NCBI GenBank assembly: GCA_028284325.1
Contig: JANQRX010000012.1
Location: 1-64,000, forward strand
From: Bauldia sp.
GTDB taxonomy: Bacteria; Pseudomonadota; Alphaproteobacteria; Rhizobiales; Kaistiaceae
DNA length: 64,000 bases
Direction: 5' to 3'
Shown: positions 1-64,000 of the stretch, piece after piece
Layout: each line of letters begins with the position of its first letter
Position numbering within the stretch: the stretch's first letter is position 1
Notes under the pieces: generated by a model
Seen by the model: only the letters and a program-made list of their open reading frames with translations
Database searches by the model: none
What the model was told of the DNA's origin: nothing
Made by a program: the position numbers and the translations under genes

Positions 1-25
1 CATCACTCAGATCGAAACGAGCCAT
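1..25 (-). CDS. IS5-type transposase, N-terminal fragment cut by the window edge
   Basis: Only the first eight codons are present; they read MARFDLSD. Many IS5-family transposases of Rhizobiales start this way (family knowledge from memory). The ATG at 25 is preceded by a good ribosome binding site, GAGGAGG, a few bases upstream on the minus strand. The rest of the gene lies left of the window, so neither integrity nor activity can be judged. Eight residues are thin evidence, so the assignment depends on the start motif together with the IS-end-like sequence just upstream. Confidence 0.5.
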
Positions 26-90
26 GATCCATCCTCCTCAAAGAGGTTGAATCACGTCTCACCCAAAACCGGAATCCCCTTTATGGGTAC
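1..90 (-). mobile_element. Probable end of an IS5-family insertion sequence
   Basis: Upstream of the transposase start, the minus strand carries a short leader with GGGATTCCGGTTTTGGGTGA (about 60-80). This resembles the terminal inverted repeats of IS5-group elements in Rhizobiales (recalled, not searched). The outer boundary probably lies near 80-90, a few bases before the stop of the MFS gene at 96. The other end is outside the window, so the terminal repeat and target duplication cannot be confirmed here. Confidence 0.4.
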
Positions 91-95
91 ACGAC

Positions 96-1514
96 CTAGC
101 CGCGGTCGCGCATCGAGGTGACCGGATCGGGGGCGGGACTGCGGCCCGACATCTCGTCGCCGGCATCGGGGGCGAGCGGCAGGAACACGAACAGCGACGC
201 CAGCGACAGAACGCCGATCGCGGCGAAGGCGAACAGGAAATCGTCGGCGCCGATCTCGCCGCCACCCGCCTGGGCCGTCAGCTCGAGCACCAGGGCGCCC
301 ACCGTGATGCCGATGGTCAGCGACAATTGCTGCGCGACGCTGGTGAGCGTTGTGGCGCTGCTCAGGCGCTCCGGCGGGATGTCGGCGAACGCCAGCGCGT
401 TGATGGAGGTGAATTGCAGCGAACGGAAGAAGCCGCCGATCAACAGCAGTCCGGAGATCACCACCACCGGCGTCTGGGCGGTGAAGAAGGCTGGCAGAGC
501 GACGAAGATGGAGGCGATGACGGTGTTGACCAGGAGGACGTTCCTGAAGCCGTAGCGTTTGAGGATCGGCATCGCCATGAACTTCATGGCCACCGCCCCG
601 ATCGCGGCCGAGAAGGTGGTCATGCCGGAGGCGAAGGGCGTCATGCCGAAGCCCAGTTGCAGGAGCAGGGGCAGGAGGAGCGGCGTCGCCCCGACACCGG
701 CGCGGAACAGGACCGAGCCGATAAGGCTGAGGCCGAAGGTGGGGATGCGGATCAGCGACAGGTCCATGATCGCGTCCTGCCGCCGACCATGCGTAACCAC
801 GAAGGCGACGAGCAGGACCGCACCGCCCGCGAGCAGCATCGCCACCTCGGCGGTGGTGAACAGGCCGAGCCCGAGCGCCGTGGCGCCGGTCATGAAGGCG
901 GCGAGCCCGACGCCCGCCAGCACGAAGCCGCTGAGATCGAACCGCGACACCTTCTCGGCGCGAATGTCGGGGATGTAGATCGTGGCGAGTACGAAGCCGA
1001 GCACCCCGACCGGAATGTTGATCCAGAAGATCCAACGCCAGCCGACGAAGGTGGTGAGGAAGCCGCCGACGGGCGGCCCCATGAGCGGCCCGACGAGGGC
1101 CGGCACTGTGAGCCACGCCAGCGACGCGACCAGTTCACGCTTGGAGACCGAGCGTAGGAGCACCAGCCGTCCGACAGGCACCATCATCGCCCCGCCCACG
1201 CCCTGCACCACACGCGCCAGCGCCAGTTCCACCAGCGAGCCGGAGAGGCCGCACAGGATCGATCCGACCACGAAGACGACGATGGCGGCGCGAAAGATCA
1301 GGCGCGCGCCGAATCGGTCGGCGATCCAGCCCGACGCCGGAATGAACACCGCGATCGCCAACAGATAGGAGGTCAGCGCGAGCTTGAGATCGATCGGGCT
1401 GGTGCCGAAATCGGCCGCAATCGCCGGCAGCGCCGTGGAAATCACGGTCGCATCGAGGTTTTCCATGAACAGTGCCGTCGCGACAATGAGCGGCACCAGG
1501 ATGCGATCCGGCAT
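96..1514 (-). CDS. MFS transporter, DHA2 (EmrB/QacA-like) drug exporter family
   Basis: The 472-residue integral membrane protein has alternating hydrophobic segments consistent with 13-14 helices. It begins in the DHA2 style with LDATVISTALPAIAADF after the first helix, has a loop-2/3 motif around GWIADRFGARL, and an antiporter motif C-like GPLMGPPVGG. The family exports drugs or metabolites in exchange for protons across the inner membrane; the substrate cannot be inferred. I chose the ATG at 1514 because the longer frame only adds a non-hydrophobic, non-conserved 28-residue stretch. It stands alone next to the IS end on one side and is divergent from guaB on the other. No regulator gene is adjacent. 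Confidence 0.85.
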   Translation of the reverse strand: MPDRILVPLIVATALFMENLDATVISTALPAIAADFGTSPIDLKLALTSYLLAIAVFIPASGWIADRFGARLIFRAAIVVFVVGSILCGLSGSLVELALARVVQGVGGAMMVPVGRLVLLRSVSKRELVASLAWLTVPALVGPLMGPPVGGFLTTFVGWRWIFWINIPVGVLGFVLATIYIPDIRAEKVSRFDLSGFVLAGVGLAAFMTGATALGLGLFTTAEVAMLLAGGAVLLVAFVVTHGRRQDAIMDLSLIRIPTFGLSLIGSVLFRAGVGATPLLLPLLLQLGFGMTPFASGMTTFSAAIGAVAMKFMAMPILKRYGFRNVLLVNTVIASIFVALPAFFTAQTPVVVISGLLLIGGFFRSLQFTSINALAFADIPPERLSSATTLTSVAQQLSLTIGITVGALVLELTAQAGGGEIGADDFLFAFAAIGVLSLASLFVFLPLAPDAGDEMSGRSPAPDPVTSMRDRG

Positions 1515-1740
1515 CGCGGGGGCGATCCTTGGCGGGCAGGCGGCGGGAAGGCCGAGCGGGGAGGAATCCCATTTTAGCCTGTCGCGGGAGCCGTGCAAAA
1601 CCGCGGGTGCGGCACATGCGCGGCTATCGCGAATCGTGGCGATCTGTTACGGGATCGCCCACTTTCCGCACCGCCGCCAGGCTGCCGGTCCCGCGAAGGC
1701 GGCCCCGGGCGCGGGGTCGTTTTAACAGGGGGCGCCGACG

Positions 1741-3231
1741 ATGGTGGTTTTCAGCGAAACATCGGCCGGCGAGCATGCCCTTGCCTTCGACGACGTACTG
1801 TTGGCGCCCGGCTATTCGACGGTGCTGCCCGGCCAGGCGACGGTGACCTCGCGGCTGACCCGCACGATCGGGCTCAACCTGCCGATCCTGTCGGCGGCCA
1901 TGGACACCGTCACCGATTCCAGGCTCGCCATCGCGATGGCCCAGGCCGGCGGGATCGGGGTCATCCACCGCAACATGACGGCCGAGGAACAGGCGGAAGC
2001 GGTCCGCCAGGTGAAGAAGTTCGAGTCCGGCATGGTGGTCAATCCGGTCACCATCGGCCCCGATGCCACGCTCGACGAGGCGCTGGCGCTGATGAAGCAC
2101 CATCGTATCTCCGGTATCCCGGTGGTCGAGGGGGACGAACGACCGGGGCGGCTGGTGGGCATTCTCACCAACCGCGACGTCCGCTTCGCCTCCGATCCGT
2201 CCCAGAAGGTCGCCGAACTGATGACCCGGGACGAGCTGGTGACGGTGACGGAATCGGTGGAACAGGAGGAGGCCAAGCGGCTTCTCCACACCAATCGCAT
2301 CGAGAAACTTCTGGTGGTCGACGAGGCCTATCGCTGCGTCGGCCTGGTGACGGTGAAGGACATCGAGAAGAGCACGCTCCATCCCGACTCCAACAAGGAT
2401 GCCGACGGTCGGCTCCGGGTCGCGGCCGCCTCCACCGTCGGCGACGCCGGTCACGAGCGCAGCGCCCAGCTGATCGACGCCGAGTCCGATCTGATCGTGA
2501 TCGACACGGCCCATGGCCATTCCCAGCACGTGCTGGAGGCCGTCAACCGCATCAAGAAGCAGTCCAACCGCACCCAGGTTGTGGCCGGCAACGTGGCCAC
2601 CGTCGACGGGGCCAAGGCGCTGATCGATGCCGGCGCCGACGCGATCAAGGTCGGCATCGGGCCGGGCTCGATCTGCACCACGCGGATCGTGGCCGGCGTC
2701 GGTGTGCCGCAACTGACCGCCGTCCTCGACGTCGCCCGCGTCGGCGAGGACGCGGACATTCCGGTGATCGCCGATGGCGGCATCCGCTATTCCGGCGATC
2801 TCGCCAAGGCGCTCGCCGCCGGCGCGTCCTGCGCCATGATCGGCTCGCTGCTCGCCGGCACCGACGAAAGCCCCGGCGATGTCTATTTGCACCAGGGCCG
2901 CTCCTACAAGAGCTATCGCGGCATGGGCTCGGTCGGCGCCATGGCGCGCGGCTCGGCCGACCGCTACTTCCAGGCCGAGGTGCGCGATACACTGAAGCTC
3001 GTGCCCGAGGGGATCGAGGGCCAGGTTCCGTACAAGGGGCCGGTCGCCGGCGTCCTCCATCAGCTCGTCGGCGGGTTGCGGGCGGCGATGGGCTATGTGG
3101 GGGCGTCCGATCTCGCTAAGTTGCGGGCCAAGGCGCGCTTCATCCGCGTGTCCGACGCCGCCACCCGCGAGAGCCACGCCCACGACGTTGCCATCACCCG
3201 CGAAAGCCCCAACTACCCGAGCGCGGTCTGA
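1741..3231 (+). CDS. guaB: Inosine-5'-monophosphate dehydrogenase
   Basis: GuaB oxidises IMP to XMP with NAD+, the first committed step of guanine nucleotide synthesis, in the cytosol. The 496-residue protein is the normal length. It has the catalytic TIM barrel interrupted by a pair of CBS domains at roughly residues 95-215. The active-site loop [11 protein letters not shown] holds the catalytic Cys312, and the IMP-binding [11 protein letters not shown] follows. The ATG at 1741 has a GGGGG ribosome-binding stretch about eight bases upstream. It is the first gene of a tight plus-strand set with an RNA methyltransferase, a nucleosidase and guaA, so both GMP-branch enzymes are co-transcribed. 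No purine operator was recognised in the 226 bases upstream. Confidence 0.97.
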
Positions 3232-3234
3232 GGC

Positions 3235-4521
3235 ATGCGGTTCGGCGGGCGTATGCGCGCTGCGATGGAGGTCCTGACCGAGGTAGAGGACCGGCGGCGC
3301 CCGGCGGCCGAGGCCTTGAAGGACTGGGGCAAGGGCCATCGCTTCGCCGGCTCCGGCGACCGGGCCGCCATCGGCAACCTCGTCTACGACGCGCTGCGCT
3401 GGCGGCTCTCGTCCGCGTGGTGCGCCGACAGCGACCGGCCGGCGGCGATCGTCCACGCCGTCGTCCATCGCCGCTGGGGTGTGGTCGCCGACGCACTTGC
3501 CGAAGCCTTTGCGAGCGATCCCCATGCGCCCGATCCGCTGACCCCGGAGGAGACGCAGGCGCTCGCGACCCGCGATCCCGCAACGGCGCCGGACCACGTG
3601 CGCGCCGACGTACCGGACTGGATCGCCGGCGCGCTCGAGACGGGTTTCGGCGCGGGCTGGGTCGCCGAGGGCGAGGCCTCGGCGCTGCGGCCGCCGCTCG
3701 ATCTGCGCGTCAACACCCTCAAGGCCGACCGGGCGAAGGTCGAGAAGGCGCTGGCGCGCCACGGCGCCGTCCCCACGCCCTTCGCCGCGACCGGGCTTCG
3801 CATCGCACCGACGATCGGCGAGGGGCGGCACCCCAACGTCACCGTCGAGCCGGCCTACCGGAAGGGCTGGTTCGAGGTTCAGGACGAGGGCAGCCAGCTC
3901 GCTGCCGCCATGGTCGGGGCCGCGCGCGGCGACCAGATCCTCGATCTCTGCGCCGGCGCCGGCGGCAAGACGCTGGCGCTTGCCGCCGCGATAGACAATA
4001 CCGGTCAGGTGTTCGCCACCGACGCCGACCGACATCGCCTCGCCCCCATCTTCGAGCGTCTCCGCCGTGCCGGCACCCGCAACGTCCAGGTGCGCGAGGC
4101 GGGCGCGGCGCTGGAGGACGTTGCGGGACGGTTCGACGCCGTCCTCGTGGACGCGCCATGTACCGGCACCGGCACGTGGCGGCGGCGGCCGGACACCAAA
4201 TGGCGCCTGCGGCCCGAGGCCATCGCCGCACGAACGGCGACGCAGGACGCGCTTCTCGACGACGCCGCGGCACTGGTCGGCCCCACCGGGCGGCTGGTCT
4301 ACGTCACCTGCTCCCTGTTGCCGGAGGAGAACGACGAGCGCGTAAGCGCCTTTCTCGATCGGCATCCGGCGTTCCTCGCCCGGCAGGGCGGGGAGGTGGC
4401 GGCGTCGGTCGGCCTCGACGAAAATCACGCCATGCTCGGCGCGCACGGTGTCCAGCTCACGCCGGCCCGCACCGGCACCGACGCGTTCTATGTCGCGGTT
4501 CTGGAGCGCCGACCGTCATGA
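3235..4521 (+). CDS. rsmB: RsmB-family RNA (cytosine-5) methyltransferase
   Basis: This SAM-dependent m5C methyltransferase is of the RsmB/Sun/NOL1 type, acting on 16S rRNA in characterised members. The 428-residue protein has an N-terminal NusB-like region and a C-terminal Rossmann fold with the SAM motif [13 protein letters not shown]. It carries the two catalytic cysteines of the family, Cys309 in [10 protein letters not shown] and Cys359 in [10 protein letters not shown]. Their spacing of 50 matches E. coli RsmB. The start lies three bases after the guaB stop, and an in-frame ATG at 3253 is an alternative. Its stop overlaps the next start as ATGA. That neighbour removes S-adenosylhomocysteine, the by-product of this reaction. 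The exact RNA target is inferred from the family. Confidence 0.85.
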
Positions 4522-5179
4522 GGGTGCCGCTCACCACCTTCCACGGCCGCGAGTTCCTGTTCGTGATGGCCACCGAACAGGAGTACGGGCCGCACCTGCG
4601 GGCCCTGTTCGAGCCGCTGATGGTCGGCGTCGGGCCGGTGGAAGCGGCCGCCGGCACCGCATCGGCGTTGGCGATGCTGGCCGCCGGCGACCATCTGTCG
4701 GATCTGGTGGTGAGCCTCGGCTCGGCCGGATCGCCAAGCCTCGATCACGCCGCCGTCTACCAGGTAGGCTCCGTGTCCTATCGCGACATGGACGCCTCGC
4801 CGCTCGGCTTCGACAAGGGCAAGGTGCCGTTCTCCGATATCCCGGTGGCGATCGACTTGCCGATCGCGATTCCGAGCGTCCCATCCGCGCGCCTATCCAC
4901 CGGCGCCGGCATCGTGACCGGGAGCGCCTACGACGCCATCGACGCCGATATGGTCGACATGGAGACCTACGCCGTCGTCCGTGCCGCGCAGATGTTCGAC
5001 GTGCCGGTCGTGGGCCTGCGTGGTATCAGCGATGGCCGCGGTCCCGTCGAGGAGCTTGGCGACTGGACCGCCTACCTGCACGTCATCGACGAACGTCTGG
5101 CGGCCGCGGTCGGTCGGTTGACCGACGCGCTGGCCCGGAACGCGATTCCGCTTTCGTCGCCCCGCCCGAAGGAGAGCCC

Positions 5180-5183
<4 letters not shown>
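4518..5183 (+). CDS. mtnN: 5'-methylthioadenosine/S-adenosylhomocysteine nucleosidase-like protein
   Basis: The 221-residue protein belongs to the purine nucleoside phosphorylase/nucleosidase superfamily, which hydrolyses MTA and SAH to adenine plus the thio-ribose. It has the family signature [13 protein letters not shown] with Glu149, which contacts the ribose, followed by GLRGISDG, where Asp172 is the expected general acid. [16 protein letters not shown] glycine-rich loop is near residue 37. It is shorter and more divergent than E. coli MtnN, so substrate range is uncertain. It overlaps the methyltransferase stop (ATGA), and guaA starts with a GTG overlapping its own stop, so the three genes are translationally coupled. 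The released adenine can feed purine salvage. Confidence 0.75.
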
Positions 5184-6727
<1,544 letters not shown>

Positions 6728-6731
6728 AGGG

Positions 6732-6760
6732 TTGAACCGGTTTCCGGATCGGCCTATGTT
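6732..6760 (+). promoter_or_regulatory. Predicted sigma-70 promoter of the toxin-antitoxin-like module
   Basis: A -35 TTGAAC (6732-6737) and -10 TATGTT (6755-6760) are separated by exactly 17 bases, ahead of the two small genes. The -10 hexamer sits inside the left arm of the palindrome at 6754-6789. A protein bound there would block RNA polymerase, as in autoregulated toxin-antitoxin operons. Positions are read from sequence; activity is inferred. Confidence 0.6.
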
Positions 6761-6789
6761 CAACGAAATATGGAATATGTTGAACATAG
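6754..6789. promoter_or_regulatory. Perfect 11-bp inverted repeat, probable antitoxin operator
   Basis: CTATGTTCAAC at 6754-6764 is repeated perfectly inverted as GTTGAACATAG at 6779-6789, with a 14-base AT-rich spacer. It lies 15 bases before the antitoxin start and overlaps the predicted -10 box. Such a palindrome is the expected binding site for a dimeric antitoxin or antitoxin-toxin complex. Its low GC content stands out from the surrounding DNA. Confidence 0.65.
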
Positions 6790-6803
6790 ACAGGTGATTG
6801 GCG

Positions 6804-7121
6804 ATGGCAGATGCGGCGACGGCGAAGCGGGGCGCACCGCGTACCAGGAGACCGGCCTCCCAGTCGGCGATCGACGCGGTCGTGGTCGAGGCCGTCATGC
6901 AGGCGGCGGCCCGGTCCGGGCTGCTGCGCGAGAAGGACGGCCGAATCGCAAGCCGGGTCAGTCCGGCGCTGGTCGAGCAGGCCAAGCGCCGGACCGGGAT
7001 CGAGACCGATTCCGATCTGATCGAGTTCGCGCTGGCGTCGATCGCGCTTGAAGATCGCTTCGCCGAGACGTTCAGGGAATCCCGTGGCAAGGTCGATCCG
7101 AAACTGAAGCTTGGCTACTGA
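6804..7121 (+). CDS. Putative antitoxin, ribbon-helix-helix-like
   Basis: This 105-residue protein has a basic N-terminus (KRG, RTRRP). Its middle can be read as a ribbon-helix-helix unit: a short strand RIASRVS (47-53), helix PALVEQAKRRTG (54-65) and a second helix DSDLIEFALASIAL (69-82). The polar tail, about residues 85-105, is the usual place for toxin binding. ATG at 6804 was preferred over a TTG two codons upstream. It overlaps the start of the PIN-domain gene and sits behind a promoter and perfect palindrome. Function is inferred from this arrangement and from resemblance to antitoxins; I do not recognise a named family. It could instead be a small regulator of the adjacent nuclease. 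Confidence 0.6.
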   Translation: MADAATAKRGAPRTRRPASQSAIDAVVVEAVMQAAARSGLLREKDGRIASRVSPALVEQAKRRTGIETDSDLIEFALASIALEDRFAETFRESRGKVDPKLKLGY

Positions 7122-7701
7122 CGTGGCCGACTTCGATGTCGACGCGGCGCGACGCTGGGCGCGTTTCGACCGGCGATCGACGTTGGCCCGGAGAGCGGAC
7201 GATCAGCTGCCGTTCGTCGATCCGGACAATCTCAGCGGGCGCGGATTGATACTCGATACCTGCGTCTACATTGACCAGATGCAGGGCAGGGCGCCCGAAC
7301 TGCTCGACGACCTGATCGAACATCGGACCGTCAACCACTCCGTCATCGCGATCCAGGAACTGATGCACGCCGTCGGCGCCCTGAATCCGAGCGACCGGCG
7401 AACGCGCAGCGTCGTGACCCAAATCGGGCGATTGGTGAAAGCCATGCCGTCCCACCGGACGTTTACGCCGGACGCCGACGTTCTGGGGCGGGCGGGCCTG
7501 TTGTCGGGTGTACTCTGTCGGCTTCAGGGCTACGGCAAGAGCCACAGGATGCGCGCGCTGCACGACGCGACGATCTTCCTGCAGGCGAGGAAGCTCGGCT
7601 TCGTCGTTCTGACCGCCAACACCGCCGACTTCGATCCGCTCCTGCAGCTGGTCCCTTCGGGGCGCGCCGTCTTCTATCGGCCCGTCGCCACTGCCCACTG
7701 A
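7111..7701 (+). CDS. PIN-domain ribonuclease, putative toxin
   Basis: The 196-residue frame opens with a roughly 44-residue polar N-terminal extension. A PIN fold follows, starting at GLILDTCVYID. The acidic metal-binding residues expected of the fold are present: Asp49, Glu83 (IQELMHA), Asp152 (LHDATIFLQA) and Asp173 or Asp175 (ANTADFD). VapC toxins of this fold cleave tRNA or rRNA. At nearly 200 residues it is longer than a usual VapC (about 130-140). The start may be TTG at 7111, overlapping the antitoxin stop by 11 bases, or GTG at 7123 just after it; both suit translational coupling. It converges on the TRAP permease gene with only ten bases between. Toxicity is inferred. Confidence 0.7.
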   Translation: MATDVADFDVDAARRWARFDRRSTLARRADDQLPFVDPDNLSGRGLILDTCVYIDQMQGRAPELLDDLIEHRTVNHSVIAIQELMHAVGALNPSDRRTRSVVTQIGRLVKAMPSHRTFTPDADVLGRAGLLSGVLCRLQGYGKSHRMRALHDATIFLQARKLGFVVLTANTADFDPLLQLVPSGRAVFYRPVATAH

Positions 7702-7711
7702 CGACGGAGCC

Positions 7712-9952
7712 TCAGTCGGCGCCGCGCACGCGGACGCTGAAGCCCTCCCTGGGGTTGATCACCCGCTGGATGAAGTAGATGACCACCGCCGAGGTGATGC
7801 CGATGATGTCGGTGAGCACACTGCCTTCGATCATCAGGAGTGCGGTGACAATCAGGGCCGCGCGCAGGAGCAGGACCGTCTTCTTGCCGAAGAACCAGCC
7901 CTGGACGCCGGCCGACAGCAGGAACACGCCGAGCATCGCCGTCAGGAACGCGCGGATGATCTCGAACGCATGCGATTCCATCAGCAACGCCGAATTGTAG
8001 AAGAACATGAACGGCACGACGAAGGCCGCGATGCCTATCTTGAACGACGCCACCGAGGTTTCCATCGGGTTGGCGCCGGAGACCCCGGCCGCCGCGTAAG
8101 AAGCCAGCGCCACCGGTGGCGTGATCGCCGAAACGACCGCGAAGTAGAACACGAAGAAGTGCGCCACCAGCGGTTCGATGCCAAGCTCGATCAGGCCCGG
8201 CGCCACCACAGACGCCGCGACGGCGTAGGCGGCTGTGGTCGGCATGCCCATGCCGAGCAGGATGGCGATGCACATGGCGAAGACGAGGGCCAGAAGCTGC
8301 GATGCGGCGGCGAGACCGAGCAAGAGGTTCGAGAAACGCGCGCCGACGCCGGTCAGCGAGATCACGCCGACGATGATGCCGGCGCAGGCGCACACGGCGA
8401 TGATCTGGATCGACATCACGCCGGCGATGTTGAACGCCTTGACGATCGAGCGCAGGCCCATGCGGTAGGGCGTGAACCAGCTCACCACGGCGGCGGCGGC
8501 CGTCGCCAGCGTGCCGGCGCGAATGACCGAATAGCCCTGGAACAGCGCGTAGATCAGGATGATGATCGGGATGAACAGGAAGATCCGGCGCGCCATCTCG
8601 CGGAACTTGGGCAGCTCGTCGTCGCGCATGCCGCGCATGCCCAGTTTGCCGGCCTCGAAGTCGACCATGAAGTAGATCGAGACGAAGTAGAGAACGGCCG
8701 GGATCAGGGCGGCGACCGCGATCTCGGTGTAGGGAATGCCGGTGATCTCGGCCATGATGAAGGCGCCGGCGCCCATGATCGGCGGCATGATCTGGCCGCC
8801 GGTGGAGGCGGCCGCCTCGATCGCGCCGGCGGTCTTCTTGTGATAGCCGACCTTCTTCATCAGCGGGATCGTCAGGGAACCGGTGGCCACGACATTGCCG
8901 GCCGACGTGCCGTTGATCATGCCCATCAGGCCGGAGGCGAAGATGGCCACCTTGGCCGGTCCGCCGCGCGCACGCCCGGCAACGGCAAAGGCGAAGTTGA
9001 CGAAGTAGTCGCCCACCTTCGAGGCCTGCAGGAACGCGGCAAAGATAATGAACAGGATGATGTAGGTCGACGAGACCGCCGTCGTCGGCCCGAGGATGCC
9101 GGCGTCCGTATAGACCTGGCTGAAGAAACGCTGCCAGGAGATGGCCGGCGAGTTCAGGAAGCCGGGCAGGTGCTGGCCGGTGAAGACGTAGATCAGAAAG
9201 AGAACGGAGATGATCACCAGCGCCAGCCCGGCGACACGGCGTGTCAGCTCCATGATCAGCAGCGTGCCGGCGACAGCGGCGATGGAGATGCCGATCGGCG
9301 CAAACGGCGTGCCGGTCGAGTTGCGCATCAGCGTGCCGTAGATGGTGATCAGATAGGTTGCGACCGCGATCCCGCAGACGGCGAGAACCAGGTCCAGCAC
9401 GTTGATCGCGCCGCGCTGGCGCTTGTGGAACCAGGAGAGCGCGATGCTGCCGCATGTCGCCAGCATCAGCGGCGCGCCGAACAGCCACGTCTCGTTGAAC
9501 TTGATGCGCTCGTCGATGCCGTTCCACATCACGCCGCCGGCGATCTCGGCGGTGAAGGAGAACGCCACGCCGAGCGAGAACAGCGCCGGGGCCATCAGCG
9601 CGAAGCCGATCAGGCTCAGAAGGCGCTTGTCTTCGCTTTCGTCTCTGGCGAATCGGGTGCCGCTGAACAACATGAAGCCGAGCGCCAGCGCACCGGCAAT
9701 GTGGACGATGCGGAAGTTCCAGGTTTCCATCGGGAAGGTGGGCAGGAACGGGATGACGATCGCGCCGCCGGTCAGTTCGGAGATCGACAGGCCGTTCAGC
9801 GCGGCCATGTGGAAGGCCGCGTAGAAGGTCGCAAACAGGCTGATCATCAGAAAAGACCGCCCTTCGAACAGGCGGCGATTGCTCTCGACCGGCTCCTCGT
9901 CGACGCCCTCGGCGACTACGACACCGTCCTTGTCGGCGGTCTGTTCGCTCAT
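7712..9952 (-). CDS. TRAP transporter permease, fused small and large membrane subunits (TAXI type)
   Basis: This 746-residue, very hydrophobic protein fuses the small (DctQ-like) and large (DctM-like) subunits of a TRAP transporter, as in TAXI-type systems. It imports an organic acid or similar solute with the sodium or proton gradient. The DctM part shows GLMGMINGTSAGNVVATGS and GGQIMPPIMGAGAFIMAE, repeat-type loops typical of this superfamily. The start at 9952 follows AGGAGA. Upstream codons in the same frame encode a non-hydrophobic shadow and were dropped. The binding protein gene lies immediately upstream on the same strand, 117 bases away across a hairpin. The substrate is unknown. 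Confidence 0.92.
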   Translation of the reverse strand: MSEQTADKDGVVVAEGVDEEPVESNRRLFEGRSFLMISLFATFYAAFHMAALNGLSISELTGGAIVIPFLPTFPMETWNFRIVHIAGALALGFMLFSGTRFARDESEDKRLLSLIGFALMAPALFSLGVAFSFTAEIAGGVMWNGIDERIKFNETWLFGAPLMLATCGSIALSWFHKRQRGAINVLDLVLAVCGIAVATYLITIYGTLMRNSTGTPFAPIGISIAAVAGTLLIMELTRRVAGLALVIISVLFLIYVFTGQHLPGFLNSPAISWQRFFSQVYTDAGILGPTTAVSSTYIILFIIFAAFLQASKVGDYFVNFAFAVAGRARGGPAKVAIFASGLMGMINGTSAGNVVATGSLTIPLMKKVGYHKKTAGAIEAAASTGGQIMPPIMGAGAFIMAEITGIPYTEIAVAALIPAVLYFVSIYFMVDFEAGKLGMRGMRDDELPKFREMARRIFLFIPIIILIYALFQGYSVIRAGTLATAAAAVVSWFTPYRMGLRSIVKAFNIAGVMSIQIIAVCACAGIIVGVISLTGVGARFSNLLLGLAAASQLLALVFAMCIAILLGMGMPTTAAYAVAASVVAPGLIELGIEPLVAHFFVFYFAVVSAITPPVALASYAAAGVSGANPMETSVASFKIGIAAFVVPFMFFYNSALLMESHAFEIIRAFLTAMLGVFLLSAGVQGWFFGKKTVLLLRAALIVTALLMIEGSVLTDIIGITSAVVIYFIQRVINPREGFSVRVRGAD

Positions 9953-10017
9953 GGTCTCCTCCCCGTCATCTCCTCCCAGGCGCCGCGCCGGCGGTGCGCG
10001 GACCGTCCCGATGGTGT

Positions 10018-10044
10018 GTCGCACCCGGTCAGACCGGGCGCGAC
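10018..10044 (-). promoter_or_regulatory. Intergenic hairpin between binding-protein and permease genes
   Basis: On the minus strand the transcript reads GTCGC-G-CCCGGT-CTG-ACCGGG-T-GCGAC, a 12-pair hairpin including one G-U pair, with a three-base loop. No uridine run follows, so it is less likely a full terminator than a stabiliser or attenuator. Either would keep binding-protein mRNA above permease mRNA, a common arrangement for transporters. Confidence 0.5.
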
Positions 10045-10069
10045 GCACATTGGCGTTCGGTCGCGGCGG

Positions 10070-11053
10070 TCAGCCGCCGTGGATCATGTCGGCGGGAATC
10101 TCCGCGCCGGCATTCTCGATGAACCACTTGGCCGCACCCGGGTGCCACTTCATCACCTGGTTCTTGTCCCAGTTCTCCGGCACTGTCGAGCGGGCGGCGC
10201 GGTGGATGTTCACCATCCGCTCGTTGTCGGACATGACGACCTCGACCGCCGCGTTGACGAAGCTCTCCGGCAGATCGCAATTGGCGATGGCGAAGTTCCA
10301 CATCGACACCGAGCGGGCGTCGCCTTCAAGCGTGGTGTAGGTGTCGGCGGCGATCGTGAAGGCCGACACCGGGAAGGCGGCCATGATCTGCTCCTGCTCG
10401 TCGGCGGTGAACTCGATGATGTTCACGTCGGTCTGCACCTCAAGCTGGCTCACCGCCGGCACCGGAATGCCGGCCGCAAACGCGATCACATCCAGCAGCC
10501 CGTCCTGGAGCTGGCCGCCGAGGTCGGTCCACCCTCCGTTGCGGCGTTCGAAGTCGACGCCCAGGGTCTCCATCATACGCGGAAAGTAGGTGTCGGAAGT
10601 GGAGCCGGCGGGGCCGAAGCCGATCTTGGCGCCGGCCGGAATGTCGGCCACCGATGCGATGCCGGACGACGCCAGCGCGGTCACCGAGAACGGCGTCTGA
10701 TACATGGGGAACATCGCGCAGGCGTTGTCCATCTGCAGGCCGGGCGCGATCGGGTTGGTACCCTGGATCGATTCGGCCGCCGGGCCCATGGTGGTCATGC
10801 CGAACGCAGCCTCGCCAGTGTGCACGAGCGCCATGTTCTGCATCGGACCGCCAGTCACCTCGCCGCCGCCGGAAAGGCCGAGTTCGTCGGCGACCAGATT
10901 GGCCCACCCGGAGCCATAGGCGAAATAGGTGCCGCCCTGGGAGGCGGTGCCGACCGTGAAGCTCTCCGGCCACCCATCCCTGTCCTCTGCTGTCGCGAGC
11001 GACGTTGTCAGCGCGACGGCCGCGGCCGCTGTCATCAAGATCGAAAGTTTCAT
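10070..11053 (-). CDS. TAXI-family TRAP transporter solute-binding protein
   Basis: This 327-residue periplasmic protein has a clear signal peptide (hydrophobic from about residue 6, cleavage near ATA at 21-23). The TAXI signature FTVGTASQGGTYFAYGSGWA comes at the start of the mature protein. It captures the ligand and delivers it to the fused permease encoded downstream. The ATG at 11053 was chosen over a TTG one codon upstream because AGGAGG lies seven bases before it. Upstream, across a 229-base gap, is the DctD-like regulator on the same strand. The ligand cannot be told; known TAXI proteins bind glutamate, alpha-ketoglutarate and other small acids. Confidence 0.9.
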   Translation of the reverse strand: MKLSILMTAAAAVALTTSLATAEDRDGWPESFTVGTASQGGTYFAYGSGWANLVADELGLSGGGEVTGGPMQNMALVHTGEAAFGMTTMGPAAESIQGTNPIAPGLQMDNACAMFPMYQTPFSVTALASSGIASVADIPAGAKIGFGPAGSTSDTYFPRMMETLGVDFERRNGGWTDLGGQLQDGLLDVIAFAAGIPVPAVSQLEVQTDVNIIEFTADEQEQIMAAFPVSAFTIAADTYTTLEGDARSVSMWNFAIANCDLPESFVNAAVEVVMSDNERMVNIHRAARSTVPENWDKNQVMKWHPGAAKWFIENAGAEIPADMIHGG

Positions 11054-11282
11054 CAAGTCCTCCTGTTACCGCGGGGCGCGGCGCCCGTGCACCTCCCCAA
11101 GAAGCACTGCCGATGTGGCGTGTCCATGCTGGTGTCGGCCGGCTTGTGCGTGGGATGCAAGGGGCGGACGGATGCTTCTCCGCGTATTTCGTCGACGCGT
11201 TGGTCCGCTGGGTATGATCGGTGACAGATGACGCGGAATCGTGTTTCGGAATCGACACATGCACCGCCGTTCATGCGTCCCG

Positions 11283-12650
11283 TCAGTCGGTCACGTCGTC
11301 CGGTTCGGCGAACGCATCGCGTGAAAGGCCGTATTTCTGCATCTTGTCGTACAGCGCCTTGCGCGACAGACCCAGCGCCTCATAGGTGTCCTTCAGGCTG
11401 CCGCCATGGGCGGTCAGGCTGGCCGCGATCAGCGCCCGTTCGTAATGCGCGACCTGGTCGGACAGGCTCGCCGGCGCGTCTGGTGTTTCCGACGCCGGGT
11501 CGTCCCCGCCGAGCGCCAGGTCGAGGCCGAGGGCGAAACGGTCGGCGGCATTGCGCAGTTCGCGCACATTGCCCGGCCAGGCGCGGGCCGAAACCGTATT
11601 CAGCACGGCGCCAGGGATGTCGGGCGCGGCGCGCTTGTAGCGGGCGGCCGCCTCGTTGACGAGTTGCACGAACAGGCGCGGAATGTCCTCGCGCCGTTCA
11701 TCGAGGTCAGGCACGCGCAACGTGACCACGTTGAGCCGGTAGAGGAGGTCGCTGCGAAACCGGCCGGCGGCCGCTTCGGCCTCGAGGTCGGTCTTGCTGG
11801 CGGCAACGAAGCGCACGTCAAGCGCGATCGGCTCGTTCGAGCCGAGCCGCGTGATCGAGCGGTTCTGGATGGCGTGCAGGAGCTTCGCCTGCACCTGTGG
11901 CGCCATGCTCTCGATCTCGTCGAGAAACACCGTACCGCCGCGCGCGTGCTCGAACTTGCCGAAGCGTTCACGCGTCGCACCGGGAAAGGCGCCGGCCTCG
12001 TGGCCGAACAGCTCGCTTTCGATCAGCGCGTCGGGCAGGGCGGCGCAGTTGATGTGCACGAACGGCTTGTCGCCGCGCTCGCTCGCCCGGTGCAGCGCGC
12101 GGGCGGCGACCTCCTTGCCGGTTCCGGTGGCGCCGACGATCAGCACATCGGCTTCGGTCTCCGCGATGGCGCGGATCTGGTGGCGCAGTGCGACCATGGT
12201 CGCACTGCGTCCGCCGAGACGCGCTTCGATGGCATCGCGACCACCGACCTGCGAGCGCAGCATGCGGTTCTCGAGCGTCAGGCGGCGCTTGTCGAGCGCG
12301 CGACGTGACGTGTCGACCAACCGCTCGGGCGCATAGGGCTTCTCCAGAAAATCGTAAGCGCCTTCACGCATGCACTGGACGGCCAGTTCGATGTCGCCGT
12401 GCCCGGTCACCAGGATGACCGGGAACTCGGAATCGATCTCCAGGACGCGGCGCATGAGCTCGATCCCGTCCATGCCGGGCATGCGCAGATCCGTGACCAG
12501 AATGCCGGGGAAGTTGCGGCCGATGTGCTCAAGCGCCTTCTCCGCCTGCGCAAGGCAGGTCACGTTCAACTCTTCGAGTTGAAAGGTCTGCGCGGCCGCG
12601 AGGCGCAGATGTTCCTCGTCGTCGACGAACAGGATGGTTTCGTCGCTCAT
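11283..12650 (-). CDS. dctD: DctD-like sigma-54-dependent response regulator
   Basis: This 455-residue activator has three domains. A receiver carries phospho-acceptor Asp54 in TDLRMPGMDG. A central AAA+ ATPase has Walker A GATGTGKE (173-180) and Walker B VFLDEI (241-246). A C-terminal Fis-type helix-turn-helix follows (SLKDTYEALGLSRKALYDKM). The loop that contacts sigma-54 reads GAFPGA (220-225) instead of the consensus GAFTGA. The start overlaps the stop of the sensor gene by four bases, so the two are coupled. It probably drives the TAXI-TRAP genes downstream, though I could not find a convincing -24/-12 promoter in the gap. Confidence 0.88.
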   Translation of the reverse strand: MSDETILFVDDEEHLRLAAAQTFQLEELNVTCLAQAEKALEHIGRNFPGILVTDLRMPGMDGIELMRRVLEIDSEFPVILVTGHGDIELAVQCMREGAYDFLEKPYAPERLVDTSRRALDKRRLTLENRMLRSQVGGRDAIEARLGGRSATMVALRHQIRAIAETEADVLIVGATGTGKEVAARALHRASERGDKPFVHINCAALPDALIESELFGHEAGAFPGATRERFGKFEHARGGTVFLDEIESMAPQVQAKLLHAIQNRSITRLGSNEPIALDVRFVAASKTDLEAEAAAGRFRSDLLYRLNVVTLRVPDLDERREDIPRLFVQLVNEAAARYKRAAPDIPGAVLNTVSARAWPGNVRELRNAADRFALGLDLALGGDDPASETPDAPASLSDQVAHYERALIAASLTAHGGSLKDTYEALGLSRKALYDKMQKYGLSRDAFAEPDDVTD

Positions 12651-14524
12651 TCGGCGGCGACACCCTCGACCATCGGTGCCGCACTTGACGGGGCCTCGGC
12701 GCGCTTCAGGTCGATCACAAAGATGGCGCCGCCATCGGTATGGTTGCGGGCCGACAGGTTGCCGCCGAAATCCTTGATGATGTTGTAGGAGATCGAAAGA
12801 CCGAGACCCAGGCCCTTGCCCGGGCTCTTGGTGGTGACGAACGGATCGAAGATCTGCGCCTGCCCGGCGTCGGGCAGGCCGCCGCCATGGTCGCTCACCT
12901 CGATGCGGCAGCGGTCGCCCGCATCCGTGATGCTGATCTCGATGACCGGCTCGGTATGGTCCTCCATGGCGTCGAGCGCGTTGCTCAGCAGGTTCACCAC
13001 CACCTGTTGCAGGCGCACATGACCGCCCACCACCCAGATCTCGCTGTCGGGTCGCGCGAAGGCGATCGAAGCGCCGCTGGCCTTCAGCCGCGCCTCCATC
13101 AGGTCGATCGCATCATCGATAGCCGCCAGGAGCGGGATTGGCCCCACCTTCTGCTGCGGCCGGCGGGCGAAGTTGCGCAGATGGTTGGAGATCGACGCCA
13201 TGCGGTCGGTCATCCTGGAGATGAGCCGCACATTGTCGCGGGCTTCGTCGGTCCGGTCGCGATCGAGGAACCGGGCCGCATTGTCGGCATAGGCCTTCAC
13301 CGCCGCCAGCGGCTGGTTGAACTCGTGGCTGAGCGCGGCCGACATCTGACCCAGCGCGGCGAGCTTGCCGGCCTGCACCAGATCGGCCTGGGTCTTGCGC
13401 AGCCGCTCCTCGGTCGTCTTGCGTTCCTCGATCTCGTCGGAGAGCTGGCGATTGACGGTGTTGAGATCGAGGGTGCGCTCCGCCACCCGCTTCTCCAGTA
13501 GCTCCTGCGTGGCGCGTTGCGCCTGCAGTCTTTCCGCCAATCGCGCACGCCGCTGCAGGGCGACCGCCGCGATCATCGCCGCCGACAGGATCACCATGGC
13601 CAGAAGCGCCAGCACCGCGACTGCCTCGGCACGCGCGGGGCCGGTTGGCGACATGATCGTCACGTTCCAGCCGGCTTCGGCGATCGGCATCGTCCGGGCG
13701 ATGAAGTTCCCGGTCGCGTCCTCATCGGTGATCTCGATCAGGTCGAACCGGTCGTCGAGCGGTGTCCGCCTGTTCTCCAGCGCAATCACCCGTTCCAGAG
13801 GGTATTGGCGGTCGGCCTCGATTCCCGCCAGCGCATCTTTCGAAAGCGGCGACAACGCGCGGAAATGCCATGCGGGCCGGTTCGACATGAAGATCACGTC
13901 GTTGCCGTCGGTGACGATGATCTCGCTGTCGCCGGCGCGCCAGGCCTCCTCGAAGGTGTCGACCGTAAACTTGACAGCGACGACGCCGCGCACGCGACCA
14001 TCCTGCGTCACCGGTGCGGCGAAGAAATACCCGCGTTCGCCCGATGTGGTTCCGAGCGCAAAGTATCGGCCAAGCTCGCCGGCAAGCGCCTGCGTGAAGT
14101 AGGGGCGGAAAGAAAACCGGCGTCCGATGAAGGAGCGCTCCTTGTGGTAGTTGCTCGACACCAGCGTCAGCCCGGTCGCGTCCATCAGATAAACGTCCGA
14201 GGCGCTGACGTCGTCCGCGGTCTGGCGAAGCTCACGGTTGATCTCGTCGGTCAGTGCCTGGTTGTCCGGGTCGTCGAGAAGTGTGCGCAGTATCGGACGT
14301 TCGGCGATGAGCGCGGGCAGGGGCTCGTACCGGCGCAGCGCGCCCTCAAGGCCCTCGACCGCCAGCCGAAGCGTCGCCTCGCTGCGTTCGCCGTCCCGCA
14401 CGAGAAAGGCGCGCTCCAGCCGCGGCAGGGCGGCCAGCGCAACGGCCAGCGCGACCAGGACGATCAGCGCCAGATAGAGGAATGGACTGTTCAGCCGAGT
14501 CCGGTGCAACGGGCTTGCCGTCAT
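12647..14524 (-). CDS. dctB: DctB-like membrane sensor histidine kinase
   Basis: The 625-residue kinase has a first transmembrane helix at about residues 14-32. A periplasmic sensor of the double-Cache type follows ([26 protein letters not shown]), then a second helix near 305-330 and a coiled coil. The dimerisation/phospho-acceptor domain has His400 in [17 protein letters not shown], and the ATPase domain has N-box [10 protein letters not shown] and G boxes DHGGGLP and [11 protein letters not shown]. It has the typical DctB plan of sensing C4-dicarboxylates or related acids outside the cell and phosphorylating DctD. The ligand here is unknown and may be the TAXI substrate. It is divergent from the ArsC-like gene with an 86-base gap. 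Confidence 0.88.
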
Positions 14525-14610
14525 GCCGGCGACTATGACGGGTTTGCTTCACACTGCAAAGGTGGGAAGAAGCCGTGGCGATCAGCCCGAGAAGAGGGGG
14601 AGTGAACGAC

Positions 14611-14961
14611 GTGGGCGCGACGATCTACGGCATCAGGAACTGCACCACCATGAAGAAGGCGTTCGCCTGGCTCGACGGGCATGGCATCGCCTACGACTTC
14701 CACGATTACAAGAAGGCCGGGGCGTCGGAGGCGGCGCTCAGGCGCTGGTGCGACGCCGCCGGGTGGGAGAGGGTGCTGAACCGGTCGGGGCTGACGTTCC
14801 GCCGGCTGCCGGATACGGCGAAGGTCGATCTCGATGAGGCGAAGGCGATCGCCCTGATGCTGGAGAAACCGTCGATGATCAAACGGCCGGTGCTGGAGAC
14901 CGGCGACACGATCGAGATCGGTTTCAAGCCAGAGCGCTATGACGAGCTGTTTCTGGCCTGA
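14611..14961 (+). CDS. ArsC/Spx-like thioredoxin-fold protein (YffB type)
   Basis: The 116-residue protein has the ArsC-family thioredoxin fold opening TIYGIRNCTTMKKAF, with the conserved cysteine at residue 11. The family tail is WERVLNRSGLTFRRL, then KRPVLETGD. It most resembles the YffB group of cytoplasmic proteins with proposed glutathione-dependent thiol reductase activity rather than a true arsenate reductase. There is no arsenic gene nearby. The start is uncertain among GTG codons at 14575, 14602 and 14611. I prefer 14611 because a GAGGGGG stretch lies at a workable distance and family members start just before TIYGI. It stands alone, divergent from dctB. Confidence 0.8.
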   Translation: MGATIYGIRNCTTMKKAFAWLDGHGIAYDFHDYKKAGASEAALRRWCDAAGWERVLNRSGLTFRRLPDTAKVDLDEAKAIALMLEKPSMIKRPVLETGDTIEIGFKPERYDELFLA

Positions 14962-14973
14962 CTCTGCGCCGAC

Positions 14974-15036
14974 CTACACCTTGCGGACCGGCCCGCGATA
15001 GCGGGCAACGGTGCGGTCGGAGGTGAGCAGGGTCAA
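14974..15036 (-). pseudogene. Remnant of a VapC (PIN-domain) toxin, last 20 codons only
   Basis: Directly behind the antitoxin gene, the minus strand reads LTLLTSDRTVARYRGPVRKV then TAG. This matches the usual end of VapC toxins, where LLTSDR is the last strand of the PIN fold with its acidic residue. Nothing of the first roughly 110 codons remains, and the fragment is out of frame with the antitoxin. The toxin appears to have been deleted, with the junction within a few bases of the antitoxin stop. The identification rests on a short match recalled from the family. Confidence 0.6.
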
Positions 15037-15272
15037 TCTTGGGTTCCGAACAGGCGCTCAGTGTTCCGTTGACCCTTGGTGTCGAAATCGCCGGGCACGT
15101 TGAACGCGCCTTCCATGAAGCCGAGACGGCGGACCGTCGTCGGTGCGTCAAGCGGCACCACTTTCACCAGCGGCTTGCCGGCGCGGGCGATGATAAACGG
15201 TTCGCCGTCCGCGGCCTTGGCGACAAGGCGCGAAAGCTGGGTCTTGGCTTCACGCATGTTGACCGTGCGCAT
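15033..15272 (-). CDS. Phd/YefM-type antitoxin, solitary
   Basis: The 79-residue protein starts with the Phd/YefM signature VNMREAKTQLSRLV, continues with GEPFIIARAGKPLVKVVPL and has an acidic toxin-binding tail (PGDFDTKGQRNTERLFG). Such proteins bind their own promoter and neutralise a VapC-type ribonuclease. The cognate toxin gene should follow but only its last 20 codons remain, so this is an orphan. The reading frame looks intact. It may now serve as immunity to related toxins, as a stray regulator, or be decaying. The start is the ATG at 15272; a second ATG lies five codons in. Confidence 0.8.
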   Translation of the reverse strand: MRTVNMREAKTQLSRLVAKAADGEPFIIARAGKPLVKVVPLDAPTTVRRLGFMEGAFNVPGDFDTKGQRNTERLFGTQD

Positions 15273-15522
15273 GGGAACACGGGCCCCGATAACCTGATCA
15301 GCAAACTAGATTCCCATGGAACATGATTTCAATACCCAGTTGATCCACATCAGGACCCTGCCGTGATGAGGTCCCCCGGCCATTTGCCCACCTGTGCTTG
15401 CATTGCTAATCGTGCCGGCTGGGGCTTTACTTGAAGGGTCTGACCGCCCGCTGCACGGATCAGGTGCCGGACGGTCGCTCGCGCAAGACGACAACTCGCG
15501 CAAGACAGCAAGAGGTAACGGT

Positions 15523-16275
15523 ATGATCTTGAAAAGACTCACACTCCTGGCGGCGTCGCTGGCTCTTATGGCCGCCCCTGCGCTGGCCGCGGATCTGGGC
15601 GGCAAGGTCCTGAAAGTGGGCTCGGACACCACCTATCCGCCACTTGAAACGGTTGACGAGGCCACCGGCGAGATCGTCGGTTTCGACGTCGACCTCGTCA
15701 ACGCCATCTGTGAGCGGATCAACTGCAAGGCCGAGTTCATCACCACGGCCTGGGACGGAATCTTCGCCGCCCTCGCGCAGGGTGAGTTCGACATGGTCGC
15801 CTCCGGCGTGTCCATCACCGACGAACGCGACAAGACCATGGATTTCACCGATCCGTACCTGATCGTCAGCCAGGCGATCATGATGCGCGTCGATGATGTC
15901 GGCCTGACCATCGACGACTACCGGCAGGGCAGGGTCCTGGGCGCCCAGACGGCCACGACCAACGCGCAGCTCGCCGAGGAACTCGTGGGTCGCGACAACA
16001 TGGCGCTCTACGACACCTTCGGCGCGGCGATCCTCGCCCTCCAGAACGGCGACATCGACGGCGTCATCATCGACGGCACGTCGGCGGCCGCCTACGAGCA
16101 GCAGTTCGCCGGCGAGCTGACCATCGGGATCGAGGGCCTGCAGGCCGATCCCCTGGGGCTGGTGTTCCAGGAAGGCGACGAGATCGTCGACGCGTTCAAC
16201 GAGGGCCTCGCGGCCATCCGCGCCGACGGCACCCACGACGAGCTGGTTGCCAAGTACTGGGGTAGCGACTCCTGA
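15523..16275 (+). CDS. Amino-acid ABC transporter substrate-binding protein
   Basis: The 250-residue periplasmic binding protein of family 3 (polar amino acids) has a signal peptide ending ALA at 20-22. The mature start is KVGSDTTYPPLE; further family motifs are GFDVDLVNAICERI, WDGIFAALAQGEFDMVASG and ITDERDKTMDFTDPY. The ATG at 15523 has AGAGG eight bases upstream; longer versions of the frame add only unrelated residues. It is followed by a rho-independent terminator and then the permease gene. This fits higher expression of the binding protein than of the membrane part. Just upstream, CTCGCGCAAGAC occurs twice (15478-15489 and 15495-15506). The ligand is probably an amino acid. Confidence 0.92.
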   Translation: MILKRLTLLAASLALMAAPALAADLGGKVLKVGSDTTYPPLETVDEATGEIVGFDVDLVNAICERINCKAEFITTAWDGIFAALAQGEFDMVASGVSITDERDKTMDFTDPYLIVSQAIMMRVDDVGLTIDDYRQGRVLGAQTATTNAQLAEELVGRDNMALYDTFGAAILALQNGDIDGVIIDGTSAAAYEQQFAGELTIGIEGLQADPLGLVFQEGDEIVDAFNEGLAAIRADGTHDELVAKYWGSDS

Positions 16276-16306
16276 GACGCGACGTCACGTCCGACCTGTG
16301 AGTGAG

Positions 16307-16338
16307 AGGGCCGGCCGCCACAGCGCGCCGGCCCTTTT
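16307..16338 (+). terminator. Rho-independent terminator or attenuator after the binding-protein gene
   Basis: AGGGCCGGC (16307-16315) pairs perfectly with GCCGGCCCT (16327-16335) across an 11-base loop, followed by TTTT. It sits between the binding-protein stop and the permease start, so it would end most transcripts there and let some read through. Confidence 0.75.
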
Positions 16339-16380
16339 CGTACGTCGCATTCCAACCGGCCGCTGGAAGGGCCACCCGCC

Positions 16381-18021
16381 ATGCAGCTCCTGAAATCCGT
16401 TCGCCCGAGCAACCTCGTCCTGCTCGCCGCCGCCCCGTTCATCGTCTATCTGTTCGCCTCGTCCAGCAAATACACCCGCTCGCTGGTGGCAATCCTGGGC
16501 ATCGAGCCGAACGCCGGCCCGCAACTCGTCGGCTTCCTCGTCGTCCTTGTCCTTGCCGCGCTTGCTTGCGTGCCGTGGTACCAGGACCGCTACGGCAAGG
16601 GATTGCCCGGACCGCGCCTGGTGGTTCCGGCGAGCCACGCCGTCCAGTTCGCGCTGGCGCTGGTCCTCGCGGTCAATCCGTCGCTGGTGGCGGGCTTCGC
16701 CGGCGCGGTCGTCGCCAACTCGGTCGACCCGTTCACCTCGACATGGATCGTGCCGACGGTACGGCCGCGGCAGTTGACGCCCGAGGTCGCCGGGATTCTC
16801 CTGGGCTGGCTACGCGCCGGCTTCGTGGTCTACGCCGTCGTGCTGGCGGGCCTGATCGCCGCGGCCATCATGGCGCCGGAGACCATTGCCCGCCGTGCAC
16901 GTCAGGTGATGGCGGCCGTCGGCGGTCTCGTGATCGCCTATCTCGCCTTCGGCGCCCATTGGGGTTTCGCCACCGGCGTGGCCATCACCTTTCGCGCCGC
17001 GATCTTCGCTTACATCCTGGCGGCGATCCTTGGCCTGTGCTGGACCGGCCTCGCCCTTCTCAAGCTGAAGCCGCGCACGCTGCTGGTCTACGCCATCGTC
17101 AGCGCCGCGCTCCTCGCCGTGGCCGGCTTCTTCTATGCCCAGCCGCGCGACACCTACGCGCTTGTCGGCACGACCGAGGCCAGGATCGCCATCATCAAGG
17201 GCACGCCGCAGAACCTGGCGGACACCATCCGCTTCGGCGAGTACCCCGGCGCGGACGGCACCGACAGCCGCATCCGCAGCGTCGCCACGGTCGACGACGG
17301 CCTGGCGCAGGTTCGCGACAATCCCCAGGTCTCGGCCATCTTTCTGCCCGTCGAAGCCGATCCCGGCACGCTGCCGCGGCTATGGGAGGTCACCTTCCTG
17401 CCGTCCCGTTTTCAATTGCCGGCGCTGGCGTTTTCGGCGCTCGGCCTGCTCCTGGCCGTCTTCACCTTCGGCGGCCACCAGCACCGCATGCACCCGCTGG
17501 CGGTGGCCTCGGAGTTCTTCGTCGATACCATCCGCGGCATTCCGATGCTGGTGATCATTCTCTACATCGGCCTGCCGCTCTCCGGCGCCATCAAGGATGT
17601 GTCGGGCGGCGGCATCGACATGCCCAACATGGTGCGGGGCGTGGTGGCCATCGGCATCGGCTACTCCGCCTACATGGCGGAGATCTTCCGCGCCGGAATC
17701 GAGGCCGTCCCGCGCGGTCAGATCGAGGCCGCGTCGAGTCTGGGGATGAGGAACTGGCAGATCGCGCGCCTGATCGTCCTGCCGCAGGCGCTGCGCATCG
17801 TCATCCCGCCGCTCGGCAACGAGTTCATCGCCATGATCAAGGACACCTCGCTCCTGTCGATCCTGTCGGTGCGCGACATCACGCAGCGCATGCGCGAGTT
17901 CCAGGCGGCGAGCTTCCTGCCGTTTGCGCCGTTCAACACCGCGGCCATCGTCTACGTGGTGATCACGCTCGCCTGCGCCAGCTTCCTCAAGTGGATCGAG
18001 CGGCGCTACGAGGCGCGATGA
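16381..18021 (+). CDS. Amino-acid ABC transporter permease with a large extra N-terminal half
   Basis: The C-terminal part (about 375-546) is a standard HisM/GlnP-type permease domain with the EAA loop that docks the ATPase (EAVPRGQIEAASSLGMRNWQ, 441-460). Ahead of it are about seven hydrophobic segments between residues 11 and 252. A roughly 90-residue hydrophilic, presumably periplasmic segment (254-344) and another helix follow. A usual permease of this family is 220-400 residues; this one is 546. The periplasmic segment (RIAIIKGTPQNLADTIRF and following) vaguely resembles a lobe of a binding protein. No ATPase gene follows in the window, so one must be supplied from elsewhere. Confidence 0.85.
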   Translation: MQLLKSVRPSNLVLLAAAPFIVYLFASSSKYTRSLVAILGIEPNAGPQLVGFLVVLVLAALACVPWYQDRYGKGLPGPRLVVPASHAVQFALALVLAVNPSLVAGFAGAVVANSVDPFTSTWIVPTVRPRQLTPEVAGILLGWLRAGFVVYAVVLAGLIAAAIMAPETIARRARQVMAAVGGLVIAYLAFGAHWGFATGVAITFRAAIFAYILAAILGLCWTGLALLKLKPRTLLVYAIVSAALLAVAGFFYAQPRDTYALVGTTEARIAIIKGTPQNLADTIRFGEYPGADGTDSRIRSVATVDDGLAQVRDNPQVSAIFLPVEADPGTLPRLWEVTFLPSRFQLPALAFSALGLLLAVFTFGGHQHRMHPLAVASEFFVDTIRGIPMLVIILYIGLPLSGAIKDVSGGGIDMPNMVRGVVAIGIGYSAYMAEIFRAGIEAVPRGQIEAASSLGMRNWQIARLIVLPQALRIVIPPLGNEFIAMIKDTSLLSILSVRDITQRMREFQAASFLPFAPFNTAAIVYVVITLACASFLKWIERRYEAR

Positions 18022-18039
18022 TGGTGCGCCGTTAAAGAA

Positions 18040-18075
18040 AACCGCCGTCCGGAGGGGGGAAACCGGACGGCGGTT
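18040..18075. terminator. Bidirectional terminator hairpin between convergent genes
   Basis: AACCGCCGTCCGG (18040-18052) and CCGGACGGCGGTT (18063-18075) form a perfect 13-base-pair stem with a ten-base loop. On the minus strand it is followed by TTCTTTAA, so it should stop transcripts from the L,D-transpeptidase genes. On the plus strand it follows the permease stop by 18 bases, without a clear T run. Confidence 0.7.
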
Positions 18076-18188
18076 GATCGAAGCCGGTCAGCGCGCCGCT
18101 ACGTTGGGGGGATCGGCGCCTCAAAGAGGTGGGGAAGCTCTCCCGGCTCGCTTGGCCTCAGATGTAGGCGCTTGACCGCTCACATGCA

Positions 18189-18222
18189 GTGACCGGCGTC
18201 ACACGATCGCGTCAGCGATCGT
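18189..18222. repeat. Two adjacent short palindromes downstream of the L,D-transpeptidase gene
   Basis: GTGAC-cggc-GTCAC (18189-18202) is followed at once by ACGATCGC-gtca-GCGATCGT (18203-18222). Both are perfect stems with four-base loops. They lie between the stop at 18245 and the larger terminator and may add to 3' end formation; no T run follows. Confidence 0.4.
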
Positions 18223-18244
18223 TGAAGCACGCGTGACGCCGCGA

Positions 18245-18766
18245 TCAGTTGACGATCGTGATCGTGGTGTTCGACTTGCCGACCGATTCCACCAGCCGGT
18301 AGAAGGTCTTGGCGTTGTCGGGATGAAGCCGGATGCAGCCATGCGAGGCGGGCCGGCCGAGCCGTTTGATGTCGGTCGTCCCGTGAACGGCATAGCCCCG
18401 GTAGAAGAACACCGACCACGGCATCGGCGCGTTGTTGTACTTACGCGAGCGCCATTTCGCAGCCAGCCAGCCGGCCTGCCATTCGCCGGTGGGCGTGCGG
18501 TAGCGGCCGCGCCCGGTCGAGACCGTGAAGTTGTGCGCCTCGCTCTCGTTGATGAAGATGCGCATGGTCTGATCGGAGAGATCGACGACCGCGCGCACGG
18601 TCTGGCGATCCTCGTCCACCTCGCGCTCGGGCAGTTCGATGGGCGCCAGTGCCACCGTCTGCTCATCGGGTGCCTGCTGGCTGGCAAGCGATGGGGTCGC
18701 ACCCATCGCCACGATGAGCCCGGCCGCCGCAAACGACGCGACCCGGAGGAAGACTGCGGTCTTCAT
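18245..18766 (-). CDS. L,D-transpeptidase (YkuD domain), second of a tandem pair
   Basis: The 173-residue secreted enzyme has a signal peptide (hydrophobic from residue 8, cleavage near SLA). The YkuD domain ends in HGTTDIKRLGRPASHGCIRL, with the catalytic Cys in SHGC and its His upstream. Members make 3-3 cross-links in peptidoglycan or attach proteins to it in the periplasm. The longer upstream frame belongs to other genes read out of frame, so I chose the ATG at 18766 that starts the signal peptide. It begins one base after the stop of its paralogue, so the two are co-translated. A linker of about 25 residues before the domain distinguishes it from its neighbour. Confidence 0.92.
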   Translation of the reverse strand: MKTAVFLRVASFAAAGLIVAMGATPSLASQQAPDEQTVALAPIELPEREVDEDRQTVRAVVDLSDQTMRIFINESEAHNFTVSTGRGRYRTPTGEWQAGWLAAKWRSRKYNNAPMPWSVFFYRGYAVHGTTDIKRLGRPASHGCIRLHPDNAKTFYRLVESVGKSNTTITIVN

Positions 18767-18767
18767 C

Positions 18768-19190
18768 TCAGCGTACCACCTCAATGCGCATGTTGCGCAT
18801 GCCGTAGCGCTTCGCGAGCGAGAACAGCCGCTCGGCGTTGGTGGGATGCAGGCGTACGCAGCCGTGCGAGGCCGGGTTGCCGAGATTCTTGATCGCGTCG
18901 GTGCCGTGGATGGCGTAGCCGCGATGGTAGAAGATCGAATGCGGCATCGGCGACATGTTGTACTTGCGCGAGTGCCACATTTTCTCCAGCCGCTGTGGCC
19001 GGTAGGTGCCGATGGGGGTGACGTAGCCGCGCCGGGCGGTCGAGACGTCCCACGTGTAGCGCGGGAAGCCGTTAACGAAGACCCGCATTTTCTGTTCGGA
19101 GATGTCGATTTTCGCCACGACCGCTGCCGCCGATGCCGGCGCCGCAGCAAGAAGTGGCGCCGCAAGGACCAGCCAGAACAGTTTTCGCAT
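18768..19190 (-). CDS. L,D-transpeptidase (YkuD domain), first of a tandem pair
   Basis: This compact 140-residue paralogue has a signal peptide of about 22 residues (cleavage after ASA) directly followed by a minimal YkuD domain. The active site reads HGTDAIKNLGNPASHGCVRL. It matches the downstream protein over SRKYN, PMP and the catalytic loop, so the pair probably arose by duplication. The short length leaves no room for a peptidoglycan-binding domain. It acts in the periplasm on tetrapeptide stems. The gap of 212 bases to the divergent TPR gene should hold both promoters; none was clear. Confidence 0.92.
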   Translation of the reverse strand: MRKLFWLVLAAPLLAAAPASAAAVVAKIDISEQKMRVFVNGFPRYTWDVSTARRGYVTPIGTYRPQRLEKMWHSRKYNMSPMPHSIFYHRGYAIHGTDAIKNLGNPASHGCVRLHPTNAERLFSLAKRYGMRNMRIEVVR

Positions 19191-19402
19191 AAGCCTTTTC
19201 CCCGGTTTTCTCCCGTTTTCCGGCGTGGCGACCCCTCAAACCACCAGTCTAGGGGAGCTTCCTTAACAGCCACAACGCGAGACGGGACAACTTTGCGTGA
19301 GACCTTGGGCCCAGCGTCTCGGCGCCGCGTTGCACCCCGGCAGGCGCGGCGATATGTTGCCGCCCGCGCGCCGGGGCCGTGCCCCAAGTGTATTGAGGAA
19401 GC

Positions 19403-20071
19403 ATGTCGGACATCTTTCGCGAAGTCGACGACGACATTCGCCGCGACCAACTGAAGAAGCTCTGGGACCGCATCGGCCCGTTCGTGATCGGCGGCGCCGT
19501 GCTGATCGTGCTGGCGACCGCCGGCTACCGTGGTCTGGAATGGTGGCAGACGCGCCAGGCCGAACTGTCCGGCGACCGCTTCATCGCGGCGATCGAAGCC
19601 TCCGACGCGGGCAATCGCGAGGACGCCATCGCACAACTGGAAAGCCTGGCCGCGGACGGCAGCGGTGCCTATCCGGTGCTGGCGCGTTTCCGGCTCGCGG
19701 CCGAGAAGGCGCAAGGGGGCGATACCACCGGCGCCGTCTCCGAATACGACGCCATTGCCGCCGACGGCGGGGTGGCCAGCGAGATGCGCAACATGGCGCG
19801 CCTGCGCGCCGCGCTGCTTCTGGTCGACACCTCGTCCGTGGCGGAGGTCGAGGATCGCGTCGGCGATCTGGCCGCGACCGGCAATCCGTGGCGGCACACC
19901 GCCCGTGAGCTGATCGGCATGGCGGCGTGGCGCGACGGTGACTACGAGGCGGCGCGGGGCTATTTCAACGACATCAACGTTGATCAGGAAGCGCCCAACG
20001 ATCTGCGCCAACGCAGCCAGATTATGCTCGAACTGATCGACGCGAAGATCGGCGCCGCCGCGAGCGGCTGA
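19403..20071 (+). CDS. Inner-membrane tetratricopeptide protein (YfgM/TPR_21-like)
   Basis: The 222-residue protein has a short cytoplasmic N-terminus (DIFREVDDDIRRDQLKKLWDR), one transmembrane helix at about 26-44, and a periplasmic helical-repeat domain rich in alanine. This is the layout of the YfgM-like family, linked in E. coli to the SecYEG translocon and periplasmic chaperones. GAGGAAGC precedes the ATG. It lies just upstream of der, as in many alphaproteobacteria, and the two are probably co-transcribed. The exact role is not known. Confidence 0.82.
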   Translation: MSDIFREVDDDIRRDQLKKLWDRIGPFVIGGAVLIVLATAGYRGLEWWQTRQAELSGDRFIAAIEASDAGNREDAIAQLESLAADGSGAYPVLARFRLAAEKAQGGDTTGAVSEYDAIAADGGVASEMRNMARLRAALLLVDTSSVAEVEDRVGDLAATGNPWRHTARELIGMAAWRDGDYEAARGYFNDINVDQEAPNDLRQRSQIMLELIDAKIGAAASG

Positions 20072-20104
20072 CGCCGGCTGCCGCGCCGGGCGCGGAGCGA
20101 TGCC

Positions 20105-21469
20105 ATGTCCGACACCCTCCGGCCCCTCCGGGTCGCCATCGTGGGCCGGCCCAATGTCGGCAAGTCGACCCTGTTCAACCGGCTGGTCGCGCAGAAGATA
20201 GCGCTGGTCGACGACGAGCCGGGCGTCACCCGCGACTGGCGGGAAGGCGAGGCTCGCCTCGGCGATCTTCATTTCACCGTCGTCGATACCGCAGGCCTGG
20301 AGGAAGCGCCGGACGAGACGCTGACCGGCCGCATGCAGGCGCAATCACAAACAGCAATCGCCGCGGCCGATCTTGCCCTCTTCATGATCGACGCCCGGGC
20401 CGGCGTGACACCAGCCGACACCCATTTCGCCCGGCTGCTACGTGGTTTCGACAAGCCGACGGTGCTGGTCGCCAACAAGGCCGAGAGCCACGCGGCCGAT
20501 CCCGGCCTGCTCGAGGCCTACGAGCTCGGGTTCGGCGATCCGGTGGCGATCTCGGCCGAGCACGGCGAGGGCATGGCCGACCTTCTCGATGCGCTGCGCG
20601 CGGCCGACGCAGCCGTCGACCGTGAAGCAGCCGCCGCTGACGAAGGGCCGGGGCTGCGGATCGCAGTGGTCGGCCGGCCCAACGCCGGCAAGTCGACCCT
20701 GATTAATCGCCTTCTCGGCGAAGACCGGTTGCTGACCAGCGACGAAGCCGGCACCACCCGCGACGCCATCGCCGTCGATCTCGACTGGCGCGGCCACCAC
20801 CTCCGCCTGTTCGATACCGCCGGTCTGCGTCGGCGGTCGAGGGTCGACGCCAAGCTCGAGAAGCTCGCGGTCGGCGACGCGCTTCGTGCCATCCGCTTCG
20901 CCGAGGTCGTGGTGCTCCTCGTCGACGCCGAGCGGCCTTTCGATCGCCAGGACCTCCACATCGCCGATCTGGTCGAGCGGGAGGGCCGGGCCATCGTCCT
21001 CGCGGTCAACAAATGGGACTTGGTTGAGGACCGTCAGGCGATGCTCGCCGATCTGCGCGAACAGGCGTCGCGGCTCCTGCCCCAGCTGGCCGGCGTCCAC
21101 CTGGTCACGGTTACCGCGCGCACGGGCAAGGGTCTCGATCGCCTGCTCGAAGCGGTGATCGCCACCCACGAGGTCTGGAACCGGCGTATCCCCACCGCGC
21201 GCCTGAATGCGTGGCTGAAGGGCATGCTCGAACGCCACCCGCCGCCGGCAGTGTCCGGCCGGCGCATCCGATTGCGCTACATGACCCAGGCCAAGGCCCG
21301 CCCGCCGACATTCGTCGCGTTCTGCTCACGGCCGGACGTGCTACCGGCCGCCTACACGCGCTATCTTGTCCATGGACTACGGGACGATTTCGATCTCCCC
21401 GGCGTGCCGATCCGTCTTCTCTTGCGAAAGGGCGACAATCCCTACGAGAAGAAGAAGCGTGGCCGCTAG
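20105..21469 (+). CDS. der: GTPase Der (EngA), ribosome assembly
   Basis: The 454-residue protein has two consecutive GTPase domains, the mark of Der, which acts in 50S subunit maturation. The first P-loop is GRPNVGKS at 14-21 and the second is GRPNAGKS near 190. G3 motifs are DTAGLEE and DTAGLRR, and NKxD motifs are NKAES (degenerate, E for D) and NKWD. The C-terminal KH-like domain contains [17 protein letters not shown]. The start follows GGAG by seven bases. It sits 33 bases after the TPR gene, a common pairing. The first NKxD reads NKAE, so the first G domain may bind GTP differently. Confidence 0.96.
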
Positions 21470-21526
21470 CTGGAACGACCCGTCCGAATGGGGCCAACCT
21501 GCCTGGTGTGAAAGGAACCGACTGCC

Positions 21527-22495
21527 ATGAGCCTGAGCATTGTCGTCCATCAGCATGGGGGACCGGAGGTCCTGGCGGCCGAGGAGGTGGAGATCGGCGC
21601 TCCCGGTCGCGGTGAAGTGCAGGTGCGCCATACGGCGATCGGGCTCAACTTCATCGACACCTATCACCGCTCCGGCCTCTATCCCTTTGACCTCCCGGCA
21701 ACGATCGGGATGGAGGGCGCAGGCGCCGTAGTGGCGGTCGGCGAGGGCGTCGAGGACCTGTCGGTGGGCGACAGGGTCACCTATTCCGGCCCCATGGGCT
21801 CGTACAGCGAGGTCCGCAATCTCCCGGCCGACCACGCCATCCCGCTGCCCGACGCCATCGATGATCGAACCGCGGCGGCAACGACGCTGAAGGGTCTGAC
21901 GGCCTACTACCTCCTTCACCTCACATATGCGGTGAACCCGGGCGACCGGGTGCTGGTCCTGGCGGCGGCCGGCGGCATGGGTCTCATTCTCGGTCAGTGG
22001 ATCAAGGCGCTTGGGGCGACTGCCATCGGTTGCGCCGGCGGACCGGACAAGTGCGAGCTTGCGCGCCGGAACGGCTACGCGCACGTGATCGACTACCGGT
22101 CGCAGGACTATCAGGACGCGGTCCGCGAGATCACCGGCGGACAGGGCGTCGACGTGGTCTACGACGGCGTCGGCAAGGACACGTTCGAGTCGTCGCTGGC
22201 CTGCCTCAGGCCGCGCGGCATGATGGTGTCGTACGGTAACGCCACCGGTACGGTCTCGATCCCCAATCTCGGTATCCTCGCGCGCGGCTCGTACTATGTC
22301 TGCCGCCCGACCGGCGGGTCGTACGTCACCAACCGCACGGAGCGGCTCGAACAGGCCGCCGCCCTGTTTGCCGTCCTTCAATCGGGCGCCGTGACACCGA
22401 CCATCGGCCAGACCTTCGCGCTGAAGGACATCGCCGATGCGCACCGTGCGATCGAAGCGCGCGCAACCACCGGCTCGACCGTGATCCTGCCGTAG
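21527..22495 (+). CDS. qor: NADPH:quinone oxidoreductase, zeta-crystallin type
   Basis: The 322-residue zinc-free medium-chain dehydrogenase/reductase reduces quinones with NADPH in the cytosol. Seen are the N-terminal GroES-like domain (GLNFIDTYHRSGLYP), TIGMEGAGAVVAVGEGV and the nucleotide-binding loop AAAGGMGLILGQW. The signature GGQGVDVVYDGVGKDTF follows; the catalytic zinc ligands of alcohol dehydrogenases are absent. AAAGGA lies ten bases before the ATG. It follows der by 57 bases and the hemerythrin gene begins ten bases after its stop, so the two redox-related genes may share a transcript. Confidence 0.9.
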   Translation: MSLSIVVHQHGGPEVLAAEEVEIGAPGRGEVQVRHTAIGLNFIDTYHRSGLYPFDLPATIGMEGAGAVVAVGEGVEDLSVGDRVTYSGPMGSYSEVRNLPADHAIPLPDAIDDRTAAATTLKGLTAYYLLHLTYAVNPGDRVLVLAAAGGMGLILGQWIKALGATAIGCAGGPDKCELARRNGYAHVIDYRSQDYQDAVREITGGQGVDVVYDGVGKDTFESSLACLRPRGMMVSYGNATGTVSIPNLGILARGSYYVCRPTGGSYVTNRTERLEQAAALFAVLQSGAVTPTIGQTFALKDIADAHRAIEARATTGSTVILP

Positions 22496-22505
22496 CGCGG
22501 CACCG

Positions 22506-23114
22506 ATGAGCGAACCCGGGATGACGATGTCATCGGACCCCAACCCCCTCGACCTTGGCGTGCGGACCGGGTGGCCGCCCGAATTGAGATACCTGCTCGA
22601 ACGTTTCCCGCGGGGCGGCTGGCCGGACCACCCGAACCTCGGCGACCTCACCCAATTCTGGCTCGAGATCCATGAGAGCTTCCGCGCGGCGGCCGTCGAT
22701 CTGGAACGGCGCGCCGACGACGTCCGCGAAGGCCGCACGGTGCCTGAGCAATACTGGGCCGGCGCCGCGCCGCGCATGCGCCGGCTGCTGGCCGGCCTCG
22801 GCTACCATCACCGCGTCGAGGATTCCCACGTCTTCCCCGTCCTCATGGAGGCGGAGGCGCGGCTGATCCGCGGCTTCGAGGTCCTCGAACGGGATCACGA
22901 CGCCCTCCACGCGCGCATCGATCGTCTGGTCGCGCTGTCGAGGGTGATGCCGGTGTCGCTCACGTCGGATACGGGCGATATCGCGCGAAGCGTCGACGAC
23001 CTGACCGCGGCGCAGGCCCATCTTGCGGCCGGCCTGCGGCAGCACCTCGCCGACGAGGAAGACCTCATCGTGCCGCTGATCCTGGACCGGACCGAAGTCG
23101 TCCTGGGGATGTAG
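22506..23114 (+). CDS. Hemerythrin HHE domain protein
   Basis: The 202-residue cytoplasmic protein is a four-helix bundle of the HHE cation-binding family. It has histidine and acidic residues placed to bind a di-iron centre: His56, His101-His102, Glu105 and His108 (GYHHRVEDSH), His131 and His135 (RDHDALH), His180 and Glu184-185 (RQHLADEE). Such proteins bind oxygen, nitric oxide or iron; the role here is not known. The start follows the oxidoreductase stop by ten bases. An in-frame ATG at residue 6 or 8 is also possible. The gene converges on a minus-strand gene with a 12-base gap. Confidence 0.82.
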   Translation: MSEPGMTMSSDPNPLDLGVRTGWPPELRYLLERFPRGGWPDHPNLGDLTQFWLEIHESFRAAAVDLERRADDVREGRTVPEQYWAGAAPRMRRLLAGLGYHHRVEDSHVFPVLMEAEARLIRGFEVLERDHDALHARIDRLVALSRVMPVSLTSDTGDIARSVDDLTAAQAHLAAGLRQHLADEEDLIVPLILDRTEVVLGM

Positions 23115-23126
23115 GATACCGGTCGG

Positions 23127-23933
23127 CTAGGTCGTGCCGCCGGTGCCGCCGGTACCTCCACCGCCGCCGCCACCCCCGCCACTGCTGACAGGTGCGGTGC
23201 CCTTGGTCAGAAGGTCATAGGTCTGAACACCATCCGGGTCGTCTTCGCGATGCCGGCGGATGAGCGACTTGTCCGGACCGATGTACCAGCGAAGGCCACC
23301 GAAGACGGCATGCTGCGATGCGTCGTCGACAATCGCGTCCACGAAGAAGGTCAGGTTCGAACGGTTGCCGAGGTTCGGAACGGCCTCGACGCTGAGGTGC
23401 CCCAGCAGGCGCCCGTTCCATCGACCGGCGGACGCCCGCAAGCGGATGTTGTCCGTGGGATAGAACGAAGCGCTGAGGATGGCGGCGAGGTTGGTGCCGT
23501 TGGTGCCGAAATCGACGCCCGCGTGGCCGCCAAAGGTCCATTGACCGTTGTAGAGCTCTGCCTCTGCCGTCAGCCGGCCGATGTTGGTCGTCGAGAGTGC
23601 ATTGACCTGGGCGAAGCTGCCGTAGACGCCGAGCAGGCCGGCGTCCGGCGCGCGCCAGAAGAGGTGGCCTGCCACCCCGCCGGCCGTGACGCCCCCGCCC
23701 GCCGCGGCCGCCATGCCGTCGAGCTGGAATCCGTAGGCGTGGCCGAGGGGCACCGACGACGAGAACCGTCCGATCCCGACCGCCGCGCCGTTCAGTTCGC
23801 CGACAGCGCCCGAAAGCTTGTGGTTGACCCCGGAAACCGCGGGCAATGCGCTCAGCTTCGGTTCGAAGATGCCGTCCGCAACGGCACCGCCGCTAACGAC
23901 GAGCATCGACACAAGCGCCGTCGACGCGAGCAA
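23127..23933 (-). CDS. Predicted outer-membrane or secreted protein with a glycine-rich tail
   Basis: I do not recognise the family. The 268-residue frame starts with a signal-peptide-like stretch (LLASTALVSMLVVSGGAVA). Alternating short hydrophobic strands suggest a beta-barrel (GHLFWRAPDAGLLGVYGSFAQV, GRLTAEAELYNG, NIRLRASAGRW). It ends in a linker of nine glycines plus GTGGTGGTT. The formal start at 23933 is TTG and leaves the signal peptide without its basic N-region. Six codons upstream an in-frame ATT (23951) would give IPAKKVLLAS, a better signal peptide, with AGGGG ahead of it; an in-frame stop precedes. The start is thus uncertain. No operon partner is apparent. Confidence 0.6.
   Translation of the reverse strand: MLASTALVSMLVVSGGAVADGIFEPKLSALPAVSGVNHKLSGAVGELNGAAVGIGRFSSSVPLGHAYGFQLDGMAAAAGGGVTAGGVAGHLFWRAPDAGLLGVYGSFAQVNALSTTNIGRLTAEAELYNGQWTFGGHAGVDFGTNGTNLAAILSASFYPTDNIRLRASAGRWNGRLLGHLSVEAVPNLGNRSNLTFFVDAIVDDASQHAVFGGLRWYIGPDKSLIRRHREDDPDGVQTYDLLTKGTAPVSSGGGGGGGGGTGGTGGTT
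23135..23180. repeat. Simple-sequence tract encoding the glycine tail
   Basis: CCGCCGGTGCCGCCGGTACC followed by runs of CCGCC/CCACC encodes the poly-glycine/GTGG tail. Such triplet repeats are prone to slippage but changes would stay in frame, altering only tail length. Confidence 0.6.
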
Positions 23934-24111
23934 GACCTTCTTTGCTGGAATGGAAACGCCCCTGGATCAATTCTTATGGTTGTTGGCCGTCAAACTACGC
24001 CAAGAGCGGGCCGGCGAGAAGCAGGCGGTCAGCTTTTTCGGAGGGCATGGTCGATATGCCACAGTGCCCGGAATCATTCGATCCAGGCGTCGACGAGCAC
24101 GAGCGCGGGCC

Positions 24112-24834
24112 TCAGTCGAGCGGGATCGTTTCGCCTGAAGGAACGTCGTACATCACGCCGTTGTCGGTGTAGTCGGCGGCGAGCATGCGCACGATGTCGG
24201 GGGCGATGGCGTCCGGCGGGTCAAGCGTGTCCGGATCTTCGCCCGGCACCGCCTGCGCCCGCATGGCGGTCCGCAGCGCCCCGGGATTGATCAGGTTGGC
24301 GACCGCCTGCGACGGCCCAAGCTCCTTGGCGTAGACCCGCACCATGGCTTCCAGCGCCGCCTTGGTGGCCGCGTAGACGCCCCAGAACGGCCGACAGGTC
24401 CGCGGTGAGCCGGAGGTCACAAACAGGGCGCGCCCGGCCGGCGATTGGCGCAGGAGCGGATCGAGCGACCGGATGAGCCGCCAGTTGGCGGTCACGTTGA
24501 CCGCGAGCGTGGCGTCCCAGACCTTCGGTTCGAGGTGGGCGAGCGGCGTGATCGCGCCGAGCAGCGCGGCGTTGCCGAACAGGGCGTCAACACGCCCCCA
24601 GCGTTCGTAGAGCGCGCCGCCGAGGCGGTCGATGCCCTCCGAATCCGTGAGATCGAGCGGGACCAGCGTCGCTTCGCCGCCGGCCTCCCGGATGTCGTCG
24701 TCGAGCTCCTCCAGACCGCCGGTCGTGCGCGCCACGGCGACCACATGGGCGCCGGCGCGCGCCAACGCCAGCGCGGCGGCGTAGCCGATCCCGCGCGAGG
24801 CACCGGTCACGACCGCGATACGCCGGTCGGTCAT
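24112..24834 (-). CDS. Short-chain dehydrogenase/reductase
   Basis: This 240-residue Rossmann oxidoreductase has the cofactor loop TGASRGIG (10-17), the structural FGNAA in place of NNAG, and a catalytic Ser141 or Ser143. Tyr154 and Lys158 lie in YAATK. It uses NAD(P)H on an unknown alcohol or carbonyl substrate. Its start overlaps the purF stop by four bases (ATGA), so it is the last gene of the long minus-strand transcript. The purF-SDR pairing recurs in Rhizobiales (from memory), but no purine role is established. Confidence 0.85.
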   Translation of the reverse strand: MTDRRIAVVTGASRGIGYAAALALARAGAHVVAVARTTGGLEELDDDIREAGGEATLVPLDLTDSEGIDRLGGALYERWGRVDALFGNAALLGAITPLAHLEPKVWDATLAVNVTANWRLIRSLDPLLRQSPAGRALFVTSGSPRTCRPFWGVYAATKAALEAMVRVYAKELGPSQAVANLINPGALRTAMRAQAVPGEDPDTLDPPDAIAPDIVRMLAADYTDNGVMYDVPSGETIPLD

Positions 24835-26291
24835 CGGCCGCCGGCCTCGGCCAGCAGTGGCAGCATGCGGACGTTGTCGCGATTGTCCTGGTCTTCCAGC
24901 CGGGTCGGATAGTCGCCGGTGAAGCAGGCGTCGCAGTACTGAGGCTGGACGTCGTCACGTCCGGTCTCGCCGTGGGCCCGATAGAGCCCCTCGATGGAGA
25001 GGTAGCCGAGGCTGTCCGCCTTGATGGCGTCGGCGATGTCGGCGAGCGGCATGCGCGAGGCGATCAGCTTGTCCGATTCCGGCGTGTCGACGCCGTAGAA
25101 ACAGGCATGGCGCGTCGGCGGGCTGGCGATGCGCATATGCACCTCCGACGCGCCCGCTTCGCGGATCATCTGCACGATCTTGAGCGAGGTCGTGCCGCGG
25201 ACGATCGAATCGTCGACAAGGACCACGCGCTTGCCGGCGAGCACGTCTCGGTTGGCGTTGTGCTTCAGCCGCACGCCCATGTGGCGGATGGCGTCGCTCG
25301 GCTCGATGAAGGTGCGCCCGACATAGTGGTTGCGGATCACGCCGAGCTCGAACGGCAGCCCGGAGGCCTCCGCATAGCCCATCGCCGCCGGCGTGCCGGA
25401 ATCGGGCACCGGCACCACCAGATCGGCGTCGGCCGGCTGCTCGCGGGCGAGTTCGGCGCCGATCCGCTTGCGGATGTCGTAGACGCTGCGGCCCTCGACG
25501 GTGGAATCCGGCCGGGCGAAGTAGACATTCTCGAAGATGCAGAAGCGCGGCGCGGCCGGCGCGAACGGGCGCAGCGTTTCGATGCCGTCCTCGGTGATTA
25601 CGACCATTTCGCCGGGCTCGATGTCGCGCACGAACCTCGCGCCGATGATGTCGAGCGCGCAGGTCTCCGACGACAGGATGACCCCGCCGTCGAGATCGCC
25701 CAGCACCAGCGGCCGCACGCCGAGCGGATCGCGACAGCCGATCAGCTTCTTGTTGGAGAGGCACACCAGCGAGTAGGCGCCGGCGATCTTGTGCAGGGCC
25801 TCCACGGTGCGCTCCACCAGCGTGCCGCGGATGCTGGTGGCGATCAGGTGGAGGATCAGTTCGGTGTCGGTGGTCGACTGGAAGATCGATCCGCGCCGCT
25901 GCAACTCGCCCTTCAACGTCAGGGCGTTGGTGAGGTTGCCGTTGTGGGCGACGGCGAACCCGCCGCCCGAGAACTCGGCGAACATCGGCTGAATGTTGTG
26001 CTGGGCCGGCGTGCCGTGGGTCGAGTAGCGGACATGGCCGATGGCGCGGTCGCCCTTCAGCCCGTCCACCACGGAGGGGCGCGTGAAATGGTCGCCCACC
26101 AGGCCCTGATGACGGGCGGCGTGAAACCGCTCGCCGTCGAAGGTGACGATGCCGGCCGCCTCCTGGCCACGGTGCTGCAGGGCATGGAGCCCGAGCACGG
26201 TCAGGGCCGCGGCGTCGTCGTGGCCGAAGACGCCGAACACCCCGCATTCTTCGCGGAACTTATCGTCGGTCGGCGGCAGGGTTGCTCTCAT
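24831..26291 (-). CDS. purF: Amidophosphoribosyltransferase
   Basis: PurF makes 5-phosphoribosylamine from PRPP and glutamine, the first step of purine synthesis. The 486-residue protein has an N-terminal Ntn-type glutaminase whose nucleophile Cys16 (EECGVFG) is exposed by removal of a 15-residue propeptide. The phosphoribosyltransferase domain has the PRPP loop VVLVDDSIVRGTT. Cysteines in ACFYGVDTP-like and QYCDACFTG contexts match the iron-sulfur ligands of the Bacillus-type enzyme. No ribosome binding site is visible at the ATG (26291); GTG codons at 26297 and 26336 are in frame. The propeptide supports 26291. It follows cvpA by 34 bases. Confidence 0.95.
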   Translation of the reverse strand: MRATLPPTDDKFREECGVFGVFGHDDAAALTVLGLHALQHRGQEAAGIVTFDGERFHAARHQGLVGDHFTRPSVVDGLKGDRAIGHVRYSTHGTPAQHNIQPMFAEFSGGGFAVAHNGNLTNALTLKGELQRRGSIFQSTTDTELILHLIATSIRGTLVERTVEALHKIAGAYSLVCLSNKKLIGCRDPLGVRPLVLGDLDGGVILSSETCALDIIGARFVRDIEPGEMVVITEDGIETLRPFAPAAPRFCIFENVYFARPDSTVEGRSVYDIRKRIGAELAREQPADADLVVPVPDSGTPAAMGYAEASGLPFELGVIRNHYVGRTFIEPSDAIRHMGVRLKHNANRDVLAGKRVVLVDDSIVRGTTSLKIVQMIREAGASEVHMRIASPPTRHACFYGVDTPESDKLIASRMPLADIADAIKADSLGYLSIEGLYRAHGETGRDDVQPQYCDACFTGDYPTRLEDQDNRDNVRMLPLLAEAGGR

Positions 26292-26325
26292 GGACACGGG
26301 TGGGAGTCGGGGCAAGCGTGTGGCA

Positions 26326-26940
26326 TCAGCGGTCACTGCTCTCGATCAGTTGGTCGAGCCCCTGGCGCTCGGAGCCGTCATAGGCCGGCGGATTGGTTTC
26401 CGTGCCCGGCGGCGCGCTGTCGGCCGCACCGTCGCCGCTGCGGAACCGCTGGACGATCGACGCCTCCACGTCTTCGGGCAGGGCGGCGATCAGCTGATCG
26501 CCGAGATCTTCCAGGAACGGCCGCGTTTGCGCCTCGGTGATCCAGCCGGGCGGCGACGGCACCAGCCAGTTGAAGAACAGGAGGGCGATCACCAGGAGCA
26601 GCGTTCCGCGGGCGGCGCCGAACAGGAAGCCGAAGGCCCGGTCGATGGCGCCGACGCGGCTGTCGATCACGTAGTCGGAGATGCGCATCGTCACGTAGCT
26701 CGTGAGGATGAGGGCGACGAAGAACACGGCCGCCGCCGACACGACGGTCGCCACCGTCTGACTCTCGAAATAGGGCCGGAACAGGGGCAGGAAGGTCTCG
26801 TAGAGGGTGTAGGAGGCAAGAGCGGCCACCACCCAGGACGCGATCGACAGCACCTCGCGGACAAAGCCGCGCACCATCGCGAGAACCGCCGACATCAGCA
26901 CCACGACGATGAAGATGACGTCGAGAATCGTCAGGAGCAT
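26326..26940 (-). CDS. cvpA: CvpA family inner-membrane protein
   Basis: The 204-residue protein has four hydrophobic segments (about 3-20, 26-46, 64-86, 104-126) and a hydrophilic acidic C-terminus. This matches CvpA, named for colicin V production in E. coli and linked to envelope stress tolerance. Its signature DVIFIVVVLMSAVLAMVRGF at the N-terminus is typical. It sits between radA and purF, its classical position. The biochemical role is not established. Confidence 0.9.
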   Translation of the reverse strand: MLLTILDVIFIVVVLMSAVLAMVRGFVREVLSIASWVVAALASYTLYETFLPLFRPYFESQTVATVVSAAAVFFVALILTSYVTMRISDYVIDSRVGAIDRAFGFLFGAARGTLLLVIALLFFNWLVPSPPGWITEAQTRPFLEDLGDQLIAALPEDVEASIVQRFRSGDGAADSAPPGTETNPPAYDGSERQGLDQLIESSDR

Positions 26941-27084
26941 GGGCGATCCTGTTGGCGTCTGGTGTCGGCCGGCCGGCGATTCGCCGGAAGGCTCGCGCCG
27001 AGCGGCTGCAAACTAGGCGCAAGCCCCGGGCGGATCAACGCATTTCGGTGCCGTGCGACCGGTGTGGACGACGGTGTGGACATG

Positions 27085-28449
27085 TCAGGCGGGCAGGGCG
27101 CCGATCGCCGCGACCAGATCGGTGAGCCGGTCGAACGTGCGTCGGTTGGCGCCCGCCTCGTCGTCGCGGCCGGCCGGCGTCGCGGCGCGGTCGAAACCGA
27201 GCTTGGTCGCTTCGCGCAGGCGCGCGGCCGACTGGGCGACCGGGCGCAACGAGCCTGAGAGGCTGATCTCGCCGAAATAGACTGTGTCGGCCGGCAATGG
27301 CTTGCCGAGGCGCGAGGACACCAGCGCCGCGGCGACCGCGAGATCGGCGGCCGGCTCCACGATTCTCAGCCCGCCGGCGACGTTGAGATAGACGTCGCAA
27401 TCGCCCATCCGCACCCCGCAATGGGCCTCCAGCACCGCGAGCACCATGGCGAGCCGGCCCGAATCCCATCCAACGACCGTTCGCCGGGCCGTCCCCAGGG
27501 TCGTCGGCGCCACCAGCGCCTGGATTTCCACCAGCAGCGGGCGGCTGCCCTCCATGCCGGCGAACACCGCCGTTCCCGGCGTCGCCGCATTGCGCTCGCC
27601 GAGAAAGAGCTCCGACGGGTTGGCGACCTCCTGCAAGCCCGCCCCGGTCATCTCGAAGACGCCGATCTCGTCGGTTGGCCCGAACCGGTTCTTGACGGCG
27701 CGCAGGATGCGGAACCGGTGGCCGCCGTCGCCCTCGAAGTAGAGCACGGCGTCGACCATGTGCTCGACCACCCGCGGGCCGGCGATCTGGCCGTCCTTGG
27801 TGACGTGGCCGACGAACACCACCGCGGTGCCGGTGCTCTTGGCCCAGCGGATCATGGCCTGCGCGGCGGCGCGCACCTGCGTGACCGTCCCCGGCGCCGA
27901 TTCGACCTCGCCACTCCACAGCGTCTGGATGGAATCGATGATCGCAAGGCCGGGCGGCGGGCCGGCGGCGAGCGTGGTCAGGATGTTCTCGACATTGGTC
28001 TCGGCGGCGAGTTGCACCGGCGCGTCCATGACCTGCAGGCGCTGCGCCCGCAGCCTGATCTGGGCAATCGCCTCCTCGCCGGAGACGTAGACCACCGGGT
28101 CGCCGCGGCGCGCCATGGCGCCGGCCGCCTGCAGCAGAAGCGTCGACTTGCCGATCCCCGGATCGCCGCCGACCAGCAGCGTGGCCGCCGGCACCAGCCC
28201 GCCGCCGGTCACGCGGTCGAGTTCGCCGAGGCCGGTCAGCATGCGCGGCGCCTCGTCGGTCGCCCCGGCCAGCCCAACGAGTTCGATGACCCGACCGCCG
28301 CGCACCGGCGGCGGCCCCCCGGTCTTGGCGGGCCGGACGGTTTCCTCGATCAGCGTGTTCCACGCGCCGCAGGAATCGCAGCGGCCCTGCCACCTGGGGC
28401 TGACAGAGCCGCAGGACTGGCAGACGAATTGCTGTTTGGTCCGCGCCAT
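27085..28449 (-). CDS. radA: DNA repair protein RadA
   Basis: RadA promotes branch migration in recombinational repair. The 454-residue protein has an N-terminal C4 zinc finger (Cys10, 13, 24, 27). A RecA-like ATPase core with Walker A GGDPGIGKST near 94 and the RadA-specific KNRFG motif near 257 follow. The C-terminal Lon-like domain contains GDCDVYLNVAGGLRI. Its ATG follows the alr stop directly (TGA-ATG), so the pair is coupled. A 144-base gap separates it from cvpA downstream. Confidence 0.95.
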   Translation of the reverse strand: MARTKQQFVCQSCGSVSPRWQGRCDSCGAWNTLIEETVRPAKTGGPPPVRGGRVIELVGLAGATDEAPRMLTGLGELDRVTGGGLVPAATLLVGGDPGIGKSTLLLQAAGAMARRGDPVVYVSGEEAIAQIRLRAQRLQVMDAPVQLAAETNVENILTTLAAGPPPGLAIIDSIQTLWSGEVESAPGTVTQVRAAAQAMIRWAKSTGTAVVFVGHVTKDGQIAGPRVVEHMVDAVLYFEGDGGHRFRILRAVKNRFGPTDEIGVFEMTGAGLQEVANPSELFLGERNAATPGTAVFAGMEGSRPLLVEIQALVAPTTLGTARRTVVGWDSGRLAMVLAVLEAHCGVRMGDCDVYLNVAGGLRIVEPAADLAVAAALVSSRLGKPLPADTVYFGEISLSGSLRPVAQSAARLREATKLGFDRAATPAGRDDEAGANRRTFDRLTDLVAAIGALPA

Positions 28450-29565
28450 TCAGTCGCCCGTTACGTCCAGCCGCAAGGCGCGGCGGCCGAGCCCGGTCAG
28501 GAGTTCGTAGCCGATGGTCTCGGCGTGGCCGGCCACCTCGTCGATGGGGATGTTCGGCCCGAACAGCTCCACCCAGTCGCCGGGCGCGGCGTCGGCGATG
28601 TCGGTCACGTCGACGGCCGTCAGGTCCATCGACACGCGGCCGACCAGCGGCGCGCGCACGCCGTGGAGGAACACCGCCGCGCCCGGCCGGTCGTCGGTGG
28701 AGCCGGCGCGACGGTGGTAGCCGTCAGCGTAGCCGGCCCCGAGGATGGCGATCCGGCTCGGCCGCTTGACGATCTCGGTCGCGCCGTAGCCGACGGGGCC
28801 GCCCGCCGGCACCGACCGGATTTGCAGGATCCGCGCCTCGGCCGTGACGACCGTGGCGAGGCGCGCGTCGTCGCCGGTGCCGTAAGCGGCGCCGTAGAGG
28901 GCGATGCCGGGGCGGACCAGATCGAACCGGTAATCCTCGCCAAGGAAGATGCCGGCGGAGTTGGCGAGCGAGGCACGGAGTGCGGGAAAGCGCGCCCTGA
29001 GCGCCCGGAACAGGACGAGCTGGTCGCGGTTGGCCGGATGGTTGGGGGTGTCGGCGCAGGCAAGATGGCTCATGAGAAGGTCGATGCCGAGGCCGGTGCG
29101 CGCGTCGCCGTCGTCGGCGAACGAGGAGGCTTCGCCGGGGGCAAGCCCAAGCCGGTTCATGCCCGTGTCCACATGCAGCGCCGCACCGGAACTGCGCCGG
29201 TCGAGCGTCTTCCAGGCGTCGATCTCGGGCAACGAACCCAGGACCGGCTTGAGGTCGTTGGCGGCGAGCGCCGCGCCGGCGCCGGGCACGAATCCGTCGA
29301 GGATGTAGATTTCGGCCTCCGGCAACACCCCACGCAGCGTGACGCCCTCATCAGTCGTTGCCACGAAGAACACCCGGCAACCAGCGGCGGCCAGCTCACG
29401 GCCCGCCCGCTCCAGGCCGAGCCCGTACCCGTCCGCCTTGACCACGGCGGCCGTGGTGACCTCAGCGCCACAAAGGTCGCGCAGCGTCTGCCAGTTGGCC
29501 GCCAGCGCCGCCCAGTCGATGCGCAGGCGCATGGTGGCGGTAGCGGTGACGAGGGATGGGGCCAT
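28450..29565 (-). CDS. alr: Alanine racemase
   Basis: This pyridoxal-phosphate enzyme makes D-alanine for peptidoglycan. The 371-residue protein has an N-terminal TIM barrel with the cofactor Lys43 in VVKADGYGLG, and the C-terminal beta domain with VGYGATE and the VGRVSMD motif. A more internal ATG at 29532 would start right before the conserved RIDWAALAANW; neither start has a clear ribosome binding site. It lies between the SRPBCC gene and radA in the replication/repair run. Confidence 0.93.
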   Translation of the reverse strand: MAPSLVTATATMRLRIDWAALAANWQTLRDLCGAEVTTAAVVKADGYGLGLERAGRELAAAGCRVFFVATTDEGVTLRGVLPEAEIYILDGFVPGAGAALAANDLKPVLGSLPEIDAWKTLDRRSSGAALHVDTGMNRLGLAPGEASSFADDGDARTGLGIDLLMSHLACADTPNHPANRDQLVLFRALRARFPALRASLANSAGIFLGEDYRFDLVRPGIALYGAAYGTGDDARLATVVTAEARILQIRSVPAGGPVGYGATEIVKRPSRIAILGAGYADGYHRRAGSTDDRPGAAVFLHGVRAPLVGRVSMDLTAVDVTDIADAAPGDWVELFGPNIPIDEVAGHAETIGYELLTGLGRRALRLDVTGD

Positions 29566-29593
29566 GGGCGTCGGACGCGGGGCTGCGCACCCG

Positions 29594-30118
29594 TCAGTCG
29601 GCGGACACGTGGGCGCGGAAGGCCTCGATCAGGAGCGGCCAGCCCTTGGCGCCAGCCATCTGGTCCTTGTACCCCTCCCAGCCTTCACCGTGGCGGGGGA
29701 AGTCGCGATGGACTACGAGGACCGCCGTGCCGCCGGCGTCGGTCGCCGACAACCGGACGTCGACCCGGCTTGCCGCGGCCTCGTTGTCGATGGCAGCGCG
29801 CTTGGGCGAGATCTGCCACGCGAACACGATGTGATCGGGACGGGAGAGGGAGAGCACGGTGCCCCACACCTTCTCGCTGCCGTCCTTGGCGCGTTCGAAA
29901 CAACGGCCATTGGCGCGCGCCTCAATGCCGATCACGTCGAGATCGTCGCCGCTCCACGTATAGTCACGCGGCCACCAGTCGCTCATCCTGTCGACGAAGG
30001 CGGCGAAGGCTTCGTCCGGCGTTACCGGCACGTTGGTCGCGACCGTCAGCAGTTCCTTGGTGCCGCCGACCTCCGGGCCGGCCGCCTGTTTCTTGCCGCC
30101 GAACAGGGACTTCCACAT
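29594..30118 (-). CDS. SRPBCC (AHSA1/START-like) domain protein
   Basis: The 174-residue protein has the helix-grip fold of the activator-of-Hsp90-homologue group. Seen are a start TVATNVPVTPDEAFAAFVD, a central RPDHIVFAWQISP strand pair, and a final helix GWPLLIEAFRAHV. The first 20 residues are a basic, flexible leader (MWKSLFGGKKQ). Members bind hydrophobic ligands or act in stress responses; the ligand is unknown. AGGAGGT lies seven bases before the ATG, one of the best ribosome binding sites in the window. It is inserted between dnaB and alr. Confidence 0.8.
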   Translation of the reverse strand: MWKSLFGGKKQAAGPEVGGTKELLTVATNVPVTPDEAFAAFVDRMSDWWPRDYTWSGDDLDVIGIEARANGRCFERAKDGSEKVWGTVLSLSRPDHIVFAWQISPKRAAIDNEAAASRVDVRLSATDAGGTAVLVVHRDFPRHGEGWEGYKDQMAGAKGWPLLIEAFRAHVSAD

Positions 30119-30137
30119 GGGGTACCTCCTATGGGCC

Positions 30138-31628
30138 TCAGCCCTCGAAGGGCGCCGGGACGCGATCTTCCTGCGCCAGGGTCGAGAAGCGCGTCACGGC
30201 GTCCTCGAAATGCAGCCGTACCGTACCTGTCGGTCCGTGACGCTGCTTGCCGATGATCACCTCGGCGGTTCCGTGGACGTTCGACATCTCGTCCTGCCAC
30301 GTTTCGTGTTCCATTGTACCCGGTTTTGGTTCCTTGTTCTTCAGGTAGTACTCCTCGCGGAACACGAACATCACAACGTCGGCGTCCTGCTCGATCGAGC
30401 CCGATTCGCGCAGGTCGGAAAGCTGCGGGCGCTTGTCGTCGCGGTTCTCCACCTGCCGCGACAGTTGCGACAGGGCCAGAATCGGAATGTGAAGCTCCTT
30501 GGCCAGAGCTTTGAGTTGATTCGTGATTTCGGTCATCTCCTGCACGCGGTTGTCGGCGCCGCGGCGGCTCGAGGCCTGCATGAGCTGGATGTAGTCGACG
30601 ATCAGGAGATCGAGGCCGCGCTGTCGCTTGAGACGTCGCGCGCGCGCCGCAAGCTGGGCGATGGCGAGACCGCCGGTCTGGTCGATGTAGAGCGGCATCT
30701 TCTGCATGGCCCGTGAGGTCTCGACGATGCGCGCGAACTGCTGCTCGTCGATACGGCCGCGTCGGATGTTGGAGGAGGGCACGCCAGCCTGTTCGGCGAT
30801 GATGCGCGTGGCCAACTGCTCCGACGACATTTCCAGCGAGAAGAAGCCGACGATGCCGCCGTCGACCGTCTTGGTCGAGCCGTCGGCCTGAACCTCGCCG
30901 CGCCAGGCGCGGGCCACGTTGAACGCAACGTTGGTGGCGAGCGACGTCTTGCCCATGCCGGGGCGGCCGGCGAGAATCACCAGGTCCGAGGCCTGGAGGC
31001 CGCCGACCAGCCGGTCGAGGTCGGCGAGGCCGGTGGCCAGGCCCGACAGATGGCCGTCGCGCTTGTAGGCGGCGCTCGCCATGTCGATGGCGTTGACCAG
31101 CGCCGTCTCGAAGCCGTGGAAACCGGAATCGTAGTGGCCCTTCTCGGCCAGTTCGAACAGGCGCCGCTCGGCTTCCTCGATCTGCGTCCCCGGCGACTCC
31201 TCGACGGTGGAATCGTAGGCGACGTTGACCATGTCCTCGCCGATCCCGATCAGCGCGCGCCTGAGCGCGAGATCGTAGACGGAGCGGCCGTAGTCCTCGG
31301 CGTTGATGACCGTCGTCGCCGAGGCCGCCAGGCGGGCGAGGTACTCGGCGAGGTTGATCTCGCCGATCTCCATGTCGGCCGGCAGGAAGGTCTTGATGGT
31401 GACCGGCGTCGCGACCTTGTTGTTGCGGATGATCTGGCCGGCGACTTCGAAGATCATCCGGTGGATGGGCTCGAAGAAATGGCTTGGCTCGAGGAAGTCC
31501 GAGACCCGGTAGAAGGCTTCGTTGTTGACCAGAATGGCGCCGAGCAGCGCTTGTTCGGCTTCGACGTTCTGCGGCGCGGAACGGAAGGTTTCGCCGGCTT
31601 CGACGACGGCATGCGCGGCAAACGCCAT
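30138..31628 (-). CDS. dnaB: Replicative DNA helicase
   Basis: DnaB unwinds DNA at the replication fork as a hexamer. The 496-residue protein has the helical N-terminal domain (PQNVEAEQALLGAIL) and a linker. The RecA-like motor has Walker A GRPGMGKT (221-228), Walker B LLIVDYIQLM and the arginine-finger region near QLSRQVE. Full length, with no intein. It lies 176 bases downstream of cfa and 19 bases upstream of the SRPBCC gene. In related genomes dnaB follows rplI directly; here cfa sits between them. Confidence 0.97.
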   Translation of the reverse strand: MAFAAHAVVEAGETFRSAPQNVEAEQALLGAILVNNEAFYRVSDFLEPSHFFEPIHRMIFEVAGQIIRNNKVATPVTIKTFLPADMEIGEINLAEYLARLAASATTVINAEDYGRSVYDLALRRALIGIGEDMVNVAYDSTVEESPGTQIEEAERRLFELAEKGHYDSGFHGFETALVNAIDMASAAYKRDGHLSGLATGLADLDRLVGGLQASDLVILAGRPGMGKTSLATNVAFNVARAWRGEVQADGSTKTVDGGIVGFFSLEMSSEQLATRIIAEQAGVPSSNIRRGRIDEQQFARIVETSRAMQKMPLYIDQTGGLAIAQLAARARRLKRQRGLDLLIVDYIQLMQASSRRGADNRVQEMTEITNQLKALAKELHIPILALSQLSRQVENRDDKRPQLSDLRESGSIEQDADVVMFVFREEYYLKNKEPKPGTMEHETWQDEMSNVHGTAEVIIGKQRHGPTGTVRLHFEDAVTRFSTLAQEDRVPAPFEG

Positions 31629-31804
31629 TCCTTCGGGGCTCCTCGAAGCGAATCAGGTGGGCTGCAGACGACCCCGGTCATAGTCATGGTGAACGGAATG
31701 ATAAAGCGCCGGCCCCGTTCCGCCCGTAGTTCACAGACCGGTGGACAAAAACCCTGCTGCGGGCCTTGCGCCGAACGTGGGAATCGGTCGTGGCGGACCC
31801 CGGA

Positions 31805-33061
31805 CTATTCGCCGGCGAGACGGACTTCCGGCCCGCCGGCATCGCGGCCGCGCAGATCGTCCTCGACGTTGCCCATGTAGCCACGGGTGCGGGGCAGGGC
31901 TTCGAGATCGCGCACGAGCTGGATCTGGAAGTTCATCATGCCGCCGGCCCGGAACGACATCTCAGAGGCCGCGAGGTAAAACTCCCACATCCGGCAGAAG
32001 CGCTCGTCGTAGAGCTGCTTGACGCGCTCGCGCTCGGCCATGAAGCGGCTGCGCCAGTGCCGCAGGGTGTCGGCGTAGTGGAGCCGCAGGATTTCGATGT
32101 CGCTGGTCAGGAGGCCGGTGCGCTCGATCGCCGGCATCACCTCCGACAAGGCCGGGATGTAGCCGCCGGGGAAGATGTGGCGGCGGATGAAGGTGCTGGT
32201 CTCGCCCGGCCCCAGGAAGCGGCCGATCGAATGGAGCAGCATCACGCCGTCGTCGGTCAGGAGGTCGTGACAGGCCCTGAAGAAGACGTCGTAGTGGCCG
32301 ACGCCGACATGCTCGAACATGCCGACCGAGACGATGCGATCGAACGGGCCGGTGATCTTGCGATAGTCCTCCAGCCGGAACTCGACCTGGCCGGCGAGGC
32401 CGCGCTCCTTGGCCCGTTCGTTGGCGACGGCGAGCTGCTCGTCCGACAGGGTGACACCCACGACCTCGACGTCGAACTGCTCCGCGAGATAGAGGCCAAG
32501 TCCGCCCCAGCCGGAACCGATGTCGAGGACGCGCAGGCCGGGCTTCAGGTTCAGCTTGGCGGCGATATGGCGCTTTTTGGCGAGCTGGGCTTCGTCGAGG
32601 GTCGCATCCGGCGTCTCGAAATAGGCGCAGGAGTACTGGCGGTCAGCGTCGAGAAAAAGGCGGTAGAGCTCGCCGGTCAGGTCGTAGTGGCTCTTGACGT
32701 TGCGTCGTGAGCGGAGCGGCGAGTTGTACTGGCGGATCCGGCGGAGCGCGTAGTTGGTCTTCTCGGCGGCGGTGTACCACCACGGTGGCCCGGCCTCGTT
32801 GGCATTGACCTGCAGGAGCATGAGGAGGTCGAACACCGTGCCCTTCTCGAGCACGACCCCGCCCTCCATGAACTGCTCGCCGAGATAAGGATCGGGACGC
32901 AGCGCCACCATCCACTCGGCGCGTGCCGAGGTGAATCGCGCCCTGATGGGCGTGCCCTGGCCATCTCCGAAACTGTGTTCGTCGCCGCCGTGGCCCACGA
33001 CTTCGAGCGAACCTTGTTTGATGGCCCGCTCAAGGAATCCGCGAATAATCCCGTTCAACAT
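31805..33061 (-). CDS. cfa: Cyclopropane-fatty-acyl-phospholipid synthase
   Basis: This enzyme uses SAM to add a methylene bridge to unsaturated acyl chains of membrane lipids, often in stationary phase or under acid stress. The 418-residue protein has the N-terminal lipid-interacting domain. A SAM-dependent methyltransferase fold follows with VLDIGSGWGG (178-187), EYRKITGPFDRIVSVGMFEHV-type motifs and the conserved [13 protein letters not shown] upstream. GGGGGC precedes the ATG. It has its own predicted promoter at 33101-33129, so it can be expressed apart from the ribosomal genes upstream. Confidence 0.93.
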   Translation of the reverse strand: MLNGIIRGFLERAIKQGSLEVVGHGGDEHSFGDGQGTPIRARFTSARAEWMVALRPDPYLGEQFMEGGVVLEKGTVFDLLMLLQVNANEAGPPWWYTAAEKTNYALRRIRQYNSPLRSRRNVKSHYDLTGELYRLFLDADRQYSCAYFETPDATLDEAQLAKKRHIAAKLNLKPGLRVLDIGSGWGGLGLYLAEQFDVEVVGVTLSDEQLAVANERAKERGLAGQVEFRLEDYRKITGPFDRIVSVGMFEHVGVGHYDVFFRACHDLLTDDGVMLLHSIGRFLGPGETSTFIRRHIFPGGYIPALSEVMPAIERTGLLTSDIEILRLHYADTLRHWRSRFMAERERVKQLYDERFCRMWEFYLAASEMSFRAGGMMNFQIQLVRDLEALPRTRGYMGNVEDDLRGRDAGGPEVRLAGE

Positions 33062-33100
33062 GTTGCCCCCTCAACGCGCCCGCCAGCGGAGCAACAGATA

Positions 33101-33129
33101 ATTTAATGCACCTGCCGGTCCTGCATCAA
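33101..33129 (-). promoter_or_regulatory. Predicted promoter of cfa
   Basis: On the minus strand TTGATG (33129-33124) and TTAAAT (33106-33101) are separated by exactly 17 bases. The start of transcription would be near 33094, giving a leader of about 33 bases to the cfa ATG. The AT-rich patch here contrasts with its surroundings. Confidence 0.5.
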
Positions 33130-33142
33130 GGATGGGCGGCTC

Positions 33143-33784
33143 TCAGGCGCTGCCGGCGGCGGGCTCGTCCTCACCAGATTCGGTCGCTTCGGCCTCGCCT
33201 TCACCGTCGGTGGCTTCGGCTTCGCCCTCGGCGGCTTCAGGCTCATCCCCGGCCTCGTCCCCGGCGGTTTCGTCCTCGTCGTCGGGCTCCTCGCCGGGCC
33301 GCGTCAGGTCCTCGCCGGCAGCCTGGCGCGTGGCCTCGTCCTCGCTGCGCGCGACGTTGACCATCACGGATACGGCGACTTCGGCGTGGAGTTCGATGGG
33401 CACTTCGTGGAGCCCGATGGTCTTGATCGGCTGCTGCAGCGCGATCTGGCTCCGCGACACCGTGAAGCCTTCGCCGTCCATGATCTCGGCCAGATCACGC
33501 GCGGTGACCGAACCGTAGAGCTGGCCGGTCTCGCCCGCCTGGCGCACCACCACGAAGGATTGGCCGGCGACCCTCTCGCCGACGTTTTCCGCCTCATTGC
33601 GCCGTTCGAGGTTGCGCGCCTCGATCTGGGTCTTTTCATTTTCGAAGCGCTGGCGGTTTGCTTCGTTGGCCCGCAGCGCCTTGCCTTGCGGCAGCAGGTA
33701 GTTCCGTGCGTAGCCGTCGCGGACCCTGACGATGTCGCCCATCTGGCCCAGCCTGGCGATTCGCTCCAGCAGTATGACTTCCAT
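33143..33784 (-). CDS. rplI: 50S ribosomal protein L9 with an acidic C-terminal extension
   Basis: The first 150 residues are normal L9: N-terminal rRNA-binding domain ([21 protein letters not shown]), long helix, and C-terminal domain. A tail of about 60 residues, almost only Glu, Asp, Ala, Gly and Thr, brings it to 213. Acidic tails are known on L9 of other alphaproteobacteria; this one is long. The ATG at 33784 begins the conserved MEVILLER; the longer frame upstream is not conserved. It lies 182 bases after rpsR. Confidence 0.95.
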
Positions 33785-33966
33785 GTTCGTCTCCGTTGGG
33801 CCGCGGCCCGTGGTGCTTATCGTGGACCGGCGCATCGGTGCCGGTCGGTTTGAGCGACAGCATCAGGCGAAGAACATCGTCCGCGCTGTCCCGCCCTGCG
33901 GGCGGTTAGAGATGGATCACCGAAGCGCCACCCCAACTTGACGTGCCGCAGACCGCGGCGCGCCCC

Positions 33967-34215
33967 TTACTTGATCACGTACGGCAGCAGGCCGAGATAG
34001 CGCGCACGCTTGATGGCCCGGGCCAGGTCCCGCTGCTTGCGCGTTGAGACCGCGGTGATTCGCGATGGCACGATCTTGCCGCGCTCCGACACGTACCGCT
34101 GCAGGAGCCGAGCGTCCTTGTAGTCGATCTTGGGCGCGTTGGCGCCGGAGAACGGGCAGGTCTTGCGCCGCCGGAAGAACGGACGCCGGGTCGGCAGTTG
34201 GTTGATGTCGACCAT
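33967..34215 (-). CDS. rpsR: 30S ribosomal protein S18
   Basis: This 82-residue basic protein has the S18 core: [49 protein letters not shown]. It binds 16S rRNA as a heterodimer with S6. Its ATG overlaps the rpsF stop by one base (TGATG), fixing the two in equal synthesis. Confidence 0.97.
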
Positions 34216-34727
34216 CAGGTCGCCTCCGTCGTTGCGGGTTTGGCGTCGGATTTGTCCTCGGATTTGGCCTCAGACTTGGCCTCGGGTTTGGCCTCAGACT
34301 TGGCCTCGGCCGCCGCCTCGGTCTTCGGCGCGCTGCCTTCGCCATCGCTGCGACGCGGTTCGCGGCGGGGCCGATCGCCCGGCCGGCCACGGCGGTCGCG
34401 GTCCTCCCGCTTCTGCAACATCGCCGACGGGCCGTCCTCGTGCTGGTCGACCTTGAGCGTCAGCGACCGCAGGACATCCTCGCTGAGACGCTGCTGCCGC
34501 TCCACCTCGGCCAACGCCTCATGACCGGCTTCGATGTTCATCAGTGTGAAATGGGCCTTGCGGTTCTTGCGGATACGGTAGGTCAGGGTCTTCAGGCCCC
34601 AGTTCTCGACCTTGCCGACGCTGCCGCCGCTTTCCTCGATAATCGACTTGAATTGATCGACCAGCGCTTCGACCTGCTGGCTCGACACGTCCTGGCGCAC
34701 CAGGAACACATGCTCATAAAGAGGCAT
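34215..34727 (-). CDS. rpsF: 30S ribosomal protein S6 with a repetitive C-terminal tail
   Basis: Residues 1-110 are normal S6 ([34 protein letters not shown]). A basic RNA-binding-like stretch ([18 protein letters not shown]) follows. The end is made of tetrapeptide repeats of the form [ED][AD]K[SP], for a total of 170 residues. The repeats come from six tandem 12-bp units in the DNA. The start at 34727 is the conserved MPLYEHV; AAAGG precedes it and lies within a leader hairpin. First gene of the long minus-strand block, with its promoter predicted at 34905-34932. Confidence 0.96.
34237..34308. repeat. 12-bp tandem repeat (six units) within rpsF
   Basis: Six consecutive 12-base units run from 34237 to 34308: GGTTTGGCGTCG, GATTTGTCCTCG, GATTTGGCCTCA, GACTTGGCCTCG, GGTTTGGCCTCA, GACTTGGCCTCG. 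They encode the charged tetrapeptides of the S6 tail. Unit length is a multiple of three, so gain or loss keeps the frame. Confidence 0.85.
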
Positions 34728-34763
34728 GGCTTGCCTTTCCTTCGGTTCACCCGGCGCAAAGCC
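34728..34763 (-). promoter_or_regulatory. Leader hairpin immediately before rpsF, candidate S6:S18 autoregulatory site
   Basis: On the minus strand GGCTT (34763-34759) pairs with AAGCC (34732-34728), which abuts the rpsF ATG. Inside it GCC can pair with GGC. The loop side holds GGTGAACCGAAGG with a CCG triplet and overlaps the ribosome binding site. rpsF leaders that bind the S6:S18 dimer are known to use a CCG in a hairpin; assignment to that class is inferred. A second small hairpin (34772-34787) lies next to it. Confidence 0.45.
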
Positions 34764-34904
34764 TGCTCGAAGCCTTTCGGGAAAGGCCTCTGGCGGTCCT
34801 TCGAGAGCGAAGACAAGGGAAGCGATCCGTCTCCCGGATCCACGACGCCGTTGCGCCGCCTTCCTTTCAGCCTTCGGCCGGTGGTCCCCGCGGGACCGCG
34901 CGGG

Positions 34905-34932
34905 GTTATACGCCAACAGCGCCCGAATGCAA
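34905..34932 (-). promoter_or_regulatory. Predicted promoter of rpsF-rpsR-rplI
   Basis: On the minus strand TTGCAT (34932-34927) and TATAAC (34910-34905) are 16 bases apart (17 if the -35 is read as CTTGCA). TATAAC is the best -10 in this divergent region. It would give a leader of about 170 bases before rpsF. Confidence 0.55.
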
Positions 34933-34962
34933 GCGAGGCTCCCAACGCAAGAGAGGTGAGGC

Positions 34963-34991
34963 TTGACACGTCCGGCCCGGCCCGCTCAAAG
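34963..34991 (+). promoter_or_regulatory. Possible promoter of fabD
   Basis: A consensus -35 TTGACA (34963-34968) is followed after 17 bases by a poor -10 TCAAAG (34986-34991), 32 bases before the fabD ATG. The -35 is strong, the -10 weak, so the call is tentative. Confidence 0.35.
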
Positions 34992-35022
34992 GCGGGTTCC
35001 GAACTGGGGCCGGCACAAGCCT

Positions 35023-35976
35023 ATGACGACAGCGTTGACGTTTCCGGGCCAGGGCAGCCAGGCCGTCGGCATGGGGGCGGCGCTCGCCGAGACCTATCCC
35101 GCGGCTAGGGAGGTGTTCGACGAGGTCGACGCGGCCCTGGGCGAGAAGCTGTCCGGGCTGATCTTCGACGGACCCGGCGACGACCTGACCCTGACGCGCA
35201 ACGCCCAGCCGGCCCTGATGGCCGTCAGCCTTGCGGCGATGGCGGTCCTGCGCGACGGGGGCTTCGAGCCGCTGGACCGGATCGCCTACGTCGCCGGGCA
35301 CTCGCTCGGCGAGTACTCGGCGCTGGCCGCGGCCGGCAGCCTGACCATCGCCGATGCCGCCCGCCTGCTGCGCACCCGCGGCGAGGCCATGCAGGCGGCG
35401 GTTCCGGTCGGCGAGGGCGCTATGGCGGCCATCATCGGCCTCGATTTCGATGCGGTCGCCGCGCTCACCGCGGAAGCGGCCGAGGGCGAGGTCTGCCAGC
35501 CGGCCAACGACAATGGCGGCGGGCAGGTGGTGATCTCCGGCCGCGCCGCGGCGGTGGCGCGCGCGGTGGCGCTGGCGCCGGAGCGCGGCGCGCGCCGGGC
35601 GCTGCCGTTGCCGGTCAGCGCGCCGTTTCACAGCGCCCTCATGCAGCCGGCGGCCGACGTCATGGCCGACGCCCTGGCCGCGGTCGACCTCAAGGCGCCA
35701 CGCGTGCCGCTGGTGGCCAACGTCACGGCGCGGCCGACCGACGATCCGGAAACCATCCGCCGCCAGCTTGTCGAGCAGGTCACCGGCATGGTGCGATGGC
35801 GCGAGACCATCGAATGGCTGGACGGCGAGGGCGTGCGGCTGTACGCGGAGGTCGGCGCCGGCAGGGTTTTGTCCGGCCTCGCGCGGCGCATCGCCTCCGA
35901 GCCGAAGACCGCCGCGGTCGGCAAGCCCGAGGACGTTGAGCCGTTCCGGGACCTGATGATGACGGAGGCTGGCTGA
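35023..35976 (+). CDS. fabD: Malonyl-CoA:ACP transacylase
   Basis: FabD loads malonyl groups onto acyl carrier protein for fatty acid synthesis. The 317-residue protein has the oxyanion-loop FPGQGSQ at the start, nucleophile Ser94 in GHSLGEYSAL and the His in PFHSALM. The ATG at 35023 immediately precedes the conserved TALTFPGQGSQ. A longer frame from 34963 adds a basic non-conserved stretch. It heads the fab operon; fabG starts one base after its stop. Confidence 0.96.
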   Translation: MTTALTFPGQGSQAVGMGAALAETYPAAREVFDEVDAALGEKLSGLIFDGPGDDLTLTRNAQPALMAVSLAAMAVLRDGGFEPLDRIAYVAGHSLGEYSALAAAGSLTIADAARLLRTRGEAMQAAVPVGEGAMAAIIGLDFDAVAALTAEAAEGEVCQPANDNGGGQVVISGRAAAVARAVALAPERGARRALPLPVSAPFHSALMQPAADVMADALAAVDLKAPRVPLVANVTARPTDDPETIRRQLVEQVTGMVRWRETIEWLDGEGVRLYAEVGAGRVLSGLARRIASEPKTAAVGKPEDVEPFRDLMMTEAG

Positions 35977-35977
35977 C

Positions 35978-36718
35978 ATGTTTGACCTGACCGACAAGCG
36001 CGCCCTCGTGACCGGCGCCAGCGGCGCGATCGGCGGCGCGATCGCACGCGCCCTCCATCAATGCGGCGCGGCGGTGGCGCTCTCCGGCACCCGCCGCGAG
36101 GCGCTCCAGGCGCTGGCCGACGAGCTGGGCGAGCGCACGGCAGTGGTGCCCTGTGATCTGTCCGACGCGGAGCAGGTCGAGCGCCTGGTTCCCGACACGG
36201 AGGAAGCGCTCGGCGGCGAGCTGGATATCCTCGTCAACAATGCCGGCGTCACCCGCGATATGCTGATGGCGCGGCTTAGCGACGACGACTGGCAGACGGT
36301 CATGGACGTCAACCTGACATCCGCGTTCCGCCTGTCGCGGGCGGTGCTGCGCAACATGATGCGCCGCCGCTCCGGGCGGATCATCTCCATCACCTCGGTG
36401 GTCGGTGTGACGGGTAACGCCGGGCAGGGCAACTACGCCGCCTCCAAGGCCGGCATGATCGGCATGTCCAAGTCGCTTGCCGCCGAGATCGCCGCCCGCA
36501 ACGTCACCGTCAATTGCATCGCGCCCGGCTTCATTACCTCCGCGATGACCGACGCGCTCAACGAAAAGCAGCGCACCATGATCCTCGATCGGGTGCCGGC
36601 CCGCCGCCTCGGCACGCCGGAGGACGTGGCGGCCGCGGCCGTCTATCTGGCCTCCGACGAGGCCGCCTACGTGACCGGCCAGACGATTCACGTGAACGGC
36701 GGTATGGCTATGATTTAG
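35978..36718 (+). CDS. fabG: 3-oxoacyl-ACP reductase
   Basis: FabG reduces beta-ketoacyl-ACP with NADPH. The 246-residue SDR has TGASGAIGGAI at 12-22, NNAGVTRD at 87-94 and the catalytic Ser140, Tyr153, Lys157 (SVVGVTGNAGQGNYAASK). It ends in the conserved VTGQTIHVNGGMAM. The ribosome binding site GGAGG lies within the end of fabD. A 281-base gap separates it from acpP; nothing besides a ten-base palindrome (36722-36731) was seen there, so acpP probably has its own promoter. Confidence 0.96.
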   Translation: MFDLTDKRALVTGASGAIGGAIARALHQCGAAVALSGTRREALQALADELGERTAVVPCDLSDAEQVERLVPDTEEALGGELDILVNNAGVTRDMLMARLSDDDWQTVMDVNLTSAFRLSRAVLRNMMRRRSGRIISITSVVGVTGNAGQGNYAASKAGMIGMSKSLAAEIAARNVTVNCIAPGFITSAMTDALNEKQRTMILDRVPARRLGTPEDVAAAAVYLASDEAAYVTGQTIHVNGGMAMI

Positions 36719-36999
36719 AAGGAGAATTCTCTGTTCGGCGAAACGGACGGTGGTCGTCCTCACAGCTTCCGGTCGGCTGGAAAAGCCCGACAAAGTGTGA
36801 TACGAACCCGCGCCGAAACTGGCCAAAATCGGACCCGCGGTGGTGGGCGCCTGGCCAGCGCTGGCGGCAACGCTGTCACGAATTCGTTGTGTTGCTCACA
36901 TCCGTTTCGTACAGAGGCCGAATCCGACTGCCCAGTTGCCGGTGTCAGCGCCGCGACGGGTGACTGACACAGAAATGACCAAGAAACGGGAATGTGCAC

Positions 37000-37236
37000 A
37001 TGAGCGACATCGCAGCGCGGGTAAAGAAGATCGTGGTCGAGCATCTCGGCGTCGAGAACGACAAGGTCACCGACAAGGCCAGCTTCATCGATGACCTCGG
37101 GGCCGATAGCCTCGACACCGTCGAACTCGTCATGGCATTTGAAGAAGAGTTCGGCGTCGAAATCCCGGACGACGCGGCCGAGACCATCCTGACCGTCGGC
37201 GACGCCGTCAGTTTCCTCGAGAAGAACGCCGGCTGA
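37000..37236 (+). CDS. acpP: Acyl carrier protein
   Basis: This 78-residue acidic protein carries growing fatty acids on a phosphopantetheine arm attached at Ser37 in [11 protein letters not shown]. Helix I ([16 protein letters not shown]) and helix II are typical. The ATG at 37000 was chosen over a GTG two codons earlier because the family begins MSDIA. AAGAAACGGGAA upstream is only a moderate ribosome binding site, unusual for such an abundant protein. Confidence 0.97.
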
Positions 37237-37261
37237 AGCCAGCGTCGGACGCGGCGGTGTC

Positions 37262-38524
37262 ATGAGACGCGTAGTCGTTACCGGCCTCGGAATTGTTTCC
37301 CCGCTCGGCTGCGGTATCGAGCCGACATGGTCGGCTTTGATTCGTGGCCAGAGCGGCGTCTCGCGAATCGAGGCGTTCGATGTCGATGATCTGGCCTGCC
37401 AGATCGCCGCCATGGTGCCGCGCGGACCGCGCGCGGAAGGCGGATTCGATTCCGACGAATGGGTCCTTCCCAAGGAAGCGCGAAAGGTCGACGATTTCAT
37501 CGTCTTCGCGATCGCCGCAGCCGATCAGGCGCTCGACGACGCCGACTGGCATCCGAAGGCCGAGGACGACCAGACCGCCACCGGCGTGCTGATCGGTTCG
37601 GGCATCGGCGGGCTGAAGGGCATCGAGGAAGCCTCGCTGGTCCTGAAGGAACGCGGTCCGCGGCGCATCAGCCCGTTCTTCATCCCCGGCCGCCTCATCA
37701 ACCTCGCCTCCGGCCACGTCTCCATCCGCCACGGTCTGCGCGGGCCGAACCACGCCGTGGTCACCGCGTGCTCAACGGGTGCGCACGCGATCGGCGACGC
37801 CAGCCGCCTGATCGCGCTGGGCGACGCCGACGTGATGGTGGCCGGCGGGACGGAATCCCCGCTCTGCCGGCTCGGGCTCGCCGGGTTCATCGCCTGCAAG
37901 GCGCTGTCGACGGGCTACAACGACCGTCCCACCGAAGCCTCGCGCCCCTACGACAAGGGCCGGGACGGATTCGTGATGGGCGAGGGGGCCGCGGCTGTGG
38001 TGCTTGAGGAGCGCGAGCACGCGCTTGCGCGGGGGGCCAGGATTTACGCCGAGGTCATCGGCTACGGCCTGTCGGGCGACGCTTTCCACATCACCGCGCC
38101 GGCCGAATCCGGCGACGGCGCCGAACGCTGCATGCGCATGGCCCTGAAGCGGGCCGACATCGATGCCGCCGACATCGACTACATCAACGCTCACGGCACC
38201 TCGACGCCGCTCGGCGACGAAATCGAGCTTGCGGCCGTCGAGCGCGTCGTCGGCAACGCCGCCGGCGAGATTTCCATGTCGTCGACCAAGTCGGCGACCG
38301 GCCACCTTCTTGGCGCGGCCGGTGCTGCCGAAGCGATCTTCTCGCTGCTGGCGATCACCCACAACATCGCACCGCCGACGCTGAACCTGACCGATCCGTC
38401 GGTCACGACGGCGCTGGACCTGGTCCCGCTTGAGGCACGCGAGCGCCAGATCGACGTTGCACTGTCCAATTCCTTCGGGTTCGGCGGCACCAACGCATCG
38501 CTGATCTTCCGCAGCCACGAATGA
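37262..38524 (+). CDS. fabF: 3-oxoacyl-ACP synthase II
   Basis: FabF elongates acyl-ACP by condensation with malonyl-ACP. The 420-residue thiolase-fold enzyme has the Cys-His-His triad: Cys170 in TACSTGAHAIG, the first His in NAHGTSTPLGD and the second in SATGHLLGAAG. The C-terminal loop NSFGFGGTNASL is also present. It starts 25 bases after acpP, as in most bacteria, and precedes mltG. Confidence 0.97.
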   Translation: MRRVVVTGLGIVSPLGCGIEPTWSALIRGQSGVSRIEAFDVDDLACQIAAMVPRGPRAEGGFDSDEWVLPKEARKVDDFIVFAIAAADQALDDADWHPKAEDDQTATGVLIGSGIGGLKGIEEASLVLKERGPRRISPFFIPGRLINLASGHVSIRHGLRGPNHAVVTACSTGAHAIGDASRLIALGDADVMVAGGTESPLCRLGLAGFIACKALSTGYNDRPTEASRPYDKGRDGFVMGEGAAAVVLEEREHALARGARIYAEVIGYGLSGDAFHITAPAESGDGAERCMRMALKRADIDAADIDYINAHGTSTPLGDEIELAAVERVVGNAAGEISMSSTKSATGHLLGAAGAAEAIFSLLAITHNIAPPTLNLTDPSVTTALDLVPLEARERQIDVALSNSFGFGGTNASLIFRSHE

Positions 38525-38599
38525 TCGCCCGCCCGGTCCGCGCCGTATTCGTGTGTGACTTCGGGGTCGGGCGCGCCATATCACACACGAACTGACGCC

Positions 38600-39745
38600 A
38601 TGAGCCGCGACGACGACCACTACGACCACGACTTCAGCGACCGCCGCGGCCGTCCGGGTCGGGAGGGACCCGTTGCGCCGCGCAGCCCGGTGGAAGCACT
38701 GCAGCCCGAAACCGTACCGCCGCCGCCTCCGCGCTCCCGCGCCGCCCGGCACCCCGCCGTCATCTTCCTCAATCTCCTCATCACCGCCGCGGTGCTGGCG
38801 ATCGTGGTCGCCGGTGTCGGCTTCCTGATGATACGCGGCCAGTTCGAAGGCGAAGGCACGCTGGAGCAGGCGCGTACGGTCACCATTCCGTCCGGCACCG
38901 GCCCGTTGGCGATCGCGCGCGATCTGGAGGAGCAGGGTCTGATTTCGAGCAGCTGGGCCTTTTTCGCCGGCGTCTACATCAATGGCCAGCAGGGCAACCT
39001 CAAGGCCGGCGAGTATCTGATCCGCGCCAACGCCAGCATGCGCGACATGATGGACACCTTCGTCGCCGGGCGCGGCATCCTCTATGCGATCTCGTTTCCC
39101 GAGGGGCTGACCAGCAAGCAGATCATCGACCGGGTTCTCGCCGACGATCGCCTGACCGGTTCGGTTTCAGCGGTCCCGCCTGAGGGCAGCCTCCTGCCGG
39201 AAACCTACAAATTCAGCCGTGGCGACACGCGGCAGAGCGTGCTCGATCGCATGGCACGCGACATGGAGCGGGCGGTCGCCGATGTCTGGTCGCGCCGCGC
39301 GTCGGGCCTGCCGCTGACCTCGCCGGAGGAACTCCTCATCCTCGCCTCGATCGTGGAGAAGGAGACCGCGCTGGCCGACGAACGCAGCCGGGTGGCGGCG
39401 GTGTTCATCAATCGCATGCGGCTCAACATGCGCCTGCAGACCGACCCCACCGTCATCTACGGTCTGTTCGGCGGCGAGGGAAAGCCCGAAGGTTTCGCGC
39501 TGAGCCGCGCCGATCTGGAGAGCCAGACGGCCTACAATACCTACGTGATCGACGGCTTGCCGCCGGGGGCCATCGCCAATCCGGGACGCGCCTCGCTGGA
39601 GGCCGTGGCCAACCCCTCGCGCACCGGCGACCTCTATTTCGTGGCCGACGGCACCGGCGGGCACGCTTTTGCCGAGACCTACGACGATCACTTGCGCAAC
39701 GTCGTGCGCTGGCGTCAGATCAGGGACGGCGGTTCGGCCAATTGA
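38600..39745 (+). CDS. mltG: Endolytic murein transglycosylase MltG
   Basis: MltG cuts nascent glycan strands at the inner membrane and sets their length. The 381-residue protein has a polar, proline-rich cytoplasmic N-terminus of 50 residues and one transmembrane helix (about 54-77). A LysM-like part and the YceG domain follow, with the catalytic Glu253 in ASIVEKETALADE. The ATG at 38600 gives the charged N-terminus. It follows fabF by 75 bases; the fab-mltG order is common. Confidence 0.94.
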   Translation: MSRDDDHYDHDFSDRRGRPGREGPVAPRSPVEALQPETVPPPPPRSRAARHPAVIFLNLLITAAVLAIVVAGVGFLMIRGQFEGEGTLEQARTVTIPSGTGPLAIARDLEEQGLISSSWAFFAGVYINGQQGNLKAGEYLIRANASMRDMMDTFVAGRGILYAISFPEGLTSKQIIDRVLADDRLTGSVSAVPPEGSLLPETYKFSRGDTRQSVLDRMARDMERAVADVWSRRASGLPLTSPEELLILASIVEKETALADERSRVAAVFINRMRLNMRLQTDPTVIYGLFGGEGKPEGFALSRADLESQTAYNTYVIDGLPPGAIANPGRASLEAVANPSRTGDLYFVADGTGGHAFAETYDDHLRNVVRWRQIRDGGSAN

Positions 39746-39825
39746 CGGCCCGCCGGGCGCAACCCGGCGCAGCGCCGCCGCTGGTATCATGTCCGGCGCG
39801 AATCGGACGCGCGCGGAGGTGCACC

Positions 39826-40713
39826 ATGCCCCTGCACAGCATGACCGGATTTGCCCGCGCCGACGGCGCCGGCGACGGCTTCGCCTGGGTGTGGGAAATA
39901 CGGTCGGTCAACGGACGCGGCCTCGATGTCCGGGTCCGGACGCCGGCAGGTTTCGAATTCGTCGAGATTCCGGCGCGCGGCCGGATCGGCGCCCGCCTCG
40001 GGCGCGGCAATGTTCAGGCGAGCCTCGCCGTTCAGGGGGATGTCATGGACCAGCGCCTGGAGGTGAACGAGCAGGCGCTTGATCACCTCAAGACAGCGGT
40101 GGACATCCTGAATCAGCGTTTCCACCTGACACCGCCGACGGCGGGCGATCTGCTGGCGCTGCGCGGCGTCCTTCAGACACCGGCCGGCGGCTTGCCGTTC
40201 GAGCAGCGCGAAGCCACGGCCGAAGCACTTCTGACCGGCCTGGACAGTGCCCTCGAGGCGCTCGTGGCCGAGCGCCGGCGCGAGGGCGACGCCATGGCCG
40301 GCCTCCTGGCGCAGCGGCTTGAGGAACTGGAGGACCTTGTGGCGACGGCCGAGGCATCGCCGGCCCGCAACCCGGAAGCGATCCGCGAGCGGCTTGAGCG
40401 CAACCTTGCCGATCTCATCGGCGCAGCTTCGGACCTCGACCCCGCGCGCCTCCATCAGGAGGCTGTGCTGCTGGCCACGAAGGCCGATATCCGCGAGGAA
40501 CTCGATCGCCTGGCCGCGCACATCGACGCCGCCCGGGCTCTCCTCGACGCCAGCGAGCCCACCGGGCGTCGCCTGGATTTCCTGTCGCAAGAGATCAATC
40601 GCGAAGTGAACACCTTGTGCGCCAAGTCCACCGATCTGGCGCTCACCGAAACGGGGCTGGCGATGAAGGCTGTCGTCGACCAGTTTCGCGAGCAAATCCA
40701 GAACGTGGAGTGA
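39826..40713 (+). CDS. yicC: YicC family endoribonuclease
   Basis: The 295-residue protein starts with the family signature MTGFAR and SVNGRGLDVRVR. It ends with the DUF1732 domain (GRRLDFLSQEINREVNTLCAKS). E. coli YicC is linked to RNA turnover in stationary phase. GGAGG lies seven bases before the ATG at 39826; upstream residues of the frame are not conserved. gmk begins five bases after its stop. Confidence 0.92.
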   Translation: MPLHSMTGFARADGAGDGFAWVWEIRSVNGRGLDVRVRTPAGFEFVEIPARGRIGARLGRGNVQASLAVQGDVMDQRLEVNEQALDHLKTAVDILNQRFHLTPPTAGDLLALRGVLQTPAGGLPFEQREATAEALLTGLDSALEALVAERRREGDAMAGLLAQRLEELEDLVATAEASPARNPEAIRERLERNLADLIGAASDLDPARLHQEAVLLATKADIREELDRLAAHIDAARALLDASEPTGRRLDFLSQEINREVNTLCAKSTDLALTETGLAMKAVVDQFREQIQNVE

Positions 40714-40717
40714 CGCG

Positions 40718-41356
40718 ATGGCCGACCGCTTCCCCGCCGGCCGCCGGGGCCTGATGCTCGTGCTCTCGTCGCCCTCGGGGGCCGGCAAGTCGACCATCGC
40801 CCGGCGGCTCCTCGACACCGACGACGCGATCGAGCTGTCGGTCTCGGTCACGACTCGAGCGCGCCGCGGCAGCGAGGTGGACGGTGTCGATTACCACTTC
40901 ATCACCGAGGACGATTTCGCCCGCATGCGCGAGCAGGGCGACCTGCTGGAGTCGGCCGCTGTCCACGGCAATTACTACGGCACGCCGCGCAAGCCTGTGG
41001 AGGCGCACCTGGCGTCGGGGCGGGATGTCCTCTTCGACATTGACTGGCAGGGGACGGAGCAACTGGCGGCGGCCATGCCCGAGGAGGTGGTGCGGGTGTT
41101 CGTTCTGCCGCCCTCCATGGCCGAGCTCGAAGAGCGCCTGCGGCGCCGGGCCGAGGACGCCGACGAGGTCATCGCGCGGCGGCTGACCAACGCCCGCGAG
41201 GAGATGACCCGCTGGCGCGACTACGACTACGTCATTGTCAACGACGACGTTCAGCGTTCGCTCAAACGCGTGCAGTCCATCCTGACCGCCGAACGCCTGA
41301 AACGCGTCCGCAATCCCGCCCTCGGCGATTTCGTTGAGGCGTTGCTGGCCGGTTAG
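40718..41356 (+). CDS. gmk: Guanylate kinase
   Basis: Gmk phosphorylates GMP to GDP with ATP. The 212-residue protein has the P-loop [10 protein letters not shown] (17-26) and the GMP-binding motifs [19 protein letters not shown] and EVDFDIDWQG-like LFDIDWQG. It ends at 41356 and overlaps the convergent rsmA gene by four bases. With guaB and guaA elsewhere in the window it completes the IMP-to-GDP route. Confidence 0.96.
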
Positions 41357-42195
41357 GCGGCGTCGCGGCGGGACGCCAGGCAGCGCGCCAGGCGAACGAA
41401 GCCGGCGACATCGATGTCCTGGGCCCGGCGTGTGCCGTCGAGCTGCGCGCATGCGAGCAGGGCCTCGGCGTCCCCCAGCGTCTTCAAGCTCTGCCGCAGC
41501 ATTTTTCGCCGCTGGCCGAAGGCGGCCGCTGTGACCGTTTCCAGATCCTTCGTGGCACAGGCGAGCGGCGCCGGCCGTGGCACCAGCCGCACCAGCGACG
41601 ATGTGACCTTCGGTGGCGGTACGAAGGCCTGGGGCGCAATGTCGAAGGCGATGTGGGCTTCCGTCCGCCATCCGGACAGGACCGACAGGCGTCCATAGTT
41701 GGAAGCACCCGGCGCCGCCACGATGCGCTGCGCGACCTCCTTCTGGAACATGAGCGTCAGGTCCTCGAACCAGGGCGGCCACGGCTCGACCGTCAGCCAG
41801 CCGGTCAGGAGTGGCGTGGCGACGTTGTAGGGCAGGTTGGCGACGATCCTGGCGCGCCCCTCGACCGCCGCGGCCACGTCCGTGTCGAGGGCGTCGCCGT
41901 GCACGATTGTGAGCCGGTCCGGATAGACGACGGCGATCTCGGCGAGCGCCTCAAGGCAACGCGGGTCCTTCTCCACCGCGACCACACGCCGGGCGCCGGC
42001 CGCAAGCAAGCTCCGCGTCAGCGCGCCCGGACCCGGCCCGATCTCGACCACGGTCGCGTCGGCGAGGTCGCCGGCGGCCCGGGCGATCCGATCCGTCAGG
42101 TTGAGATCGTGGAGGAAGTTCTGCCCCAGCGATTTCCGCGCCCGCAGGCCGTGGCGCCGGATCACCTCTCTGAGCGGCGGCAGCCCGTCGGTCAC
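41353..42195 (-). CDS. rsmA: 16S rRNA dimethyladenosine transferase (KsgA)
   Basis: RsmA dimethylates two adjacent adenines near the 3' end of 16S rRNA. The 280-residue protein has LGQNFLHD, the SAM motif [12 protein letters not shown] and the catalytic [11 protein letters not shown]. The GTG at 42195 gives [17 protein letters not shown], the usual start in alphaproteobacteria; the TTG at 42228 would overlap pdxA. No clear ribosome binding site is seen, so coupling with pdxA, ten bases upstream, is likely. Confidence 0.95.
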
Positions 42196-42205
42196 GCGCG
42201 GACCA

Positions 42206-43222
42206 TCAAGCGTGGTCCGTGGCCGCAAGCCGATCGGCCATCTTGAGCGCAGCCAGGAGCCCGGCCGGATCGGCCTTGCCGGTGCCGGCCAGCGCCAGCG
42301 CCGTGCCGTGATCGGGCGAGGTGCGCACGAAAGGCAGGCCGAGCGTCACGTTCACCGTCTCGGCGAAGTCGAGCGTCTTGGCCGGGATCAGCGCCTGGTC
42401 GTGATACATGCACAACGCCACATCGTAGGTGGCGCGGGCGGCCGCGTGAAACATCGTGTCGGCCGGCAGCGGCCCGCGCACATCGTGGCCGCGGGCGACC
42501 AGGGTGGCGACGGCCTGGGTGATGATCTCGCCGTCCTCGCGGCCGAGTGCCCCGCCTTCACCGGCGTGCGGATTGAGCCCCGCGACGGCGAAGCGCGGCT
42601 GGCGCAGGCCGAAACGCCGCGCCAGGTCGCGCGCGACGATCTCGGCCTTGCGGACGATCATCTCCGTGGTCAGCGCCTGCGGTACGTCGCGCAGGGGCAT
42701 GTGGATCGTGACGGGCACGACGCGGAGGTCCGGCCCCGCGAGCATCATCACCGGTTCGGCCGACTCGGCCCCGCGTTCGGCGGCAAGCGCCGCCAGAAAC
42801 TCCGTATGTCCGGGATGGGGGAAGCCGGCGTCGTAGAGCGTCTTCTTGTTGATCGGATTGGTGACGATCGCCGCGGCCCGGTTGGCGGTGACGTCGTCGA
42901 CGCTGGCGCGGATCGAGTCCAGAACCGCGTCGGCGTCGCGCGGGTCCGGGGCGCCGCAGGCCTCGCTGACGACGGCGCCAAGCGGTGCCACCGGCAGGGC
43001 TTCTGGAAAGGCCTTGCGGGCGGCTTCGGGCTCGACCGACACCAGCGGAATCGACAGGCCGAGACGGTCGGCACGGCGCCGCAGGGCGTCGGCATCACCG
43101 CGGAGGTAGAAGACCGGCGGGTTCAGCCGCGCACGGTCCCGCCAGACGGCAAGGGTCACGTCCAGACCGATCCCGGCCGGTTCGCCGAGCGTCACGACCA
43201 GGGGTGGCCGGCTCGCCGCCAT
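42206..43222 (-). CDS. pdxA: 4-hydroxythreonine-4-phosphate dehydrogenase
   Basis: PdxA works in pyridoxal-phosphate synthesis. The 338-residue protein has the metal-binding histidines in [16 protein letters not shown] and MYHDQALIP, and [13 protein letters not shown] for substrate binding. Its ATG follows the stop of the SurA-like gene without a gap. The surA-pdxA-rsmA order is shared with E. coli. Its product supplies PLP to enzymes such as alanine racemase, encoded elsewhere in the window. Confidence 0.96.
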
Positions 43223-44239
43223 TCACCGGTACTCGATGATGGCGGCCTCGCGGAGCTCCTTCAGGTATTCCTTGCCCAGATCCTCCGCCTGCGACAGGGC
43301 GTACTTGTTCTGGATGTCGGCGCGCGCCGCGGCCGTGGAGCGAACGTCGCGCCGCGAGCAGACACCGATCATCTCGATCCCCTGGTCGATCTGTTCTGGC
43401 GATGTCAGCTTGTCGACCGCCGTCTTGTTGATCTCCTCGCCCTTTGGGCCGGGAAGCTGATCGGAGCGACGACGGCCGATGTCGTTGACGACGACACCCG
43501 ACAATTGCCGCGTCAACTGCAGCGCCGTCTCGCAACCTTGGTAGCGCTGGCGAAAGGCGTTGGCCTCGCGCCGCCGCTGGGTGTAGCGCGCCGTGGGCGA
43601 GCCGCTGGGCACCACGAACACGATCTGCTGGAGAAACACCTCGGTGACGGTCAGCGCATCCTCGTCGCGCTCCAACAGCCGGGCCGTGAGCTCCTCCGAA
43701 GTGAGGCGAGCTTCCGTCTGCGAGCGTCGGTTGACGAGTTGGCCCCAGAGAATCTGGACGCGAAGCCGGTCCTTGAGCGACTTGGGATTGATGCCCTCGT
43801 TGCGGAGCCCCTGGTCCAGTTGACGTGGTGTCAGCTGCAGACCCTGGGCGATCGAACCATACGCAGCATCGACCTGCCCGTCCGACGCGGTCACCCCTCG
43901 GCGGGCCGCCTCGATGGACTGGACCTTCTCGTTGATGAGTTCGTCGATCGCCGCCTTGCGCCCGCCCTTGATGCCCGAAACACGGATGATGCGGACGCGC
44001 TGGTCGATATCGTAGTTGGTGATCGGCTGATCGTTGACGAGCACCGGGATGTCGCTGTTGGCGACCGTCCGGGTGTCGACCAGCGGCGTGCCCTCCGCGC
44101 GCGGCGGCGGCCGGGGGATGCTGGTCTCCGGTGTGCGATCGAACAGGCTGCCGACGCTCGCACATGCCGACAGCATGAGCGCGCCGATTGCGAGGACCGT
44201 CAGGTTGATCGCGGATGTGCCCGACAAGGGCCGTGGCAT
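43223..44239 (-). CDS. SurA-like periplasmic chaperone with a lipobox
   Basis: SurA helps outer-membrane proteins such as LptD to fold. The 338-residue protein has a SurA N-terminal domain (VLVNDQPITNYDIDQRVRII, AIDELINEKVQ). Its C-terminal part, 200-330, is only a degenerate parvulin (prolyl isomerase) domain. Unlike E. coli SurA, the signal peptide ends in LMLSACAS, a lipobox with Cys26, followed by a proline-rich linker (PETSIPRPPPRAEG). This suggests a lipoprotein. The ATG at 44239 gives this signal peptide; the longer frame to 44305 would bury it. lptD lies upstream, pdxA directly downstream. Confidence 0.8.
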   Translation of the reverse strand: MPRPLSGTSAINLTVLAIGALMLSACASVGSLFDRTPETSIPRPPPRAEGTPLVDTRTVANSDIPVLVNDQPITNYDIDQRVRIIRVSGIKGGRKAAIDELINEKVQSIEAARRGVTASDGQVDAAYGSIAQGLQLTPRQLDQGLRNEGINPKSLKDRLRVQILWGQLVNRRSQTEARLTSEELTARLLERDEDALTVTEVFLQQIVFVVPSGSPTARYTQRRREANAFRQRYQGCETALQLTRQLSGVVVNDIGRRRSDQLPGPKGEEINKTAVDKLTSPEQIDQGIEMIGVCSRRDVRSTAAARADIQNKYALSQAEDLGKEYLKELREAAIIEYR

Positions 44240-44359
44240 GCCAGTTCCGTATCCAGATCCGAGTTCGTGCGGGGCAGCCAATACGCAAATCTGTGCGCAA
44301 ATCAACCCTTGCCGCGCGCGGCAATCAACGGGCCAAGTGCGGCAAAATGATGAGCGGTG

Positions 44360-46729
44360 TCAGTCCGTTGCGCGACTGACATTCCCGGTGTAGCCGAAAG
44401 CGCCGAGAGTCCGCAGGGCAATGCGAAGGTTGAACCAGCGATTGGACGTCAGGTCGGTGTAATTGGGCCGGGTCTCGCTGTAGGAGATCGACACGGTCGC
44501 GCTTTCGTCGTCATAGGCGATGCCGAAGCTGTCGGAGGCGATCGCCGCGTTCGAGACGTCGTAGGTCAACGTGCCGAACGCCCGCCAGTTGTTGTAGAGG
44601 TTGATCGACGCCGACGCCCGCACGACCGAGGAGTCGGTGGCGACGCCGGTGTTGGGATTGCCCTTGAGGAAGACGAACGATGTCGAGGTCGTCACCGGAC
44701 CAAGGGCGTTGGTCGTGCCGATCTCGGCGCGCTTCAGGCTGAAATCGCCGGCGCCGAACCGTCCGCGAATCGAAAACCGCGGCCCGAGGCCGGTATCGAT
44801 GGTCGCGCCGCCCACGAAATCCGAGACGTTCGTGTCGAGCCCCGAGCCCGGTCCGACATTGGCGATATCGGAGGTCGCGTAGGGATTGGTGCCGAGCAGG
44901 TGGTAGGATTGGCCGAAGGTTCCCGAAATCGCGGCGCCGCCGGCAAAGCGGCCGTTGTAGTGCACGCCGAGGTTCAGCCGCGTGCCGCCTTCGGTCCTGT
45001 CCCACCCGGAGAACTTGTCGTGCTTGAACAGGGTCGTGTCGTCGAAGACCAGGCTCTGCGCGTCGTTGTTGGGCAGGACACCGGCGCGCATCTCGTTCGG
45101 GCGGACAATCAACTGCGCGCGCGGCTCAATGACGTGCGACGAAGCCGGCCCGACCACATGAAGCGGCAAGCTGGCGTCGAAGCCGACCGCCGGCATGGCG
45201 CGGAAGGCGTAGTTGTCGGTAGTCAGCTGAGGCGCCGCGCTGGTCGAGTTGAGCGCAAACGCATCACCACGCAGGTAGGCGAAGGGTCGCAGAACCTCGC
45301 CGTTGGGCCCGATGATCCGATCCTGCCACGCGATCTCCTTGGAGGCCCGCACGGTGGTGCCCGCGGTGCCGTGATAGAACGCCGGCAGCAGCGCGATGGG
45401 ATCGTCCTCGGATCGCAGTAGCGACGATACGTTCGACCGATACGTCACCTCGCCACCGAGAACCGATTCGTCGAACACCTTGAGTGAATCGACGACGGGG
45501 ACCACGACCGCCTGCCGGCCCTGGCGGTAGGATGCGACGGCGGGGATGGGATCCGTCAGGATGCGGTAGTGCGATGCCCGCGCCTGGAAATAGTTCCGGT
45601 CGCGCAGGCCGGTGACATGGACGGTCGATGTCGTGACGGCGGAGTCGGGCGAGACGACCGCATAATCGCGGGTGAAGGTCTTGTCGGTCGACAAGGTTCC
45701 GTCCCAGCCGAGGGTCCAGTCGGGGGCGATGTTGAACCGGCCGGTCGTACGGATCGCGCCGCGCCAGTCGCGGAAGCCCGCGGACGCGGGGTCGAAGGCG
45801 GCCTTGTCTCTCTGGTAGATGCCGGCCGCCTTGATCGTGTAGTGCCCCCTGGCCAGGCGGTGTCGCCATTCTGCGTTGGCGAGCAGGCCCTGGCGGCTGA
45901 AATAGGCGGGCGACACGGTGAGGTCGTAGTGGGGCGCCAGCGCCATGAAGTAGGGGACCGTGACCCCGACGCCCAGTTTTGCCGCGACGTCGATGCTGGG
46001 CGTCAGGAAGCCCGACTTTCGCTTCGCCAGCGGGTCCGCGACGGTGAAGTACGGGACCCACGCGACCGGCGTGCCGAAGAACTCGAACGTGGCGTCCTCG
46101 AACCGGACGACGTTCTCCTCGTGGTCGAGGATGATCTTCTTGGCCTTGATCTTCCAGAACGGCGGCTTGTCGGGGTTGTCGACACAGGAGGGGCAAGCGG
46201 AGTAGTCGCCTTCGTAGAACACGGTCTTGTCGAGAGACCGTTCGGCGGCGGTTGCGTGGAAGTGGGTTCGCTGCGCCGTGTCGACACGTAGGGAGCGGAC
46301 GAAGCCGTCCGCGAAATCGTCGGTGATATCGAGGTACTCGGACCGGTAGGTCTGTCCGGTCGGATCGACCATCCTGACCGCCCCGATCGCGATCAGGCGT
46401 CCGGTGTTCTGATCGTAGGAAACCTCCTGAGCTTCGAGGGTGTAGCCGCCGTAGTAGATGATGACATTGCCGACGGCGGCGACCCGGTTGTTGTCGTAGT
46501 CGTAGATCAGCTCGTCCGCCTCGACGAGCATGCGCTGGTCGGGATCGACCGCGGGTGGCGCGAGACCTGGTGTGGTTGGTGTGGTGGTCTGGAGGGCATA
46601 GTCGGCAGCATGACCACCGGCCGGCAGCGCAACCGACAGCATCGCGACGAGGATGGCGGACACGAGCCAGCGGCCGGCGAGAAGGCCAGCGCATACGCGA
46701 CGGTCCCGAGCCGAGTGCGCCCCGCTCAT
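44360..46729 (-). CDS. lptD: LPS-assembly protein LptD
   Basis: LptD is the outer-membrane barrel that places lipopolysaccharide on the cell surface. The 789-residue protein has a signal peptide ending near GGHA. The LptA-like N-terminal domain follows (RMLVEADELIYDYDNNRVAAVGNV), then a long barrel ending FNLRIALRTLG. It has only one close cysteine pair (SACPSC), fewer than the four of E. coli LptD. The ATG at 46729 overlaps the lptG stop and has GGAGG just upstream. 120 bases separate it from the SurA-like gene. Confidence 0.95.
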   Translation of the reverse strand: MSGAHSARDRRVCAGLLAGRWLVSAILVAMLSVALPAGGHAADYALQTTTPTTPGLAPPAVDPDQRMLVEADELIYDYDNNRVAAVGNVIIYYGGYTLEAQEVSYDQNTGRLIAIGAVRMVDPTGQTYRSEYLDITDDFADGFVRSLRVDTAQRTHFHATAAERSLDKTVFYEGDYSACPSCVDNPDKPPFWKIKAKKIILDHEENVVRFEDATFEFFGTPVAWVPYFTVADPLAKRKSGFLTPSIDVAAKLGVGVTVPYFMALAPHYDLTVSPAYFSRQGLLANAEWRHRLARGHYTIKAAGIYQRDKAAFDPASAGFRDWRGAIRTTGRFNIAPDWTLGWDGTLSTDKTFTRDYAVVSPDSAVTTSTVHVTGLRDRNYFQARASHYRILTDPIPAVASYRQGRQAVVVPVVDSLKVFDESVLGGEVTYRSNVSSLLRSEDDPIALLPAFYHGTAGTTVRASKEIAWQDRIIGPNGEVLRPFAYLRGDAFALNSTSAAPQLTTDNYAFRAMPAVGFDASLPLHVVGPASSHVIEPRAQLIVRPNEMRAGVLPNNDAQSLVFDDTTLFKHDKFSGWDRTEGGTRLNLGVHYNGRFAGGAAISGTFGQSYHLLGTNPYATSDIANVGPGSGLDTNVSDFVGGATIDTGLGPRFSIRGRFGAGDFSLKRAEIGTTNALGPVTTSTSFVFLKGNPNTGVATDSSVVRASASINLYNNWRAFGTLTYDVSNAAIASDSFGIAYDDESATVSISYSETRPNYTDLTSNRWFNLRIALRTLGAFGYTGNVSRATD

Positions 46730-47823
46730 CCATCCTCCAGGTGCAACAGCACCGTCAGGCCAACCAGCGTCGCAATGACCGCCGGCAGCCAGGCAGCAAA
46801 CGGTGGCGGTACGATGCCACCGCTCCCCAAATCCCACGCAATTTTCAACAGCACATAAAGCATGAAGCCTACGGAGACGCCAGCGATAATCATGCCGCCA
46901 ACGCTGTTGGAACGGGAGAAACGCAGGGATACCGTGGCCGCGATGAGGACCATCGCGAGGAGCAGAATCGGCCGCGAGAGAAGCTGGTTGTACTCCAGTT
47001 CGAAGCGCCGGGACGGCAGGCCCGCCCGCCGCGCCTTGGCGGCAAGTTCGCCGAGGGTCCAAAACGAAACGGAATCAACGCGTAGGAAGGCCCTCTTGAC
47101 CTCGTCCTCGAGCATGTCGGTGGGCAGGAGATAGGTCTCGGCGGCCCGCGGTGGCCGGTTCGAGGCCGTGATGGTGGCCTTTTCGAAGCGCCACTCGCCC
47201 GGCGTGTAGTGCCCTCGGGGCGAATCGACGCGCTCCACGAACCGGCCGGCGTCGTCGAAGATGTAGATCGTGACGCCGGTCAGCCCGAGCCCGCCGTCGA
47301 ACGAATCGGTTGAGCCGATGATCGACTGGAGGCCCTGGTGAGTCTGGCGCAGCCAGATCGCACCGGGCGAGGTTTCGGCCACCGGCTTGTTGCCGGCCTC
47401 GTAGAAGACCTGGGCGGCGAGGCTGTTGGAAAGGGCCTGCGAGCGCGCAACGATCGGATTGTAGACCGTGGTCCCGATCACGCCGACCAGCAGGCCGACG
47501 ACGCACGCCGGCAGCAGGAACTGCAACGCCGAGACGCCGGCCGCCCTCGCCACCACGGTCTCGAGGCGGCGATTGGCGACCACGAAAGCGGCGATCGAAC
47601 CGTAGAGGACGATGAAGGGCAGGGCGTCCTCGACGACCGACGGCACTCGCAGGAGCACCATCGCTGTGAGCTGGGCGTTGAAGCGGGCGTCGCCGATGAA
47701 GGCGCGATTGGCGAACTCCACATAGGTGATCGCCGCGATCAGAAGCAGCGACGCGATGAAGATCGCCAGGACCAGCTTCGCGAAGTGCAGCCCGAAATAG
47801 AGCGTCAGGGTTCGGCCGAACAC
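46726..47823 (-). CDS. lptG: LPS export ABC transporter permease LptG
   Basis: LptG is one of two inner-membrane permeases that pull lipopolysaccharide out of the membrane with the LptB ATPase. The 365-residue protein has six hydrophobic segments, three on each side of a large periplasmic beta-jellyroll region. It begins LTLYFGLHFAKLVLAIF. The start is a GTG at 47823, three bases after the lptF stop. lptB is not in the window. Confidence 0.94.
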   Translation of the reverse strand: MFGRTLTLYFGLHFAKLVLAIFIASLLLIAAITYVEFANRAFIGDARFNAQLTAMVLLRVPSVVEDALPFIVLYGSIAAFVVANRRLETVVARAAGVSALQFLLPACVVGLLVGVIGTTVYNPIVARSQALSNSLAAQVFYEAGNKPVAETSPGAIWLRQTHQGLQSIIGSTDSFDGGLGLTGVTIYIFDDAGRFVERVDSPRGHYTPGEWRFEKATITASNRPPRAAETYLLPTDMLEDEVKRAFLRVDSVSFWTLGELAAKARRAGLPSRRFELEYNQLLSRPILLLAMVLIAATVSLRFSRSNSVGGMIIAGVSVGFMLYVLLKIAWDLGSGGIVPPPFAAWLPAVIATLVGLTVLLHLEDG

Positions 47824-47826
47824 GAT

Positions 47827-49008
47827 TCAACCTGTCCTTTGTGACCGTCCGCCGGCCACCGTGCTGGCGCGTTCGACGATTCGCTCGGCCATCGCCACGA
47901 CACGCTCGGGCGGACGGATCTGCATGCCCGTCAGCACCAGCACGATCGCGCCGGCCGCGATGGCGAGCGGCAACGCATACATGGCCACGAAAGCGACAAA
48001 ACTCTGTTCGGCGAGCCCGGGCAGAACGATGCCGGCGACCTGGATGATCGCGGCGGCGGCGACCGCACCGGCGATGCTCACCGCCCGGCTCTGTCGCGAG
48101 GATTGAGCCTGGGCAAGATAAGCCAGCGGCAGGAGGGCGAACACCAGTGCGTAGAGCGGGGTCGTGACGCGCTTGTGGATCTCGATCCTGAACTTTTCCG
48201 GCTGCTCGCGCAGATAGCGGTCGTCGGGGTCGGGCGCGAACAGATACCCGAGGGTGCGTTCGCCGGCGGTGAGCGCGCGCTGCTCCTGCTCGGGTGTGCT
48301 GGAGAACGAGGTGAGATCGAATGCATACGAACTGAATTCGATCATCGAGATCGAGCCGTCCAGCTTGGACCGCTGCTGGATCGTCCCGTTGCCCATGACG
48401 AGAAACGTCCCCAGCGGATTCTCGATCATCCCGCCGCGCTCGGCGAGATAGGTCACGCTGGTCTTCTCGCCGCGGTCGTCGGCGAGGAAGATGCCGGCCA
48501 TGGTGCCGTCGGCCAGCCGGTCGCTCATGTGGAAGGTGAGCCCGTCGCCAAGCTGCATGAACTCGCCCTCACGCATCACATTGGTCAGGATGTCGCTGCG
48601 CACCTGCGAGAGCATGTCCTGCCAGGCCCGCAACGACATCGGTGTGAAGTGGAGGCTCATCGCCGCGACGATCAGTGCCGTGACCGTTCCGAGCACAAGG
48701 GCCGGGCGCAACAGCACCGCCTGCGATGCGCCGCTGGCGTTGATCACCACCAGTTCGGAATCCGTGTTCAGCGACGTGAAGGTGTAGATGGTCGCGATCA
48801 GCAGGGCGATGGGGAGCACGAACGACAGCATCGCTGGCAGGAGCAGGCTGGAGACCGTCAGGAAGGTCCAGATGCTCTGCCCGTTGGCCGAGACCAGGTT
48901 GAATTGCCGAAGCGACTGGGAAAGCCACACCATGGCGCCGAGCGCGACGAAGACCATGAGGGTCGACGCCGCCGTGCGCACGAGGATGTAACGTTCGATC
49001 TGTTTCAT
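47827..49008 (-). CDS. lptF: LPS export ABC transporter permease LptF
   Basis: This 393-residue partner of LptG has the same plan. Segments near 12-35, 50-75 and 100-120 precede the periplasmic domain (FMQLGDGLTFHMSDR), and three follow. The N-terminus KQIERYILVRTAAS is typical. The ATG at 49008 was preferred over an upstream in-frame start at 49089, which adds a non-conserved stretch. It is the first gene of the lptF-lptG-lptD run and is divergent from pepA with 128 bases between. Confidence 0.94.
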   Translation of the reverse strand: MKQIERYILVRTAASTLMVFVALGAMVWLSQSLRQFNLVSANGQSIWTFLTVSSLLLPAMLSFVLPIALLIATIYTFTSLNTDSELVVINASGASQAVLLRPALVLGTVTALIVAAMSLHFTPMSLRAWQDMLSQVRSDILTNVMREGEFMQLGDGLTFHMSDRLADGTMAGIFLADDRGEKTSVTYLAERGGMIENPLGTFLVMGNGTIQQRSKLDGSISMIEFSSYAFDLTSFSSTPEQEQRALTAGERTLGYLFAPDPDDRYLREQPEKFRIEIHKRVTTPLYALVFALLPLAYLAQAQSSRQSRAVSIAGAVAAAAIIQVAGIVLPGLAEQSFVAFVAMYALPLAIAAGAIVLVLTGMQIRPPERVVAMAERIVERASTVAGGRSQRTG

Positions 49009-49136
49009 CGCGATTCCGTACAGGGATCGAGTATGCAAAGCCGGGTTGAATTTGACCACCGGAGATGTCGACGCTAGGTCGGTGGCCAACGCCGTCGTTC
49101 CAGCCGGTACCCGCCGTCCAACCAGAACGGATACGC

Positions 49137-50639
49137 ATGACCGAATTCGTCACCATCACCATCGGCCGTCCGGCGCGTAAGGCGCCCGGGGTCGCCGTCA
49201 TCTTCTGCGGGCCCGATCTCCAGATGGGGCGCCAGGCGCGGGCGCTCGACGTCGGCGCGACCGTGCAGCGGGCCGCCACGGCCGCCGGCTTCAAGGGTGA
49301 ACCGCGCTCGACCCTCAATCTGATCGCGCCCGCCGGGACCGAGCTCGATCGCCTGCTGGTCGTGGGCGTCGGCAAGGCGGCGGATCTCGAGCGCCGTGAC
49401 TGGCTGAACCTCGGCGGTATCGTCGCGGCCGCGCTCGACAAGGCGCCGTCGGCCATCGTTCACCTCGAACGCCCCGACGGGCGCAAGCTCGCCGCCGAAG
49501 CCGCGGCCGATTTCGCGCTTGGCATGCGGCTCCGCAGCTATCGTTTCGACGATTTCAAGACCGGTCCCGGCGAAGAGGACAAGCGCGGCAAGCCAACCGC
49601 CGTCCACATCGATGTCGCCGACGTTGCCAAGGTGCGGAAGGCCTGGGGCGCCGCCGCCGCGGTGGGTGATGGCGTGCAGCTTGCCCGCGACGTCGTCAAC
49701 CTGCCGGCCAACGTCCTCGGTCCCGTCGAGTTCGCGGCCGAGGCCCGGAAGCTCGAGAAGCTTGGCGTCAAGGTCGAGATCATGACCGAGCCGCAACTGA
49801 AGAAGCTCGGCATGCGCGCGCTTCTCGGCGTCGCGCAGGGCTCGGCGCGCCCGCCGCGGCTGGCGGTGATGCGCTGGCAGGGGGCGGCCGCCAAACAGGC
49901 GCCTGTCGCCTTCGTCGGCAAGGGCGTCGTGTTCGATTCCGGTGGTATCTCCCTGAAACCCGGCGGCGGCATGCAGGACATGAAGGGCGATATGGCCGGC
50001 GCCGCGGCCGTCCTCGGCGTCATGAAGGCGCTCGCCGGCCGCAAGGCCAAGGCCAACGTTGTCGGCGTCATCGGTCTGGTCGAGAACATGCCCGACGGAC
50101 TGGCCCAGCGGCCAGGCGACATCGTCACCGCCATGACCGGGCGGACCATCGAGATCATCAACACGGATGCCGAGGGTCGGCTGGTTCTGGCCGATGCCAT
50201 CGCCTACACCGAGGAGCGGTTCAAGCCGCGGCTCATCGTCGACCTGGCGACGTTGACCGGGTCCGTCATCATGGCGCTCGGCCATCACTATGCGGGCCTG
50301 TTCGCCAACGACGACAAGCTGGCCCGAGCATTGACCGCGGCAGGTGAGGCGACCGGCGAGCGGGTCTGGCGCCTGCCCCTCGACAAGGCCTACGACAAGC
50401 AGATCGATTCCAAGTTCGCGAACGTGAAGAACGCCGGCGGCCGCGACGCCGGCGCGATCACCGCGGCGCAGTTCCTGCAGCGCTTTGTCGGCGATACCCC
50501 GTGGGCGCATCTGGACATCGCCGGCACGGGGTTCGGCTCGCCGCAGACCGACACCAACCGCTCCTGGGCGTCCGGGTACGGGGTCATGCTGCTCGATCGC
50601 CTCGTCGCCGACGGCCACGAGAAACGGAAGCGTGGCTGA
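49137..50639 (+). CDS. pepA: Leucyl aminopeptidase (M17)
   Basis: This cytosolic hexameric zinc or manganese peptidase removes N-terminal residues. The 500-residue protein has the metal and substrate motifs VGKGVVFDSGGISLKP and the M17 signature NTDAEGRLVLAD. The N-terminal macro-like domain precedes them. The ATG at 49137 begins the conserved part. It lies divergent from lptF and overlaps holC by eight bases, an arrangement also seen in gamma-proteobacteria. Confidence 0.96.
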   Translation: MTEFVTITIGRPARKAPGVAVIFCGPDLQMGRQARALDVGATVQRAATAAGFKGEPRSTLNLIAPAGTELDRLLVVGVGKAADLERRDWLNLGGIVAAALDKAPSAIVHLERPDGRKLAAEAAADFALGMRLRSYRFDDFKTGPGEEDKRGKPTAVHIDVADVAKVRKAWGAAAAVGDGVQLARDVVNLPANVLGPVEFAAEARKLEKLGVKVEIMTEPQLKKLGMRALLGVAQGSARPPRLAVMRWQGAAAKQAPVAFVGKGVVFDSGGISLKPGGGMQDMKGDMAGAAAVLGVMKALAGRKAKANVVGVIGLVENMPDGLAQRPGDIVTAMTGRTIEIINTDAEGRLVLADAIAYTEERFKPRLIVDLATLTGSVIMALGHHYAGLFANDDKLARALTAAGEATGERVWRLPLDKAYDKQIDSKFANVKNAGGRDAGAITAAQFLQRFVGDTPWAHLDIAGTGFGSPQTDTNRSWASGYGVMLLDRLVADGHEKRKRG

Positions 50640-51078
50640 GGTCCTGTTCTACCATCTGCGCGACCGGTCGCTGGAACAGGCGCTGCCGCCGCTGCTGGAG
50701 AAGTGCCTCGAACGGTCGTGGCGCACGGTCGTGCAGGTGGGATCGCAGGAGCGTCGTGACGCTCTCGACGCATATCTGTGGACCTACCGCGACGAGGCCT
50801 TTCTCCCCCACGGCACGATCACCGACGGCCGGGGTGAGTTGCAGCCGATCTGGATCACCGACGGCGACGACAATCCCAACGATGCCGCGGTGCGATTCTT
50901 TGCCGACGGTACGGTGCCGGGCGACGCGCAGGGTTACGACCGCGTGGTGGTGATCTTCGACGGCAACGATCCGGAGGCGCTGGAGCGGGCGCGCGGTGCC
51001 TGGAAGGCGCTGTCGGCCGATCACGAGGCCACCTACTGGCAGCAGAATGCTGCGGGCGCGTGGGAAAAGAAGGCCTGA
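50632..51078 (+). CDS. holC: DNA polymerase III chi subunit
   Basis: HolC links the polymerase clamp loader to single-strand-binding protein. The 148-residue protein has the family start EVLFYHLRDRSLEQALPPLLEKCLERSW and the ending RGAWKALSADHEATYWQQ. The start is a GTG at 50632 inside the end of pepA. It converges on the ABC-F gene with six bases between. Confidence 0.92.
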   Translation: MAEVLFYHLRDRSLEQALPPLLEKCLERSWRTVVQVGSQERRDALDAYLWTYRDEAFLPHGTITDGRGELQPIWITDGDDNPNDAAVRFFADGTVPGDAQGYDRVVVIFDGNDPEALERARGAWKALSADHEATYWQQNAAGAWEKKA

Positions 51079-51084
51079 GCCGCT

Positions 51085-52956
51085 TTATCCCGCAAGTTGC
51101 TGGCTGAGCGACAGCCAGGCGTCTTCGGCCGCCGACAACCGGTCGGCCGCCTCTGCGCGCTTTCGGGAGAGCTGTACGATCCGGTCGGCCGCGGCGTTGG
51201 TGCTGGCGTCGGCAAGGGCGGCGTCCAGCGTCTGAATCTCTTTGTGAAGCGATTCGATCAGGTGTTCGGTTTCGCTGATCTTTTTCCTGAGCGACGCTGT
51301 CTTTTCGCGCGCCTTGGCCGCTGCCCGCCGGCGCTCCGCACCCGGTGAGCGTGCCGGCGACGATCGATCGCGTCGCCCGGATGCGGCGCCGCGGCTTGCC
51401 AGGATGTCGCGGCGATAGTCGTCGAGATCGCCTTCATAGGGCACGACGGTCCCGTCGGCGACGAGCCACAGCCGGTCGGCGGTGGCCTCCAGCAGATGAC
51501 GGTCGTGGCTAATGAGGATCACCGCGCCGGGATAGTCGGCCAGCGCCCGGACCAGCGCCTCCCGGTTGTCCACGTCGAGGTGGTTGGTCGGCTCGTCGAG
51601 GATCATCACATGCGGTCCGTCGAACGTTGCCAGGCCGAGCAGCAGCCGCGCCTTCTCGCCGCCGGAGAGCTTCTCCGCCGGCGTGTCCATCTTGCCGGCG
51701 CCGAAGCCGAGCCCGCCGGCGCGTGCCCGCACCTGGGCTTCCGTCGCCTCCGGCAGCCGTGCGCGCACCTGCTGGTAGGGCGAGGCGGCGGGATCGAGCT
51801 CGTCGAGCTGGTGCTGCGCGAAATAGGCCACTTCGAGACGGTGGTGGCGCTTCACCCGCCCGGCCGTGGCGGTGAGGCGCCCGGCGATCAGTTTGGCGAG
51901 CGTCGACTTGCCGTTGCCGTTGGCGCCGAGCAGCCCGATGCGGTCGTCGTCGTCGATCCTGAGGTTGAGGTCGCGTAGCACCGGCGGCCCGTCGCCATAA
52001 GCGGCCGCGGCATCGCTCATGTCGACAAGCGGCGGCTTGGCCGGCTTCTGCGGCGCCGGGAAGGTGAAGGCGGCAAGGCTGTCGTCGGCCAGCGCCGCGA
52101 TCGGTTGGAGCTTCTGCAGCGCCTTCAACCGCGACTGCGCCTGCTTGGCCTTGGACGCCTTGTAGCGGAAGCGTTCGACGAAGGCCTCCATGTGCCGGCG
52201 CTGGTCGTCCTGCTTCTTCTTCAATCGCAGTTGCAGGGCCTGCCGCTCACGACGCTGCCGGTCGAAGGAATCGTAACCGCCGCGATAGGGGGTGAGCTTG
52301 CAGCCGTCGAGGTGGACGATGGTGTCGACGGCGCTGTTCAGGAGATCGCGGTCGTGGCTGATGACGATGAAGCCGTACGGGTAGCGGGCCAGATAGGCGT
52401 CGAGCCACAACGTTCCTTCAAGGTCGAGGTAGTTGGTCGGCTCGTCGAGGAGCAGGAGATCGGGCTGCGCGAACAGTGTCGCGGCCAGCGCGACGCGCAT
52501 GCGCCAGCCGCCGGAGAGTTCCGCGCAGGGCTGCCCCTGCGTCACGGTATCGAATCCCAGCCCGGCCAGGATCGTGGCGGCCCGCGCCTCGGCGCTGTGG
52601 GCGTCTATATCGATCAGCCGGGTCTGGATCTCGGCGATCCGGTGGCCGTCGGTCGCGGTCTCCGCCTCGGCCAGCAAGGCGACCCGCTCGGTGTCGGCCG
52701 CCATGACCACCTCGATCAGCGGCCGCGCATCGTCCGGCGCTTCCTGCGCCACCTGCCCGACCCGGGCCCGCCGCGGCAGCGAGATGGCGCCGCGTTCGGT
52801 GCCCAGTTCACCGGCGATCAGCCGGAACAGCGTGGTCTTGCCGGCACCGTTGCGCCCCACGAGCCCGGCGCGCGCCTTCGCCGGGAGCGACACGGTCGCG
52901 CCGTCGAACAGAAGCCGGTCGCCGATCCTGAAGACGATGTCGTTGATGTGCAGCAT
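51085..52956 (-). CDS. ABC-F family ATPase (Uup/YheS type)
   Basis: The 623-residue cytosolic protein has two ABC domains without membrane segments. The first has Walker [10 protein letters not shown] and signature LSGGWRMR, the second GANGNGKST and [12 protein letters not shown]. The inter-domain linker is charged, and the C-terminal part is predicted coiled coil. ABC-F proteins act on the ribosome in translation, and some protect against antibiotics. The subfamily cannot be fixed by eye; this length and tail suit the YheS/Uup side. The ATG at 52956 starts the conserved [19 protein letters not shown]. Confidence 0.9.
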
Positions 52957-53152
52957 GGCCGCGGCGTTGTGCCGTGAAGGCCCGATCGGGGCAAGGGGGC
53001 GTGGACGGCTCGCTGCCGGGACGTGTCAGAATCGCGGCGCCACGTCGTCGGCGGGCGCGTTACGCCGTGCGAGGTGCAATGCCGCCTTGCCCGCCCTCTG
53101 TCCGGCCGCTATGACACCGCCCGATTTCTCCTCCAGACCGGGACCTGACCAC

Positions 53153-53575
53153 ATGGCCGTCGAGCGCACCTTTTCCATGATCAAGCCGGACGCCACCGCG
53201 CGCAATCTGACCGGCGTCATCAATGCCAAGTTCGAGGAGGCCGGTCTGCGCATCGTCGCGCAGAAGCGCATCTGGATGAGCCGCAAGCAGGCCGAGGGCT
53301 TCTACGCCGTCCATCGCGAGCGGCCCTTCTTCGACGAGCTGTGCGACTTCATGTCGTCGGGTCCGACCGTCGTCCAGGTACTGGAAGGCGAGAACGCGAT
53401 CGCGCGCAACCGCGAGATCATGGGTGCGACCAACCCGGCCGACGCCGCGCCGGGCACGATCCGCAAGGAGCACGCGCAGTCGATCGGCGAGAACTCGGTC
53501 CACGGCTCCGACGCGCCGGAAACGGCCGCCGTCGAAATCGCCTACTGGTTCGCCGAGGTCGAGATCGTCGGCTGA
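53153..53575 (+). CDS. ndk: Nucleoside diphosphate kinase
   Basis: Ndk balances nucleoside triphosphates. The 140-residue protein is the standard length, with [10 protein letters not shown] at the start and the phospho-His117 in NSVHGSDA. The ATG at 53153 lies within a longer open frame that upstream has no conserved sequence. The region 53576-53795 after it holds an inverted-repeat element and no gene. Confidence 0.97.
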
Positions 53576-53612
53576 TAGGCGGAACCTTTAGGGGCCTCCA
53601 ACCTTCTCCGTC

Positions 53613-53734
53613 ATTCCGTGCGCGGCGCAGCACGAAGTGATGCGTCGCAGACCCGGGACCTAACACGAACGTGCGAGCTTCAGATCCCGCATCTGCGGCG
53701 CATCATCATCAATGCTGCACCGCAGACACGGAAT
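53613..53734. repeat. Imperfect inverted-repeat intergenic element
   Basis: 53613-53660 and 53683-53734 are inverted copies of each other. They share G-A/G-TCCCG, TCTGCG-CGCATCA, TGCTGC-CCGC and CACGGAAT with short variable gaps. A folded transcript would form a long hairpin with about 22 bases at its head. The layout resembles RIME/REP-like intergenic elements found in many copies in rhizobial genomes, but only one copy is in this window, so its repetitive nature is inferred. Confidence 0.5.
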
Positions 53735-53758
53735 CTCGCGCAAGTGAAGGCCCGAAGC

Positions 53759-53777
53759 GAGCCGCTGCCCGCGGCTC
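53759..53777. terminator. Short hairpin downstream of katG, possible terminator
   Basis: GAGCCGC (53759-53765) and GCGGCTC (53771-53777) form a 7-bp stem with a five-base loop, 18 bases after the katG stop on the minus strand. No T run follows in either direction, so efficiency is doubtful. Confidence 0.35.
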
Positions 53778-53795
53778 CGTGTCTGACTTCCGCGA

Positions 53796-56024
<2,229 letters not shown>

Positions 56025-56119
56025 CTAGCGCGCGTGTCGTGGTCGGACATTCGCCCAGGTCAAAATCGGCGCCCGGGCCACGTCCGGCGCTTTGCCTCAC
56101 ATGGGGAGTCGGGGATCAC

Positions 56120-56575
56120 TTACCACTTGGCGGCGGCTTCGTCGTCGCTTTCTCGCGCCGCCACCCAGTCGCCTTCGCGGCCGTCGGCGGGGTGCTCCTT
56201 TTTCCAGAAGGGCGCCTGTGTCTTCAGGTAGTCCATCATGAAGGAGGCCGCCTCCAGCGCCGCCTGCCGATGACGCGAGGCGGTCGCCGCGAGCACGATG
56301 GTGTCGCCCGGTCGCAGGACGCCATAACGGTGCACGATCCGCACGCCGGCGAGGCCCCATCGGTCGGCTGCCCGGGTGGCGATCCGTGTCAGTTCGGCCT
56401 CGGCCATGCCGGCGTAGTGCTCCAGCTCCAGCGCCGCCAGCCGCCCGTCCTCGTCGCGGCAGATGCCGGTGAAGGTGACCAGCGCACCCGCGCCCGGCGT
56501 CGCCGCGCGCAAGGCCTCCGCCTCCGCGCCGAGATCGATGTCGGTCGTGCGCACATCCACCGAAACCGACGCCAT
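56120..56575 (-). CDS. moaE: Molybdopterin synthase large subunit
   Basis: MoaE converts precursor Z to molybdopterin with sulfur from MoaD. The 151-residue protein has the conserved RHRQAALEAASFMMDYLKTQAPFWKKE with the two catalytic lysines and an N-terminal VRTTDIDLGAEAEAL. It begins four bases after the moaD stop and ends the folM-like to moaE run. Confidence 0.95.
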   Translation of the reverse strand: MASVSVDVRTTDIDLGAEAEALRAATPGAGALVTFTGICRDEDGRLAALELEHYAGMAEAELTRIATRAADRWGLAGVRIVHRYGVLRPGDTIVLAATASRHRQAALEAASFMMDYLKTQAPFWKKEHPADGREGDWVAARESDDEAAAKW

Positions 56576-56579
56576 TGCG

Positions 56580-56831
56580 TTACCCGCCGGTCATGGGTGG
56601 AAACAACGCCGCCTCGCTGGCACCCTTGAGCGGCGCGTCGGGGCGCACGTGGGTATGGTCGAGGGCGACGCGGACGGAGGTCGCGTGCTCCAGCGCGTGC
56701 CGGTACTCCGGGCCGCGGGTCGCGAGCCAGGCAATCAGCTCGCCGGCCGTGGTCACCTCGGCGGGGACGTCGACCTGCTCCTCCTCGCGCCCGATCCGTT
56801 CGCGGACCCACGAGAAATAGACGATCTTCAT
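56580..56831 (-). CDS. moaD: Molybdopterin synthase small subunit
   Basis: This 83-residue ubiquitin-like protein is the sulfur carrier for MoaE. Its C-terminal Gly-Gly (FPPMTGG) is the site of thiocarboxylation. The beta-grasp start KIVYFSWVRERIG is typical. The ATG overlaps the pgsA stop by four bases. Confidence 0.95.
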   Translation of the reverse strand: MKIVYFSWVRERIGREEEQVDVPAEVTTAGELIAWLATRGPEYRHALEHATSVRVALDHTHVRPDAPLKGASEAALFPPMTGG

Positions 56832-57472
56832 GTGTCGCCTCCGAGGAGATGCCGGATGCCGGCGCGGAAATAGTCGTAGCCGGTGAACAGGGTGAGCAGG
56901 GCCGCAATCCACAGCAACAGGAGACCAATATAGGTCACGAGGCCGATGTCGCCGAAAGCGACGCGGAGCGCGGCGTCGCCGGCCGGTCCCAGCAGCAGGG
57001 CGCCGATCGCCACCATCTGGACGCTGGTCTTCCACTTGGCGAGCCGCGTGACCGGTACCGAGACCTGCGCGCCGGCCAGGAACTCCCGCAGACCGGACAC
57101 GGAAATCTCGCGGCCGAGGATCACGATCGCGGCGATCACCGACCAGTCGGCGATGGTCCGGTCCGCCACCAGCAGCACCAGCGCCGTGCCGACGATCAGC
57201 TTGTCGGCGATGGGGTCCAGCAGCTTGCCGATGTCCGAGCGCAGGTCGAGGGCCCGCGCCAGGTAGCCGTCGAAAAAGTCGGTGAGGCTGGCGGCGGCGA
57301 AGATCGCCAGGCTGACCCAGCGGCTCGCGCCCGTGTCGATGAAGAAGACGACGATCAGCGCTGGCACCAGCAGGATGCGGAAATAGGTCAGGAGGTTCGG
57401 CACCCCGAACAGGTGCTGGGACGCCGCATCCGGGACCGGGAGATCGTTGGAGGGGATCGACTCTTCGTCCAC
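56828..57472 (-). CDS. pgsA: CDP-diacylglycerol-glycerol-3-phosphate 3-phosphatidyltransferase
   Basis: PgsA makes phosphatidylglycerol phosphate in the inner membrane. The 214-residue protein has four to six helices and the CDP-alcohol transferase motif DGYLARALDLRSDIGKLLDP-type, with both closing aspartates in LLDPIAD. The start is taken as the GTG at 57472 giving MDEESIPSND; a start nearer PNLLTYFRI would be shorter. It lies 55 bases after uvrC, as in many bacteria. Confidence 0.92.
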   Translation of the reverse strand: MDEESIPSNDLPVPDAASQHLFGVPNLLTYFRILLVPALIVVFFIDTGASRWVSLAIFAAASLTDFFDGYLARALDLRSDIGKLLDPIADKLIVGTALVLLVADRTIADWSVIAAIVILGREISVSGLREFLAGAQVSVPVTRLAKWKTSVQMVAIGALLLGPAGDAALRVAFGDIGLVTYIGLLLLWIAALLTLFTGYDYFRAGIRHLLGGDT

Positions 57473-57527
57473 GTTATCTCGCTTCGACGCGACTTGAATT
57501 CCTGCGGCGCCGGGCTGGCGGCGCGTC

Positions 57528-59480
57528 TCATCCACCGGATGAGGTTTCGTGGAAGTAGTTATAGATCGTCCGCGCCGTCTCGTCAGATATCCCGGCAACC
57601 TGCCGCAGATCGTCGATCGCGGCCCGGCTGACCGCCTTTGCGGTGCCGAAATGCTTGAGGAGCGCGCGCTTGCGCGCCGGACCGATCCCCTCGATGTCGT
57701 CGAGCGGACTGCGCGCGATATCGGATTTGCGGCGGGCGCGATGGGAGCCGATGGCGAAACGGTGCGCCTCGTCACGCAGGCGCTGGACGAAATAGAGCAC
57801 CGGATCGCGCTCGGGGATCATGAACGCCTGCCGCCCGCGCATGTGGAAGGTCTCGCGCCCGGCGTCGCGGTCCGGGCCCTTGGAGATGGCGATCAGCGGC
57901 AGATCGGCGATTCCCAGTTCGGCAAACACCTCCTCCGCCGCGGAGAGCTGGCCGCGGCCGCCGTCGATGATCACCGCGTCGGGCCAGGTGCCGATCTCGC
58001 GCGGCAGCCCGGCCTCGGCCGTCGCGTCGTCGTCGCGGTCGGCCACGGCCTCGCGCGGGCCCGCCTCGCGCATCAGGCGTGAGAACCGCCGGCGCAGCAC
58101 CTCGCGCATCATGCCGTAGTCGTCGCCAGGAGTGAGGTCCTGCGACTTGATGTTGAACTTGCGGTAGTGGGCCTTCGACAGCCCCTCCGGCCCGGATACG
58201 ATCATGGCGCCGACGGCGTTGGTGCCCATGATGTGGCTGTTGTCGAAGACCTCGATCCGGCAGGGCAGGTCGCCGAGACCGAACCTCTCGGCGAAACCGG
58301 CGAGAAGACGCGCCTGCGAAGAGGTTTCGGCGAGCGTCCGTCCTAGCGCCTCGCGGGCGTTGTTGAGGGCGTGCTCCACCAGCGCCTTCTTCTCACCGCG
58401 CCGGGGAACGCTGATGTCGACCTTGCGATCGGCGCGCTCGCTCAGCGCCTCTGCAAGGAGCTCGCGTTCCGCGATCTCGTGCGACAGCAGAAGCAGGCGC
58501 GGCGGCGGCTTGTCCTCGTAGAACTGCGGGAGAAAAGTGTTCAGAACCTCGCCCGGCTCCAGCGCCGCGTCGGCGCGTGGATAGTAGGCGCGGTTACCCC
58601 AGTTCTGTCCGGTGCGGAAGAAGAACACCTCGACGCAGGTGCGTCCGCCCTCCTGGTGACAGGCGAACACGTCCGCCTCCTGCAAGCCGCCAGGGTTGAT
58701 GCCCTGATGCGCCAGCACATGGGCGAGCGCCGCGAGCCTGTCGCGGTAACGGGCCGCGGTCTCGAAATCGAGCCGCTCGGCCGCTGCCTCCATCGCCTCC
58801 TGCATGGTCGACCGCACCGCCTGCCCGCGGCCGGTGAGGAAATCGGCGGCCTCGTCCACGAGATCGCCATAGGCTTCGAGCGAGATTTCGCCGGTGCACG
58901 GGCCTGAGCAGCGCTTGATCTGGAAGAGCAGACAGGGTCGCGTCCGGCTTTCATAGACGGCGTCGGAGCAGGTGCGGAGCAGAAAGGCGCGTTCCAGCGC
59001 GTTGATCGTCCGCCCGACCGCGCCGGCCGACGCGAACGGCCCGAAATATCGCCCCTTCCGCGAACGCGCGCCGCGATGCTTGGCGATCAGGGGTGCTTCA
59101 TGATCGCCGGTGAGCAGGATGTAGGGAAACGACTTGTCGTCCCGCAGCAGCACGTTGAAGCGCGGCCGCAGCCGCTTGATGAGGTTGGCCTCGAGCAGCA
59201 GCGCCTCGGTCTCGGTCCGCGTGGTCACGAACTCCATCGAGGCGGTCGCGTTGATGGCCTTCAGGATCCGCGTCGGCAGGCCACGCGGCCGGGCGTAGCT
59301 CTGCACCCGCTTCTTGAGGCTCCGCGCCTTGCCGACGTAGAGCGCCTCGCCCTTGGCGTCGATCATGCGATAGACGCCGGGCTTGTTGGGCAGCCGCTTC
59401 ACGACATCGGCGATCACCGACAGCCCGCTCGCGGTCGGTGTCGGTTCGTCGGGAATCGTTTCGGGCGTGCGGGGCGGCAT
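57528..59480 (-). CDS. uvrC: UvrABC system protein C
   Basis: UvrC makes both cuts around damaged DNA in nucleotide excision repair. The 650-residue protein has the N-terminal GIY-YIG nuclease ([20 protein letters not shown]), the UVR motif ([18 protein letters not shown]), the RNase H-like nuclease with [14 protein letters not shown], and tandem HhH motifs ([17 protein letters not shown]). The ATG at 59480 is the first that gives a short, plausible N-terminus. It begins four bases after the upstream SDR gene. Confidence 0.95.
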
Positions 59481-59484
59481 GGTC

Positions 59485-60252
59485 TCAGTCGATAGCGTGG
59501 TGATCGGGCGTGCGCCATGCCAGATGCTGGCCACCGTCGAGGGCGATGGTCTGGCCGGTGATCGAGCGGTTGTCCACCAGGAAGCGGATCGCCCGCCCGA
59601 ATTCGGCAAGGTCGGCGCCGCGCTGCAGCGGCACGTTGGCGACCTCCGCCTCGAAATGAGCGGACGGTTGCGCGGCATGAGAAAGCGTCGGCCCCGGTGC
59701 GAGGCCGTTGACCCTGACGCGCGGCGCCAGGGCCTGGGCGAGCGTCGTCGTCGCGGTATGGAGGGCGGACTTGCCGAGCTGGTAAGACACGTAGACCGGC
59801 AGCGGCTTCAGGACGCGCTGATCGAGGATGTTGACGACATTGCCCTCCAGATCGTCCGGCAGATGCCGCGCCAGTGCCTCGGCCAGGAAGACGGGCGCGG
59901 TCAGGTTGACGGCAAGCTGCCGGTCGAAGGTGGCGCGGTCGAGGTCGCCGATCTCGTCGCGCGCGAACATGGCGGCATTGTTGACGAGCAGCGTCGGCGG
60001 GCCGAGCGCCGCCGCGACCGCCGGGATCAGGGCGTCGACCGCGGCCGGATCGCCGAGATCGGCGGCAAAGGTTGCCGCCTGACCGCCGTCCGCAACGATC
60101 TCACCGGCCAGTTGCTCCGCCGCCTCCCGGCCGCTGCGATAGTGGATGGCGACCCGCCAGCCATGGGCTGAAAGGTCTCGCGAGATCGCGCCGCCGACGC
60201 GCTGGGCGCCGCCGGTAACCAGGGCGAGAGGGGAATCGTCAGCGTTTACCAT
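59485..60252 (-). CDS. SDR family reductase, FolM/pteridine-reductase-like
   Basis: The 255-residue SDR has [11 protein letters not shown] with the extra arginine (Arg18) typical of NADPH-dependent pteridine reductases. It has NNAA rather than NNAG and Tyr157-x3-Lys161. The usual catalytic serine is replaced by Asp144 in NILDQRV. The DQR signature is that of PTR1 and FolM, which reduce pterins such as dihydromonapterin. The product is thus likely a pteridine reductase, though the pterin is unknown. It heads a run with uvrC, pgsA, moaD and moaE; a link to molybdopterin is tempting but unproven. Confidence 0.8.
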
Positions 60253-60512
60253 CGGCTAACCATACTTAATGGCCGTCCCGTTGCGGAACAGGGAAGACCT
60301 GACCGGTGTTTCGCCCGGCGAGGGCCAACGACAGCTGTTTTCCGCCGAATCGCGAGGTTGCGGCGCGCCACAGAATCACCCCGTTTGCGCCGCCACGCCA
60401 CCGCACTTTGTTAACGCTTACGCCTTATTACCCGATCATAGACTTCGGTGCGGCGCCCGGCGTGAGGCTACGACCGGTCCGCCGCCGCGGCACGAAAAAG
60501 CGAGGACGAGCC

Positions 60513-61130
60513 ATGTTGCGTTTGACCAAGGCTGGCGCCACTGCCCTGGCCCTTCTGGGGTCCGTTGCGACCGCCGGGGCGGCCGATATCATCACCTACG
60601 AACCTACTCCCAGCGCGACGCCGGTCTACAGCCCGACCCGTGCGGCCAACTGGACCGGCCCTTACGCCGGCCTGATCGGCGGCTATGGCTGGGGCGGTAG
60701 CACCGTGACCAACCGGGGCATCCTCGGCGGCGGCTACGCGGGCTACAACTTCCAGGTCAACGAGTCGATGGTGCTCGGCGTCGAGGGCGACGTGACGGCG
60801 ACCGGCAAGACCGGCACCAGCGCCGGCACGACCGTCACCAATCCGTGGAACGCCACGTTGCGCGGCCGGGTCGGCTACGCGGTGGGCCGCTCGATGCTCT
60901 ACGGCACCGTCGGTGTCGCGACAGGTCGGGTGAACGCCAGCGGCACGATCAGCGGTGGCTCGACGAGGGTCGGCTGGACGGCCGGCATCGGCGCGGAAAC
61001 CATGCTCATGGAGAACCTGACGGGCCGTGTCGAGCTTCGGCACACCAATCTCGGGACCGCCGCGCTGACCGGTGGCAGCATCAGCTACTCCTCGACGGAC
61101 CTGATGGTCGGCCTCGGCATGCGCTTCTGA
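60513..61130 (+). CDS. Outer-membrane beta-barrel protein (Omp25/31, RopB-like)
   Basis: The 205-residue protein has a signal peptide of about 23 residues ending AGAAD. A short linker rich in proline and threonine leads into an eight-strand barrel starting NWTGPYAGLIGGYGWGG. The final residue is phenylalanine (GLGMRF), the outer-membrane insertion signal. The family is abundant in Rhizobiales and Brucella outer membranes. GAGGAC lies about eight bases before the ATG. The 260 bases upstream hold the promoter; none was clear. Confidence 0.9.
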   Translation: MLRLTKAGATALALLGSVATAGAADIITYEPTPSATPVYSPTRAANWTGPYAGLIGGYGWGGSTVTNRGILGGGYAGYNFQVNESMVLGVEGDVTATGKTGTSAGTTVTNPWNATLRGRVGYAVGRSMLYGTVGVATGRVNASGTISGGSTRVGWTAGIGAETMLMENLTGRVELRHTNLGTAALTGGSISYSSTDLMVGLGMRF

Positions 61131-61146
61131 CGCACGTCATCCGCCG

Positions 61147-61773
61147 TCACTCGACGGCGGGCACCCTGATTTCGGCGCGGCGACAGGTGTCGGTATCGAC
61201 CTCGTCGCAGCGCCGGAACTTCAAGTCCTTCGTCAGGCAGATACGCACTTCGGTGAACGTGCCCGAGCGGCACTGCACCGACATGCCGTCCCGGCCGAGG
61301 CCGGGATTGGCCTCCACGAACATCGCTTCGATCGCATCCGGATCGAGCCGTTGCGCCGGCGCCTCCGCCGACAGGGCGGCCGGGAGGCGGACCCGGTTCG
61401 CCGCTTCGCGCGTCAGGTCGAAGTAGTCGCGCTGACCCAGCCCCGAACACCGGCCGTGCTTGCGCCACTGGTGGATCGCCAGCCCGCCGCTCGGGAACAT
61501 GTCGAAATTGTCGTCGATGACGTCCTGCGCCAGCCAGCGCGGGTGGCGCGACTCGCAGAATTCGGGATAGCCGCGCTCATGCTGCGGCCACAGGCCGTGG
61601 ACGACGAAGCCGCGGTCGACCCCGCACTGGTCGGCATCCGGATTGGGTTCCGTGGTGCAGTAGGTCGGCGACCACGACAGCGACAGAAGATAGAAATCGA
61701 AGTCGGCCCCGGACGACTGCGCCGCCGCACTTGTGGCCGTTAGCGCCGCCGCGAGGAAGACGAGTGCCCTCAC
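61147..61773 (-). CDS. Ribonuclease T2 family protein, secreted
   Basis: The 208-residue protein has a signal peptide ending SAAAQ and the two T2 active-site blocks. The first is FVVHGLWPQ (His59) and the second is HQWRKHGRC (Lys105, His106). In the second block most members have Glu where this one has Gln102. Six or more cysteines suggest disulfides in the periplasm. The GTG start at 61773 gives MRALVFLAAAL. It overlaps the stop of the upstream small secreted protein (GTGA), so the two are co-translated. RNase T2 enzymes degrade RNA to nucleotides for scavenging. Confidence 0.88.
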   Translation of the reverse strand: MRALVFLAAALTATSAAAQSSGADFDFYLLSLSWSPTYCTTEPNPDADQCGVDRGFVVHGLWPQHERGYPEFCESRHPRWLAQDVIDDNFDMFPSGGLAIHQWRKHGRCSGLGQRDYFDLTREAANRVRLPAALSAEAPAQRLDPDAIEAMFVEANPGLGRDGMSVQCRSGTFTEVRICLTKDLKFRRCDEVDTDTCRRAEIRVPAVE

Positions 61774-62204
61774 GGGCGAATGGTGCGGCACCGTTTGCCG
61801 TAGACGCGATGGGGATCGAACGCCGGCAGGCACGATTCCACGCTCCACCAGTAGCCCGCGAAGCCCTGTCGCGACTCGATCACGTAGACGACTTCCGAAC
61901 GCCGGCCGTCGGAGAGATGGGCGTCGCCGCCGCAATAGCGACGGTCGATGAAGCCGTGGCCGGTCTGGAGACCGTGCTGGTGGGTGCCGTCGATCAGATC
62001 GACGCGGAGCCCGGTGTGGAGAATGCGCGCGTCGGCATAGGCGAAGCGTTCGGCGATCCGCGCAAGGATGTGGGGCGCGTCGCAGCCGGGAAGATAGTGG
62101 TCGGTGTGGGCGTGGCCGGCCGGATAGGGCGCATAGCTGTAGTCGGCGGCGACGGCCGGAAGGCTGAACGCGAGGGCGGCGGCGAGGGCGAGACTGCGCA
62201 ACAT
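61770..62204 (-). CDS. Small secreted protein of unknown function, coupled to RNase T2
   Basis: I do not recognise a named family. The 144-residue protein has a signal peptide ending VAAD and a mature region rich in His, Tyr and Asp. Four cysteines (CDAP, YCGG, ESCL, RCRT) are probably in two disulfides. The ATG at 62204 has AGGA eight bases upstream; another ATG lies three codons earlier without a good site. Translational coupling to the ribonuclease suggests a role in the same process, perhaps RNA binding, inhibition or uptake, but this is a guess. Confidence 0.65.
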   Translation of the reverse strand: MLRSLALAAALAFSLPAVAADYSYAPYPAGHAHTDHYLPGCDAPHILARIAERFAYADARILHTGLRVDLIDGTHQHGLQTGHGFIDRRYCGGDAHLSDGRRSEVVYVIESRQGFAGYWWSVESCLPAFDPHRVYGKRCRTIRP

Positions 62205-62256
62205 GGGCGGCATCCTGATCGAACCGCGTGACAATGGCGTGAAGTCGAACCGGGGG

Positions 62257-62895
62257 TCAAGCAGGACCGGGCCGACGCACCTGCACCAGCGCGTCATCGG
62301 CCCCCGCAGTCTCTTGCGTCTCATCCCGGAGGACCGCGGCAAGGGCGATGGGGTACAGCCGGTGCTCCTGCGCCAGCACCCGCGCGGCGAGCGTGTCCTC
62401 CGTATCGTCGGCGAGGATCGGCACGGCGGCCTGGGCGACGATCGCCCCGGCATCGACCTCGGCGTTGACGAAGTGGACCGTGCAGCCGTGGATCGCCGCA
62501 CCGGCGGCAAGCGCCCGGCGGTGGGTGTCGAGCCCCTTGAACGACGGCAGGAGCGAGGGGTGGATGTTGAGCATGCGCCCCTCCCAGCGCCGCACGAAGT
62601 CTTCCGAGAGCACGTGCATGAAGCCGGCGAGGCAGATGAAGGCCACGTCATGGCTTCTGAGCGTGGCTTCCAGGTCAGCCTCGGCCTCGGCGCGCGCGCG
62701 TCCGCGGCCGAAAGCAACCACTCCTGTTGCGATGCCGGCGCGCTCCGCGTGATCAAGGCCCGGCGCGTCGGCGCGGCTTGCCACCGTCAGCACGATGTCG
62801 GCCGGATAGCCGGGGTCCCGCGCCGCCTCCAGGAGGGACGCGAGATTGGACCCGCGCCCGGAGATGAGGACGGCGACCCGCGTGCGTGCCGTCAC
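62257..62895 (-). CDS. purN: Phosphoribosylglycinamide formyltransferase
   Basis: PurN formylates GAR with formyl-tetrahydrofolate in purine synthesis. The 212-residue protein has the phosphate loop [13 protein letters not shown] and the catalytic [16 protein letters not shown]. The start is a GTG overlapping the purM stop (GTGA). It ends 52 bases before the small secreted protein gene. Confidence 0.96.
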
Positions 62896-63968
62896 GGGCC
62901 GCCGAGCTCGCCGGTTGTGACCACCGCCTCGCCACTGCGCGGCACGATCCGGCCGAGATCGCGCACCGTCTCGCCGGCGCCTTCGAGGTCGCGGCGGACC
63001 CGATCGGCGGCATCGGCGGCGACCACCGCGGCCATGCCGATGCCGGCGTTGAAGGTGCGCAGATACTCCGGCGTCGCCATCGTGCCGAGCGCGCGGACCC
63101 AGGCGAGCACCGGCGGTTCCACGAGCGCCCCGAGGTCGAGTTCGACTGCCAGATCGTCGGGCAGGACCCGCGGCAGGTTGTCGATCAGCCCGCCGCCGGT
63201 GATGTGGGCCAGTGCCTTGATGCCGGGGCCGGCGGCCAGCGCCTTCAGGAGCGGGCGCACGTAGATCCGCGTCGGCGTCAGCAGCGCTTCCCCCAGCGTC
63301 GCCGCCTCACTGGCAAAGGGTGGTGGTGCGTTGAGATCGAGGCCCGCGTCGGCGATCAGCTTGCGGACCAGCGAGAAGCCGTTGGAATGGAGCCCGGACG
63401 CGGCGAGCCCGAGCACCAGGTCGCCCTCGGCGACATCCGGCCTCGGCAACAGGGCGTCGCGGGCGACCGCCCCGACGGCGAATCCGGCGAGATCGAAATC
63501 GCCGGCCGCGTACATGCCCGGCATCTCCGCGGTCTCGCCGCCGATCAGCGCCGCGCCGGCCTGCCGGCACCCTTCGGCGATGCCGGCGACGATCGCCGCG
63601 GCGGCATCGGCGTCCAGGCGGCCGGTGGCGTAGTAGTCGAGGAAGAACAGCGGTTCGGCCCCCTGGACCACCAGGTCGTTGACGCACATGGCGACCAGAT
63701 CGATCCCCACGGTGTCGACCACGCCGCAGTCGATCGCCACCCGCAGCTTGGTGCCGACGCCGTCGGTAGCTGCCACCAGCAGGGAGTCGCTATGGCCGGC
63801 CGCCTTGGGGTCGAAGAGGCCGCCGAAGCCCCCCAGCGCGCCGACAACGCCGCTGCGGCGTGTCGAATCGACGGCCGGACCGATCATGTTCACCAGCCGG
63901 TTGCCCGCCGCGATATCGACACCGGCGTCGGCGTAGGTCGCGCCTTTTTCCGCCGTTTTGCTGGTCAT
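62892..63968 (-). CDS. purM: Phosphoribosylformylglycinamidine cyclo-ligase (AIR synthetase)
   Basis: PurM closes the imidazole ring using ATP. The 358-residue protein has the family signature [28 protein letters not shown] and the glycine-rich [10 protein letters not shown]. It is complete, with the ATG at 63968; only 32 bases of upstream DNA are in the window, so promoter and upstream neighbours are unknown. purM-purN coupling is classical. Confidence 0.97.
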
Positions 63969-64000
63969 GGTGTGCGCCTGCCGCGGGCGTGAGGGTCAAG

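Follow-up and report, generated by a model that had tools for sequence, protein, structure and literature searches.

The gene at 16381–18021 of the window (the whole stretch of 64,000 nucleotides of Bauldia sp. DNA analysed here) encodes an ABC permease of the PAAT type, with a BPD_transp_1 core, a PAAT-type EAA loop and a family-3 binding protein as its partner. The permease is of a known kind and is new in its two insertions, one of which may be half a binding protein. It is best read as a short permease that carries insert 1 (residues 43–192) and, between TM1 and TM2, insert 2 (residues 232–366). Our leading reading of its function, offered tentatively, is an importer in which the family-3 binding protein would serve a homodimer of the 546-residue permease, the domain in insert 2 would seat the binding protein, and an ATPase encoded on contig C9 would act in trans. 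The features concerned are as follows.

15523–16275, + strand: family-3 substrate-binding protein, 250 aa, partner of the permease (Pfam SBP_bac_3)
16304–16338, + strand: G+C-rich stem-loop between the binding-protein and permease genes (from the fold of 16276–16380)
16381–18021, + strand: long PAAT-type ABC permease, 546 aa, ATG start
16381–16506, + strand: TM0, ordinary N-terminal helix, residues 1–42 (pattern and position; 64–83% identity in the family)
16507–16956, + strand: insert 1, four fast-evolving TM helices, residues 43–192 (identity, dN/dS, predicted helices)
16957–17073, + strand: TM1 of the permease core, residues 193–231 (resembles GVxxTL...AxxLGL of short relatives; dN/dS 0.013)
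17074–17145, + strand: insert 2, ascending TM, residues 232–255 (hydropathy, predicted helices)
17146–17415, + strand: insert 2, periplasmic alpha/beta domain, residues 256–345, possibly lobe-2-like (predicted fold; sequence tests negative)
17416–17478, + strand: insert 2, descending TM, residues 346–366 (hydropathy, predicted helices)
17479–18018, + strand: remaining permease core, TM2–TM5 (Pfam BPD_transp_1; best solved relative 4yms; dN/dS 0.018)
17716–17796, + strand: EAA loop (ATPase-docking loop), PAAT type, GQIEAASSLGM...LPQALR (comparison with PAAT and sugar permeases)
G000 C9:35512–36228 (L113:5507–6337), − strand: orphan GlnQ/AapP-type ATPase gene in the window's genome (profile scores, motifs)

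Architecture of the long permease and its partner

The reading frame is not a chance one, as is seen from its full-length matches and low dN/dS. Across 21 Ruegeria and Shimia copies, median dN/dS is 0.013–0.128 in every segment, with synonymous sites near saturation and 19–125 of the 210 pairs usable per segment. The values, all well under 1, stand at 0.013 for TM1, 0.018 for the core, 0.06 for TM8 and 0.12–0.13 for the inserts (0.123 for insert 1, from 19 usable pairs).

Pfam finds one domain in the 546 residues, BPD_transp_1 at 355–543 (74.3 bits against a cut-off of 26.4), with nothing ahead of it and no binding-protein match anywhere in the protein. Among NCBIfam models, HEQRo_perm_3TM is barely passed (42.5 against 42.2 bits), and the best matches are the amino-acid permeases EhuD, ArtQ and GlnP, each under its own cut-off. 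The EAA region is highly conserved in the family; its EAASSLGM...LPQALR is of the LG type and resembles that of four long PAAT permeases (L119/L126), unlike the five sugar permeases compared, which have DGA in this loop. The solved amino-acid importer 4yms is the top relative by sequence (115 bits), by Foldseek (37% identity, E 6.8e-6) and by VIA (Z 15.7, 166 residues aligned, rmsd 5.9, model 180..497), the full-length permease model being weak (pLDDT 70.6, pTM 0.51).

PAAT permeases are usually compact, and the closest short relatives of the long form, which are paired with binding proteins (L083–L101, L131–L138), have about 270 residues. The sequence-only reading had called the permease one of double size, and a survey of homologue lengths bears this out: 16 of the 19 closest short relatives in L083–L101 have open frames of 268–309 residues against 546, the other three having longer ones (368, 390 and 598).

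The long-permease family is conserved but rare, as is evident from the counts in genome, class and plasmid scans. Matches over the full length, at 58–61% identity, make up 24 of the 80 loci kept by the genome scan (L001–L024), and come from Ruegeria (20), Shimia (one), Paracoccaceae/Rhodobacteraceae MAGs (two) and a MAG labelled Spirochaetaceae (one). The copy in this last MAG (L015; permease 58%, binding protein 77% identity) would be due either to transfer or to mis-binning of the contig. Of 100 further genomes from around the window's own, one (G094) gives a full-length match (50% identity); in the rest, the best matches cover the core only. When searched in 385 genomes of the class, the N-terminal 345 residues matched only their own genome and, weakly and in part, one place in G185. 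Among 72,556 plasmid records, the N-terminal part gave 64 matches (Sinorhizobium 53, Ensifer 9, Ruegeria 2), three of which were examined. One relative sits on pSymB of Sinorhizobium meliloti 1021. The titles and abstract beginnings covered by our literature searches include no paper on the long permease; one of them names SM_b21272 of S. meliloti, there only as a LacI regulator, a tag that was guessed and whose link to the permease locus is assumed.

Averaged over the window protein and nine homologues, hydropathy gives seven hydrophobic segments and then a hydrophilic stretch of 90 residues (256–345), in agreement with predicted helices at 9–27, 45–74, 81–98/101–114, 134–164, 167–191, 195–225 and 231–252. 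Seven segments ahead of the stretch had been noted before, all of them as extra; the count stands, but TM0 (1–42) and TM1 (193–231) are ordinary permease parts, since the closest short relatives have both. The positive-inside rule, applied to the loops with R70/K73/R79, R171/R172/R174, K228/K230/R232 and R369, places residues 256–345 on the periplasmic side, although the same topology leaves K30/R33 and R128/R130/R145 outside too, contrary to that rule.

Short relatives start with TM0, followed by a TM1 of the pattern GVxxTLxVxxxAFxLAxxLGL. The TM0 piece alone gave no significant profile match, and thus its homology rests on pattern and position. For TM1, a profile spliced from TM0, residues 194–231 and the core scores 323.2 against short relatives, compared with 308.4 for the core alone and 310.7–315.2 with six other segments in the TM1 place, a preference that is modest but consistent; structure points the same way, with 43 of 48 permease rows beginning at model residues 193–199. 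It is these splice scores and this structural start that lead us to read the long form as a short permease with two inserts. TM8 was also considered as core TM1 and was rejected on both counts: a splice of TM0, TM8 and core scores 312.3 versus 323.2, though aligned over its full length, and the same 43 rows align from residue 193–199. There were 43 usable short relatives, 21 of which entered alignment A2; L042 was left out of the alignments, having a stop inside its range. Within insert 1, residues 43–184 show 20–32% identity in 11 of the 12 pairs compared and 56% in the pair L082/L128.

The separate binding protein that had been noticed upstream is indeed encoded there, at 15523–16275 (SBP_bac_3, 132.5 bits), and in each of the 28 loci checked, a set that is mostly Ruegeria, the long permease gene is immediately preceded by an orthologous one. 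The Arg and Asp of the window's binding protein align with those of AncQR, an ancestral amino-acid binder, residues that we take to hold the ligand; the Asp is an Asn in the binding proteins of L082 and L128. The gap between the two genes (16276–16380) folds at −49.6 kcal/mol (z −2.7). A stem-loop is found in the same gap in all six relatives folded (z −1.1 to −3.6), four of which clearly beat their shuffles while L128 and L023 do not, and a terminator scan listed none at 16304–16338. Such hairpins often accompany a binding protein that is made in excess over its permease, and the one seen here could lower expression of the permease relative to the binding protein. The window's genome encodes a second family-3 binding protein at G000 C3:79919–80596 (L114:4395–5612), which is probably without a permease of its own, as there is only one PAAT-type permease match in this genome.

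The periplasmic domain of insert 2

Predicted alone, residues 250–346 give a model (pLDDT 71, pTM 0.60) with the order beta-beta-alpha-beta-alpha-beta-beta. The best three VIA-align rows are all SocA, chain 128–230 (Z 8.8, 8.7 and 8.5), a range that we would read as lobe 2. In the best of them, 87 of 97 residues are aligned at rmsd 3.9, the Z being barely above the tool's background of 7–8, which is the typical best for models without a clear match. Of the 50 VIA-align matches listed, we count 41 as family-3 binding proteins or as receptor domains with such a fold (by eye, in rows that are not independent, several being the same protein); LytR-CpsA-Psr entries account for six of the other nine and LysR-type domains for two, the last being of another kind. 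MalF is absent among the VIA-align and Foldseek matches listed. Foldseek gave no match to the domain model at E ≤ 0.001, and its best two are LytR-CpsA-Psr proteins; judged by their names, the first 50 are mostly type II binding-protein folds.

Similarity at the sequence level was sought in several ways. Pfam gives no match to a binding-protein family in the domain in any of 25 family members, and with E up to 10 it returns four unrelated families only (best E 0.087). A PDB profile search with E up to 10 yields two matches, at E 1.3 and 2.5, the second a sugar-binding protein. With hhalign, residues 256–345 show no similarity to the cognate binding proteins or to 38 diverse ones (probability 0.25–0.3% over the two comparisons), and against the 38 the score is reached by 58 of 200 column shuffles.

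The earlier idea that the stretch is part of a binding-protein lobe therefore survives in one respect: the predicted fold is nearest to lobe 2, and binding-protein folds predominate in the structural comparison that had been proposed for this segment. It is not borne out by Foldseek or by the sequence tests, and a Z of 8.8 is modest and near background. The domain is a possible, unproven, degenerate lobe. With an insert of only about 90 residues, the permease is without a complete two-lobed binding domain, and the domain, as judged from its model, is unlikely to bind ligand alone, since a single lobe should not close on a ligand by itself. T275, P276, R284, G286, R299, P323, P332 and W335 are kept in 10 of 10 aligned family members, and the GTPQ turn (274–277) is invariant in 25 of 25. 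This turn, when placed by eye, would presumably occupy the position of the Gly-Thr ligand loop of family-3 binding proteins, and the acidic residue which in those proteins we take to hold the amino group of the ligand appears, again by eye, to be replaced near Pro323. Docking or sensing of the separate binding protein is a possible role for such a domain.

The domain may instead be unrelated to binding proteins, and, together with the extra TMs, stabilize or space the permease of an otherwise ordinary importer with no specific docking role. We consider this plausible, although somewhat doubtful. It would agree with the negative sequence tests, with the LytR-CpsA-Psr proteins at the head of the Foldseek matches, and with a dN/dS in insert 1 and the domain about seven times that of the core (0.12 versus 0.018); yet the domain is under purifying selection, the eight residues named above are invariant in 10 members, and most of the listed fold matches are, as we read them, family-3 or other type II binding-protein folds.

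Genomic context, substrate and energy partner

In Ruegeria and Shimia, the binding protein and the long permease belong to a row of genes on one strand, with a sugar isomerase-like gene and then a LacI regulator ahead of them and a GH42 beta-galactosidase after them. LacI and the isomerase are present in 21 of the 24 genome loci and GH42 in 23. A beta-glycosidase gene is directly downstream of the permease in 25 of 28 loci, 21 of those from Ruegeria or Shimia; in G094, GH1 is found downstream. In Sinorhizobium, there is a LacI gene upstream, and downstream an SDR gene followed by one for an APH-M23-aminotransferase III protein. This protein, in which domains of an APH kinase, an M23 peptidase and a class III aminotransferase are fused, is encoded near the long permease at L130:10358–13381, L128:10358–13381 and L116:3301–6276 (Sinorhizobium, G094), its domains having been tested in L130 and assigned by similarity in L128 and L116. 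None of these neighbouring genes is found beside the window's copy, and GH42 in the window's genome amounts to one weak, local match (36.6 bits, 71 of 376 positions), so that the sugar context of the relatives is not reproduced here. On the minus strand, the window has genes at 11283–14524 for a sensor kinase that contains a dCache domain and for a response regulator of the sigma-54 type, and for a 79-aa Phd/YefM-type antitoxin at 15033–15272 (39.4 bits).

The LacI and beta-glycosidase genes of the relatives' neighbourhoods suggest a glycoside or a sugar-amino-acid conjugate as the substrate. An amino acid linked to a sugar would, speculatively, reconcile the glycosidase context with the amino-acid-type Arg and Asp of the binding protein; the partial texts returned by our literature searches held no support for uptake of glycosylated amino acids. 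A bolder reading joins this substrate to the predicted fold: each subunit would carry a lobe-2-like half binding protein that mates with or gates the free one, and the family would consist of importers of sugar-amino-acid conjugates encoded beside LacI and beta-glycosidase genes. The beta-glycosidase genes downstream, the Arg and Asp of the binding protein and, in Sinorhizobium, the nearby APH-M23-aminotransferase III protein would accord with it. Taken as a whole, we think this unlikely.

As the sequence-only reading had it, no ATPase gene follows the permease: the next genes downstream are those of two adjacent YkuD L,D-transpeptidases on the other strand (18248–18697 and 18771–19190, minus strand). 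For the genome as a whole, the claim that there is no ATPase partner is not supported, as the search elsewhere that had been suggested found one PAAT-type ATPase, on contig C9, without a neighbouring permease. The genome has 121 BPD_transp_1 matches, yet one match to the long permease at E ≤ 0.001, and three SBP_bac_3 matches. The C9 ATPase scores 286.8 bits against EhuA, the runner-up among the 150 candidates scored (out of 167) reaching 177.0. The top five NCBIfam models for it, led by GlnQ, are GlnQ, EhuA, TcyN, HisP and ArtP, each below its own cut-off (306.5 bits for GlnQ, cut-off 379), compared with 156.8 for UgpC, and it has the Walker A, Walker B, signature and H-loop motifs. No permease and no family-3 binding protein was found in the 12 kb fetched around it.

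An ortholog of the C9 ATPase is present in all 27 other family genomes. In 26 of the 28 loci fetched it has a PAAT permease within flanks of about 1.5 kb, and the two without one are in G006 and, as a second copy at a contig edge, in G017. Judging from these loci, the window's genome seems to have lost the usual permeases of this ATPase but kept the ATPase itself, and the simplest view is therefore that it would power the remaining PAAT permease. The PAAT-type EAA loop is in keeping with this. The argument is circumstantial. The energy partner of the long permease is probably encoded elsewhere in the genome.

Another PAAT-type ATPase without a neighbouring permease is that of G006 (G006 C1:2097840–2098577), a genome that also has a short permease with no ATPase beside it; the orphan might equally be served by either of two more permease matches in G006. 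Every PAAT-type ATPase found in G010 and G013 lies near a permease match, with no orphan. Nine PAAT-type ATPases (E ≤ 1e-60) were fetched from Ruegeria G484 and Shimia G487; each has a permease match nearby, and the long permease would thus share an ATPase or use another type. A PAAT-type ATPase was found beside none of eight wider loci of the short pairs L131–L138, the genes there having been called roughly; ATPase sharing may be customary throughout the clade. An ATPase in the same operon is common in PAAT systems but not defining, as clades without it exist.

It is decidedly unlikely that the long permease is powered by a sugar-type (UgpC/MalK) ATPase which carbohydrate importers also use, and we rank such a partner below the PAAT-type one on the basis of the neighbour search and the EAA loop. 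Twelve of the 24 genome loci have a gene of the UgpC type upstream, on the strand of the permease (at least 76% identity to that of L002, itself among the 12), as does L129, but the other 12 genome loci give neighbour matches of 32–34% or none. A more distant one (47%) is downstream in two Sinorhizobium loci, and multitask ATPases of this kind are known (PMC7658222, partial text). The EAA loop of the long permease is nevertheless PAAT-type, and a PAAT-type ATPase that looks intact is kept in the window's genome, where there is no second match to a PAAT-type permease. Very unlikely, and the least probable of these readings, is a transceptor or sensor in which permease and binding protein report ligand occupancy to a regulator, instead of or besides import: it could draw on the missing adjoining ATPase, the LacI regulator that adjoins it in 21 of 24 genome loci and the kinase–regulator pair upstream in the window, but the EAA region, where the ATPase docks, is strongly conserved, LacI proteins generally sense a cytoplasmic ligand, which requires uptake, and no such pair was noticed in the gene lists of relatives read by eye.

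Comparison with known importers and proposed mechanism

The long permease resembles ArtQ, HisQ, EhuD and 4yms in its BPD_transp_1 core, PAAT EAA loop and family-3 binding-protein partner, and differs from them in having twice the length, two insertions and no adjoining ATPase gene. The short orphan pairs (L083–L101; L131–L138) have the same gene order and a core 38–46% identical to that of the long permease, but are without both insertions; their binding proteins are 31–38% identical (18 of 19 loci where found). The Aap/Bzt-type importers, which we take to be those of loci L119, L126 and L141–L168, also have long permeases, four of which translate to 411–436 residues including the stop; BLAST aligns these with the long permease only in the core, from residue 354 on. 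The Aap/Bzt-type ATPases in family genomes are 74–79% identical to the orphan C9 ATPase.

The P2 loop of MalF is likewise a periplasmic domain built into a permease, and presumably lies on the side where the binding protein docks. P2 moves around MalE and has a role in signalling substrate availability (PMC8134467, partial text). Unlike MalF, the long permease is of the PAAT and not the sugar type, with its domain between core TM1 and TM2. GlnPQ and OpuA have a binding-protein-like fold covalently on the permease, as would be the case here if the lobe reading is right. However, whereas GlnPQ carries whole SBDs in tandem (PMC8025302, partial text), the long permease carries no more than one lobe, and a complete binding protein is encoded separately.

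From architecture and gene context, we infer the following importer, our preferred reading. The family-3 binding protein would hand its ligand to the 546-aa permease, acting as a homodimer in which each subunit would comprise a six-TM permease (TM0–TM5), four peripheral TMs and a TM hairpin between TM1 and TM2. The hairpin would hold the 90-residue domain, perhaps lobe-2-like, above the permease on the periplasmic side; the most likely task of the domain would be to assist in seating the binding protein, as an independent counterpart of the MalF P2 loop. ATP hydrolysis would be provided in trans by the orphan GlnQ/AapP-type ATPase of contig C9.

With a periplasmic domain inserted into a PAAT core, the family is a natural experiment in the seating of binding proteins by permeases, and the domain may be an independent counterpart of MalF P2. 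In the window's genome, the one PAAT-type permease match and the one PAAT-type ATPase lie on different contigs, which would make it a simple case of ATPase sharing. Both ideas, on seating and on ATPase sharing, are testable, because a relative of the long permease is found on pSymB of S. meliloti 1021.
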